Of a stretch of 64,000 nt of DNA, positions 1 to 64,000 are shown in pieces. Below the pieces are notes generated by a model, which saw only the letters and a program-made list of their open reading frames with translations, was not told the origin of the DNA and did no database searches. Within the stretch, counting starts at the first letter, position 1. Each line of letters opens with the position of its first letter. The DNA is from Blakeslea trispora (taxonomy: Eukaryota > Mucoromycota > Mucoromycetes > Mucorales > Choanephoraceae). The stretch spans positions 444,001-508,000 of the forward strand of contig JAIWNE010000008.1 in the NCBI GenBank assembly GCA_025331445.1, written 5' to 3'. Made by a program: the position numbers and the translations under genes.

Positions 1-1860
1 AGCTATTGCAAACACAACAAAAGACGTGCAAGGGAATTTACCTGAGGAGAATCTCCAAAAAATACAGCTTGCTCCAATTGAGCTTCAAATACATTTGTGT
101 CACTTTCTTGCTAATAAAATAAAAAAGCAAGAGGGAGATTAGTCTAACAAAGAAAATCTATTCGCGAGATAAGTCACTACAATATTTCGAACGGCTCTCG
201 AGTACATGTTACTATGAGGACATTAAGGTTTGATTGTTAGTTCCTTTTTTTGTAATAAGAAACAACGCCTGTACAAACGCTTACTTGATTAACCATGATT
301 GTTGTATAGCGTCAACATTGACAGAGAATTGAATGACGCCATTGTTTTGCGTATAAATCAAGGCTGTATGATGATGTTCTGCTATACCTGAGACAACTTC
401 AGTAAATAAAATTTGATCGTACACATGGATTGCCTCTTCGAAAACAGATTTTTTGCTGGTACTGATAGCTATTACTGTATTTTCAAAGGTCACAAATGCT
501 ATGCTGCTTGTCGAAGTCAATAGTGCGTTTTTCTGTAATGTAGTATAAGACATGGAAGCGCTATAGACTACTTGCAAATCTAGTGCTTCCTTCTCATGAT
601 TTATCTCTAGTTGACAACGTAGGACTAAAAATTGGTGATATCCACGCATATCAGGAAGTGTATATGCAACCAACAGGACAATATCGCTTTTCCTATGATG
701 GATTGACTAGATTAGGCAGACCGAAGTGATTATGGAACACATCTGTTTAAGCAACTTACGGATGTATGTTCATGTCTATAATTTCGCAATAAATGTTCTC
801 CTTTGAATAGCTGGATGGAATATGTCGAATAACTTCTTCTTTTAACATATCTTTCAAATCGCATTGAGCAAGAAGCTGACAGTAAACTAGCTTAATACGA
901 AAGGCTTCCCTTCTTTCTCTTTTCTGCTTGAGAAAAAAATCATCCTTACCTCCAATTGATTGTTCAATTTCGGCCCCCACACCTGAATCCCTTTTGCGTA
1001 GCCAACATAATGAACTGAGTCAACAGTCTGTAAATGAATGACTTTATCAACAACATGATGACATTTTGATTTTGTTTGACAAGACAAGCTGGGTATCGTA
1101 GTACGATAGTAAGATCCAGTCAAAATGAATGTATCAAACCATGATTGATATTGGTAGAAAGTAAACAAGTGTGGTTGCTGATGATTGTCTAGCTGGAAGA
1201 GATAAATTTCGCCTGATAAAGTACCCAAAAGTGCTTGATTGGCACAGATCATTTTAAGAGCACTGATACTGTCTCCAATAGCTAAATCTACTTCAAATTC
1301 TACTTGATTCATACCATATTGAACAAGTCTCAATTTTCCATAGGTGTTGATGATCATGGCTGAAAGTGAATCTGCACAGACATCAAATAGAGGTAATTGA
1401 TCAAAGACAATCATGTCTTGGATCGGAATTTGTAAGGTTCTTTTATCAGTCTATTATTAATCAGTTATTCCATTTCTTTGTTTTGTACACAATGCGTGCT
1501 GCTGCAATTCACCTGGCAATTCAATTGGTATATTGAAAGCATATTATCTGTCAATAAGCTAATTGTTTTACGGTGATAGTCGACTTTCAGATGATTAGTT
1601 TGATCTATAGAAAGAGAATGAGTGATGAATTTCGATTTTTTTTTGCTAGCTGTCTTCTCCTATTTACTCTGTTCAAGTATGTCTTGCACATTTACTGGTA
1701 GACGACTTTTCCAAATAGCTTCATACGCGCTTGCTTTGCTTAGTAGTGAGGGGTCTGTGAAGATAAGGCTTTCGAGTGTTCTCTCTACAGCTTGGTGATT
1801 ATCCCCAAATAGATCGTTACATCGATAAGTCTTCTTCAGGCTTTCAGTAAAGTCAGCCAT
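1..1860 (-). CDS. NUP133: Nucleoporin Nup133, N-terminal part (partial, continues past the left edge)
   Basis: Structural nucleoporin of the Y-shaped (Nup84/Nup107) complex of the nuclear pore. Six exons join in frame: 1860-1668, 1604-1513, 1450-950, 890-about 761, about 706-about 282 and 110-42, with GT-AG introns; a donor at 41-40 leads off the window. The start is ATG at 1860 (protein begins MADFTESLKK), preferred over an upstream non-ATG frame extension. What is visible is a beta-propeller-like region rich in short strands (LLGTLSGEIYLFQL, YHQFLVLRCQLEI), then LEQAVFFGD at the start of the helical region, a stretch typical of Nup133 proteins. The identification rests on this recognised pattern and the domain order; a related propeller nucleoporin such as Nup155 is the main alternative. 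It is divergent from the racemase gene at 2558. Confidence 0.62.
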
Positions 1861-2557
1861 CAAATACAAATGATGATAGAGACAAAGACAAAATAAAGAA
1901 AAAGAAGAAAAGTTACCACAAACTTCAAAAAAATATAAAGGAATCGGACTTTGGTAGCACTTTTTGATCCCAAAAAATTACTTGAGTTTCCGCATAACAT
2001 TACTCTTGTATTCATATATCTCACTTTGTTGTCTTTATAAAATTTCTTTTGCTTTTGCTATGTTGTTCTTGAAGCTATTCTCAAAAATGCCTATTATTTG
2101 ATTTAGAATTCTTTAGAAATTTTTGTACACAGTCGTAGAAGGAAAGAGTAAAAAATATCTATATCAAAGGCTCTCTTTTTTCTTAAAGTCGTATTCCTCC
2201 AAAGCTTTCATTTTTTAAAGAAAAACTTAGAAATACACAATAAATCATTGTCATAAAGTCTGCTTTTGTTTAGTTTACAGTAGACTGATATGATGATTAT
2301 TGTCTCGCTTTATTAGAATCAAAAGAGAAAGATTTTCATTTCCTTCATACAATTTGAATCCACTACAACTCTACCTATAAGCACATTTGTTCGATACTGT
2401 AAGCAAAAGCTTATTTCTAAATGCTGTGATTGGACGATGTAGAATAACTAAATACCCACACAATTCCGTGTAACTTGGCAATGAATTATCTTTGCTTTTA
2501 TTCGTTTTTATACTTTGTTTATTTTTCTTCTTCTTTCTTTGATTGAAAACTGTATAC
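1861..2557. other. Intergenic, divergent promoter region
   Basis: About 700 bp between the NUP133 start (-) and the racemase start (+). AT-rich, with no gene-like open frame; the 95-aa frame on the minus strand overlaps the racemase first exon and is not supported. It must hold both promoters, but no clear TATA box stands out. Confidence 0.5.
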
Positions 2558-4015
2558 ATGGCATTGTCTAACATCACTGTGTTTGAAATGTCAGGTCTTG
2601 CACCTGCTCCATTTGCTGGGCTAATATTATCTGATTTTGGTGCGAATGTTATCCGCATTGATCGGTCAAACGGTTTACAAAGTGATGTATTGACAAGGTA
2701 AGAAAATAAACACTCAAGGCATACGGAAGATTCTCACCGAAAACTGCAAAAAAAAAAAAGAAATAAACGATCCTTAGCTATGGATTTGAAGAGCCATGAT
2801 GCTATACAAGCTCTATTGACTCTGTTCAAGTCAGCAGATGTCATTTTAGACCCTTTTCGGCCGGGCGTAATGGAAAAACTTGGGCTAGGCCCTGAAGTTG
2901 TCATGGCCATCAATCCTCGAGTGATTTATGCTCGTCTAAGTGGCTATGGACAATCAACAAGTTCAATATCTCAAGCGGCAGGTCACGATATTAATTATTT
3001 GGCAATTTCTGGTGCATTAAGTGTAAGTCTACCCACTTGACTAGAGCAGGACATTGATTCTTGCTCTTCTTCTTCTTCTTCTTCTTCTTCTAGTTGTTTG
3101 GCCGTCAACAAGAGAATCCGTCTTTTCCTTTAAACGTGTTGGGTATGAGCATAGGCTATTTGAAAGATTTATATTTAGTTTTTTTTTTCTGTTTAGCTGA
3201 TTTTGCTGGTGGTGGTTTGATGTGTGTAATGGGTATTCTCATGGCGCTTGTGGAACGATCAAAATCGGGGAAAGGACAGATTGTGGACGCTGGTCTTGTA
3301 AGTCAATCAAGATATCTCAACTAAATTACAAACTGATTCGCGTTTTAGACAGCAGGCACTGCCTATTTAGTAACACATGCTTATCTTTTACAAAAGCATG
3401 GCTTCATTCTTGACAGCGATAGAGGCACTAATCTACTAGATGGCGGAGCACACTTTTATGAAGTATACCAAACTAAGGATCATCAATATATGGCAGTGTA
3501 GGAATCATTGAATGCCTTTTCTATTGTAATCTAAAGAAAAAAGTTTATTCTTTGATAGTGGGGCCATTGAACCACAGTTCTATGCATGCCTGTTAGAAAA
3601 ACTTGAGCTGGATGCATCTGCACTTCCTGATCAGTTTGACCGATCCTCTTGGCCCAAGATGAAAGATATGTTTCAACGAATATTTAGCTCTAAAACACAG
3701 TACGAATGGACACGTCTATTTGACACCGCAGATGCTTGTGTCACACCTGTCTTGTCTTTTAAGCATCCAATCCCTCAAGCAGATCAAGATGCAGATATTC
3801 AGTGGCCAATACAGGCACCACCACCACAACCTGCTCCAAGCCTTTCGAGAACACCAGCCAAACCCTATCGACCCACTGATAACATGCCACTTCTCAAACC
3901 TGGAGCTCATTCAATTGAAATACTTGAAGAATTTGGTATGAACCATTCTCAGATTCAGAGGTTATTGAGATCAAATAGTGTATTTGACTATTCTGTCAAA
4001 AAAGCCAAAATATAA
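2558..4015 (+). CDS. Alpha-methylacyl-CoA racemase-type enzyme (CoA-transferase family III fold)
   Basis: Likely interconverts the 2R and 2S forms of 2-methyl-branched acyl-CoAs, needed for beta-oxidation of branched fatty acids in mitochondria or peroxisomes. Six exons join in frame: 2558-2697, 2761-3022, 3094-3142, 3197-3297, 3349-3497 and 3559-4015, giving 385 aa. The N-terminus ([20 protein letters not shown]) and [10 protein letters not shown] are family hallmarks. His122 (in AGHDINYL) and Asp152 (in ADFAGGG) sit 30 residues apart, as the catalytic His126/Asp156 pair does in the Mycobacterium racemase MCR; this favours racemase over CoA-transferase. The C-terminus (KKAKI) is not a classical peroxisomal signal. 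An in-phase CTT repeat forms the polypyrimidine tract of intron 2. Other family III CoA-transferases are the alternative. Confidence 0.85.
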
Positions 4016-4285
4016 AAAAAAAGAATACTTGCTCTCATATATTGGAGCTAATAGTAGCTTGATTTGGTTTAATTTCCTGATTTCCTTGTAAAGTAAGAGT
4101 CTCAAAAAAAAAGGCAAGATAATCGCTGCTGAGATTGAATAAATTAGACAATATGAAGAAGTGTGAGTCATCCCAAGTTGTCAAAAAAAAAAAAAAAGTG
4201 AGATAAATAAAGACAAAGTTTCATTTCACTTTTTTTCTCATTCTTCATACTTGACTATTCTCTTTTTTTCCGAAATATAAACATT

Positions 4286-5680
4286 ATGACTGACGCACCA
4301 AAGAAACTCTGGGGTGGCCGCTTCTCTGGCGCCGTTGATCCTTTGATGGATGCCTTCAACGCTTCTATCCATTTCGACAAGCGCATGTATGCAGCTGATT
4401 GTATTGGCTCCATTGCTTATGCCAAGGCATTAGCTAAAAACAACATTATCTCTGCCGAAGAACGTGATCAACTTGTAGATGGTCTTCAGAAAGTCATGCA
4501 AGAATGGGAATCAGGTCAATTTGTGATCAAGGCTGGTGATGAAGATATCCACACTGCTAACGAGCGTCGTTTGGGTGAATTTATTGGTTCCGTTGCCGGT
4601 AAGCTTCATACCGGTCGTTCTCGTAATGATCAAGTGGCTACTGATATGCGTCTTTGGTTGCGCGATGAGGCCACCAAGATCTTGGCTCACTTGAAAGAAT
4701 TGATTGCTGTTGCTGTCAGTCGTGCTGAAAAGGAAATGGATGCTTTGATGCCTGGTTATACTCACTTGCAACGTGCTCAACCTATCCGTTGGTCTCACTT
4801 CCTCTTATCTCATGCTTGGCTTTGGCAATCTGATGCTGAGCGTTTAGAACAGTTAATTGAGCGTTTGAATGTCTTGCCTTTGGGCAGTGGTGCTTTAGCT
4901 GGCCATGTCTTCAATATTGATCGTAGCTTCTTGGCCAAGGAGTTGGGATTCCGTGATTATATTCACAACTCTCTCTATGCTGTTAGTGACCGTGACTTTG
5001 TTGCTGAATTCTTGTTCTGGGCTAGTTTGACTATGGTTCATATCTCTCGTATTGCTGAAGACTTGATTATCTATTCTAGTGCTGAATTTGGTTTTGTCAA
5101 GTTGGCTGATGCTTACAGTACTGGTTCTAGTTTGATGCCCCAAAAGAAGAACCCTGACAGTTTGGAATTGTTGCGTGGTAAGAGTGGTCGTGTCTTTGGT
5201 AGTATGTCAGGCTTCATGATGTCTTATAAGGGTATTCCCAGTACCTATAACAAGGACCTTCAAGAAGACAAAGAACCTATGTTTGATGCTGCTGATACCT
5301 TATCCGGCTCACTTCAGATCACTGCTGGTGTCTTGAGCACCCTTTCTATCTTCCCTGAAAAGATGCTTGCCAGTTTGAGTGGAGATATGTTGGCTACTGA
5401 TTTGGCCGAATACCTTGTTCGTAAGGGAGTTCCTTTCCGTGAAACACATCATATCTCTGGTGCTGCTGTAAAGATGGCTGAAGACCGTCAATGTTCCCTT
5501 AGTGATCTGTCTGTAGATGAGCTCAAGACACTCCATCCTTCTTTCACTGATGATGTAGCCTCTGTTTGGAGCTTCGAGACTTCTATTGAAAACCGTAATA
5601 CACCTGGTGGTACTGCCAGATCCTCTGTCTTGGAACAAATCACCCTCTTAAAGACATGGCTATCTTCCAAGAAGCATTAG
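4286..5680 (+). CDS. ARG4: Argininosuccinate lyase
   Basis: Last step of arginine synthesis: cleaves argininosuccinate to arginine and fumarate. The frame is 464 aa, the normal length, and has no intron. The fumarase/ASL superfamily signature [13 protein letters not shown] lies near residue 280 and supplies the catalytic serine loop. [12 protein letters not shown] near residue 110 and the TxxxHLQRAQP region near 155 are further family blocks. Codon use is biased (GGT, TTG, AAG), fitting a well-expressed housekeeping gene. The start ATG is preceded by a pyrimidine-rich leader and a TATAAA-like sequence just upstream. It is convergent with the carrier gene at 5894, about 210 bp away. Confidence 0.97.
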
Positions 5681-5893
5681 ATTTTGTTATTTTGATTTCT
5701 TCTCATTTTGTATTTATAACTGTAAATAATAAAGACTTTATCCTATCTACTCAAAAAAAGATGCTACATATAAATCGTCTTTCTTTTTTTTTCTTTATTT
5801 ACAAAAAAAAAAAAAAGTTCTTTGGAACGAAACAAAAGCTGCCTACTATTATTAATATACAAAAAAGAAATGCACACGCAACACCCATCGTCA

Positions 5894-7214
5894 TTAAATA
5901 TCTAACAGTCGTTTCATTCGCTCATAAACTGCAAAACTGACTGCAACCATAGGTACTACTTTTATATAACCTATACTGAGTCCAACATAATATCCCTTTA
6001 AACCTTTGATACGATAAATTTCTTTTGCTGTTTCAGTAAATCGAACAAACTTGTCAGGGTTCAATAGTCCGCCTACTTGCATACGCCTTCGCACCACCTT
6101 TTAAAAAAAATTAACCGAATGAAGATACTTTTGGTTGCCTATACTACATTACCTCTAACGGATAACTGCTTGTCTGTGCAACTAATCCTGCTAGCCCTCC
6201 ACATAATAACTCTGCCCAAGTTCTTAATGGTGGTTTTTCCGCTAATCTCTTCTGTTTTGGTGTTAGTAGTGAAGGATCTGTGTCTATTGAGAATGTCAAT
6301 GGTGCTCTTGTATAAGTCGAAACCAATGGATTGAATCGAAATAGTTGTGTGATGATATGGTATGTCCAAAAAGAAACACCTGCATAGGGTATCATGCCTG
6401 CTACAGTAGGGAAAAATCCTCGGTAAAAATTGAGTGGAGGGAAGTGAAGAGCAGCAGGCTCTCTTATAATGTGCTGAATTGTCTCTCTTAAGGTAGGACG
6501 GCTCTGTCCAGGCTTCTCTACATGATAAGCTAGCCTAACACGAACCAAGTCAAGTGGATAAGTGAAAAAGACAGAAGTAACGCCTAAACATAGTGTGTCA
6601 GTTTAACAGCCGATGCATAAAATGTACTTTTTTCTGTCTTGCTTTTTTACCAGCCATTGAACCAGCAATGAATTGCTTTCTAGATGTTTCTTGCGTTCGA
6701 GTAGGCATCAATATCTAATATAATGAATGATTCGTTGAGTAACTAGAGATGAAGCCAAGGGAATATGATGACTTTACTGCTCGGTATTGTTCGTAAGCAA
6801 CAAATTTAATAGCTGCATAAGGAAAAATTCGGAATAATGTGACGGAATGACCTTGAAATAGACCCATCATGCCAGCATGTTTAAAGATATCTCGGCCTGC
6901 TTTAAAAGCACCTGTGAATGTACCTAAAAGAAACAATAAAGCTTTAGCTTCAGTTACCTAGCCTCTCTCTCTCTTCAATGTTTTTTGTTTTTACCTGCAT
7001 ATTTTTCAAAGGCTGGGTTTCTTGACTGAAAGAGAATCTTTATCCTATCCAGAGGTGCTACACTTGTCTTTGCCTTATTATATAGAAATGAGTCTACAGA
7101 ACTTACAAGAAGCATAAAAGTGTACATTACCATACAACCAGCAATGCCACCAGCAATGCCAGATCTAACTACATAATCAAGACTCTGTGTTCGACTCTTT
7201 TCGTTTGCTGACAT
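5894..7214 (-). CDS. Mitochondrial carrier, Leu5/SLC25A16-like (CoA-related)
   Basis: Inner-membrane carrier of the SLC25 family, closest by pattern to yeast Leu5 and human SLC25A16/A42, which are linked to coenzyme A uptake into mitochondria. Six exons join in frame: 7214-7131, 7073-6995, 6923-6778, 6714-6651, 6583-6153 and 6097-5894, giving 335 aa. Three repeats are visible with the signatures [24 protein letters not shown] and SYPLEVVRRRMQ (PxDxxKxR class). The stretch [19 protein letters not shown] is characteristic of the Leu5 branch. Substrate is inferred from the family, not shown. It shares a 95-bp intergenic region with the divergent CWC25 gene. Confidence 0.88.
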
Positions 7215-7309
7215 GATATGTATTTAAATATAAAAAAAAAAAAAAGAAAAAAAATCAAAAAACAGTCTCTTGCTTTTTTTCTTTCTTTCTTTTTTGATAG
7301 AAACATAGT
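7215..7309. promoter_or_regulatory. Short bidirectional promoter between carrier and CWC25
   Basis: Only 95 bp separate the two divergent start codons. The region is almost pure A runs on the carrier side and T/C runs (CTTTCTTTCTTTTTTG) on the CWC25 side, a nucleosome-poor type of composition. Both genes must start within it or within each other's leader. No TATA box is clear. Confidence 0.45.
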
Positions 7310-8155
7310 ATGGGTTCATCTGACCTTAACTTGAAAAAGTCCTGGCATCCTGCCACCTTTAAAAATCAAGAACGTGTATGGAAGGAAGAGCAAAAGCGCA
7401 AAGAAGAAGACCGCAAACTAGATCAGCTTAAAAAGGAGTTGGCTGAAGAAAGACAACTTCAGGACCTTCAGCGCATGCAAGAAGAAGCAGGCACAAAGTA
7501 AGCATAAGAACATGAGAATAGAAAAAAAAGACTCATTTGGCTTTCAAGGAAGCGTTCGAATAAACTGGACTGGATGTATGCTTCACCTAATGCCAATCTC
7601 AACGGCACTGCAAACAATACAATGGAAGATTATTTGTTGGGCAAAAAGAATGTAGATGACTTGCTGCGTGCAAAACAAAAGGAGCAAGTGGTAAGTTATC
7701 TGAATCATGCTTGGTGATTTCTTTTAACATGGTGCTAATGTGTCCAATAGCAAGCAGCCACTGCAGCTGAAGAAAATAGATTCACTCTTTCAAACGCCAA
7801 TGCTAATTCAGAACGTGATATTCAGTCCAAGATTCGTGAAGATCCCTTACTGATGATTAAGAAGAGAGAACAGATGGCCTTGAAGGCCATTGTAGAGAAT
7901 CCCTTGAAACTCAAGGAACTTAAGAAGAAAGAGAAAAAAGACAAAAAGAAAAAGAGCTCGAGTTCAGAACACAAGCATCGTCATCACAACAGTAGTAGCA
8001 GTCGACATGAGGAACGTAGTAGTAGACACAGACATGATAGTCGAGATGACTATGGCAGACGAAGACATGACAGTCGAGAACGCTCTAGTAAACACAGACA
8101 CAGAGACGATGATGACTCGAGAAGAAGTAGAAGAAGAAGTGCTTCACCTTATTGA
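7310..8155 (+). CDS. CWC25: Pre-mRNA-splicing factor CWC25
   Basis: Spliceosomal protein that promotes the first transesterification step after Prp2 remodelling. Exons 7310-7497, 7549-7690 and 7751-8155 join in frame to 244 aa. The N-terminus ([19 protein letters not shown]) is the Cir_N motif found at the N-terminus of CWC25 proteins, followed by a charged coiled-coil (residues 25-60). The central KLDWMYASP and [13 protein letters not shown] stretches match the conserved CWC25 core. The tail from about residue 170 is a Lys-rich then Ser/Arg/His/Asp-rich low-complexity region ([20 protein letters not shown]), as in RS-type splicing proteins. Confidence 0.9.
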
Positions 8156-9106
8156 TAAGCTGTTTCTCTCTCTCTTTTCCTGTAAATAAAACTTTTCTTT
8201 TTTTTATGTATAAAGTTTTGTTTCCATTGAGGAGGGAAATTTGCATAAACCGCTGTTCTTTCTCTCTTGAGCTAACAGTTACACAGACTCGAAAGCAGAG
8301 AAATCAAACAAGTAATTGATTCACTAGGTTCTGGACAATGCCTGATGTATGCTACATTAAAGCAATTTATCTTTATGGTCTATTGCAATCAGATAACCCA
8401 AACTTTCTGTGAGATTTACCCCGAAGACTAAAGCCGGATTCTTTCGCCTGGAAATGTAAACACTGCTTTATTTCAAGAAGCTGTCCTATTTACCTAATGT
8501 TTGAATAAAATGCACTCTTTTCCTTTTTTTGGTGGAACTACAGTGCCACATTTATCTACACCTTGCTACTAAATGAATTCAATTGTTTTATTTATTTGCT
8601 CACTCTCATCATTCCATGTCCTTGTAGAACCTGTTAGGATAAAGGATGTTACTAAGGACTCGAGTCTTGTTTTACTAAGAACCTTGTTGATTTTACTTCA
8701 AATGCTACCTTTAGCAAGAATTTACTTACATTGACTTTATTTTGCATGATGTTACTATCTTTGTGACCTATTCGGCTTATATATAACCTTATTGTCATTG
8801 CTAAGACTTAATTGTGCTCAGATCGCCACGCTATTTTTGATAAAGAAAAAAACTGATCCTTAGTTGGGTACTGTATTTGTCTCATCTGAAACACGCATAT
8901 ACAACATAACTATTGGTATGCTTATTTGTTTTTTGCGGCCTAACGTCAATGACCTTGTTGCACTAGTTGAAAGTAACTAAATACTAGCATATACTCAAGG
9001 AAAAGCATATTAAATCAAATCCGGTCCGCAAAATTACCGAAAATACCGGACAGTCACGTGACATGTATTAGAATGTATTTTACCAACCAAATTTTGAAGT
9101 GTAGAA
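8156..9106. other. Intergenic, CWC25 3' side to tRNA
   Basis: About 950 bp, AT-rich, with no supported open frame. Just before the tRNA there is a palindromic GTCACGTGAC at 9053-9062, and around it an inverted CCGGT/ACCGGA pair (9021-9050). Confidence 0.5.
9053..9062. promoter_or_regulatory. Palindromic CACGTG (E-box/CDE-like) motif
   Basis: A perfect 10-bp palindrome, GTCACGTGAC, 45 bp upstream of the tRNA. It is the classical site for bHLH proteins such as Cbf1 or Pho4. Function here is inferred from sequence only. Confidence 0.4.
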
Positions 9107-9180
9107 GCCCGGTTGGCCCAATTGGATAAGGCATCCGTCTTCTAAACGGAAGATTACGGGTTCGACCCCCGTACTGGGTT
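9107..9180 (+). tRNA. tRNA-Arg(TCT): tRNA-Arg (anticodon UCU)
   Basis: A complete 74-nt cloverleaf without intron. The acceptor arm is GCCCGGT (9107-9113) paired with ACTGGGT (9173-9179), including G-U pairs. The anticodon loop is CTTCTAA inside the stem TCCGT/ACGGA, which gives anticodon TCT (reads AGA). The T arm contains GGTTCGACCCC, which doubles as the B box. CCA is not encoded. Confidence 0.95.
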
Positions 9181-9186
9181 CTCTTC

Positions 9187-9203
9187 TTTTTCTTTATTTT
9201 TTT
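9187..9203 (+). terminator. RNA polymerase III terminator for tRNA-Arg
   Basis: A T5 run (9187-9191) and a T7 run (9197-9203) start 7 bp after the tRNA on the coding strand, the standard pol III stop signal. Confidence 0.7.
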
Positions 9204-12200
9204 GATTCTGCGTGTGTGTAGGGTTTCTTTTTTTCTACAATTGGAAGAAAACCAATGTTACAAAACAGAGGGTAGATCATGCAGTAATTAGTGAGAGAGA
9301 TATAAAAGAATAAAGGCAGCAAATTTATTTATGACGAGCACTAGTCTTTTAGTCGCTCGATTTAAGAGTGTCTGACATAAGAGTAACCGTCCTTCGATTC
9401 ATATCGCTTCAAGCGCTAAAATGCTATTCAATCCAATATCATGCTCAACATAAGTGTGTATTTCTCAAGAATACGAACACTCTTAAACAAAGTGCCTATT
9501 ATATATGGATCTGCTGATATTTTATACTTGAGTAATGAGAATAGAACCAAGCAAGAAGAAATCAAGTACAGAATATGTAACTATCATCATTTGGAGTCTT
9601 GCTGCACAAGAAGCATTACAAACACTCTGTAGTCATATTTCTGTTGAAGACTAGAAGCCTGAAGTATCAACAAAGAATGCGCCAATTACAATAATTGAAC
9701 AATGCTTTCACTACAGATGTCTTTAAGTTTTCGTCTCTTATTAAACCGCTCTGGTCATGCTTATTTTTTGCTTTAGAGCTACAGTTGTTCAATTAGAATA
9801 GTGCACTTTTGTGCTTCCTTGCCTCAAACATCAAGTGTTTCACCAACTCAAAAGTTGACAACCAACAGCGTTAATGAGAAAATATCTTTTACTGTATAGT
9901 AAAGGGCATTAGCTTTGTTTATTTATCTTTAGATGTAATTCATTGTATTGTTTCTCTGTCTCTAAATCATGATTTCTCATTTATCCATTTAGTTCTATTC
10001 AACTTGGTTCTTTAATGTCCAGTCGAAGCATACTCGTCTAGTGTTAACTTGCTTCTTTTATTGGGCACTTCGTTTATTCTACAATCAATGCAAGTAACCA
10101 TCGGGCAGTATACTATGAGCTCTACACATTTCAATTTCTCTTTCTTTGAACAATCGATCACTTGTTCAGCCAATAATCAAAATAATCTCAAACAAGGTGG
10201 GCTCTTTCATACATCAATTGGGTTTATCATAATGTTGAATGTGTCGGTTAGATAAAATCCTTCGCCCAAGTAATGAAAGCTTAATATTCAAGCTTATTAC
10301 CTATTCTTCCTGACCACTTCAGCAACATTTTGGGTTTCTATTGTTAACAAGGGCAAATGGCTTCTATCTCCTTAGGTCAGCAGAAGCCATTTGGGGGGGG
10401 GGGTGAGGCGCTCAACTCATCGCGTATACCGCTTTCGCGATTTCTAAATAAAGCGCACCTTAGCTAGAGTCTTGATATACGACTATGTAAGGTTGATATT
10501 GTTGTAGGACCAAAGAGGCTCCTTGTCATTAACTAGTTTTTGTAATGATATAGCCTAGTTGTTGTAATTGAGAACATGTATGACGAATGTCGATTTCGCG
10601 ATGAATAATACACAAGTCTATCATTCGTCAAGCGTGATAACTACACATCTATCAACATTGAGAAGCGGGCAGTGAATAGATTGTAATTGTAACTTATTGG
10701 ATTGATTTCATGGGATCAGTAATTCGTTTAGAAGAGGCAGACAATACAATAGCTTTGTTTCATTCAGTGTTTCTAACGTCACTCAGGGACCACAATTAAA
10801 GCAATCGTTTGAACCGAGTCACCCAGCGAAGGACTGTAGCTCCAAAACAACTAAAGGCTTAATTCAATCAAATATTATGGAAGGCCAAGAAAGACCAGAA
10901 GCTTAACGAGACAATAAAAGCTGCTTACTTGTTGAAGCTATTTGTTTAGGAATATAATTAGCTAATTGTTCTTTCTTCCCCTGAAATAGTCCCAATAGGG
11001 TAATATGTTATTTCTTGCCACCTAGGTTTCTTTGTCTTTATCTTTAAAAAACAACCAAGTGGCTGACAATTTGTTGCACTCAGTAATTGACAGAGTGCAT
11101 AAAAAACAGGAGAGGCTGTAAATTGTTGTAGTTTCATCTTTTATTTTTACAAATGAGTATTTCTTAAAATCCCTTAGATGTTTGTTTACTGTTGTATATG
11201 ATATGATTCAAAATTAGCAACTAATTAACTGGTAGCTCTGATAACAACTGCTATCATTGTTTACATCAACGATATTTAGAAGCAATGATCAGCTTTCATA
11301 TGTTTGCTTGGTGCGCTTTGGGTGATCAGCTTGTTGGCATCGGCATATACCTTCGAAAGCTGCATACCCAAAGCACTCCCTTTTTAAGCATTTTTCTTAC
11401 ACAAGCATATTCATACTGAAGTAAAATAAGCTTAGTTTGTTTGATAATACAATAATCTGTATACAAAGAAAACGGCTAGGAAGGATAGCAAATCCGAGCT
11501 TTGTTGATAATGTACCTTGAGGCTAGTACATCAATAGATCCAACGACCTTTGATTTCAATGAATAATAAATGTTTATGTATGTCATGCAATAATTTTCCT
11601 TTTGTTCTTTTCAAAGGATCATCCATGGCCAAATATTATGCAGTCGCATCCCCTTGATCCTAGTAACTGAATTCAGTTGGTAAAAAAGGCTTGTATTGTA
11701 GCATGCAGACAAAAGCTTGTCCGAAACCATTTAGCTATTGATATCAGGAGATCAAGTGGTCTCAACAGAAACAAACCAAGATTTCATATCAACGTATATC
11801 ATGTCATACTGGATGTGCCTATCATGAAATATGTAATGCAAAGAACCGAAAAAAAATTGCATGTAACTGTGCCTAAACAAATGAAGCAATTGGAACAAAA
11901 AACTTTTTCCATAAAGCAATTATAAGAAAAATGCATGCTTTGAGGAACTAGAAAAAACAACCAGAAAAGGAATATCTTATGCATTTTATTTATGTGTATT
12001 TTAATTAATTTTCTTTCTTTCTTTTGGGCACTATAGATATAGATATCCATATACTGGTAATTGCTATGGAAACTCTAAAAAGCAGCAAGAAGAAAAAAGA
12101 CAAGTCGATCTAAAAGTGATATTTATATGACCAATGCTCTGACTATTCATGCAAAATGATGAAATGCAGGATTGTCTTTACTCGAATGCTTACATGGAAG

Positions 12201-15200
12201 CACATAATGAACATGAGCAAAACTAAGCTTTTTGGTTTATTTATAGTTTGTCAAAGACTCGTTTTATATATTTCTTTTAACTTCTCTTTCACTCTGTACA
12301 AGGATGATTGCGTTTAGTGTACTAATTCAAGTCGTGTTCTGCCAATCAAGTTTGTGTATGTCATGAGGGAATTATTTTATTTTTTTGTTGCAAAGGCTGC
12401 ATGCCAAATTTCCTATTTCATTTCTTATGATATTTCAACCAGTGCAATCATGAGCAACACTCCTTGATATTTAGCTATACCAACAAGAAAGAAAGCAAAA
12501 AAAAAAGAAGCTCGTTATGTTACCCACATAATCTTGCATGCGATGAAGAATAGAAAGAATGGTATCGCATACTTTATAAAACCAAAGCCCTAAGAAAGCT
12601 CGAGTACACACAGAGAGAGAGAGAAAAAAAAGGTACACAGTTTTTATGTTACCAGAGGAATGTGTTTGTACGGGTCTTGAAAACAAGCTAATGACGAAAT
12701 CAGGAATTAAAAAAGGAAAGGAGACAGAGAGAAAGAACAAGAAGAGAGATAAGTGTCTCTTGTCTTTAATGGTCACCTCCCCATTAATTAGTATCACACC
12801 ATTGCTTTCTGCCTCTAGTTTATAGAGATATCGAATGGACCTTCTTGCCTTTCTAGTAGAGAAATTGATTTTCTGGTTACTAACATTAATAAAATTGATT
12901 AATATTAAAGTCTCTTTTGATTGTATCATTATGCATGCTAATTATTCCTCAATTGGCATATTCTCTTATATTATGTTTTCTGTGGCCTGTATATTAATGG
13001 TGTCTGCATACATAATACTTAATTTGTGAAATGTATGAGAACAATAGAAACACAATAGACTGATACTCTATGATGAACAAGCTAAGACAAAAGAATAGAT
13101 CATACTGAGTAGATCATATTGTTTTCATTTGAAAGCCCGACTACAATAATGAACAATTTGTAAGTTAGAACAGTTGTTATGGTCTGTACAAGGATGTTAT
13201 CTAATCTCAATAGTAATGAAAAGAAAAAGACAAACAAGGAAGGTAGAGTGATCCCTAGTTCATTTGCAGCCTATAACAAGCATAAAGATACCATGTGTTC
13301 AAATCCCCATTATCTGATTCGGTCTTGTTAGTCATTCAAGAAGAATATCATTGGCAAAAGGGACCTAGTTTGATTAACCGTAGCGGTTGAATGGATTAAG
13401 CCTGTTTGTAGTACAACAAATCAAAGTGCGACTTAGTCCTTCTATTCTCTAAACAGAAGCAAAAAAAAAAAGAAAAAAATGGATGTGCACAAATGCGAGT
13501 TATTAGTCGAGTATGACAGCCTGTCTTTACACAACGGCACAAGTTGGATTTGTTTGTACATGTAATTAGAATAAAGTATTATTAGTGTAGACTGAAATCG
13601 ATGGTTACAAGTCCTTTTTTTTCAATTTCAATTTAAAAAATCTGATACATATATCTCCGAACATTACAAATCCAGAAAACTCCACTCATATTTTGAAACA
13701 AATATCAGGTCAGTGATAGAATCGAGTTCATCGTACTTGCTTATTTGAATGAAGCAAAAAAAAAAAGAAGGCAAACAGTGTTACTCAGATATGTAGCACT
13801 TCTCTTTGCTTCGGTTTTGGGGCTGTAATGAGTGAGAAAAGTAAAGAAAGATAGTGTGAAACTTCTTTATCAACCAAGGTTGTACACATACAAAAGAAGG
13901 TTCACCCCCACAAATCTTATGCAAAGTGATTCGTGTATTTTTTTTAGAGCCAGTTTCTAAGGCTGGTTTCGAGCTGCAAGCAGGATTGGTTTCCTGTAGT
14001 TTTGGCAATTCCTTCCTTTCTACAGAAAATTATTATATCTCGTCAACAAGAAAAAAAAAGTAGCAGCAATCACGAATATAGATAAGCCTCCAAGACCTAT
14101 AATTTTGAACGGAGCTCAAGCGTTTCTTTCTTGTCAAGTTGAGACAGTTATAAGGATAGTTTTTTTTTTTATTATTTATTTACTACACTATGTTATGTGG
14201 TGCAATGATGGGAAAAAAATACAGCTCTTTACACGCTCTTATCAGAGTTTATTTTATATAACTCAAACATATGCTCGCTTACCCTATGTCTACTATCGAT
14301 CTCTCCCAATGACTAAATTGTTAATTTTGTCTTGTTTCAGGCAAATAGAAATAATCCCTCACAGAAAAGCGATTTCTCCTTCTGTTGCTACTTATTTCAT
14401 CGGCGACTATATTGGTAGCAACAACGTGGTCGCGGACTTTGATTGAATCTTGTCATAGCATCAGATGTAAACAGTCAATCTTTGTTTACAGTTATGTATT
14501 TATTTGTCAACATGTTATGCAAGAAACTGAGAGTGTGTGATGGTCGATCTTTGATTGTTTGCCTATTGTTTTATTGCCACCCATAAATTTGCGTTTTTAT
14601 TTCTACCACCATCCTTTTACAACAGCCTATTCCTGTGAATGTTTTCAGCTATGACCTGTGAGCATTTTTTTAAGTCGTCACAGCTGTAGCACTAGTAACA
14701 ATAAGAGCATATGAAGCAAGATGTGTATCAGGACAGAAAAACGACAGAAAGCAGCTATTTTTTCACAATTTCTTTTTTATTTTCCAAAGGACTGAAAAAA
14801 AGAGAGAAAAAGTCAAATTGTCCTTGAACCACGTCCACTGAAGCTAATCTCTTTTCGAATTGTATTGCATCAGAGTCAAGTATGCTTCACTAGAGCCGAA
14901 CAATCCGTCCGAATGACCGACCCGAATTTGCGCCGAAGGTATTCATTTCTCTCCCTTCTCAAACTTGTTCGCATGAGAGTTGCTTAGAATCAAGTAATAG
15001 CGCAGAAAAGTATATAGTAGGGTGGCAAGTCATCTAGGAGTTAAACGGATTAGGCAATAAAAGTAAGGGTGTACCTCAAAGAATGTTTAGAGTCAATCAG
15101 GGGATCCGCTGCTCTCTCACTTTATTCTCTTCTTTTTTTTTATTGTTGGTCATCCACCTAACCATTAGGTCAATCTTTTTTTTTTTACTCTTACTAAATG

Positions 15201-15687
15201 GTAAATGCTTCACGAGTCACTTTTTTAGTAGACGCGGCACATGTTTAAAATCAAGTTCAGACAAAAAGGTACCAGATCGACGTCAAATCAAAATCAACCG
15301 TTGTATCTAAATCTTCTTGTTTCGGGTCTGTTCTTTCAGAAAAAATACGATATGAATACAAGTTGGCTGGAGAGATAGCAACGGGAAGGATGATTGACAA
15401 AGCGGGCAAAAGCGGGGTAAGAGGAAAAAACCAAAAGAAAAGCTAAGAGAGGGTCAACATAATGAACAAGTAAGATAAAGGGCGGTTTTTCATTGGTACA
15501 TTTCTATCACCGATCTAGTCCACTAATTTCACCATGTACTTATTTTATTGTAAATCTTCTAAAAAGAGAGAGGGGAGATTTTAGGGGAGCCTTTTTTTTT
15601 CTTACCAATTGGGAAAGTTACATTACTTGTTTCTTTTGGAAGCCCCTGCCCGTGCTGAGTTGTAGTCGACTGTAATCAAACTTATCT
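9204..15687. other. Gene desert of about 6.5 kb
   Basis: No open frame here has gene-like composition, a family resemblance or consistent splice joins; the longest (minus strand 12471-12929, 152 aa) is low-complexity hydrophobic. An 11-G run lies at 10393-10403. No second tRNA, rRNA or intact mobile element was seen. The last kilobase (about 14.8-15.7 kb) probably contains regulatory DNA of the H+-ATPase gene. Confidence 0.55.
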
Positions 15688-15915
15688 TATAAATAACTTG
15701 ATATTTTGATCTCATTTTCATTTTTTCTTTTTTTTCTCTTTTTTTTTCTTGTTTCGTTTGACCAACAATCCAATACACTCTTTAATTTCTATCTCTCTTT
15801 TTTCTTTCTTTTTTGGATTAGATTTATAAGCAAACAAAAGAGTCAACAATCATCTCTTTTCTAGCCAAGAAAGAAACTCATCTCACACTCTCTTATCAAT
15901 CAATTTAATTCAGCC
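15688..15915 (+). promoter_or_regulatory. Core promoter and leader of the H+-ATPase gene
   Basis: A TATAAATA box at 15688-15695 is followed by a long C/T tract (about 15710-15830) and then an A/C-rich leader up to the ATG at 15916. TATA plus a long pyrimidine tract is typical of very highly expressed fungal genes. The transcription start is not known. Confidence 0.55.
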
Positions 15916-18900
15916 ATGACTGAGAAAACCGAAACAGTCGTTGTTCAAGAAGTCGTTTCTGATCAACCTGTTGCCCAAAAAGCTAACATTTCCGGCAATG
16001 TTACTTCTTTAACTGTCGAAGAACTTTACGACAAGGAGAAGTTCGACTTGTCCACCATGGAACCTGGAGACATCTTTGAACTCTTGCAGTACGTATATCC
16101 CCTTTTCTCCTCCTTAATTCATTACCAAATTGTCCTTTCTTCCCCCCTTTCTCTTTCCCCCACCACCCCTTCAAAAAGAAAATCGCGAAAAAAAAATTTT
16201 TTTTTCTTGATTTTTGATCTGCTTTTAGTTATCTCGAAAAAAAAATTTCGGGGGATCAAGTAGTTTATTATTATTTTTAGAAAATTTTATTATATTTTAT
16301 AATTTGCTAACGTCACATTCTAAACCCTGTAGAACCTCAACTGATGGTTTGACTTCCGAAGAGGCTGCTCGTCGTGTTGAAAAGTTTGGTCGTAACAAGC
16401 TTGAAAGCAAGGAAGTGAACCCCATTTTGCAATTCTTGGGTTTCATGTGGAACCCTCTTTCTTGGGTCATGGAAGCTGCTGCCATCGTTTCTATTGCTCT
16501 TTCTAACGGTGGTGGTGAGCCACCAGATTACCCTGATTTCATTGGTATTGTTCTTTTGTTGCTTGCCAATGCTACTATTGGTTTCTTGGAAGAACGTCAA
16601 GCTGGTAATGCTGTCAAGGCTTTGATGGCTTCTCTTGCCCCTGAATGTAAGGTTAAGCGTAACGGTGAATGGAAGACAATGGAAGCTGCTGAACTTGTTC
16701 CTGGTGATATCATCAGTGTCAAGCTTGGTGATGTTGTTCCTGCTGATGGTCGTCTTATTGCTGCTCACGGTCAAGTTTCTATCGATCAAGCTGCTTTGAC
16801 TGGTGAATCTTTGCCTGTCGGTAAGGAAGCCGGTGATGAAGTTTTCTCTGGTTCTACTGTCAAGCAAGGTGAAGCCGAAGCTATCGTTATCGGTACTGGT
16901 ACTAACACCTTCTTCGGTCGTGCTGCTAAGCTCGTTGGTGATGCCAGTGAGGATGTTGGTCACTTGCAAACCATTTTGGCCAAGATTGGTAACTTCTGTC
17001 TCTGTACTATTACTCTTTTCGTTGTCCTTGAAATCCTTGTCATGTACCCCAAGTTCCACTATGCTTACAGAACTGGTATTGATAACATTCTCGTTTTGCT
17101 TATCGGTGGTATCCCCATTGCTATGCCTACTGTCCTTTCCGTTACTCTTGCTATTGGTGCTAAGCAACTTGCTGAACACAAGGCTATTGTTACCCGTATT
17201 ACTGCTATTGAAGAAATGGCTGCTGTTACTATCTTGTGTTCCGATAAGACCGGTACTTTGACTTTGAACAAGCTCATTGTTGACAAGCCTACCATCAAGA
17301 CCTACGCCGACTTCAACGGTGATGAAATCATCCAATTGTCTGCTTATGCTTCTCGTACCGAAAACCAAGATGCTATCGATTTCTGTATCGTTAACTCCTT
17401 GCCTGATCCTAAGCTTGCTCGTGACGGTGTTGAAGAATTGGAATTCAAGCCTTTCAACCCTGTTATCAAGCGTACTGAAATCACCTACAAGCGCAACTCT
17501 GATGGTACCGTTCACCGTGTTACCAAGGGTATGTCTCACACTATCTTGGACCTCTGTACTCGTGATAAGACTGAAGAACAAATCAAGGCTCTTAACGATG
17601 ATGTTGATGAATTCGCTCGTCGTGGTCTCCGTGCCCTTGCTGTTGCTGTTGATGAAGTTCCCTCTGGTCAAGTTGATGGCGAAGGTTTAGGTTTCCGTCT
17701 TATTGGTCTCTTGCCTATCTACGATCCTCCTAGATCTGATACTAAGGATACCATTGATCGTGCTATTGCTTTGGGTGTTCAAGTTAAGATGATTACTGGT
17801 GACCAATTGGCCATCGGTAAGGAAACTGGTCGTCGTCTCGGTATGGGTGATAACATGTTCTTGTCCAAGACTTTGAAGGATGGTCCTCCTCCTGGCTCTG
17901 GTTACGCTGATGTTGATGAAATGGTCTTGCACTGTGATGGTTTCGCTGGTGTCTACCCTGAACACAAGTATGAAATTGTTGAACGTCTTCAAGCTATGGG
18001 TCACATGACTGCTATGACTGGTGATGGTGTTAACGATGCTCCTGCTCTTTCCAAGGCTAACGTCGGTATTGCTGTCGATGATGCTACTGATGCCGCTCGT
18101 TCTGCTGCCGATATTGTCTTGACTGAACCTGGTCTCTCTGTCATTATTGAAGCCATTATTGGTTCTCGTCAAATTTTCCAACGTATGCGTAACTACTCTA
18201 TCTATACTTGTTCCGTCACCATTCGTGTCGTTGTTGGTTTTGCTATTCTTTGTTTCGCTTTCCAATACAACTTCCCTCCTTTCATGGTTTTGATTCTCGC
18301 TATCCTTAACGATGGTACTATCATGACTATTTCTACTGACCGTGTTAAGCCCTCTCCTTACCCTGATGCTTGGAACTTGAAGGAAATTTTCTCTTATGCT
18401 ATCATCTATGGTATTTACTTGACTGCCTCCACTGTTGTCTTTGTTGCCGTTGCCTTGAAGACTTCTTTCTTCCAAGACAAGTTCGGTATTCAAACCTTTG
18501 TTGAATCTAACGACCCCGTTCTTCACTCTGCTGTCTACCTCCAAGTTTCTACCATTTCTCAAGCTTTGATCTTCATCACTCGTTCTCGTGGTTGGTTCTT
18601 CGCTGAACGTCCTTCTATCATGTTGATGTGTGCTTTCGTTGTTGCTCAATTGGTTGCCACCTTCATCTCTGTCTATGCCAACTGGGGCTTCACTCACATC
18701 CAAGGTTGTGGTTGGTCTCTTGCTGGTGTTGTCTGGATCTGGAACATTGTCTGGTTCTTGCCTATGGATCTTCTCAAGTTCGCCATGCGTTACTTCTTCG
18801 AACCCAAGTCCAACAGCCCCGCCGATGTCAAGGCCAACGCCTCTCGTCGTGCCTCTGCCATGTCCGGTACTTCTTCTGCCAGATACTACGCTAACCGTAC

Positions 18901-19110
18901 TAGATCTTTGAAGTCTCTTGAACGTCCTCAAAACTTCGGTAAGAAGCTTTTGGGTATGAACAAGAAGATGAGCATGGATGCTAAGGAAATGCGTCGTTTC
19001 TCTTCTGTCCAAGTATGTATATAAAATGCGTTATCATCTGTATTAGATAACTAACCTTTCTTTCCTTTCTTTAGACCAACCACGCTGCTCAAGTCTTGAA
19101 CAGCAACTAA
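15916..19110 (+). CDS. PMA1: Plasma-membrane H+-ATPase (P3A-type), plant-like subfamily
   Basis: Pumps protons out of the cell with ATP, energising nutrient uptake. Exons 15916-16088, 16333-19012 and 19075-19110 join in frame to 962 aa. The phosphorylated aspartate is Asp362 in CSDKTGTLT; TGES (near 214) is the actuator motif, and GDGVNDAPALSKA the hinge. Transmembrane segments flank them. The sequence around TM5-TM6 (ADIVLTEPGLSVII, AILNDGTIMTIS, DRVKPSPYPDAW) resembles plant and protist P3A pumps more than yeast Pma1 (DIVFLAPGLS). The C-terminal regulatory tail ends HAAQVLNSN and lacks the plant 14-3-3 site (YTV). Codon bias is extreme. The last coding exon carries only 11 residues. Intron 1 (244 nt) is long for this genome. 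Confidence 0.96.
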
Positions 19111-21236
19111 AAAACCCTTTCCTTTTCCCTCCCGTTTACATAGAACTCCATTATACTCTCTCTTTACTTGAAATATATTATACATATACACTATTTCCGG
19201 AAATAGATTGCCCGTACAAAATTGCTTGCTTTTTCTTGTTATTGCACATAAATAATCCAGATTGCATGAAATGAAATTCCCTTTTTATTTATTTTATTAA
19301 TCAAACTTCCCTTTTTTTTTGTACGTTTTCATACTAAAACAATCATTATTGACATTGATATTTCACTTGTTGTTCGCTAGCTCTAAAAGCAAATTTAAAG
19401 ATTTATTTGAAATATATGTTGGGGAGAAAGGAAACTTACGATAAAATTGATGATGGCTTCCAAAGCTTGTCATCCAAAATTGATTGACATTGTCTCATGA
19501 GTAAAAAGAATTTTTCTCCTTTTACAACAGGTACACTGAAATTAATATGCCCTTCTTTAGCAAGAAGACACATACATTTGATCTTGAGAGAATCAGGAGA
19601 AAGAAATTACTTAAAATGATGCGTACTTGTGACTAAGAAAGAAATAGGCTTATCCTAATTCCTACAACTTGGGGAATGCATCTCTAGATGATAGAGGGAT
19701 GGTTATGTTCCTTTGAGAAGCAAACTTCTTTAACCAGGGATCAAACTATGAGCTACAAAAGTATTGGCTGGAATCCTTTCAAAATCTTCTTTTTGGGCGA
19801 TCAATAGAATGTTCATTTCTTTAATTGAATATCTAAGGTTAAGGAAAACGTTAAAAACACGCTGCAGTTGAAGAAATGATGGCAACAATGCACCAAGATA
19901 CATGGAATCTTTCATAATGATCCAAAGAAAAAAAGAAACAATCAACACGACTTAATTCTTCCTAGCTTATGTGCCAATTTTTTTTTAACTTAGTGTACTA
20001 AATAAACACCATGGTATAATACAAAATGATAGAGAATTACTTTGGGGATTTGAAGCTCAATACAGGATAAATACTTGGTTATCGGGATAGGAGAGAGCTC
20101 TTTCAAAATCATGCGGAGCTTGACGGAAACAAAAGAAAGTAGGTGTAAAGAGCATTGGTTGTACTGAGAAAGGCTATTATAGCAAGCGTTTATATAGGTG
20201 CAAGCCATATGGGTTAGTCGCTGCTGATGATAGCAGCCAAGCCAAGCAAGTTCTTTACTCCTCAGTACTTGAAAAATCAATCGTTTTTGACAACAAACTA
20301 TAAATATCAGTCTGATTTGAGCATGGCATAATTGTCAATGGCAACACGAAACATGTTTGCATTGATTTATGCAAATCAACTTGCAAGAATAATAGATCAA
20401 GTACAGTTGCTTGATGAAGCCAAAGATCAAAACAACAGCTTATCTTCATGAGAGTGGTCAGTATATCCTCAAGTCAAAGGTAGGAGAGCGCCTTTGAAAG
20501 AGGTTAAGGATGAGTTATTTTGATGGTAAACTTTTCTTCTTTTGTTATGCTGGCCAGAACGAATTATTTTTCTCTGCTATTGAGAGGCATTGTTTGTTAT
20601 ATAGAAGTTCAAAGATTGATATATTGTCATGGAGAAGCTTGTTGGTTTCTACTGTGCAAGCAAAAAGAAATCAGGCTAGTCAGATCACATAATTGAGCAC
20701 AGCTGAGAAAGTGCATGTTTTATGTTTTGTGATTACTGCACTTGATCGGAACAGCAAAGATCATACAATTTGATGCTGTGTTATAAAGACTAGTATTGTG
20801 TGGTCTCTTTCAGTCAATGATACACTGTTGCAGATTTTTAAATGAGAATATAATCTGTTTTCCCAATGAATCTATACACATCTTCCTAGTGCAGGCTTAC
20901 GATGAGTGGCAATAAACCGATAAACTCATATCTGTTTCAACCAGTTGGCTGGATAAGAAATATCTTTGGAAAGAATCTCTTTAAAGCAAAGTGTGACTTA
21001 CTTGCGAGCAAATAAGCACACAACTTTTGAATGACAAAGTTTGTATCACATCTTGAATATTTCCTAATAAGAAATGCAGTCAGATGAACAAATCATATCT
21101 ATCGTTATAGTAATAATTGTTCATTTTTGTTTGCTTCATGTCAACATGAACAAGTCTGGGTATTTATTGTATATTAGGAGAACGACAGTAAAAAAAAAAA
21201 AAAAATAATAATAGAGGGAAGAAATGTCGTTAGATG
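19111..21236. other. Unassigned region with a chain of open segments on the minus strand
   Basis: No gene is established. On the minus strand several open stretches follow each other: near 21075-21009 (ending in a GTAAGT donor), 20449-20261, 20280-19990, 19948-19730 and 19577-19440 (ending ILS before another GTAAGT donor, then an acceptor and a short tail to a stop at 19346). Some joins work, others do not: the 20449-20261 to 20280-19990 junction needs an intron too short to be real. None of the peptides resembles a family I recognise. It may be a fast-evolving many-exon gene, a decayed gene, or chance in AT-rich DNA. Confidence 0.25.
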
Positions 21237-22436
21237 TTAAATAGTAATAGTATTGTCATTATCGCCTTCATTGTGAATGATCGATCGAAGGATGTCACAT
21301 CTTCTTTCAAGCATGCCCAAAAATCCTTCCATTTGTTGAACAGACATACGAGAGATTAATGCTTTAAATCTAGTATCATCATGTTGGCCAGAAGGCTCTT
21401 CAGGTTGTCGTTGCAAAGGCTGTTGAATAGAAACAGTTTCATTTGAGTTAGGTGCTGTAGCACCAGGAAAAACCAATTGTTGTTGGTGTTGTTGTTGGTG
21501 GTGGTGCTGTTGTTGTTGTTGGTGTTGTTGGTGCTGTTGCTGAAGTAAGCGTTGAATTTTATTAGACTCATCGCTTTGGTTGTCTTCAATCATGGCATCT
21601 GTTGAGTTTCTCTTTTGGCCGATTATGGGAATAGTCGCCAACAAATGACAAGTGCTACAAACTGTCTGACCAGCGTCATTCACTATTGTAGGATGTGCTT
21701 GATGGCAGCATTGGCAGAGAGATTTGTTTTGTTCTTCAGTTTGTTCGTCTTGATACAAGTCAATGCTCATTGGCATTATCTTGTCTTGTTGTGGAGAAGA
21801 TGGGGCAGTGCTGAGGGTAGCAGCAGCAGCGACAGCAGCAATATTGATGGCATGCTTTGTCTGGTTTGACTGATGTTTTTGACGAATATGAAGGGGACGA
21901 TGTGTGTTGTACTGCTTGTAGTACAATCCACAGGCGTTACAAAGAGAATGAGCACGGTCTGGGGTACGGCGCCAAAGGGGAGTTTTGGTGACATGGCAGT
22001 TGAAGCATTCCATTTGGCGTTGAGCCCGGACGGGTTTGTGAGTAGACTTGTTCTTTTTCAAAAGCTCCATCTTTTCTTCTAAATCTTGTTCTTTATTATC
22101 TTCTTGAATCATATTTTCTTCTTCGAACTGAACAAATTGATCCAGTCCATCTTGTCTTGAAGAGAAGTGTTCAGAAGTAGAGGACAAATGCTGTAAAAAC
22201 GGATGATCTAGCAAATTAACCATATCATTGCTGCTGTTTTCACGAGAAAGATCTTGATCGCTTTGATGGGAATCAACAGACAGTGTAGGAGAGGGAAAAG
22301 TACTGAAATCTTGAACATGAGAAGCGGATGATGGCTCAAATTGCAATATATCAGAGAATGCGTTCTTGTCAAACAAGTCAGTTTGAACATCGCTGTTGTC
22401 GCCCAAGTGATGCAGCATGTAATTGTCACCCTTCAT
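21237..22436 (-). CDS. GATA-type zinc-finger transcription factor
   Basis: Intronless frame of 399 aa. A single GATA finger, C-x2-C-x18-C-x2-C, spans residues 144-169 ([18 protein letters not shown]..), followed by the basic tail [17 protein letters not shown] that contacts DNA. The x18 loop is shared by AreA/Dal80-like GATA factors at x17 and by Ash1/photoreceptor-type at x18. A second cysteine cluster, C-x2-C-x15-C-x2-C at 241-263 ([14 protein letters not shown]), lacks the WRR core. The N-terminus is acidic and Ser-rich, suggesting an activation domain; residues 299-320 are a Gln/His tract; a short helix near the C-terminus could mediate dimerisation. Which pathway it controls cannot be read from the sequence. 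Confidence 0.9.
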
Positions 22437-22857
22437 AGCTGAAAACCAACAAGAGAGAGAGAGAGTCTAAAGAAACAAGAAGGTTTAAAGAAACAAGAAG
22501 TGGAGTAATCAGGGAAGCAAAGAAAAAAAGAGAAGTTCTCGTCTTTTAATCTTTCAAAGAAAGAAGAGTGAGTGTGGCTAGCGAGCTTATATCAAAACAG
22601 TAAGAATAAAAAATATTAGTTTTTCGAACTGCATTTGCGTACCCAAGTCTTTTTTTTTTTTTGGCGGACCTGACATGCCTGGGAGAAACTCCGGTCCTAA
22701 TAATTCATTTCATTGGATCATGTAATCCAATCAGATCAAAAACTTGTGACGGCCTTTTAAACCTACCTCACGCTTTTTAAGGTTCTGGTTTATCTGAGTA
22801 AAGAGGTGCCTTGATCATTTTACTTCCTTCAGTTTCAGTAAAACGGATAAACGCACA
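22437..22857. other. Intergenic between GATA factor and transposase relic
   Basis: About 420 bp. It contains GA-rich leader sequence next to the GATA gene and a T13 run near 22650. No gene is seen. Confidence 0.5.
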
Positions 22858-24358
22858 ATGCTTTTAAATAAGGAGATCTCAAAAAAAAAAGAGCATTCTT
22901 TCAAGTATCCAAAACATATGGTCAAGGCTGAGGAAACCAGTGTCTTTACTGTTCTTTATACTGTCAAAAACGAATATGAGGAGGTTGTGCAGCAATTTTT
23001 AGTTCCTTCTAAGGCATTGAGCTACCTTCAATTTTCGTTTGAAAAAAAAATACATGAGGCGTATTCGTTGCATAGTCATAAAATGCCAATCACTTTCTTC
23101 ACTGACAATGTAAAGGGTGATAAAACCTTTCTCGAAGGCATTTTTGAATCATTGAAAGTCAATATAAAATTGTTAGTGAGAAAAGCAACTCTGGCACCAT
23201 CAAAATCTTAGTAACCAGATTAGATATCCCTGGGTTTATTATAAGCTTCAATACAAATAGTTTTAGCAACAATTAAAAATCATTGAATTCTTTTGGCCCT
23301 GTTCCTTTCGAGTTAGACAACTTAATGAAGGACTTAGTGATTGAAGCAGGCTTAGAAGCTAGCAACTTTAGCGAAAGTACAGTGCTCGAAGTAGCGCCTG
23401 CTCAAGAGAGTGTTGATAGGATATTAAATAGCAGCCACACAGCTTCTGAATCTGAGATCGACGAAGCTTTTAAGAAAGTCTTTGATGAAAGCAACGATAT
23501 GGTAGACAAAGACAGTTAGTTTAACATATAAATCTTCTAAGGGAGAAATTTGAGTTGTATAAGGCAAAGAACAATATATATATATTGATATCAATACATC
23601 AAAATACAAAAGCTCTAAAGAATTTTTTTGGCATTTTTCTCTTTGCCTAAAGATGAGATGCCCAAGCTTGGAATATCCAAAGCAGAAAAAGGCTTTCAAG
23701 ATACAGATGAGGATTTCAACGGTACCTAAACTTTGCGATATTGTGTATATAGAGATCGGCTCCACAAACCGTCTAAATAACAATAGTTACAGTTGTGTTC
23801 AAGCTGCAAAATACTACGTTTGCTGTTGTTGCTCTGCACAAACTAGAGGAAATGTTTTTTCTTCTGTCGTCTCTTGGAGAAATTCTGCCTTGGTAGTATC
23901 GCACCGAGTTTCAAAAGCTTTGCATTCGAATGACTTGCAAGCAGATGACAACAAGACTGCTGAACTTGTCGGGGAATACTAAAACCATTGAAAGGATCAG
24001 GGACAGCCAAAAAACTTGCCAAAACCACCATTTGATACTTGAAAGCATAGTCGATGAGATCAGAAAGAAGGAAATGCTCCACCAGACGGAAAGAGTAGTA
24101 TTGTCAAGCATTCCTAGTTTGCACCAAAGCATAAGCTCTCAAGAAGCCTATGTTATTCCTCAGCCAGATCAGTACAGAACCTCGATACCCCACTTCTTTC
24201 CTTTTCCCTTTCAAGTACAAAATATACCGTTTGCATTTAGAATGCCCATTCCCATCTTAGCCCTTGAAGTTTTGACTCCATTGAGTTCTGCTGCTATTTT
24301 ACCTCATCCAGGTACTTTAAGCATTCATGCATCACTAAGCAGTGTTGTATATATATGA
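22858..24358 (+). pseudogene. Decayed DDE-type DNA transposase relic
   Basis: Plus-strand fragments in several frames. The first (22858-23211, 117 aa) contains VFTVLYTVKNEYEEVV, a Leu-rich linker, ITFFTDNVKGDKTFLEGIF, a pattern seen in DDE transposases of fungal elements where TDN carries a catalytic Asp. It then hits stops. Further open pieces follow at 23283-23519 (acidic), 23640-23730 in a shifted frame, and 23930-24358 (proline-rich tail). The order and spacing fit one protein of at least 450 aa broken by frameshifts and stops. No terminal repeats could be found. The transposase call depends mainly on the TDN block; the exact superfamily is open. Confidence 0.45.
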
Positions 24359-24360
24359 CT

Positions 24361-25460
24361 AGATGTCTCCTTTATTCCTCAAAAATTCAATAAACGAAGT
24401 TTTACTTTTATAAAGCAAATTATTATCTATACCATTGGAATAGCATATTATTGTTTCCAAGCATTTTAAGCTTTGTTTGATGGTGAGAGCAATCTAGGTT
24501 TATTGCTTGTTTGACAAACTCTCTATTTCTCGGTCAAATTAGATCAACAACAAATCGCAAATAATTAAACGAATAAAGGTATTTCCGAGCGCCACAGTTG
24601 GGTCTTGGGACTAATGTTTAGATTTGTTGCTAAAGTGGCTCAACTCGGCATGTTCAGATGTCAAGCAAAAAATCAGATATTGCCACACTGTAACACACGT
24701 AAAAAGACTTGAGTTTATTGCTTTGCCTTGAACTATATATGCATAGTAATGCTGGCTAGAGGAAGCAACTTACTGGTCAAAGATTGAACAAGCTGGTAAG
24801 ATATCTAAACTCAAACTCCTTATTACTTCAATGACACAATTACAAGTTTTACACTAACCTGTTTGAAAATACCAAAAGAAGGCTACAAAAAAAGAAAGAG
24901 TGATGCTTCAAAAAGAGTACATAGCAAAAGTCAATGAATAGAAATACAGAAAACTATATATGAGCAGTTTATGCAGCGAGTGGCACCTAAATATTAGCTT
25001 TGCAAAGCTCATAACCTGATCGAGATCATAAGCTGAACAGGTACGCTTCTCAAGTATCAGCAAGTCGAAAGGCTCAGCTGGCTCATTTTCTTCAAACCAG
25101 AAGCAAGTGTATATGTAAAGCCACTTCAAGGTTTTGAAATCAAGTTATGCTTTATTGTTAAATAAAGCCATTTTATCTAATCTAAATATCTTATTAAAGG
25201 TAAAATCTTATAGTTACACTCAAAACATTACAGATTTGATGCATCCACGCAGTCTAACTGTGGCTGGCTTTGCTTGTCAGGCTTAACCTAAAGAAAGATT
25301 GCAGCTCTTGATTAGTAAAGAGATACTGTATCTTCAGTGGAAGAGTTATGACATAAAAGAGTAAAGGAAACACTTTTTTTTAGTTACACCATAGCAGACA
25401 TAGTCAAAATCTAAAGTGTTACATAATCTAAAGTCGAGCTTGTTATTTCTTAATAATCGA
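24361..25460. other. Intergenic, no gene seen
   Basis: About 1.1 kb of AT-rich sequence up to the start of the inverted duplication. Only short frames without family resemblance are present. Confidence 0.5.
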
Positions 25461-25701
25461 CATGACAACATAAGCATTAGTCATACATGCCTAAACATCA
25501 ATTGCGGTAGCAGAAAAAAAAAAGGGAGAGAGAGAGAAAAAAAAGAAAAAGAAAAAGAAACACAGCAGGTGGAACGTGAGCATTGTTTGTGTGCATGTCT
25601 AATGGATTATGAATTCTGACAAAGATTTCGGGGTGTACAAAGGATTGCCAATTTTAGTATTTTCTATACCCCGCATGCACTCAGGAAGATCAAGAAAGAA
25701 G

Positions 25702-25772
25702 CGAGCTTACAGAGCAACGAGAGCAATGAGAGCAATGAGAGCTTACAGAGTTTGCAGAGTTTGCAGAGCTTG
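25702..25772 (+). repeat. Eight 9-bp AGAG-type tandem units upstream of the hydrolase gene
   Basis: Units begin with AGAG (first CGAG) every 9 bp: CGAGCTTAC, AGAGCAACG, AGAGCAATG twice, AGAGCTTAC, AGAGTTTGC twice, then AGAGCTTG. They end about 50 bp before the TATA box. The mirror copy is at 28514-28584. They could be an array of factor sites or simple slippage. Confidence 0.75.
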
Positions 25773-25823
25773 TTTCCTTTTTTGACTTTTTTTGTACTCT
25801 TTTTTTTTTTTTTTTTCAAATGA

Positions 25824-25831
25824 TATAAATA
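25824..25831 (+). promoter_or_regulatory. TATA box of left hydrolase copy
   Basis: TATAAATA, 79 bp before the ATG, preceded by a T18 run. The same box is present in the right copy (28455-28462, minus strand). Confidence 0.6.
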
Positions 25832-25909
25832 CAATCGACATTCTCTTTGTCTTTCATTCAATCAAACAATCACTTCTTCTTCTTCATCTTCTTCTCTTCT
25901 AGCTGAACA

Positions 25910-26602
25910 ATGCGTTTCTCTCTTGCTACTGCTTTCATCGGCGCTGCTGCCTTGATCTCTTCCGTCACTGCTGACCTCTACAACCGTCTTGATTTGAGCG
26001 ATGCTGCTTTCTTGTTTGTCGATCACCAAACTGGTCTTCTCAACTTGGTCCGCGACTACCACCCTGACGCTTACCTCAACAGCGTCATGGGTCTTGCTGA
26101 AACCGCCAAGTACTTCAATGCTACCACCATCTTGACTACCTCTCGTGAAGATGGCCCCAACGGTCCTATGCTCCCTGCCCTCAAGAAGATGTTCCCTGAT
26201 GCTCCCTACATTGCTCGTCCTGGTCAAATCAATGCTTGGGATAGTGAAGAGTTTGTCAAGGCTGTCAAGAAGACTGGCAAGAAGCAATTGGTTATCTCTG
26301 GTATTGTTACTGATGTTTGTGTTACCTTTGTCTCTTTGAGTGCTCGTAAAGCTGGTTATGAAGTCTTTGTCGTTACCGATGCCTCCGGTACCTTTGACGA
26401 AGCTGTCCGTACTGCCTCCTGGATGAGAATGCAAGAAGCTGGTGTTCAACTCGTAAACTGGTTCAGTGTTGCTTGTGAATTGGCTCGTGACTGGCGTACT
26501 GACATTAACGGTTTGGCTGCCTTGTTCTCTAAGCGTTTGATCTCTTACTCTCATGTCATTGACTCTTTCAATGGTGCTCAAGCCGCTATTCAAGCCAAAT
26601 AA
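25910..26602 (+). CDS. Secreted YcaC-type isochorismatase-fold hydrolase, copy 1
   Basis: 230 aa, no intron. Residues 1-21 (MRFSLATAFIGAAALISSVTA) form a signal peptide with a V-T-A cleavage site. The rest follows the bacterial YcaC family closely in block order: AFLFVDHQTGLL with Asp38, ILTTSREDGPNGP, YIARPGQINAW, and GIVTDVCVTF with the nucleophile Cys137. The fold hydrolyses amide or ester bonds in small molecules; the true substrate of YcaC proteins is not known. Codon bias is strong, pointing to high expression. The gene is identical to copy 2 and faces it across a 767-bp spacer. Bacterial origin by transfer, followed by addition of a signal peptide, is an inference. The minus-strand 261-aa frame over it is a codon-bias shadow. 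Confidence 0.92.
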   Translation: MRFSLATAFIGAAALISSVTADLYNRLDLSDAAFLFVDHQTGLLNLVRDYHPDAYLNSVMGLAETAKYFNATTILTTSREDGPNGPMLPALKKMFPDAPYIARPGQINAWDSEEFVKAVKKTGKKQLVISGIVTDVCVTFVSLSARKAGYEVFVVTDASGTFDEAVRTASWMRMQEAGVQLVNWFSVACELARDWRTDINGLAALFSKRLISYSHVIDSFNGAQAAIQAK

Positions 26603-26759
26603 GAATCTTAGAACCACAATCAAAGCATAAAGAACTATAAGTATCATAAGGGCATAGAAGCTCCCTTTCTATTTAAATTCATGTTATTGTTATCATTATC
26701 ATTATAATAAATTATTTATTTGACCATAAGAAAGAAAAAAAAAAGACTTTGCTCTGAGT

Positions 26760-27526
26760 TTATTTGCTACTACATCTTTTCTGTTTGACTTCCTCTTGTT
26801 TAATTTTTTTTTACACAATGTAAGCATCATTTCTGAAGATAGTTTGAGCTCTAAAATAAAAAGAATGTGGCAGTAAGAACCAAGAAGTCCGTATTAAAGA
26901 AAATTAAGGTTGCTTGCTTTCAAGTCCAAACTGCTTAACTTCGCAGTTTTAGATATTTTGTTCATTGCAAAGTAATGATTCCTAACTTAGATTTATGAAA
27001 GTGGAACTATTTCAAGCTGATCAAATTTTATCTTATTCTGTATTCTGCATCCCAAAGTCACTTACAAAATTATCGTAGTACCATCGTACCATTCTTAGCA
27101 TTTATTTCTCTCAATTCGGTTCACTCCCAAATCCCACGGCATTGTATTTTTTTTTTTTTCAGAACTTGTTCTGCTTTATTGATAATATCATTACCGACGC
27201 TTAGGCTCGTACCAAATTGACCGTTTTCTTTATATTTAACTTATTTTGACACTTCTTGTTTCAGTTGACAAAACTAAATTTATCTAAAGGCAAGACTAGA
27301 TGGAAAAGGCCATAAACATCGTAAGTTTACCAAAATGAATTCGGAACTGAATATCATTGATTGGATAAAAGTGCACCATAGAGTCCGAGTTAATAAAGAT
27401 GATCAGATGAAAGATATTCATTTAGTTGTGCAATTTAGACAATTTCTCTTTTACATTGAAACAAATTTGAAACAGCCATGAAAGCAACATACTTGATCAT
27501 TGTCATTCTTTTTGCTTTAATAATGT
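26760..27526. other. Unique spacer between the inverted arms
   Basis: 767 bp, AT-rich, without a gene-like frame on either strand. It receives the 3' ends of both convergent hydrolase genes and would form the loop of a read-through hairpin RNA. Confidence 0.7.
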
Positions 27527-28825
27527 ACTCAGAGCAAAGTCTTTTTTTTTTCTTTCTTATGGTCAAATAAATAATTTATTATAATGATAATGATAACAAT
27601 AACATGAATTTAAATAGAAAGGGAGCTTCTATGCCCTTATGATACTTATAGTTCTTTATGCTTTGATTGTGGTTCTAAGATTCTTATTTGGCTTGAATAG
27701 CGGCTTGAGCACCATTGAAAGAGTCAATGACATGAGAGTAAGAGATCAAACGCTTAGAGAACAAGGCAGCCAAACCGTTAATGTCAGTACGCCAGTCACG
27801 AGCCAATTCACAAGCAACACTGAACCAGTTTACGAGTTGAACACCAGCTTCTTGCATTCTCATCCAGGAGGCAGTACGGACAGCTTCGTCAAAGGTACCG
27901 GAGGCATCGGTAACGACAAAGACTTCATAACCAGCTTTACGAGCACTCAAAGAGACAAAGGTAACACAAACATCAGTAACAATACCAGAGATAACCAATT
28001 GCTTCTTGCCAGTCTTCTTGACAGCCTTGACAAACTCTTCACTATCCCAAGCATTGATTTGACCAGGACGAGCAATGTAGGGAGCATCAGGGAACATCTT
28101 CTTGAGGGCAGGGAGCATAGGACCGTTGGGGCCATCTTCACGAGAGGTAGTCAAGATGGTGGTAGCATTGAAGTACTTGGCGGTTTCAGCAAGACCCATG
28201 ACGCTGTTGAGGTAAGCGTCAGGGTGGTAGTCGCGGACCAAGTTGAGAAGACCAGTTTGGTGATCGACAAACAAGAAAGCAGCATCGCTCAAATCAAGAC
28301 GGTTGTAGAGGTCAGCAGTGACGGAAGAGATCAAGGCAGCAGCGCCGATGAAAGCAGTAGCAAGAGAGAAACGCATTGTTCAGCTAGAAGAGAAGAAGAT
28401 GAAGAAGAAGAAGTGATTGTTTGATTGAATGAAAGACAAAGAGAATGTCGATTGTATTTATATCATTTGAAAAAAAAAAAAAAAAAGAGTACAAAAAAAG
28501 TCAAAAAAGGAAACAAGCTCTGCAAACTCTGCAAACTCTGTAAGCTCTCATTGCTCTCATTGCTCTCGTTGCTCTGTAAGCTCGCTTCTTTCTTGATCTT
28601 CCTGAGTGCATGCGGGGTATAGAAAATACTAAAATTGGCAATCCTTTGTACACCCCGAAATCTTTGTCAGAATTCATAATCCATTAGACATGCACACAAA
28701 CAATGCTCACGTTCCACCTGCTGTGTTTCTTTTTCTTTTTCTTTTTTTTCTCTCTCTCTCCCTTTTTTTTTTCTGCTACCGCAATTGATGTTTAGGCATG
28801 TATGACTAATGCTTATGTTGTCATG
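27527..28825 (-). repeat. Inverted duplication, right arm (1,299 bp)
   Basis: Mirror of 25461-26759. The inner edge breaks at ACTC (27527-27530), the outer edge after CATG (28821-28825). No target-site duplication or terminal motif of a mobile element was seen at the outer edges. Confidence 0.95.
27684..28376 (-). CDS. Secreted YcaC-type isochorismatase-fold hydrolase, copy 2
   Basis: Identical 230-aa protein to copy 1, including the signal peptide, Asp38 and Cys137, with the same promoter elements and 3' sequence. Convergent orientation means that transcripts running through the weak AT-rich end and the spacer would contain both senses of the gene. The absence of any coding difference implies a very recent duplication, ongoing gene conversion between the arms, or an assembly artefact. 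Both copies look intact, so dosage increase is possible. Confidence 0.9.
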   Translation of the reverse strand: MRFSLATAFIGAAALISSVTADLYNRLDLSDAAFLFVDHQTGLLNLVRDYHPDAYLNSVMGLAETAKYFNATTILTTSREDGPNGPMLPALKKMFPDAPYIARPGQINAWDSEEFVKAVKKTGKKQLVISGIVTDVCVTFVSLSARKAGYEVFVVTDASGTFDEAVRTASWMRMQEAGVQLVNWFSVACELARDWRTDINGLAALFSKRLISYSHVIDSFNGAQAAIQAK

Positions 28826-31156
28826 CTACTTTGGGATAACTAAAGATAATCAAATCATATTGTGCATTTTCTTGTCATGTTCTTCATCTAAAAGATAAAA
28901 CAAATAGTTATACAAGATTGACTTTGTGTCTTGACATCATTCAAGTTGCTACACGTTTTTTTGAGCTTTACCTTTGATTATTAATTGTGTTCTCTTGATA
29001 GCCATGCACATTGTGTTCTCTTGATAGCCATGTACATTGTGTCAACTTACTAACATAACTGTCAGAGAATATCTATTAACTGACTAAACGATTTCTTAGA
29101 AAATCAACCTTCAGACCAATTGGCGTTATCAGCATGACAAATAACATTGGATATGTCTTGTAAACATGTTGCTTGTTGTTAGTTGCACAAATGTTTTGAT
29201 CAAACAACCAGATCAGTTGCCTAGTTACACAAAGTTTTTCAAGTCAAGTGCACTGTTTTTGTGTTTTGCTTAAACTCAAAGGGTTTAGAGTCATTGCTAA
29301 CGGTATTGGCATCAAGACCAAGTTATACAAATTGCTGATTTTCAAAGACAAGCTAAACTAAAATGTCAATTGTATCTCCAGTCAAAAAAGAGCATATGAT
29401 CAGATGATGCTGTATTTATCTCAACTCTCTGGCTCTTATACAGCAAGAGATAAGGCTCTGTTCTTGCCTTAGATTATTCGACAGCGAGAAGTACAATGGC
29501 ATGAAACCGAATCCCTGATGTTATAAGAAGAAAAGAACCTCAAAATAATTTGTCAATTGCTAAATCATTAGAATGTGCTTTAGTACTTTTGTCTTTATCC
29601 TTTAGTCGCTGTAGTAATATCATCAAGTAATAGTCAATTATTGCCGATAAGCTAATAGTAGTGGCTACAATAGTATTTTTTCCAACAGAGAACACGTACA
29701 CAAAGGCATATGCTGTTTTTCACTAAACCTATCTATTCCACCCTTTGACTTATAACCCTTTCCATTACTTTGAATAAATACTGCTTTAATATAGTTTTTC
29801 AAGACAAATGTAGGCTTTATCACACAACTTCCGTTTAAATTCCTGTTTATTCTCCGAACATTGCTTCAGAAATAAGCGCTTTACATATTGATACTTGGCA
29901 TCGAGTTGTGCATTCTAAAAAAAAAAAAAGAGCAGAAGGCAATGTCGATCAGAGTAACTCAAATATACCGCTTTGTTTCTTTTAGTATATCAACTACTTA
30001 CATATCTAGATCGTTCAATTACAACCAACAGTAGCTAGATGAGTGTTTTGAATGCTATTAAAGATTCTTTCGTTAAGCGCCGGGAGTTACTGTTTCAAGT
30101 ACTTTTATTAAGCTGTCTTTCTGTAAAAGAAGTGCGGTTACATCCTTTTTTTTTGAACCAATTTAGCTAAAAATTTACCAACCAATAACTAACAATGCAT
30201 ATCTGGTTGTTTGCAAAGTATGAGTCAAGTCTTGGTGAGATGGATCATTGATATGCTTTGCATTTATCTATGCTGTGTATTGTCACTATGACCTTCTTTT
30301 ACCTTTTGTTTTGCTCCTTGCTTTCTGTTATTTCTTACTGAAGCATTTTAATTCCAGGTCTTCAATTGAAGATGTCAGTGACTCTACTTCCTGTTGGCGA
30401 CTTTGTCTGTTCTCAAAAGACTTATCTAAATGTTCTCTTTAATGCCTCACCTCTTGATCTTGATCTACTTCCAAATAGCTGAAGCATATGAGTTTACGAA
30501 ATCTCATAATTTCGTAATCCAGACATTGTTCTACACTGTTAATATCCAAGATATTTGTTTTACCATGTAGAATGATTTAAGCTTATTTCACAAGTTGTCA
30601 TGAAAAGTGCTGATGGCAATATACACAAAAAGATAAAATAGAAGGTGTGGTCCATACAAGTACCATTCATTATAGTCCAAAATTACTTGTCCCAACTCAT
30701 TCTTTTAACAATAGATTTAATCAGCAGTGTAAATTACGCTAAAGAAAAAAAAAGTCATTCGATTTAAGAATGTCCAAGTGTCTTTAAGTAACAGTAAGGA
30801 TTCATCCCCCTCTCTTTTTTTTTTTTTAAATAGAAAAGAAAGGCACTAGGAATAAATATTGAATTTAGCATTTAAGGTTTGATTTAAAGCTTGTCAAGTT
30901 ATGACACATTTCTGTTTATGTTCCATTCTAACACATAATTCTCCCTCCTTTTTTTTTGAAAACTAATAAAGAGTAGTTGTGGTCAAGCTCAAAGAAAGGA
31001 AAAAGTCGGAACCCCTTCTTTATGTGTTCATTTGTAGAAAAAAGCATGTCTACACTGTATGTATATAGTTGACGCTTGTCACAGAAAGGGGGGGGGGCTC
31101 TAGTCAGAGGAGGTATCTAAAGAACAAGTCTTTTCTATTTGACTATTGTGTTTTGT
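28826..31156. other. Intergenic, no gene seen
   Basis: About 2.3 kb, AT-rich. It includes a 26-bp tandem duplication at 28984-29035 and a 10-G run at 31088-31097. Small frames have no supporting features. Confidence 0.5.
28984..29041. repeat. 26-bp tandem repeat, two copies plus 6 bp
   Basis: Unit starts ATTGTGTTCTCTTGATAGCC. The copies (28984-29009, 29010-29035) differ at one base (GCAC versus GTAC at the end). It lies just outside the right arm of the inverted duplication. Confidence 0.85.
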
Positions 31157-34156
31157 CTACCGAAATGAAGTCGTACGCACTAAACGAGAATAAGCAGATG
31201 AAATACTTGTACTTGTGGTATGACGATCAATAATCCAATCGTGTTTTAGTGCTTCGCGAGGGGTCAATCGCTTTGAGGGGTCCCAGCATAAACATCGTTC
31301 AACAAAGTTTATGAATACATCGTCATTACACTTGAGTGCTTGTCGAAGTGATCGACTGCCTGGCATACGTTTTTTCCCCTTTGAGTTGGGCACGATACGT
31401 GGTTGTCCAAGGACATCTAGACAGGGGTTAGCGAAAAAGAATTCGTTTTCTACTCTCAACATACCGAAAAACAGGTGTCTTCTTGAACATCGTTCCACTA
31501 GGTGTTTATCGGGAAGGCCCATGACCTCCATAATGCAGCTCAATTGTTCTTGCTCATTTTCGCCAGGAAATAAAGGCATACCGGTATATAGTTCTGCAAC
31601 AATACAGCCAACACTCCACATATCAATTGATTTGTGATAAGAAAGACCCAATATAACCTCGGGTGATCGATAAAATCTACTTTGAATATAGGTATAGACT
31701 TATGGAAAGAAGTTGTGAGTAAACCATCTTCTGTTTCACGTGACATCAATTTACCTCTTTCTGACTCTAAACAACTGCTGCCAAAATCAATCACTTTAAT
31801 TGTACTTTTAGCAGGATGTTTCAACATAATATTCTTTAAAGGAAATTAGAAATCATCAAATAATGATAGCAAAATAACCATCTTACCTCTGGCTTCAAAT
31901 CACAGTGAATCACATCATGATTGGCCAACATGAAGAGTGATTGAAGGATTTGTGTGATCATTCTATTCCCGAAAAATAGAAAGAGAGGTTAAATATTTGT
32001 AGGATAAACATAAGTTGCAACTCACTTTCTAATTAAACCAAGGCTGAACCCTCTAAAATGATTGGACTTGATGAATTCATATAGATTCATGCTTAAACAT
32101 TCAAATGCGATACAGAGGTGATTCCTAAAATGGAAATAATCAACCATACGAATGGTGTGGTGCAAGTCCTCTGGATCCCATTCAATGAGTTTCTTTAGAA
32201 TATTGATTTCAGTGATTCCTTGTGCGTGAAAACGCTTCTTGTTTCGGATCAGTTTGATAGCCACACGATTGCCTGTTTTGTGATCATAGCATTTGACTAC
32301 CTGACCAAACGATCCACGCCCTAACAGATCCAATATTTCGTACCGATAGGCCAAATGATCTTGTTTCACAACTTTGTAGTTACCATGCTCATCATCAAAG
32401 CCATGGTTTAATTCGCTTGTGCCCAAACCATACTTTGTCTGTGCATGAGGACCCACAAAATAGATGTCGCTAAAGTTGTAAATCTCAATCTGTCGTTCAT
32501 AATCTGACAAGTATTGGCCGTAATATTTCAATGAAGCTTCTGCACTTTTAGGTGACCGTGTTGCTCCTTCGACAAATGGATCGTTGGTTGTTGCAGCTGC
32601 CTTTGCATAGAGTGCTTCTATACTATCATGATGACTGGTTGTGCTCTGAAGACTGCTTTGGTTGCTGTTAGCAGAATGATTGTTAATTGGAGGGGGTATA
32701 TGGCTCTTGCCTTTATCTTTGGGCTTTGCATGTAGTATGGGATCGGAAGCGCTTATTTTAGATGATTTAAAGAAACTGTCAGATGCAGTTTGTTCTGTCA
32801 GGGCAGATAGCTTGAGTCGATTTTTACTGGTGGAAGGTGTTGTAGATGTACTCTGTCTAGGTGCTGGTTTCTTGGGTTGTATATTAGTAGGAATTGTCAA
32901 TTGAATAGGGTTTAATGTCATGGGTGGTAAATTAAGTGTTAATGATGGTGGAGGTGTAGCCAGACTGCCAGGTAAGGTCTTTATATAAAAACTAAGTCAA
33001 TTTCTTTCTCTTTCTCTCTCTCTCTCTCTTTTTTTTTTTTTTTAATTATTACCTTTCCTCTTTTACGACCTAATGTTGTCTGTTTATTTTCTAATGTTTG
33101 ATTTGCTTCTTCTTCTTGTTTTGATTTCTCTTGAGGATTCTCTTCTGCTTTGCCATCTTTTAGTTGTTTTGCTTTAGTTTCAGCCGCCACCAGCAGGTTT
33201 GAATGCTTGTCTCGTTGAATCTCTAATGCACGGATATCTTTCTCAATCAAGGCCAAATCATGACTGATATTCTTTGCGTATTCAGCTGTCGATAACTTTC
33301 GATGGAGACATGTTGTGTTGTCAGATGACTTTTTGAGACTACTTTTTCGAACAGGCGCAGTAGCCATCTGTTTGAGTGAACTTGTACGGGTGTTCATCTG
33401 TTGAAGTTTAGGTGCAGAAGGTAAAGGAGGTACTGCTGGTACAGAAGATGCAGCCAGACTGCTTGTGCGTGGTGGAGGTGGAGGTGAATAGGTAAAAGAT
33501 CGATGCTTCTTTTGATTCACATAACCCTGATAATCCGCTAGTCCATGGGCACTACTGACAGTCGACTGAGGAAGTGGAGGAGGTGAATTGGATTGTTTGC
33601 GTCGACTGGCAGCCAAGGCACTCGATGAGACTGAGCGTCTCGGCTTGGGATATGCATTCGTATGATTTGTTGAACTTAAACTTAGTTTTCGTTTGATTTT
33701 GTGTACGAAAGGCATGATGGATCGTTTTTCAGGCAATTGAGGTGGTTGATCCGAAGGCACGGGAGGAGGAGGAGAATGTAGTTTTTTAGAATGTTCACGC
33801 ATGGATTTAGATTTATGAATCGATAGAGGGCTCTTTTTGACAGGAGAGGCTGTTTGAATTGCTCTACGGTGAGATTGTTTGGGTGGTAATACAGGAGGAG
33901 GTGGGTAGGAGGTATTTGGATCAGATTGGCTGACGATACAGTCTTTATTATGATGATGATGAAGCCAATCTTGCTCACTATGGGTAAGTAAGTTTACAAA
34001 AGAAGGTAATCTTTTGGCTGATCCTGTAGTCCATTCTGGACTTATTGTGTTTGGCTTTGCATAATAAATATGAGGAGATGAGTGATGACGGCCATGCGTT
34101 GTGGTGGATCGAGTGAGTGGAGGTAGTTCTTGATGATAGAAGGATTCTGATGACAT
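31157..34156 (-). CDS. Class II DYRK protein kinase (Pom1/DYRK2-like)
   Basis: Dual-specificity kinase. Six exons join in frame: 34156-33053, 32978-32026, 31962-31887, 31833-31755, 31698-31465 and 31416-31157, giving 901 aa. Residues 1-370 are disordered with poly-proline runs (possible SH3/WW ligands), basic stretches and a coiled-coil near 290-350. Next come a NAPA-like block ([24 protein letters not shown]) and a DYRK-homology box ([20 protein letters not shown]), which mark class II DYRKs. The kinase domain shows [34 protein letters not shown], and an activation loop [13 protein letters not shown] with the autophosphorylated second Tyr. The tail after the kinase domain is short. In fission yeast Pom1 sets polarity and cell size; the role here is inferred from the family only. 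Confidence 0.93.
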
Positions 34157-35510
34157 GATCCCGGTTTACAAAAGAATTAGATATAAGGTATATTACAAAA
34201 TAAATAAAATAAGAGAAAACAACAGAATACACTGTTTCCCTTTTTTTTCTTTTTTCTTATTGCTTAAAGAGGAAAGGGAGTAAGAAAGGAGCGTCTGTTC
34301 AATAAAGTGTAATAATAATAAAAAAAGGACATAAAAGGTGGTAAACTTTTTTTTTTTTAAGTACTGATTTCGGGACTTTATTTTCGGTTGGGAGATTTCC
34401 TTTTTTGGATCTACTTCTTTTTCTTTTTTTCAAATGCCTCTCCTCTCTTTCTTCTATCCGTCTAAATTAGGAGAAAGCAAGAGAAAAAGGGAGAATTGGG
34501 TTCAAAAAATAGTTTTCGGAGAGCTTTAATGCCCTTCTTTAGGATACAAAGCCATTAGAATGGTATGTCTTAAGGGTTAAAGAAAACCTTTTTCTAAAAA
34601 AAGAAAGAAAACCTTAATTCAATACAATACTATTGCTTATATTGCCTGCAAGCTATTTCCATATTGCAAATAACAATAAAAAAAAAGGACCTTGTGAATA
34701 CTGCAGTAACTCCTTGCAAGACAATAAAATGGACTCTTTGTTTATGACAAGCTCTATTGTTTTCTTTACTTCTTTGTTCGTACAATTAATTGCATTCTTT
34801 ATTGAACTTAGTCATTGAAAGTTATGTATGGGTTAAGAGGATTTGTTTTTGTTTTTAGAAAGAGATTGAGCTGAAATAACTCTTCAAGTCAGCGCACAGA
34901 CCTTACGTAGGGCCACACAAAGACGATTCTTGACGACTGATTTGATTGTGTTTTCTAATAATGTTACACATAGAAACAATACATTTGGTTTGTTTGATAA
35001 CAGTCTCTATTGCCCTCTCAAGCCGATTGAGTGGTGGGCATTCTTTGGTTGGCTTGTACCAACAGGATGATGGTTCTCTATTTCTTTAGAAAGGTACATC
35101 TCTAGGACAGTATTAAAGAAAGAGCGGGGCAAGATACATCACTGTATTGAATTGGTTCATAGAGTACGAGGATAAATCAGACTTGAGGGGGGTCTAGGTT
35201 AGGCTCTTGTAACCCGCATTCACTTTCAAATATCCTTACTATTTGCTTGTGTTGCCATTCAGAATTTTAGGACTAAATTAAAAGGTCACTTTGTCTGCTT
35301 GAAAAAAATTACCTTTTTGAAGCTCTTACATATTTAGATGTAGTCCTGCTTCAGGCAAAGATCCTCTCCAACTATCTATTTAAAAGTCCGCGATTTTTTG
35401 GGTAAAAAAAAAAACCTCTCATGCAAAAAAAGAATGAAATGCACAGTTTTTTTTTTTTTAAAAACCGATATCTTTTTTTTTTCTATATATCTGACATTAT
35501 TGAAATAACC
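34157..35510. other. Intergenic between DYRK kinase and PPxY protein
   Basis: About 1.35 kb containing both upstream regions of divergent genes. It has A/T runs and a long pyrimidine stretch near 34400-34460. No gene is supported. Confidence 0.5.
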
Positions 35511-35897
35511 ATGGCTGACAAGAATATCACAAACCAGCTAGACTCATTTTCAATATCGACTACAGAGGAAAGAATTTCAAGGCAACTTGAGGCCACGCAC
35601 TTGAACAAGCCACCTTCCATTTTCCAAGTACCAGATGAGCCACAACCACAACCACAACCACAACCACAAGCATGGCAACCAAAATTAACTGAAGAAGAGG
35701 CAAAAGACGAAGGTTGGGGTGATGGACCACCCAGCTATACGAGCATTTCACAGGGCACTTATTTTGGGTTCAACTCTATTCTTCAACCCACTCTTTTCCA
35801 ACCTGCTACACCTTCTTCACAAGCATTCAGTCAGTTCAAGCATCAACCAGTTTCATTTGTTTCTGCAGCTGCTCAACATACTAAATCCTCATCTTAA
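35511..35897 (+). CDS. Small hypothetical protein with a PPxY motif
   Basis: 128 aa, no intron, start ATG at 35511 in good context (ACCATGG). I do not recognise the family. The N-terminal half is polar with a QPQPQPQP repeat (near residues 45-52). The centre has an acidic stretch EEEAKDEGWGDG followed by GPPSYTSIS, a PPxY motif of the kind bound by WW domains of Nedd4/Rsp5-type ubiquitin ligases. The C-terminal half is Ser/Gln/Phe-rich. No membrane segment or signal peptide. An adaptor for ubiquitin ligase is a possible role, inferred from the motif alone. It is convergent with SEC24, 87 bp away. Confidence 0.65.
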   Translation: MADKNITNQLDSFSISTTEERISRQLEATHLNKPPSIFQVPDEPQPQPQPQPQAWQPKLTEEEAKDEGWGDGPPSYTSISQGTYFGFNSILQPTLFQPATPSSQAFSQFKHQPVSFVSAAAQHTKSSS

Positions 35898-35984
35898 TCC
35901 CCCCTATGATCTTTTTATTAAAAAAAAAAAAAGAGATTTCTATTTATTTATTTATTTATTCATTGTGATCATTAGCATGGGGTT

Positions 35985-38657
35985 TTAACTGCTGAATTTC
36001 TTCATTTCTTCTTGAATTTTGCGATGCAAGACACACATATAATCTACATAGGTTTGCACTTCTGCATTACGATCTTCTGACATCCAAGTAGAAAACAAAA
36101 ACTCAATAGCGTCCTTTTCTTGTCGAACAATATGAAGTGCCAAATGTCTTGCACGAGAAGCTTGTAATTGACGCATGATACCATGGATCTCTTGAGAAAG
36201 GTCTGTTGGTTGTGCGGGCAACATGACCATCTGTGGATCAACTTGATCTAGTGTGTTGACACCAAACAGTTGTTCAATAAAGTTGGAAGGTAACGATTGG
36301 CCTAGCCAAAGGTAAAGATCGCTTCCGGTATCAAGCAAGTAACAACCATAGGAAGAAAGTCGTTCATACGAGGTACGCATCATAGGTGGCAATTTGAATT
36401 CACCCTTCAGATTAGCAGATGTTCCCTTCTGGCCCAATAGTGGATGTAAGGGATACATGCGTGGATAGAGTGTCCAGACCAATTCTTCTACACTCATGGT
36501 ATTGAATAAAGACATGGCTGCTGCTCTTGCATCTATGTTTATGTCTGTACCCACTATTATTATTATTATTTTTTAGAGAATGTTAAATAATCAAATAAAG
36601 AGCATACAAATATATATATATATAAAAGCTTTACCTCCTCGAAGCACTTTGGATCGAATGGCACCATGAACATAAACAGGTAACAATTTAAATGCTTCAG
36701 GCAATATAAGCTGACCAGGTGAAGTAGAGGCTGCACAGTTGACTCGATAAGCTGTCAAGACATCAACACAATGATCCGTCATGGATTTGTGCAGATCTTT
36801 TCGATTCTTATGGTTCAAGTCAAAGATAGTTTGTCGCAACAAAACACTCATGGTCGCATCTACATCACCAAAACGAAACACATCTGCAATTTGGTCAGTA
36901 GCAGCTAGATGTAAGTTATGTACGCGTACACGTCGTTGTCCTTGTCGATTGGTGTATAGTAAGGCACATTGGAAAGAAACACCACGATGGATGTCCAGCT
37001 TGCCATCATGCTTCAAGACAGCAGCAATCGCTTTGTCTTGATCGATACCAGCCAAGTCGCATTCTGTATAGACACTCATGTGGCAGTTACCATAGTGATC
37101 CATGATCTGAAGTCCATCCGAGCAACGGATACGCATGATACCATCCGAACCAGTTTCTCGGTGCAAATCATGATCCAGTTGATGATAAACACTGTATTTG
37201 CTGGCCAGAGTGAAATTGGGATAATATCTGAAATCGCCTCCTGAAAGATGCGAGACGACATTGACGGTGGCCACATCCATGTATTGCGATGGGAATGCCC
37301 ATGTGTTGACGCACACACCATGCTTGACACATTGTTTGCCTAGTTCCTTATAGGCATCACTCTGAGGAGCTAACAAGGTCTTTTCTTTATCGGTTCCATA
37401 CAAGGATTTATCGTCGCGTGCCTTTAATGTATCTGCACCATAGTTTGGTAAACATGTTTGGAAGACAAACAGTTGCCCACCCGTTGATTTGAGTGCCTGG
37501 AGACCACCTCGAACAGCAGCTGTATAGACTGATTCAGCACGTGTTGTTTGCTTAAACATATGAGGCAAACTGTTTAAAAGCTCCAGAATAACATGCTTAG
37601 ATTCAGTCAAGTCAGCAAAGAATCCATCTTGAAGAGGTATGAACATATCGTCGATATCAGAAACAACAAGCATTTGAGCACTTGTCAAGCCAGGCTAAAT
37701 ACAAGAATAAGAATGGATTAGCATGCACACCGAGTAATTTCTTAATGTTGACTCACAGATAAGTTGTAAAAATGAACATCTTTGTTGAATGTAAGAATAC
37801 CTATACGACTAGCCAATCGAGCGTTTCCTTCTTCATCATACAGTGCATGCTTAAGTGCTTCACACACAGCCTGTAGCATACCATTCTGAATAGACTGAGC
37901 AGAGACATCAATGGCAAAAGCATATTTCAAGGCAGCAGGTGGTCTATCGGTAGAATGATAGTCACTGGTCACTTCAAATTCAACTGATCCATAACGTAAT
38001 TCAGGTCGCTCATTTGCATCAATACGTCTACCAGACATGTCCAAGTTGGCAAAATACCAATCTGGTACCTGATTTGAGTGCATACAGATATTACATTCAA
38101 ATTTAGACCCACCATGGGTAAATACACACCATGGATTGATATAGGCTCTACATCGACTACAACGCACAGGTCCCTCTTGACCATGATCCACTACCTGAAG
38201 AGCGACTTCGTCTGAACGCTGTTTGGCTAGAGGTTGAACCATCAAGCCAATAGGTAATCGTGTCTTATCTGCCAAATCCTTGGTACAAGGTACATGATCC
38301 AGTGTGGCACGCATAAACCGAGGATGACAATTACCCTGATCAAGACCAATGAAAGAAGTGGTAGCAAGAGGTACGCGATCTCTCTCTATTGTGCCAAAGA
38401 ATTTGTCTTCAAACTGACTAGTATCTGCTTCTCGTACCTGCACAGGAGCTGGCATTTGATCAGGATCAATGCGAGGGCGAGGTTGTGTAGGAGGACGTAA
38501 CTCTGGTGGCAATTGTTGACCTGTGTGCGTATAAGGCGCATTGGTATAACCAACACCGGCAGATTGATGCTGACTTTTAGCAGGAGAAGGAATAATGGGT
38601 GTTTGAGGACTTGTAAATGTTTGAGGCTGAAGACTGTTTGGCCAGGGCGCTTGGTGT

Positions 38658-38692
<35 letters not shown>

Positions 38693-39301
38693 TTGTTGTT
38701 GTTGTTGTTGTTGCTGAGGATTGGGCTGTATAAATCCAGCATTGTTTTCCGGATTAACATAGACTCGCTTTGTTTTACCAGCCATTGATGCTTGTCTTGA
38801 TCCAGGTTGTGGTACTGGTGGCTAACCATAGAAAGAATAAGAATAAGAAATGATCTTACATATAAAGTTGTGCCTGACATTTTACCTGCGACTGAATATT
38901 CATAGCTTGCAATGGTACTACCAATTTTTGTTCAAAAGTAGGCGATAGTGATGCCGGAAGACCTTGAGGTGACATGGCTTGAGGAGCGGGCTGTTGTGGT
39001 ATAGGTGGTCTTGCCAACATGTGTGGATTAGGTGTACCCATAGGATGAGTAGGTGTCTGATTAGGCCTTACAAGAGGCATTGGTGGCCGAACCATACCTG
39101 GTTGTGGCCGGAACTGGTTTTGTTGTGGTGGTATCATAGGTCGAATAGGAGCTTAATAATAAAAGAAGGTTAAGTGAACGTATTTAGGAGAGATGAGGGT
39201 GACTTATAATTACCACCTGGGCCAACAGGCCGAATGCCAGGCTGAATAGGTGCTACTTGAGGTCGTACGCCTAGACTAGGTCTTTGCTGTTCTGAATTCA
39301 T
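35985..39301 (-). CDS. SEC24: COPII coat cargo-binding subunit Sec24
   Basis: Cargo adaptor of the inner COPII coat, working with Sec23 at ER exit sites. Five exons join in frame: 39301-39214, 39151-38886, 38821-37757, 37694-36635 and 36553-35985, giving 1,015 aa. The first 300 residues are a Pro/Gln-rich disordered region with 20 consecutive Gln (38657-38716, CTG and TTG on the plus strand). Then come the zinc finger (VRCSRCRAYINPWC..CNIC), the trunk domain (KYAFAIDVS..), the beta-sandwich and helical regions, and the gelsolin-like domain (LYLWLGQSLPSNF). The IINPWC-type zinc finger and trunk place it in Sec24 rather than Sec23. Length is near the usual 900-1,100 aa. Confidence 0.95.
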
Positions 39302-40590
39302 GACCGGGAAAGGTAAATAGGGTCAATGAAACAACACGTATTCAAAAAGAAAAAAGAAAAATACTATTTTTTTTTTTTTGCATTTTTTTTCTATGTTGTC
39401 GTCAATTTACTTGAAAGTACTGTTAATTCAAACACCTCCACTGAGAATTGTACGACCTAATGTGTGCCTGAGCAGACTTATCAGTCAAGAAAAGCAGTTA
39501 CTCAATCAAGTGTTTATCTCTAACATGAACAATAAAAAGTGTATTTACCCCCCCCCCCCTCCAAAAGATTCTGTTTAGCAGGCAAAAAGTAAATGTAGTA
39601 TCAAAGCTTCTTCTAAAGAAATACCAGAATTGACACTTAAAGACAGTAATTGATGGAAGCAAGAGCATGATGATATATGTACAGAACATTGTTAGAGACA
39701 TCATCCAGTTGTTTGTCATCAGTATTTGACTACAACTTCAAACTTACAAGTGCCAAACTCTAAGTGCATACTTTTTTTTTCTTTCTTTCCAAACCCTTTA
39801 GCTAAAGATATCCCTTTGAACCTTGTATTAAGCATCTTTAGGTCATTCTTTTAGACAGTCAACATAAAGAACGTCAAAGAAGCTAAAGGTATAGTCTTTA
39901 CAAACATCTAGTGATGCTCACAATGCTTCCGTTCATTGAAAGGCTTATTCCACTGCTTTCTAACACTTGAATGGCATCTAGAGCTGCTTAAAATGAAGAA
40001 CTGTTTTATTCAAGAACAATAGAGCACAAGTCTTTGCTAGTTATTTTGGCTGTTAAGGTATTTACCATACAAACAACAAAATATGGATTCAAGTCATTTG
40101 ACGTCATTCGACCATTCATATGCTATCATAAATAGAATTTTGATCGAATTTTCTTTCTTTTTTTTTGTCCGCCAATAAGAAAGGCTTTGTAGAGTATTTT
40201 CAATGGCTCGGAGTGATATGCATCGGATCATCACATACAATAGAAGCCAATTTCCGTATCTCAAATTCTTCTACTATCATCCCTTTATTTGATTGTATAA
40301 AAGCACCTTGAGTTCAAAGTCATAATTGTTTACCTTATGAAACATCTTGCACTACTCCCGAAAAGCAAACACACAATGGATCCATGTCGCTCAGACTGCC
40401 TGGCTCAGTTCAAGTGGTGAAATAAAGAGGGGGGGGGGAAGTATCTAGAAACTTCCCGGGGAAAGGAAAAGACAGATTACTCATGGATTTCCTTTTGTAC
40501 TCTATTTCCGAAAATGGCTCATTGCATAATTTTTATTTTGTGACGATTAGTTTATTTTCACTCTTTTCTTTCTTCTTTCAAACTAAAATA
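39302..40590. other. Intergenic between SEC24 and Lifeguard gene
   Basis: About 1.3 kb with both upstream regions of divergent genes. It holds a 12-C run (39548-39559) and a 10-G run (40429-40438). No gene is supported. Confidence 0.5.
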
Positions 40591-41601
40591 ATGTCATACG
40601 GAAGTACTGCTTACCCAAATCCTCCACCAGCTTATGATGAAGAAGCTGGTCAGCCTTTTCTAGGTTCTGGTGACGATGATATGCTGAAAGAAACAATAGC
40701 CAATAGCTCGAGAGAAGTTCGTCTTCGTAAGTAAAGATGTCTGAGGGAAGCGTAGTCAAAGAAAAAAAAAAAACTAACCATTTTCTCCTCGGTCAGAGTT
40801 TGTTCGAAAAGTGTATTCAATCCTTGCTATTCAATTACTTACTACATCTGCCTTATCTGCCACCTACATGTTTAATCAAACAGCTAAGCATTGGGTTCAA
40901 ACAAAGTAAGTTACAGCTTGTTCTATCTGATACTTTGTCTCATCCCCTTTTCTTCTTTAAAGTGTTTGGATGTTCTATGTTACCTTCTTTATGACAATAG
41001 GTACCCTGTTAGCATTGTTCTGGAAAGGTCGATCATTTCCAACCAATTATATTCTTTTGAGCTTGTTCACTTTGGCTGAAGGACATTTGGTTGGTACAAT
41101 AGGTAAGAAAGAGAGACACAGGATCACATTTGTGCATATGATTTGATCATTTTTCTTTTTAGTGACTTTCTATCAACAAAAACTTGTCTTACAAGCCTTG
41201 CTCATTACCTTGGGTGTTTTCATTGGTTTGACTTTGTTTACACTTCAATCGAAATGGGATTTTAGTGGGTTGGCACCATTGTAAGTAATGAAAAATAGCT
41301 TGTGTAGATCTGTAGTCTGATTCTAGAGGGGGGAAACTATAGTTTATTTGCTGGTATCTGGATTCTCTTGATTGCTGGCATCATTCAGATATTCTTCCCA
41401 TTCTCAAAAACAATCCAATTGGCTATTGCGGTTGGTGGTGTAGTCATCTTTTCTGGTTATATCCTCTTTGACACCTATCTCATCTTCAACAAATACTCTG
41501 CTGAAGATTATATCGTTGCTTCCGTCAGTCTCTATTTAGACGTCATTAATCTATTTCTTCGTATTTTGGAAGTATTGGAATTAAGTAGCAGAAGCGATTA
41601 A
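40591..41601 (+). CDS. Lifeguard/BAX-inhibitor-1 family membrane protein
   Basis: Exons 40591-40726, 40797-40905, 40963-41102, 41163-41280 and 41343-41601 join in frame to 253 aa. A cytosolic N-terminus with PNPPPAYDEEAGQPFL precedes about seven membrane segments. VRLQFVRKVYSILAIQLL opens the family domain; FSGYILFDTYLIFNKYSAEDYIVASVSLYLDVINLFL near the end carries the conserved Asp residues linked to calcium leak in bacterial homologues (given here as position 41451-41561). It matches the TMBIM4/LFG branch and yeast Bxi1/Ybh3. These proteins sit in ER, Golgi or vacuole membranes and modulate calcium and cell death. The PPAY motif is a candidate WW-domain site. Confidence 0.93.
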
Positions 41602-41655
41602 ATAAAATAAAAATAAAAAAAAAATGGATGGAATCATTTTTTATTCAGCAACACT

Positions 41656-43300
41656 TTAAAGTCTAGCAGAGTTGGGATATTTTTTCATGGCTTGTCTGAC
41701 ACCCAAGTCAGCCATGATTTCTTCAGAGCCACCAAGGATAGCAGAGAACTTGTAGGTACGTTGAAGTGTTTCGATAGTGCGACCCATGCCTGTCTTGGTA
41801 ATAGCACGGCCACCAAAGATTTGACAGGCATCATCAGCAACATCATGCATGACACGGGTAACATGGTATTTACAGAGAGCGATAGGACCTGCCAATTTAT
41901 CAGATTGCTCATTGTAGCTCATGTTGTTCATTTGATAGGTCAAGTTTTCGATCCAAGCATGAACACTTTCAAGACTGGAAATCATCTTTGCCAACTTGTT
42001 ACGGATCACAGGTTGATCAATCAGACGCTTACCAAACACTTGACGCTGAGTAGCCCATTTGAAGCACTCTTCAATAGCCAGACGACAGGCAATACTAGAA
42101 CCTGTCAACATGACCCATCGTTCATGGTTGAAGTTGGACAAGACAACCAAAAAGCCCTTGTTTTCTTGGCCCAATAGATTTTCAACAGGCACCTTGACCT
42201 ATATAAAGCAGACAGGTTAATACTGTCTCCAGTTGTGTTTTTCATATCAAACTCAATCACTTGCATTTTCAAAAGTAACATAAGCAGTACCAGCACTAGG
42301 CGAGTAGGATGTCTTGATCAACTTGGTCTCAACACCCTCACCACGTTCAACAAGAAGCATGGACATACCCTTTTCAGTCTGAACAGCAACAGAGAAATAA
42401 TCAGCCCAACAACCTGCTGTAATCCATTTCTTGATACCGTTGACAATAAAGTGTTTACCATCGGGTGTGCGCTTAGCTGTAGTACGAATACGTGCTACAT
42501 CAGAACCAGCATAAGGCTCAGTGATAGCTAAACTGATACGCTTCTTGCCTGCAAAAATGTCAGGCAATACTTTCTTCTTGAGTTCGTTGGAACCAAAGTT
42601 AATGACGGTAGGTGCAGAAATAATGAAACCACCGAAACAACCATCATCAAAACCTCTTACTTTCCATCGACCAAATTCTTCGTGCAAGATCATCTATTGA
42701 TGCGTATGTTAGTTTCATGTCCAGTCCAAAATGAGAGAGATTTTTTACTTCATGGAAATAGTCATAGTCTTCACCACGAATGCCGCCAGGAAGAATCAAG
42801 CCATTTAATGCAGGAGAAGGACCAATGTTGGCAGCCAAAAGATGGTGCTTGCCCAAAGTTTCCATGATTTCATCTGAAGGTTTTGTGCCTGCGTCTTCAT
42901 GTTCGCGTGCTTTATCTGCTAAAGAATCAACAATTTTACGAACAGCAGCTCGGAACTTGAAGTGAGATTCATTGAAATAAGGGGACTTGAAACCCATCCA
43001 GGCGCTTGATTCAGCATAAGGTACTTTTGAAAAGTCACCATGTTGATAAAAGTCGATTTGAGGTTTTTCGTTTTCAATGGTACCAATCTTGTAACGATTG
43101 TATTTGACAAGGACTTCTTGACGGTGAAGACCGTAGAAAGCGTCAGTAGCATCTTTGCCAGCAAACTCAAGGATAGGGAAAACACCTCCAGGGTGCATGT
43201 CCTTGAAAGTACTCATATCATAGACACTGCTGTCAATAATAATCCACATATCATCATCTGATGCATGACGCTTAACTTCTTCACGAGTGAACACTTTCAT
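41656..43300 (-). CDS. Cytochrome b5-acyl-CoA dehydrogenase fusion, peroxisomal C-terminus
   Basis: Exons 43300-42749, 42693-42265 and 42198-41656 join to 507 aa. Residues 1-76 are a cytochrome b5 domain: VYDMSTFKDMHPGG and FYGLHR supply the two haem-ligand histidines. The rest is an acyl-CoA dehydrogenase: ISLAITEPYAGSD and KKWITAG around the FAD site, RQVFGKRLIDQP, and QIFGGRAITKTGMG. The protein ends SARL; ARL is an accepted PTS1 variant, so peroxisomal location is likely. Fungal b5-ACAD fusions are known as an architecture but the electron path is not settled. Intron 2 must start with GC (GCAAGT at 42264) to keep frame and give ENVKVPVENLLG. It is convergent with the Lifeguard gene, 54 bp away. 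Confidence 0.92.
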
Positions 43301-43470
43301 ATTTATATAAGAGGAGGGGGGGTTAATTCAAGAAAGCAAAAAGAAAAGAAAAGAGCAAAAAAAAAAAGAGACACAAATATATATAGAAACCGAAATCCTT
43401 TGTGGGGAAAACAACATATATGCTTATTAATGGAAAAAAGCTGAGAAGAAAAATGAAGTCCACAAGTGTT

Positions 43471-43486
43471 GAAAATCATTTGGTCA
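43471..43486 (+). repeat. Left inverted subterminal repeat of the Tc1/mariner-type element
   Basis: GAAAATCATTTGGTCA, exact reverse complement of 44844-44859. It lies just beyond the transposase stop codon. The outermost left end of the element was not located. Confidence 0.7.
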
Positions 43487-43509
43487 TACAATAGAGACAC
43501 TGCTCCTTC

Positions 43510-44754
43510 TTAGATAGGCTCTTTATTTAGACACTTGGGAAAAGTATTTATGGAATGCTGAATGTAGTTTCGTATATTCTGAAGCGGTACCTTCTCACAA
43601 GCATCCATCATTCGCGAAGTAAGAGTCTCATTATCTTTAAGTTTTTCTCTCTTAACATAGTCCTTAAGATCCTTCCAAAATTGCTCAATTGGATTTAGTT
43701 CGGGTGAGTAAGGTGGAAGATACACAGGTATATATCCACGACGAATTATGATGGGATCAACGATGTTATGAACGCGGATGGGAGCATTATCCATGACAAT
43801 GTGATAGCCCCTCATTTCTGGAAACTGATCCATAATATCCATCGTATCCACAACAAACTGCATGAAATGGTTACCAGTAGTACCCTTTGGCAAGTTGAGA
43901 CGATCTTCTGGAGCCTTTCTTTTCGTAGCACCAGCTACTTTTCTCCTCTTCACATTACCAGCTTCTCTAATACTTACATTGACAATGCCAGCAGACGATA
44001 CAGCGCCGAGAGCAGTCTTTGATACTGCTTTTGTAGATGGCGTTTCTTCAATAGCTGGCTCTCCTTTCTTTGACCAGGCTCTGCCTCGAGTCATGTTGAC
44101 GTTTAAGCCAGATTCATCAACAAATATACAATTGTTGTGGTAGTCGATTCCCTTTGCAATCCATTCAGCAACCCAAGCTGCTCTAGCCTCGAGAGTTTTG
44201 GTACTGTTTCGTTGAACTGTATGGCGAGTAATACTCTTCAAGCTAAGGTTACATTCATTCTTCATGAATTCAGCAACTCTTGTCTTCTTTATTGTCAATC
44301 TTTCAAAGCTATTGATGAGTGCCTCCACGCCATCCTGAATAGTTGCTGTGGGCTTTTCGTCATAGAAGCATATCAACATGTCTTTGTGTTGCTCGTTTAA
44401 CTGCGATATGCGCTGCTTACCTGTCTTGTTTGTCTTCTTTTCAGGAATACCAGCATCAGGGTTGGACTTGTATTCAGCCCTCCATTTTCGAGCTGTGTAC
44501 TTGTTGACATTTGCAAGTCTGCAAGACTCATCATGAGTCATGCCTTTCTCGAAAGCGTAATGTATGTACGCCTCTCGTTGATAAGGAGTATATTTCGTAT
44601 ACTCCGTAGCTCTATCTTTCTTCTCTGGTGCTTCTTTCATAGTGGTGTCATGGCCTTCGTATAGACCAGACATATCAACCTCTGTATGTTTTATAAACTT
44701 TTGAAGGGTCTTCAGCTTTGTAAGGCGGAATGAAGGAATCTCATCAACTGCCAT
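43510..44754 (-). CDS. Tc1/mariner-type (IS630 superfamily) transposase, intact frame
   Basis: A 414-aa uninterrupted frame. A helix-turn-helix region (residues 55-100, YQREAYIHYAFEKGMTHDES, CRLANVNKYTARKWRAEYKS) binds transposon ends. The catalytic triad is visible: VDESG (first Asp), HIVMDNAPIRVH (second Asp) and PPYSPELNPIEQFWKDLK (Glu); 34 residues separate the second Asp and the Glu, so DD34E. The N-terminus carries a further basic segment. Absence of stops or frameshifts suggests recent activity. The ends lie in AT-rich DNA with repeated ATTTGG/CAAATG blocks. Whether the copy can move is unknown because the terminal inverted repeats are not both defined. Confidence 0.9.
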   Translation of the reverse strand: MAVDEIPSFRLTKLKTLQKFIKHTEVDMSGLYEGHDTTMKEAPEKKDRATEYTKYTPYQREAYIHYAFEKGMTHDESCRLANVNKYTARKWRAEYKSNPDAGIPEKKTNKTGKQRISQLNEQHKDMLICFYDEKPTATIQDGVEALINSFERLTIKKTRVAEFMKNECNLSLKSITRHTVQRNSTKTLEARAAWVAEWIAKGIDYHNNCIFVDESGLNVNMTRGRAWSKKGEPAIEETPSTKAVSKTALGAVSSAGIVNVSIREAGNVKRRKVAGATKRKAPEDRLNLPKGTTGNHFMQFVVDTMDIMDQFPEMRGYHIVMDNAPIRVHNIVDPIIIRRGYIPVYLPPYSPELNPIEQFWKDLKDYVKREKLKDNETLTSRMMDACEKVPLQNIRNYIQHSINTFPKCLNKEPI

Positions 44755-44843
44755 TGCCTCCCTTCCATTTTCATGTTTCCTTGCCCATCTTCGTTATAAA
44801 ATCTCAAATCAGATGCCATCTCAAGTATGAAGTCAAAGCGAAA

Positions 44844-44859
44844 TGACCAAATGATTTTC
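44844..44859 (-). repeat. Right inverted subterminal repeat of the Tc1/mariner-type element
   Basis: TGACCAAATGATTTTC on the plus strand, mate of 43471-43486. It begins a series of related CAAATG/CAATTG repeats reaching 45005. Confidence 0.7.
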
Positions 44860-45020
44860 GAAAAATTAGCCAAATGAAGTCTAAATAAGAAACCGATTGA
44901 GATTCGAAAAATCAACCAATTGAGAGTCAAAAAAGTGACCAAATGAAGCTCTATTTTTAGTATTTTTGGGAGACCAAATTTTCAAAAAAGTGACCAATTG
45001 GAACCGGAAGCACTGTAAAA

Positions 45021-46313
45021 ATGCCTACCTTCCAATTAAATAAAATCGCTTTGTAACTCAGCATCGGGGACTTAAAAAGCTTTAAATCGTAGCGGCTGAC
45101 GTGTATTTTTTCTCTTTATCATTTTCTGAAGACTCTTTATGCGTTGCGTTGTAAAGGAATGTATGGATACATGCTTACTTCTTGGCATCGTTACAGGATG
45201 GACGCGGCCCGATAAAAAGGAGAACCAATGTCCCTACTGCTGAAGGACTTAGAAAAGCAGTAGCCTCATGTCCAGCAACTGCGATGAGACTTGGGAGCTA
45301 TCCTTGCTCCGACCAAAAGCTCCATGCTGGTGGTGGCACGCTAGTGTCGTTGCCTTCATCCTGCTGTCCTTCGCGTTGACTTGACCGTCTACACTTGTTT
45401 TTGATTCCATACTTTTTTTTGAGCTTTAGGCTCTTATTTCTTTTAATGGAGTTTTAGGAACAAAGATTTAATTTTTGAATAGAGATGCAGATAGTATTGT
45501 GATATTTTGAGATATGAAAAGTAGGTAAAGAAAATGGATAACTAGTATAGTAAATAGTTTGAGACTGTTTTGCGTATGCCTTTATTCTGAACAAAATAAA
45601 TGAGAGTATTTATACTTTTGCTATCTACTACAGCTATTACGTCTTTGACTTTCTTTAGTCCATGTAATTTACTATATAAAGATATTACAGAGCTTCTTGT
45701 CTTTTCCTAGACTTATGCTACCTTTATGACATAGTGTCTTTATGTCCATATCTAGCAGTACTTACTGCTTCTTCCTTGTTTAGTATATTACTGTGAATAA
45801 TGTATTGTGCTTACGTCTACATCTGTTCTAGACTAGTTCAATTGATGATCGGATCACTAAATCCATGATGATGATCATGATGACTATCTCTATTATCCAA
45901 ATAGGGACATCTTCTTTAAGAGGATTCGATCTTCAGATGTACCAAACACCACAAGTATAAAGAAGCAAAAAGCAACTAGATTTCCTATAGCTGCTCTTCT
46001 CGTAAAAGGAACAGCTCTCCAACATCAAGAGCTATGCTGCGAACAGTAACAGCACCAGATCTCTAGTAAAGACTACGGATCCAATAGAGGTGCAATAAGT
46101 ATATCTATACATTACAGCGTTGGCTATTTGTTTTGTCATTCATTATCTTTTTAACTATTGCTTTTCTTCTTCTAATGTATTTATATACTTGCTTTGCATC
46201 CTTCAACACCCTTCTTTTCTTTTCTTCTTAATCAGCATCCGAATTTTTAATTATCAAAGTAACTGTTAGGAGATAAAGATCGTATTTATGGTAAATAATG
46301 TATAAAAATAAAA
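45021..46313. other. Region with a GC-rich patch, no gene established
   Basis: About 1.3 kb. A patch at about 45190-45400 is clearly more GC-rich than its surroundings and holds 65-aa and longer broken frames without a recognised domain. The rest is AT-rich with repeated AGTA/TACT words. A solo LTR or retroelement remnant is possible but no ends, primer site or polypurine tract could be shown. Confidence 0.35.
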
Positions 46314-47860
46314 CTAGATCTTTTGCTCAGAAGCAAAACATGAATTGCTGGCGGCACAGTATTGCACATCTTTTTCTTCTTCTTCAGGCAACAATATGCC
46401 GTAGTTGGCTCCTCGTACTGGCTTTTTGATATCATCATTTACAAAGGAAAGAAGTTCTTCATCTTCACCTTTTCGGCCCAAGATGTTGTTTGTCTTAGCT
46501 TTTTGGTGCTCCTTTTTTATGCGATCAATACTGTTGATCAAATTTGAGAGCATTCTCTACAGCTTTTTTTTTAGTACCAAAAGAAGAGAATTTGCAAACT
46601 ATTTTTGCTACCACTTACCTCCAGTAGCCAAACTAGAACACACAATGAGAGAATATCTTCTTCATCATCCCAGTTCACAGGAACTTTTGACTCGTAGATT
46701 TTTTGAAAAGCGTAAAGCTTTTCACTACATATCTCAAGGCTCCATAGATACAATTGCTCTCCTAAAAGAGAAGAAGTAGTAATCATTGGTCTATTGCTAC
46801 TGTATAACTTGTGCAGGAATTACCTCTGGCATGAACAAAAGGAATTTTCAAGCTCATAACAGAGCTAAATTTGGCTTGATTATGCCGTTTAGCATTTTTA
46901 AAGCACCGAAGCAACCTTTGACATGGTCATATGCAAAGCGGGGTGTATCTTTGAGCAAATACTTTCCTGAAGACTCCAACAGCAGGATCTCCAAATTATG
47001 ATACATGACAACACCGTCAGCCTTATACTCTTCCTCACTGCATAGAAGCACATGTTCGCCACAAACAAAAGAGATGTCATCGTTTTTCAAAGAGTCAACA
47101 GTCAACTCAATCAAGGGCCAAAGCAGTGTATGATTGTAGTTGGCTTCACTGATTGAAATGCGCTTCTTGAGGTCTCTTCTAAACAATACAGACCTTAAAG
47201 AGAACAAGCATTAGAGTCTATATGGTATAAAACAATTAACACATACATGAAAAGAAAGAACTCTGCGACAAGTACAGGTAAGGTGCTGTTCTTGATCACG
47301 TCGCCTGCTTCTTTGGATGATCTCTGTATTTTATGTTAGACATATAAAAAGTAAGTTAGAGTGGTTGAAAGATACAATCGCTTCGAGTGGATTACCTTTT
47401 GCATTAGCAAAAAAAATTGTCTCAATATGGTCATGACAAGCAACAAAAGGACTCTCAACCTTCTCATCGCTGAGCCCAAGATGATTATACAGCTCATCAG
47501 GGACAGATTGATTACACCTGATAGAATAACCGCATTGTATAATGTGGTTCTTTTCTAAACTACAAATGGTAGTCAGTTGGTCTCTCTTTCACACGAATCG
47601 AACAGACTTCAAACCTACCAATATTGATGACATGTGCATTTGTTCAGGTATTGGCGCCATGCTTCCCATATATCTTCTTCGTCTTTAACTTCCCAGCAAC
47701 TAGCTTCTTCGGTGTGATTGGTTGCCTGTAGTGTAATAATATAGTTTAGTAAGGTCATGTAGTTTCGTTGATTTTAGTTTTACCTTTCTTTTAAGACCTC
47801 TTCTATTATCTGTATGATCATCTGAATACAAATATATATTTAGCACCACAAGCGCATAAA
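46314..47860 (-). pseudogene. Degraded gene of a putative Mucorales-expanded family
   Basis: Minus-strand exons with good splice sites: about 47821-47784 (RGLKRK), 47733-47627 (HTEEASCWEVKDEEDIWEAW), 47563-47406 (HIIQCGYSIRCNQSVPDELY), about 47326-47250 (SSKEAGDVIKNSTLPVLVAE), about 47201-46820, 46731-46618 and 46559-46314 (stop). Two places break frame: between 47406 and 47326 no GT-AG choice restores the frame, and near 46880 the frame must shift to read KFSSVMSLKIPFVHAR. The order matches a protein type I recall as repeated in Mucorales genomes, with ADGVVMYHNLEILLLESSG resembling a degenerate nuclease-like core (D..E.S). Function unknown; the family link is from memory and unverified. Sequencing errors could mimic the frameshifts. 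Confidence 0.5.
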
Positions 47861-47918
47861 GATGTGACAATATTGAGCTATTAACGTGCCTTCAGTCTTA
47901 AAACGCCGAAAAAATCAT

Positions 47919-48070
47919 CAAACTTTGAAGAGCTTCACAGAAAAACTTTTGCAGGCAAAAACAAAATCCAACCTTTTAATGTTGTTTTAAATATGTTTTA
48001 GAACAATGTTAAAAGTTTAGAATTTTTTTTTTGCCTGCAAAAGTTTTTCTGTGAAGCTCTTCAAAGTTTG
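47919..48070. repeat. 152-bp near-perfect palindrome (MITE-like hairpin)
   Basis: Left arm CAAACTTTGAAGAGCTTCAC.. (from 47919) pairs with the right arm ending ..GTGAAGCTCTTCAAAGTTTG (48070); paired positions sum to 95989. About 42 bp per arm pair perfectly, and the inner part (CTTTTAATGTTGTTTTAAA against its mate) pairs with a few mismatches, so the whole element folds back. No coding content. It sits immediately upstream of the degraded gene at 46314-47860. Confidence 0.85.
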
Positions 48071-48958
48071 TCGGTTCCCGAAATTTTTTGGCTGGGAGGT
48101 ATATAAGAACCCCAAATCTTGAAACAGGGTCTTTACAGGGCCTAAAATTAATCAAAACATGTATTACTGAGAAAAATTAGAGCACAGCCACATGATATAA
48201 GAATTTAGTACTAGACGCGAATAAACTTACATAGATTAAGCCTGAATCAACCTGAGAGGGGGGGGGTTAAGGGGGAGAGTTGTCCCTCCCTCTAAAAAAA
48301 CAGTGTATAGATTACCTCCAACATAGAAAAACCTAAAGTGTAAACATTGTCTTAGTTTTTCTGTTTCTTAGACATCGTTTTAGCTCTTGAATGGATCGCT
48401 TACCTCTTCTTGAGAAAAGAACAAATAAAAAAAGGCCTATTCATTTTGATCAGTACAGATATGCGACAACAATCATGATGAAATACATGCCTTTTTTCCA
48501 AACAGTTACTTTTCTGCATGTCATCTAGACAGCAAGAAAGCGCGCAGTAATTACTCTAAGAGATCATTAGCAATTATTTCACAGCCTAAAGAACAGCCTT
48601 GTTACCTTTGTTTGTAATGTATTCATTCTAAATAATCATCAAAGAAAGAAAAGAAGGAAAAGGTACTTTTTTTTCTTTTGTTTTTATAAATTAGATTGAC
48701 CACATTACTGATCAGTTGTCCTCATTGTCTGATATATTGATTGTTTGTTTGATCTTTGTGTAAATTGGTCTGGGCTCTGCTATAAACAATGAACACCCTG
48801 GTTCTTTATTTAACAATACAAAAAAGACCAAATCTTCATTCTTATCATGAAAAGAGTAAAGCTTGATGTAGATCATTTACCTTGATTACTGTTCATTATT
48901 CTGTAGTGAAAAGAAAAAAAAAAGAGTAGGATGATACATTAATGCCTTTGCATCAGTG
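48071..48958. other. Intergenic, no gene seen
   Basis: About 0.9 kb between the palindrome and the helicase fragment. It contains a 9-G run (48248-48256) and a TATATAAG near 48100. No frame of interest. Confidence 0.5.
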
Positions 48959-49622
48959 AAAGCATGCGAGTAAATCATGTCATACAAATCATATATATAC
49001 TGTCGATTTGCTGAATGAAAAGGTACTCGAACTGATGCCTGGTGAATCCGTCACTTTGACTTCGGCAGATAAAGCCGACTATTCACAAGAAGAAAATGCC
49101 AGCAATGAAGTCTACAGAGTTTCTGATGAGTATCTTCAAACGCAGAACCCAGGCAACTTTCCTCCTACAAAGTTGACCTTGAAAGTAGGCTGTATTGTAA
49201 TGCTCTTGAGAAATCTTGACCCACAAAAAGGCCTTTGCAATGGCAGCAGATTGGTAGTTAAAGAAATAGGCCAATACGTATTGAAAGTCATTGTCCTCAA
49301 CAACAGTCGATCCAACCAAGAACAAGTTGAGCTCATTCCTCGAATAGAACTAGCAACCTTAGAAGATGAGTATCCCTTCATATTGTCAAGAAAACAATTT
49401 CCTGTCAAACTAAGTTTTGCCATGACTATCAACAAGTCGCAAGGTCAATCACTTTCTAACGTTGGGATTGACCTCCGCACTTCACCATTCACACATGGCC
49501 AACTATATGTTGCTTTCTCTCGCTCCACCAACTTACAAGACATACATGTCTTGCATAAATCTGATCCTTCTAACCAACAAAATCTCATCGATAATATCAT
49601 CTTTCCAGAACTCCTGATCTAA
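48959..49622 (+). pseudogene. 5'-truncated Pif1-family helicase, probably of Helitron origin
   Basis: Only the C-terminal third of a Pif1 helicase is present (204 aa from the first listed Leu/Met at 49008). Visible blocks are DLLNEKVLELMPGE, TLKVGCIVMLLRNLDPQKGL, NGSRLVV, FPVKLSFAMTINKSQGQSL (motif V) and GQLYVAFSRSTN (motif VI). The Walker A and B motifs would lie upstream but are absent; the upstream frame stops near 48956. Such fragments in fungi usually derive from Helitron rolling-circle transposons, which fuse Rep and Pif1 domains. A cellular Pif1 gene fragment is the alternative. Confidence 0.8.
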
Positions 49623-49653
49623 TTTACATACTTCATCTATAACAACATATGTG

Positions 49654-49674
49654 TGCTTCAGAAAGCAGAACTAA
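49654..49674 (+). mobile_element. Candidate Helitron 3' terminus
   Basis: A short hairpin TGCTT-CAGA-AAGCA (49654-49667) is followed three bases later by CTAA and then T. Helitrons end with a hairpin a few bases before CTRR and insert before T. It lies 32 bp after the helicase stop. The stem is only 5 bp, so chance is quite possible. Confidence 0.3.
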
Positions 49675-50386
49675 TTCAGCATCCGAACCGTGAGGCGACG
49701 ACGACTGTAAAAAAAAAACACAACAAAAAGGAAATTAGGGTCTGTAATAACACTTGAATGCCCTTTCAAAATCAATGGCTTACACTGATAACTTGTGCAT
49801 TTTGAAATTTTACTTTGCGGATTTCAAAAATGAGATGAGTTGCATTTATTATTATTTTGGACTTCATCGCTTAGGGTAATTTTCTCTCTTTAGGCGAGTT
49901 GCAATGTATTGGATCCTAAATCGCCTGATGTGCAAATATACTTGTTGTACAACACCATCACTCTTCCTTGATTTCATGTGAAATAATGGTTTACTGTGCA
50001 AGAACTTGTGACTGAGCTACAAAATGCCTACTTGCTTTATACAAGAGCGATTTTGGAATGCCTAGTGCAGTATTTGAAAAGTCCCTCTTATATAGTAGAA
50101 TTACTGCTCTACTTGTTTCTATGTGTATGTGTATGTATATGTACATACAGCTCAATCTGATATTATAGGTGAACAAGGAATTCTGTTTGTATTTGCTATT
50201 CCCTTTAACAAACTGAAATAAGAACACTTATAAACTCAATGGCTTTTTAAGATGACTTCAATTTGGATTTATCTCTTTCAAAAAAGAAAGATGGAATGCG
50301 CTTCTTTAACAACAAGACTTGCTAGAAGAGCAAAAGGTTACATCTGAGTCCATAGGTAAAATCGGTACTAGAGACCTTTATCTGCT
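49675..50386. other. Intergenic, no gene seen
   Basis: About 0.7 kb, AT-rich. No supported frame, RNA gene or repeat. Confidence 0.5.
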
Positions 50387-51096
50387 TTATTTTTTTAGGC
50401 TAGAATATGCTCTCTCAATCTTTCGGGACTGAAAACGAGTGAGGGTTACATTATTCAAGCAATAGTCTCGAGTAACTCGGTCGCGATATCCCCCTTTACG
50501 CAATAGTGACTCAATAGCTTCTTCTTTAGTCCACCCTTGCTCCTGCATCACTTCAGGCAAATAGGTAGCAGTATTTTTGCCACCACTTGGTCGTTTGAAT
50601 TCAATCCAGATACCATGAACGCCTATTTCCCAATCGAGATAATCCTCTGCTTTCTCAAATTCTACTAACAAAGATACTGCGCATGTCAGTAGAGGTAGTT
50701 CAGAAAGAGTGACAGGCGAAAATCGGTGATCTCTTAAGGCACTGAAAGAAATAGAAAAGGAAGAGTGTTTAGTCATATCATCATTTACAAACATCTGAAA
50801 CACTCAATTACCTTATCAGAGCATAATCTTGAAGTCCTTCATGAAGTGGCAAAGGCTTAAAGTTGCCAATACATCCTCGAAGTACTAGTCCATGCTCTGA
50901 CTTTTTGTGCCAAGTAACAAACAACGGACTAGAGAGAGAGAAAAAAAAGAGTTTTATTTTGTGCTGGTTACTTGATAGGTTGTTCTTACTATGAATCATT
51001 TGAAAATGAAGGCTTTGGCATAGGCTCTTGTTTCAAGTGTGCTTCTAGCACATTGAAGCAATAAATTACGTGTTCTTCTAATACTTCTGAACTCAT
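50387..51096 (-). CDS. AMMECR1: AMMECR1-domain protein
   Basis: Exons 51096-50990, 50928-50812 and 50741-50387 join in frame to 192 aa, nearly all AMMECR1 domain. Conserved blocks are PLFVTWHKK, the invariant LRGCIG (LVLRGCIGNFKPLPLHEGL), SALRDHRFSPVTLSELP, the DYLDWEIGVHGIWIEF strand-loop, and TATYLPEVMQEQGW..LLRKGGY. The family occurs in all domains of life; its biochemical role is not established, and the human gene is linked to a contiguous-gene syndrome. It is upstream of, and on the same strand as, the BSD gene, with about 107 bp between. Confidence 0.96.
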
Positions 51097-51203
51097 GAAA
51101 GAAAAGGAAGAGAAAAAAAAAGGGCTACTCTTCAAAAAAAAAAAAAAAAAAAAAAAGACGGGCGTTTAAATCGAGAAAAATGCATAAACCATTTTTTATT
51201 GAT

Positions 51204-52439
51204 TTATTCCCAATCACTATCACTCTCTTCTTCTGCGTCTGATGGCTTCTTTTCTGCTCTAACCCAGTCATCGTCTGCTTTACCAGAAGTAGGAGAATTT
51301 GTGCTTGACGATAGGTGGCTAAAGTCATCAGTGTCTTCTGAGCTTCTTTGTTTTTGCTTTGGGTTCTCTTCCTTAACTGTGACATTGTCATCTTCATCAG
51401 AATCCCATTTAAAGTCAGCATCATCTTCGTTAGGCTGTTGAACAATCAGCTGTCTTTTCTTTTCGTCTTGTTCAATACTCCAAGCATGATAAAAGTAACG
51501 CTGCCAAAAGAGAGGGTAACTCACTTGAACAGGCACAAGTTTGTCCATCATTTCTCTCAAGTTGGGATAATCATTGAGCAGTTGGGCAATTTCGTCTGTA
51601 TATTCCTCAATATGAAAAGTAGAATTGAAAGTGTCCAATACTTTAGCATCTTTTACCACAGGCTCTTCCAAGTATGTGGCGGAGTTGTTTTGCATTTTAG
51701 CTAACAATGCATCCTTACGAGTAGCACTTATAACAGTGAAAGATGAATATGAAAGTCTAGAGAACGAATCAAGAAAGCACTTACTATATGCGTGCTGCCT
51801 GTGTAGGGTGCTCGCTTTCTTCACTACCTTGTTCTTCTTCCGGCTCTAGTACAGTGACTGCCTGTTTGAGAGCAAACATGACATCTGCACCGAACTTTTG
51901 AAGATATTGTTCAGCTGATCTTGTACCGTTTGTGAGATCTTCTTTCAATTGAGTAAGATCCATATTTTCCGGTAATCGTACTGATTTGATTTGGCTTGGT
52001 AATGTCTGACTCAACGTTTCCGTTAATCCTTCACGCAAGCTGGATAAGTTAATTGTGTTTATCTTTGCCAGGTTATTTTGTAGCGTATCGAGTGCGCTAT
52101 TTTCTTCCTGGTTGTTTGTTTGTCTTGTTGTCTGCTCTTCTCTGGCTTCTTCTTCAGGATCGTCTGTCAGTACTTGAGCAAACTCTTGAAGATCTTTCTT
52201 TGTGCCTTCAACAAAGGCTTCGCTCTGGTATTTGGGAAGTCAGACGTTAGCGAGCAGCGTATGTAGCCCGTGACGATATTCACCTGCTTCTTCACTGTAT
52301 CAACTAGACTCGACCATTTTTTTCCCCAGCCAAAATTGTTGAAGGCTTTGATGATAACATCGTCTTCTTCGGACACTTGGTTTTGCTGTTGGCTCTTACT
52401 ATCAACTGCCGAAGCAGCATATTGGTACATATCATCCAT
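51204..52439 (-). CDS. BSD-domain protein (BSDC1-like)
   Basis: Exons 52439-52284, 52224-51785 and 51726-51204 join in frame to 372 aa. The N-terminus has FGWGKKWSSLVDTVKK and a helical region with amphipathic repeats. The BSD domain lies near residues 225-290: a helix TFHIEEYTDEIAQLLNDYPN and then PLFWQRYFYHAW with the conserved Phe-Trp pair. The C-terminus is acidic and Ser-rich and ends DSDWE. This order matches BSDC1/synapse-associated-type BSD proteins and not TFIIH p62. Molecular role is unclear. Confidence 0.85.
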
Positions 52440-55152
52440 TTTTGTAAGTAATAAATAATAAAGTAAAAGAAAAAAAAAAAAGAATAAAAAAAAAAAGGAG
52501 ACAAAAAAATCAAATCTCACATACACGAAAATGGAATTTTAAGGTATCACCATTGAATTAGCGCTATCAACAGCTTATTTTTTATGCACACAATTCTTTG
52601 GCAAAGGAAAAGAAAACCACACGATGAATTGGACAGTTTGAGATATTGCTTATCCTTCAAGATGATGAAAGTGTACCAAAATTTCAGGCATCTTTTGCAA
52701 AAAGCTTCATTCAAAGTAAATCAGCTCAAAGGGCAAAATATGTGATGTATTGAAAATTAAAAGAGCAGGCAGCTTTTTGGATACCAAATGAATTGTAGTG
52801 AGCGATCTAGCTTTTTCTTCTTTTTTTTTTTTGCTCGTCTGTTTTCCTCCTATCTGCAACTAGGCTTGCTCCTTCATAAAAAGAAAACAAGCAGCTTCCA
52901 TAGAGACCGCCACAAGAGATTTTTTCAGACCGCCGATCGCACAAACAATTTCTATATATGTGGGAAGATTGGACAAGAAAGCCAACTGTGTATAACGTTT
53001 ACTATCATGCCAAGCACCAAATGCACATAATTTATGTCAACTTATCATCTCAGTCTTTAACAACAAAAAAAAGGCATCTTGAGGTAATATGTTATCATAG
53101 ACGACCTTCTCATATCCCCATGGCCTCTTCTCATTTTAATCCCTACCAGAGAACTTCCCTCCACAATTTCTTTATGTCTCTTGTTTGATTGAATCTTAGC
53201 TTGAGCAGTCAAAAAAAATTGATGATGATAATCACAATACATAGTGAGACAAATTAATGATTTTTGTCGCCTTCAAAAGAAGCAATTCTTCAACAAGGCA
53301 GCTAAGACATTTGCGACTTCAGAATCAACCAGGTTTATCAAGTGAGTGAGTTAGATACCATCGACATTTATCGGAGCATTGAAGGTTAAGTTACATTCAA
53401 ACACTTCATAAGCAACCGTTGCCTGCCCTAATCTTTCAATTCTCTTTCTCTTCATTGGACTTGGCTTATTGCTAATAGAATTTCTGTCAGTAAAATAAAA
53501 AGGACAGCTTTGGAAAGACAAGCTACTTATAATTTTTTCTAGGAATCATTGGTGGTTTAGAAGCTACTAGCTTTGCTGATTATATGATTCAACTTTTCAG
53601 ACGCATAAAGCTCAACAAACACCAAATCCTTATACATCTCTGCTGTCCAACGCTTAGGCTTTATCCATGCATACAGCTTTTATTTCAAAAGTAGTGCTCA
53701 TGCGAGCGGACAAAGGAGAGACTTTGAGACACTTGAAGAGTTGTTAAGCACATCAGATGTATAGCGTTTGAAAATTGTAAACAATTATTCTATGCATTCA
53801 TTATAACATTTGTACAAGTTTTTTTTTTGTAATTTTGCTGCTTCAAGTGGCAAAAGATAGCCTTATTTCTATGATTACATACCAATGAGCGATTTTGCAG
53901 TTGATGTTGAGTGTTTAGATAGTTTTGTTCTCAACAATCATTCGCCATTGTCAGTGCAAAAAAAAAGAGAGAGAAAGATATATCAGGGCTTGATGCCGAT
54001 CAAACTTCTTCTTACATATTCTAGAACCCAACAGCAATATAATTGTTGAATGCATACAAAAGACAAAACTATCTCTTTTTTTTGGAGAAGAGACAAAGAG
54101 ATGGCACTATACGCTGAACCATGCAGCTCTATAGTTTCAATTCATTTCGTGCTGTCTGAATTTTATCGACTGATTTGATTTTGGATTACTTTTAGAATAT
54201 CTAATCAAGTTCAAATGTGGCCAAGCATTATATTATACAAACTGAACATTGTTTCAAGTCAACTCTCTCGCACTTTGTACTAGAAGCATTTCTTCCGGAA
54301 TATTCAGGATAAATAAACAGTGCTGTAGTTTACTTGATTCCCATTCTGAGGCACTCTGGTATGGAAAGATCTACACTACCTTTTTTTGAAATATTTGTAA
54401 ACAGCTCAGTTTTAGAGTAAAAGACAATAGCAGGAGATTACTATAGATTGAATTTCTAAAGCATCTACAAGTACTAAAAAGAAATAGGTTTACCTTTCCT
54501 ACAGTTTTTTTTTTGTTTGTATCAAGTCTTGAAATAAAACCGAAGTGTAAGATATAAATTTAGTCGCTTATGCAATGGTGTTCATGAACTGATTTGTTAC
54601 TCAGTCATATTCTTGCGCTATAACCTTTTTCGTGTATAGCTTAATCTATATACATGATGCTTTGTTTGCTACTAATAAAGCAAACCATTCAAGCTGAAGA
54701 TCTGAAATACAAAAAAAACTGAAAACATAGTTAGATTAGGCAGTATTGGTTGAAAATAAAAAGATTTGAAAATTCAAAGAATGCAGGCCGTTGGGATTTT
54801 GTATTAGTTTTTAGCGTATTAGGGACAAAATTCATTTTTCTAATCTGCATGAATTTGATCTTGGTCGCGAGAAGTTGCAAATTGACAGTTTTAGGGTATC
54901 ACAGAACAGTGGATTTCCCTTTGTTCCAAACAAAGTTGAATCAAAAGATTGCTTTTCGACTTTGCTTAAAAATCGCAAACTTAAAAATTTACGAGTCCAA
55001 TAGAAGATGGAATGTAAAGAGAGAGAGAAAAAAAACAAATCAGAGTATAAATTGCAATGGGACTCTTGGTCAACAGTAGCCCTTTTTTAAAGTATTTCTA
55101 GAAACTCTACTACAACTCTCAAAGAAAGAAAACTCTTGAAACAGGAAATATT
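52440..55152. other. Intergenic region of 2.7 kb, no gene seen
   Basis: AT-rich with several A or T runs. Short frames (for example plus 52788-53030) have no start context, splice partners or family resemblance. The last 150 bp probably hold the promoter of the secreted-protein gene. Confidence 0.5.
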
Positions 55153-56047
55153 ATGTTCAAGCTTACTTTTGCAGCAACTTTGGTTGCTAGTTTAACTGCA
55201 TTTGTTGCAGCTCAAGATGCTATTCAGGGTGGCTTTGTCTGTGATTACCCTGGTACTGATGGCTACTATTTCTCTAAGAAATTGAGCTATTGGGATCATG
55301 CCAACGATTCTTGTGGTGAAGAAGGCACACTTGCCGGTGTGACTAACCGTAACTTCTTCATTGCTACTGATATGATCAGAAACTGTATCGGTGAAGATGG
55401 TGCTGCTTGGATTGGGTACGTAAAAAAGGAAGGAGACTATAATCGATAGATCCGAACTAAAAGTTTGATATAGTACATGGGATTACACTTCTGCCGATCC
55501 CCAAATCCGAAAATGTCTTACACTCTATGTTGATTATGAAGCCAATGGTGGTGGTATCAGCGTTGATTGCCGTACAAGAAGATATGCCCTCTGTAGAAGA
55601 AAGCCTAAGCGTATCAACGGTCCTTTCTACCCTGATCCTCTCTACCCAAGCCATGAACGTTCTCACAAGCCTGAGACTTTGGGTGGTAATGACAACTTGT
55701 ATCCCGAGCCTCAACCTCATCCTCATCCTCATCCTCAACCTCATCCACACCCTCAACCTCATCCTTATCCCCATCCTGTTCCTCCTCACGTTCCTGGCGC
55801 TTACCCCCCTGTTGTTGCCAACCCTGATGTCATTCCTCTTCCTCAAGATGTCTTGCCTAACGGATATCATATTTCGCCTGTTGTTAACGGACAACCTGCA
55901 CACGCTCCTGAGCCAACCACTTTACATTACTACCCTCAATATGACTCCAATGGCTACCCTGTTAATGCTGGCGCCGTTCCTCAATACTACCATGAAAAGT
56001 CCGAAGAATACCATCACTCTAGCCTTGAGATTGAACAACTCTCTTAG
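55153..56047 (+). CDS. Secreted C-type-lectin-like protein with His-Pro repeats
   Basis: Exons 55153-55415 and 55474-56047 join in frame to 278 aa. Residues 1-20 are a signal peptide (MFKLTFAATLVASLTAFVAA). Residues 25-150 contain spaced Cys (FVCDYPG, NDSCGEEG, IRNCIGED, RKCLTLY, VDCRTRRYALC) and blocks such as KKLSYWDHANDSC, AWIGTWDY and RYALC that resemble a C-type lectin fold, though the calcium-binding EPN/WND motifs are not evident. From about 180 a low-complexity region repeats His-Pro-His-Pro-Gln (PEPQPHPHPHPQPHPHPQP) and then Pro/Tyr-rich sequence. It may be a cell-wall or extracellular, perhaps metal-binding, protein. Family assignment is tentative. Confidence 0.75.
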
Positions 56048-57630
56048 AAATACCTCCATAGACTCCATATATTTTTATATACAATGCTTTAGATCAAGAT
56101 ACATAAATGTTAAACATTTGTTTTAAATCATTACAGCCCTTTGGGCTTGTTTCTTTTTTCACATGTACATGAACGCGAATGAATGCGTTGAAGTTTTTGA
56201 ATTCCATCTTAACAACCAACAACCCTACTTTATAGAGATTGCATACAATATAAGAACGTTGCCAAACTTATCATATGTAATACTTTAAAGCTAAAACAGA
56301 ACAGCAATTGCTTGTAGATTCAATATCTGCTATTGATTGTAGCATTGTCAAAGTCTAAAGAAGACTACAGCTTTATATACATTTCTCTCTTGCCCAAAAG
56401 TCTTGTTGATAGAAATTCAATTAACAGCAACAACCTTTATGAATTCTTGCAAAGAGATTTTTAACGAGTTTTTTGCCGTTTCCTTTCCCAACTTGAGAGA
56501 TAGCTTAGACTCTAACTAAATTTTGTGCAGATATAACCTTACTCGCGTTTTAAAATTACATGTCACTTTCTACTATCAGACTACTAAGTCGTTCATATGT
56601 GCTTCTCCTTGGGAGTGTTAATTTTTTAGCTGAAAAGCATTTACCCTTATTCATCGACTGCCCTGAATATTGACATTAGCTTCTTGTACATAATGTCCGC
56701 CTAACCTATTCTGTCTGCCTCTGCTCTTCTTTCAGCTCAACTGTGTTTTAACACTAATTAGCTCTTTGTGCTACTTGAATTACTGTATAATCTTCGGAAC
56801 TGTTGTACTCTTTGCTAACATCTCAAACACTCGTAAACTAAGTTAGCAAAAATTGTTTAGGATATAAACAATCTTGTGGTGGTAACTAAGAACAGACCTG
56901 AACTTTTAAATTTGCTTCAACAAGTTTCTTTTTTAGGTTTCAGCTTATTCAGTACAACTCACGATAATTTTCTTGTCATGCCGGTTTTTTTCTTTTACAC
57001 ATGAGTCAATGTCAAATTAAAATTGGGCAACTTTAACTTTGAAATGCTTCCTTTTTTCTGCATCTTGTGCGACATCTTTACATTTTTCTATCAAAATCAT
57101 TGTAAACACCACCAAAACTCTGGTTATCCCGTGCTGCTGTATCTGGTGTGGATGATAGACTTTGTTCACTGCTTACTTCAATCTGAACTATTCTATACTC
57201 CAAATTAATTTCAGCTAATGTCTAGAAATAAAAGTAAGCCCGATAGTCTGAGATTCATTTGTCAAAGCAATATCGCGCAAGTCACGTGAGATTTATTTAG
57301 CTTTAAATTACGTTTGCCTTGGTCTAATTCGTTTTCTCTTGCTTTCTTTTTTCTTTTCTAAAACAAAGCATAAACGTTATTGCGTCTGTATACAGTTAAA
57401 ATCAAGCGAGCAGCTTTATATATATATATACGTATATACAAATCATCTAAACAACGCTGCTATAACACTTTACTGCCTCACGAAGAAGCTTGCATACAAC
57501 TGCATACTTACACAACAACAACTCTTAGTATTGTACATACGCATATATACGTATAAATACAATAGAAGAGAAAAGCAAAGGATTACTACTAAGAAGAGAA
57601 GCGATATCGCAAAAAAGATCATAATCAAAG
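56048..57630. other. Intergenic, NOT4 upstream region
   Basis: About 1.6 kb without a supported gene. A GTCACGTGA motif occurs at 57281-57289, about 340 bp before NOT4, and a TA-rich run TTATATATATATATAC begins at 57417. Confidence 0.5.
57281..57289. promoter_or_regulatory. CACGTG (E-box) motif upstream of NOT4
   Basis: GTCACGTGA, the same core as the palindrome at 9053. Binding by a Cbf1-type factor is possible but unproven. Confidence 0.35.
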
Positions 57631-60600
57631 ATGTCTTCTGATGAAGAGGATACTGATTGCCCCTTATGTATGGAAGAACTTGACATAGCCGATCGTAACT
57701 TTAGGCCCTGTCCTTGTGGCTACCAAGTAAGTTTTGGCTTTGGTTTAGACAAAGACTTTTTCAGGCCCTTTTTGTTTTCATCCCTGCTTTTTCTTGACTC
57801 TAAAAACTGATAACACTATTCTCTTGCATAAAATATAAAACAGATTTGTCGTTTTTGTTGGCACCATATCAAAACCAATTTAAACGGTCGATGTCCTGCC
57901 TGTCGAAGACTTTACACTGATCAGATAGTTGAGTTTATACCTGTAAGTGCTGAGGAGATCATGCGCTTAAAGAAAGAAAAGAAAGAAAAGGACCGTCAGA
58001 CACGAGAAATGCGCGATCCTAGTAGACGACAACTTTCAAATGTTCGTGTAGTTCAGAAGAACTTGGTTTATGTTTTGGGACTAGGATTGAAACACGCCAA
58101 TATTGAAGTAAGTATAGATTTTCTTTTTGTGCACGCTGCCGTTCTTATACTATCAACCAAGAGTTATATGTCTATGTATACAACACATGCTAAGAAGCTA
58201 AATATCTGTTTAGAACGATTTGTTTAAGAAATATGGTCGAATCGAGAAAGTAGTTGTGAGCAAGCGCTCAATTACACCTTCCGGAGCTGCCTCTGTAGGC
58301 ATTTATGTTACATATGCCAAAAAAGAAGATGCTGGTAAAGCTATTGAAGGAATCAATGGGATGGAATACGATGGCAAAACAATTAGGTATGTAGAGAGGA
58401 AGACAAAAAAGGGATCGGAAAAAAGAGAAAAAGAGAGAGAGCTACAACAGGCGTCAAAGCGTACTTTTTTTTTCTTCTTCTTCACAAACGAGAGATGATT
58501 AAAAGAGTATCTATTTTTGATGTGTTAGAGCTTCGTATGGTACAACCAAGTATTGCACATACTATTTGAGACATATGTCTTGTCCAAACCCCAACTGTAT
58601 GTACTTACACGAACCTGGAGATGATGTGGATAGCTACAGTAAAGATACTTCTGCTACAACCACTACTAGCACAGTTACTATAGGGTAAGTAATTTTCCTT
58701 AGTTTCTCAACAAAAGAAAATTAAAAACAATGGACCAATTGTTATTGATACGGCTTAAATCTTTTATTCAAAAAAAAAACTTGTGATTTAACTTGCTGTT
58801 CTAAAATAGCAAGCACGCCAATACGGGTTCTTCTTCAACCTCAACAGCATCTGCATTTCCCAACAAGCGCCCTGCTACTGCTGCTACTGGCGCTTCCAAG
58901 ACGACAACAGGCATATCCACACCTTCTACGAGCACAAGTACGAGTACTATAGCTATTTCTGGTATTTCAGCAACTGAAGTGAAGCCACCTCGTGCATGGG
59001 CACCAATTCCCAAAGTTGTGCCCATTTCGCCCATTGTAGTACCAAAGGAGGAGCCAGCTGTCCCATCTGCTAAGGAAGTGGCTGTTAAGTCTTCATCCTC
59101 AACGAAGACATCCTCAACACCCAAGCTGGCAGCTGCAACTGATGTTTCACACAGCAACTCTACTACCGCTGCCCCTACTATCACCACTTCTGCAACCAAC
59201 ACTGGCGCTACAAGCAAGAAACCTATTAAAAAGCCTAATCTGGTTTCTGCCAAAAAAGCCCTACCAATGGAAATTGACGAGAAACCTGCTCTTCCTGCTA
59301 GCGCTTCTTGGGCCAAGGTTCAATCCCCAGCTGTAGTGTCTGCACCAAGTACGACTCCTGAAAATTTTGGACCTTCTTTGTCGGATGCGCTGAATGCTCC
59401 TCAAAAGCCCAAACATTCACCTTCACTCAAAGTAAAGAAGGAAAAGAAGAACAAGAGTAAGATGGTGCGTATTGAAGAGTTTGAGGAAGCTGAAAGAGAA
59501 GCCAAGTCTGCTGCTGCTGCCCCTTTGAAGCCAAAAGCTTCTCTTATCCAGCCGTCTTCACCTGTTCAACCCGATATCCCTTCAGAACTTAATAACGCAG
59601 CTAGTTCTTCTCTTTCTCTGCTGGAGAATGAAGCTACTGCAGAAGAGGAGATGACCAAAGAACCTCAGCTGAAGCCTGAGCTTGATTCATCTGTATCTGA
59701 ACATGCTCCACCTACAACAGAAGGTACTATAGAGAAGCAAAGAGATGATGATTCGACTCTAGATAAGGTACAACAGTTAGATAGGGAAGAGAAAGACTTG
59801 GAACAGGAAAGACTTGATGAAATGCCTGAGATGGTTGAGATTAAGCACACTACTACTCCACCTCAATTGTTTGATTTAGATAAGCAAGTTAGTCTAGATG
59901 AGGCACAACAAGAGATGCGCCACTTAGAAGAAAGGTTAGATGACGACTTGGCTTCCTTGAATGAATCAATCATAAAGGCATTTGATGATGCTGCTGCTGC
60001 CGCTGCTGACTCTATAGATGCTAATAGTACGGATGTCGATCTCAATGCAAGCATTGATACGCAACATAGTAACGACATGACAGAAGATGTTGCAGAAAGC
60101 TATGATCTGTTAACTGAAGGAACACAAGAAAAGGCAGAAGAAATGGTAGAGCACGCTGATGATATTTTAATCGAATCTGAGCAGCACTTCAAGTCAGAGG
60201 ATATTACTTCTCCTTTGGCTGCTATGGATAGATTGTCCGCCCTTGTCGAGCAAGAACTTCAACATTCTTCTCCTGTTCATAAATCACATCAGTTTGAAAC
60301 TGGAAATTTACCTACTCCTGGCCCCTTTGAACCCATACCCCAGGATATGAAGCACCATTTACCAACTGAAACTCGCATACCTCCACCAGGCCTTGGCGGA
60401 CTACACCACCATCCTCATCCTCATATGCCTCCTCCCCCACCTCCACAAGGGCTCCCCGAATGGTTTAATCGAGGCTTTGATCTTTTTAATGGACAAGATC
60501 CATCAGTTATTGCGGCCCGTCGTCTACAACATTCTCAGCGTATGCTAGAAGCCAGCGGGTTATTTGGCGGCAACCACTTCAATCCTAATCCTCATCCCCA

Positions 60601-61834
60601 CCCTCATCCTCCTCCAGCAGTTGTACCTCAGTTTGATTTTAACCTCAATCCTCAGTTTATGGTCCCTCCAAATCATCCAAATCATCCTCATCATCCTCAT
60701 CATCCTCATCATTTACCCCATCCTCACTCTACATTAAATCAGGCTGCTCCTATGCCTCCTCCTCCTCCTATGAGTATGTTTATGGGTAACCACATGATGA
60801 TGCGATCTATGCCTCCTCCTCCCGAAATGCTTTCGCCCTTCCATCCACAGCCTCATCCTCGCCATGCGTCTCCACTATCCTCTTCCATGGTTTCTCCGCA
60901 ACGACAGCAACAATCGCCTTACCCTCCTATGAGACAACAGCAGCACAATGCAATGGATCAGATGAGAAATGAGTTCAATGAGCTGCAGATAAACGGCGCA
61001 TCCAATTCGTCGACTCCTGCTCCCGAACAGCAAACCCGTGACGATCTTCGCGCCTTACTACCCAATGTCAATATCAGCTTTAACAACTTTCAAGAAAAAG
61101 TCAAAGCAGAGGAGTTCTATCAAAAGCAATTATTGGTACAACGCCAACATCAACAACAACAGCTACATAAGCAACTGTCTGAGCAACAAGACCAAATACC
61201 CAGCCCTCGCAGTTTATCGAGAGACTCTCTTGTGATGCCAAACAATGCAGCACCTTTATCGCAACTACAGCAACAACAACCAGATGAGAAGCTTTTGCCA
61301 AGTGATATGGCCTCGGCTCAGAGTAGCCCAGCTATATCCTCTTGGCAACAAGACGAGCAGAAAGCCGATCCTGATGTTCGTGTGGAAGCACAGAATTTCT
61401 TTGGTGAATTTCTTCGCAAAGCAGCTTCTCATCAACATCAAGATTTACCCTCCAAAAAGGAAGAACAGCTCTCAGTGCAGCATGGTATGTATAGCACATC
61501 ATTCATTCTTTTATATTGTTCATTTTGCTTATTTCATTTTTTATTGCTTTTTTATGTTCCAGTATCATCGGCCTCTCCTTTACCTTTTCAAGACCCTGCG
61601 ATTATGTCAATTCGCTTGGCTGACAGCCAAAATGCATCCGGTGGCAATCACCCTGTTCCTGAGAATGGAATTACTCACTCTCAAAACACTATTCTTCAGA
61701 TTTTAGGCGGTCAATCGTCTCCTTTGATGACTGTTGAGCAACAGCAACAACAGCAACAGCAACAACAACAACAGCAACAGCAACAACAGCAACAGCAACA
61801 GCAACAACAGCAACAGCAACAACAGCAACAGCAA

Positions 61835-61881
<47 letters not shown>

Positions 61882-62401
61882 ACAACAACAACAACAGCAA
61901 CAACAGCAACAACAACAACAGCAACAACAGCAGCAACAGCAACAGCAACAGCAGTTATATTTTAATCAGCAAATGCAACATCGCCAACAACAGCAACAGC
62001 AACATCAGATGGATCTTAGATTGAACAATGATTTAACTCATCAAGAGTTTGGTTATGGTAGCGATTTGGGTCCAAAGCCGTTCAACAATGTAATTGTGAA
62101 TCCTTCTCTTCCATTCCAGCAGCAGCAGCCTCAACCATTTCATAATGCTCCCCGACCTTCTTTTATGTCTGGCTTTAGGGAGCTCCCTATGAACATGATG
62201 GGTCATATGCCACCTCCCCCACATCATCACCCAAACATGATGGGGGCACCTATTCCACCTTCACTTCACCCCATGGGATTCCAAAATAACAATTATCAGG
62301 CTCAACATCCTCACACACAACAACAAGGGCCTTATTCACCCCACCATCATCCTCCCCCTCCCCCTCCTCCAGGCATCTTTGCAGAAGAAAACCGTCCATA
62401 A
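57631..62401 (+). CDS. NOT4: CCR4-NOT ubiquitin ligase Not4, with a long polyQ C-terminus
   Basis: E3 ligase of the CCR4-NOT complex, acting in co-translational quality control and mRNA decay. Exons 57631-57726, 57844-58107, 58214-58386, 58529-58684, 58810-61484 and 61563-62401 join in frame to 1,400 aa. Residues 10-53 are the C4C4-type RING (CPLCMEELDIADRNFRPCPC..CRFCW..CPACR). An RRM follows (about 105-185, LVYVLGLG..GINGMEYDGKTIR), then a C3H1 zinc finger (KYCTYYLRHMSCPNPNCMYLH). The remaining 1,150 residues are disordered, with Pro/His/Met-rich segments and 72 consecutive Gln (61739-61954). Yeast Not4 has 587 aa, so this is greatly extended. The 78-nt intron 61485-61562 is in frame and stop-free, so retention would add a hydrophobic stretch. 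Confidence 0.95.
61739..61954 (+). repeat. CAA/CAG tract encoding 72 glutamines in NOT4
   Basis: 216 bp of mixed CAA and CAG codons with no other codon. On the minus strand it creates a spurious poly-Leu frame and in another frame a poly-Asn/Ser frame. Mixed codons make it less prone to slippage than pure CAG. Confidence 0.95.
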
Positions 62402-62516
62402 CAACAATCCATATACTCTTTGCTTATTTTACATGCATAAAAAAAATGTATACATGCTAATTATTATTAGTATCTAAATTACCTGTACGAAGACAATAAA
62501 AAAAAATTGCTATTCT

Positions 62517-63346
62517 TTACTTGTTTACAAAATTCATACTATAACCACCACTTCCATTTGGATCTGGTGTAAATTGAAAGTTGTCGGTAGAGAGCCCAAA
62601 CTTGCCTAGCAAAGTGTTGCCTAAGTCCTTTAATTTACCCATCATTTCCTCTTTTTCTTGCTCCATCTTGGTTTTGATCTTTCCTGGCAGTTCTTGCTTT
62701 GCGCGCTTGCATTCTCTGAGGGTATATGCATCTTGTGCTTGCTTTTGCAATTGCGTGTAGTCATCAAGAGCGCTCGACATGGCACTGGAAGTGCCCAGTC
62801 TTTCATTTGCTTGTGCTCGACGGAGTAGAGCTTTCAAATAAGTTGAATCTAGTTCTAGCGATCGAGTGCACATATCGCGTGCTTCTTTGTATTGATCTAG
62901 TTTTAGGTGACATGCTGCAATGTTGCTAAAATAGATGGCACGCTCTTTCCCTTGCGATTCTGGACATACCATGAGCGCATTTTCATATTCAGCAATGGCT
63001 CTCTGATATTCTGATTGAGCAAATAGTTCGTTGCCTTTTGTTTTGTATTCTGAAGCTTCGCTTAAAAGTTGCTATTGCATCCATACTGTCAAATCAGAAA
63101 TCTCGGTTGTACGTGCTCCATCTCTTGGCTTTTGCTCAGTTACCTTGAGTTCTTCAACTTGGTAATCGGTACTGTCGTAAAAGATGTCGCCATCTTGATC
63201 AGTCTCTCCTTTAAGCTCAACAGCTACGTCTTCTGTCGAGTTGCTTTCTATCTCGATGAGTCAACTCGGGTAGTTCACAAAGAGTTTACAAGTACCAACT
63301 TACTTGTCTGTAAATCTTGTTCATGTATTTCCTCTATGATGGCCAT
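62517..63346 (-). CDS. TPR co-chaperone, TTC1-like
   Basis: Exons 63346-63296, 63251-63144 and 63071-62517 join in frame to 237 aa. An acidic N-terminus precedes three TPR motifs: EYKTKGNELFAQSEYQRAIAEY (start near 60), RAIYFSNIAACHLKLDQYKEA, and SLELDSTYLKALLRRAQANERLG. The C-terminus GYSMNFVNK with STDNFQFTPDPNGSGG matches the TTC1 family tail. TTC1 binds Hsp90/Hsp70 and Ras/Galpha proteins in animals. The first intron is only 44 nt with a GTACTT donor; the better-looking GTAAGT donor nine bases upstream would break the frame. It is convergent with NOT4, 115 bp away. Confidence 0.88.
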
Positions 63347-63644
63347 TATCAGCAGTTACGAAAGACTTGTATTAACAAAGAAAGAAAGAGAAAAAACAAT
63401 AGAATTTGGAGACACTTGATTTTCTCTTAAAAGCTGAGTGAAAAGTTGCATTGTCTAGTGCACAAAAGTGTAAGCAGAAAAAATCAATGTTATTTCCCCA
63501 TCTCTTTTTATAAAAATATAAGCATATTAGATTTATTTCAGATCAACAATCAATACAACAAACACACTTCACTGCTACTGTATGTTTGCCAACAATAACA
63601 GTTTCTTTTTGTCATTCAAACAAACAGCAGTTCGACTGTATTTA

Positions 63645-64000
63645 TCAGATATCACTTTCTGTTTGATTATTAGGAAAGAAATACCATTTGTTGACTATAG
63701 GAGGAACTCTGGTAGGTGGAAGTGGATTCGCCTTTGATATGTGAGTGACAAGATCATTATCAGGGTCGATTCTATAAGGTGAGTCTTTCACTGACAAATT
63801 GACGCTATAGTAAACACAGAGTGAGCAAACGAAACTCTACTTCTTATTTGTACAAGAAGTTCTTACGCCTGAATTGTTTTTTTTGGTTCTGTGCCATTGA
63901 CTAACAACTGCCATTGCTCATGGGTTTCCAATACAATGTTTGTAGCAAATTTCTACATGAACAGTTGAGTTATCATGGGCAATGTATCTCTTTCTTAATG
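63645..64000 (-). CDS. IPP1: Inorganic pyrophosphatase, C-terminal exons (partial)
   Basis: Two exons are visible: 63952-63867 and 63804-63645 (stop TGA), with an intron between; an acceptor at 63953-63954 leads to an intron running off the window. The first reads FATNIVLETHEQWQLLVNGT and the second VNLSVKDSPYRIDPDN..VPPIVNKWYFFPNN. The ETHEQWQLL helix and the IDKWYFI-like C-terminus are typical of eukaryotic soluble family I pyrophosphatases. The catalytic aspartates lie upstream, outside the window. Some other family with a similar tail cannot be fully excluded. Confidence 0.65.

What the first reader, a model, noticed from the sequence alone, without database searches (positions are those of the whole stretch)
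25461..28825. Perfect 1.3-kb inverted gene duplication that can make hairpin RNA
Two identical copies of a whole transcription unit (promoter, secreted hydrolase, 3' end) lie in convergent orientation around a 767-bp unique spacer. No difference was seen over 1,299 bp. The palindrome should be unstable, so identity implies very recent origin, gene conversion, or selection. Read-through transcripts would fold into dsRNA; Mucorales have RNAi, including epimutation, so the locus could be a self-silencing switch or a natural small-RNA source. An assembly artefact must be ruled out.
Basis: partly seen in the sequence, partly recalled or inferred. Interest (0 to 1): 0.8.

Follow-up and report, generated by a model that had tools for sequence, protein, structure and literature searches.

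The report
Identical mirror-image pair of hydrolase genes
A mould genome carries two letter-for-letter identical, mirror-image copies of one enzyme gene; this looks like a known kind of duplicated gene pair, either new or kept alike by copying between the copies, and nothing in the sequence shows that it acts as an RNA silencing switch.

Summary
Two arms of exactly 1,299 bp (25461-26759, 27527-28825) are 100% identical, inverted and convergent, around a 767-bp spacer found once in the genome. Each arm holds a complete-looking gene: TATAAA, an intron-less 230-aa YcaC/isochorismatase-type protein with a signal-like N-terminus, and AATAAA. The genome matches Blakeslea trispora (Mucorales); no other copy or close paralogue was found.

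New evidence: Gilbertella persicaria, of another subfamily, has two near-identical copies (1 of 230 residues differs). This favours an old pair kept alike by gene conversion, as proposed for Caenorhabditis inverted gene pairs (PMC1803023). But the arms end abruptly without decayed homology and other Mucorales show lineage-specific duplicates, so a recent duplication is nearly as likely. Orientation in Gilbertella could not be seen.

RNAi genes exist, but each copy has its own poly(A) motif and codon bias suggests strong expression. A self-silencing hairpin is possible but unsupported. An artefact is unlikely, not excluded. New member of a known kind.

The parts
25461..26759 (+). Left arm: complete-looking gene copy 1 (promoter region, CDS, 3' end)
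   Evidence: Exact 1,299-bp inverted repeat with 27527-28825
25824..25829 (+). TATAAA, 80 bp upstream of the ATG of copy 1 (mirrored in copy 2)
   Evidence: Read directly; promoter role inferred
25910..26602 (+). CDS copy 1, 230 aa, YcaC-type isochorismatase-family hydrolase with signal-like N-terminus, no intron
   Evidence: the signal peptide is judged by eye, no predictor run
26706..26711 (+). AATAAA motif of copy 1; antisense-oriented motifs start at 26715 and 26759
   Evidence: use as a poly(A) signal is inferred
26760..27526 (.). Unique spacer, 767 bp, 31% GC, longest ATG ORF 48 aa, found once in the genome; AATAAA at 26855 and 27392 (+), 27101 and 27175 (-)
27527..28825 (-). Right arm: gene copy 2, identical to the left arm
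27684..28376 (-). CDS copy 2, identical 230-aa protein
21240..22436 (-). Left neighbour: GATA zinc-finger protein gene whose homologues share a contig length with the hydrolase gene in Choanephora (548331) and Gilbertella (603135)
31157..34165 (-). Right neighbour: DYRK/Pom1-like kinase gene (several exons, joined by eye); in Parasitella a kinase homologue and a hydrolase homologue share contig length 219353

Best explanation
This is a real inverted duplication of one strongly expressed gene for a probably secreted YcaC-like hydrolase. Shown: two complete-looking identical units in convergent orientation around a unique spacer, and no other copy or close paralogue found in the genome. Inferred: the pair is inherited (present before the Blakeslea/Choanephora and Gilbertella lineages split) and is kept identical inside each species by arm-to-arm gene conversion. 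Its effect is two equal doses of the same enzyme, each copy ending at its own poly(A) site; no hairpin RNA is needed to explain it.
For: Exact arms, found at two places only. Gilbertella persicaria proteins P0003 and P0004 differ at 1 of 230 residues; both are listed with longest contig 603135, the length also listed for its GATA homologue P0125, the left neighbour of the pair here. The contig-length key checks out on three contigs of this genome: 615157, 373209 and 33316. In the tree of 24 proteins the Gilbertella copies a and b pair with each other (98/91), not with the window and Choanephora (100/99): the pattern of concerted evolution or of separate duplications. Codon bias suggests high expression: ENC 34.0 and CAI 0.59 against the neighbouring P-type ATPase, versus 44.7-55.5 and 0.16-0.30 for four other gene pieces. 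Precedent: inverted gene pairs in Caenorhabditis, divergent and convergent (PMC1803023).
Against: Orientation and spacing of the Gilbertella copies are unknown; they share a contig of 603 kb, and adjacency is not shown. P0004 is listed on two contigs and P0003 on one, and two proteins 99.6% alike are listed apart in a database clustered at 90%, which I cannot explain. A third Gilbertella homologue (P0009, 77%) lies elsewhere. In the same tree Mucor velutinosus a/b and Pilaira a/b also pair within species although listed on different contigs, so lineage-specific duplication is common in this family and separate duplications are credible. The arms end abruptly with no decayed homology outside, which one recent event explains more simply. 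Noncoding parts of the arms show little or no GC rise over the flanks (0.356 and 0.261 versus 0.348, 0.312 and 0.333). Choanephora's copy number is unknown. Its kinase hits lie on contigs 100125 and 204640, not 548331, and no Gilbertella kinase is among the 22 hits listed, so right-side synteny is not shown in either.
Confidence: 0.43

Rival explanations
1. A very recent inverted duplication private to this strain or species, for example by template switching during replication; the copies are identical because there has been no time to diverge. The Gilbertella pair would be an independent duplication.
For: 0 differences in 1,299 bp, sharp ends, no decayed homology beyond the arms and no relic copies in the window. 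Other Mucorales show species-specific pairs of this gene (Mucor velutinosus, Pilaira).
Against: Requires separate near-perfect duplications of the same gene on the same GATA-linked contig in two subfamilies. The junctions show no clear template-switch signature (longest word shared by any two of the four 60-bp flanks is 8 bp).
Confidence: 0.4
2. Assembly or polishing artefact: a single gene written twice, or two slightly different copies flattened to identity.
For: Read depth and the sequencing method could not be seen; polishing could hide small differences.
Against: A read-through chimera would give abutting arms with inverted outer flanks (recalled); here the outer and inner flanks differ and the 767-bp spacer was found once. 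The window holds no N.
Confidence: 0.11
3. A functional hairpin locus: read-through transcripts fold into a 1.3-kb duplex that Dicer cuts, tuning or switching off both copies.
For: One Piwi-domain locus, two RdRP loci, one gene with two RNase III domains (Dicer-like) and one with a single RNase III domain are in the genome; the arms are perfectly complementary.
Against: AATAAA near the 3' end of each arm, further AATAAA motifs in both orientations between the genes, and high-expression codon usage. In Fusarium, transcription past a terminator in a convergent construct was not detected (PMC3733888, passage). The arms are what any whole-gene inverted duplication would give.
Confidence: 0.05

Closest known systems
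Conserved inverted paralogous gene pairs of Caenorhabditis (HSP16 locus T27E4; F44E5.4/F44E5.5), PMC1803023 (abstract, first of two parts of Results, Discussion read)
   Same: Inverted gene copies, arms including noncoding DNA up to 100% identical, unique spacer of a few hundred bp, within-species identity above between-species identity
   Different: There the structure was compared in three species; here the second species is known only from proteins and contig lengths. The HSP16 locus holds four genes, this one two
Human Y and X palindromes with arm-to-arm gene conversion (PMC3723533, PMC8981503; listing and start of abstract only)
   Same: Inverted arms over 99% identical
   Different: Large palindromes on sex chromosomes, with GC-biased conversion reported; no clear GC rise is seen here
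Mucor circinelloides ico1, isochorismatase with predicted secretion and YcaC as named homologue (PMC6428757, passages)
   Same: PF00857, YcaC-like, secretion predicted
   Different: Orthology with this gene was not tested; no inverted pair is mentioned in the passages seen. The ico1 deletion mutant formed colonies as healthy as wild type after phagocytosis
Hairpin-RNA and convergent-promoter transgenes in Fusarium (PMC3733888, abstract start and passages)
   Same: Inverted or convergent copies able to give dsRNA on read-through
   Different: The lines and constructs that the passages describe as silencing lacked terminators; here each copy has its own AATAAA motif

Membership tests
Actively maintained inverted paralogue pair (type of PMC1803023) | Inverted paralogues with near-identical arms that include noncoding DNA | tested here: met
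Actively maintained inverted paralogue pair (type of PMC1803023) | Same inverted structure at the orthologous place in related species | tested here: inconclusive
Actively maintained inverted paralogue pair (type of PMC1803023) | Within-species identity exceeds between-species identity | tested here: met
   Proteins only: 230/230 here, 229/230 in Gilbertella, 83% between
Natural hairpin siRNA locus | RNAi machinery in the genome | tested here: met
Natural hairpin siRNA locus | One transcript running through both arms | not testable with these tools
   No RNA data; the AATAAA motifs speak against it
Natural hairpin siRNA locus | Small RNAs from the arms | not testable with these tools
   No small-RNA data
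YcaC-type isochorismatase-like hydrolase | PF00857 domain above the curated cut-off and similarity to YcaC structures | tested here: met
   68.5 bits against a cut-off of 27; 1yac E 1.8e-84, 4wgf E 1.3e-87
YcaC-type isochorismatase-like hydrolase | Catalytic Asp and Cys conserved | tested here: met
   D38 and C137 invariant in the 24 aligned proteins; their catalytic role is recalled, not from a call
Mobile element | Many dispersed copies or target-site duplication | tested here: not met
   Two places only; the two flanks of copy 1 and of copy 2 share no direct word longer than 6 and 7 bp within 60 bp

The most novel reading that the evidence does not exclude
The convergent pair is an old palindrome kept through the Choanephoraceae not only by gene conversion but because rare read-through hairpin RNA feeds the RNAi pathway and lets the fungus damp or epigenetically switch off both copies of this abundant secreted enzyme at once.
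Probability: 0.04. Interest if true: 0.75.

Novelty: new member of a known kind. Interest (0 to 1): 0.34.

Why it matters
If the same convergent pair is confirmed in Gilbertella, it would be a clean fungal case of an inverted gene pair whose structure outlives its sequence, in an order with well-studied RNAi. It would allow direct measurement of conversion rate and of whether such pairs ever make small RNAs. If it is a private recent duplication it is ordinary.

Tried and rejected
Mobile element: rejected, because the unit was found at two places only and shows no element features.

Other long palindromes as a genome-wide habit or a sign of artefacts: none among the 264 kb compared, about 0.7% of the genome.

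Relic or third copies near the pair, or older arm remnants: none found in the window. A family search found two further isochorismatase-domain places in the genome, C46 (two pieces) and a weak fragment on C68; the protein search with this gene did not report them at E <= 0.001, so they are at most distant members.

Gene or RNA in the spacer: no ORF above 48 aa from ATG and no Rfam match at the gathering threshold (the only window match is a tRNA at 9107).

GC-biased conversion footprint: not seen (no statistical control).

Right-flank synteny in Choanephora and Gilbertella: not shown. Parasitella shares a contig length, 219353, between a kinase and a hydrolase homologue.

Paper searches: 18, 19, 33, 34 and 50 asked for inverted or convergent gene pairs; 37 for Mucorales small RNAs and dsRNA; 41 for genomes of the family; 51 for secreted isochorismatase. 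I saw listings and abstract starts, capped in some (15 of 35 papers, 12 of 35, 12 of 627). No fungal case of this kind was among those shown. The library is open-access only, so this does not show that none is in print.

For the latter I moved the odds from 0.45 / 0.38 to 0.43 / 0.40.

Full report
Observation. The repeat finder's 1,304-bp arms include two mismatches at the inner edge. The outer flanks show no clear similarity to each other, nor the spacer to its own reverse complement (best local scores 25 and 26; no shuffled control was run). In the genome the spacer was found once and the arm twice.

What each arm holds. A 230-aa reading frame without intron (25910-26602, and 27684-28376 on the other strand) has a hydrophobic N-terminus that looks like a signal peptide (by eye; no predictor was run). 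It matches Pfam Isochorismatase PF00857 at 68.5 bits against a cut-off of 27. By sequence its nearest solved structures are a 'probable hydrolase' (4wgf, E 1.3e-87) and YcaC (1yac, E 1.8e-84). Each arm has TATAAA 80 bp before the ATG (read) and AATAAA 103 bp after the stop codon (26706). The arm ends about 50 bp past that motif, so each is a complete-looking gene. Codon use is biased towards that of the neighbouring P-type ATPase gene (Pfam E1-E2 ATPase; I call it an H+-ATPase from memory): CAI 0.59 and ENC 34.0, against 0.16-0.30 and 44.7-55.5 for four other gene pieces. Two of those pieces include one stop codon because exon ends were taken by eye. I take this as a sign of strong expression.

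Family in the genome. A search with the protein finds only the two copies at E <= 0.001 (3 candidates scored). A search with the Pfam family finds the two copies plus C46 (two pieces) and a weak fragment on C68. So the gene has no close paralogue that was found here, but the domain family has other, distant members.

Which organism. A protein listed as Blakeslea trispora BD560DRAFT_368675 (P0223) matches the genome at 350 of 350 residues on contig C135, whose length, 373209, is the one listed for that protein. C119 has length 33316, as listed for another Blakeslea protein. The window's own GATA protein is listed with 615157, the length of C264. This also shows that the 'longest contig' column can serve as a contig fingerprint.

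Relatives. Of the 120 homologues listed (of 7,961 found), the nearest is from Choanephora cucurbitarum (92%), then two from Gilbertella persicaria (83% each). The latter two differ only at residue 93, and both carry longest contig 603135. The left neighbour gene (GATA) hits Choanephora on 548331 and Gilbertella on 603135, the same lengths as the hydrolase contigs. In Parasitella a hydrolase homologue and a kinase homologue share 219353. I compared these lengths by eye over 120, 120 and 22 listed hits. So the locus appears syntenic, and Gilbertella (Gilbertelloideae), against Blakeslea (Choanephoroideae), also appears to carry two near-identical copies on it. Caveats: P0004 is listed on two contigs, the two proteins are listed apart in a database clustered at 90%, and a third Gilbertella homologue (P0009, 77%) lies on another contig.

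Tree. It holds 24 proteins: the query and 23 of the 120 listed, chosen to cover named Mucorales and one Umbelopsis. The two Gilbertella copies join each other (98/91), and the window joins Choanephora (100/99); ten of 21 inner branches are open. That is what gene conversion within species, or separate duplications, would give. Mucor velutinosus and Pilaira copies also pair within species although listed on different contigs, which shows that this gene duplicates readily. No DNA of these relatives could be read, so orientation and spacing there remain unknown.

Recent or maintained? For an inherited pair: the Gilbertella copies. For a recent duplication: abrupt ends, no decayed homology next to the arms, no relic copies in the window, no clear GC rise in the noncoding parts of the arms, and the readiness of the family to duplicate. 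I put the inherited pair slightly ahead (0.43 against 0.40). The work most like this is PMC1803023 (abstract, first part of Results, and Discussion read). It found inverted gene pairs in C. elegans, including a convergent HSP16 locus with 100% identical arms and a 414-bp spacer. Their structure is conserved among Caenorhabditis species (the HSP16 repeat lost in C. briggsae), and the authors offer gene conversion and selection for structure as explanations.

RNA silencing. The genome has one Piwi-domain locus, two RdRP loci, a gene with two RNase III domains and a further gene with one (exon-wise six-frame search, lower bounds). But a hairpin needs one transcript through both arms. Each unit has its own AATAAA, further AATAAA motifs lie in the spacer in both orientations (26855 and 27392 on +; 27101 and 27175 on -), and antisense-oriented motifs lie inside the 3' ends of the arms (26715 and 27566). 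No shuffled control was run for these short motifs in AT-rich DNA, and no RNA evidence was available. In a Fusarium convergent construct, transcription past a terminator was not detected (PMC3733888, passage). I therefore rate this reading at 0.05.

Artefact. The typical palindromic read artefact gives abutting arms and inverted flanks (recalled), which is not the case here. No gap lies in the window. Over the 264,000 bases compared (7,500 of them withheld), no second inverted pair of separate arms was seen with an alignment of 150 or more at E <= 1e-20. Read depth could not be checked, and polishing may have removed small differences.

Verdict. A tidy and probably genuine example of a known kind: an inverted gene pair with identical arms. 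It becomes more interesting only if the convergent arrangement is confirmed in Gilbertella or if small RNAs are found.

Noticed in passing
   Followed up: no
window 61686-62044: Array of short imperfect repeats (steps of 9-15 bp) about 360 bp long, perhaps a low-complexity coding tract.
   Followed up: no
window 22798-23211: Open frame of 137 aa (117 from ATG) on the + strand between the GATA gene and the pair; not identified.
   Followed up: no
window 9107-9180: tRNA-Arg (anticodon TCT), the only Rfam match in the window at the gathering threshold.
   Followed up: no
window 47919-48070: Self-complementary stretch of 152 bp, 88% identical to its own reverse complement, found in the self-BLAST.
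   Followed up: no
genome-wide: Only one Piwi-domain locus was found here, whereas a review passage names ago1, ago2 and ago3 in Mucor lusitanicus (PMC8072676); the six-frame search is a lower bound.
   Followed up: no
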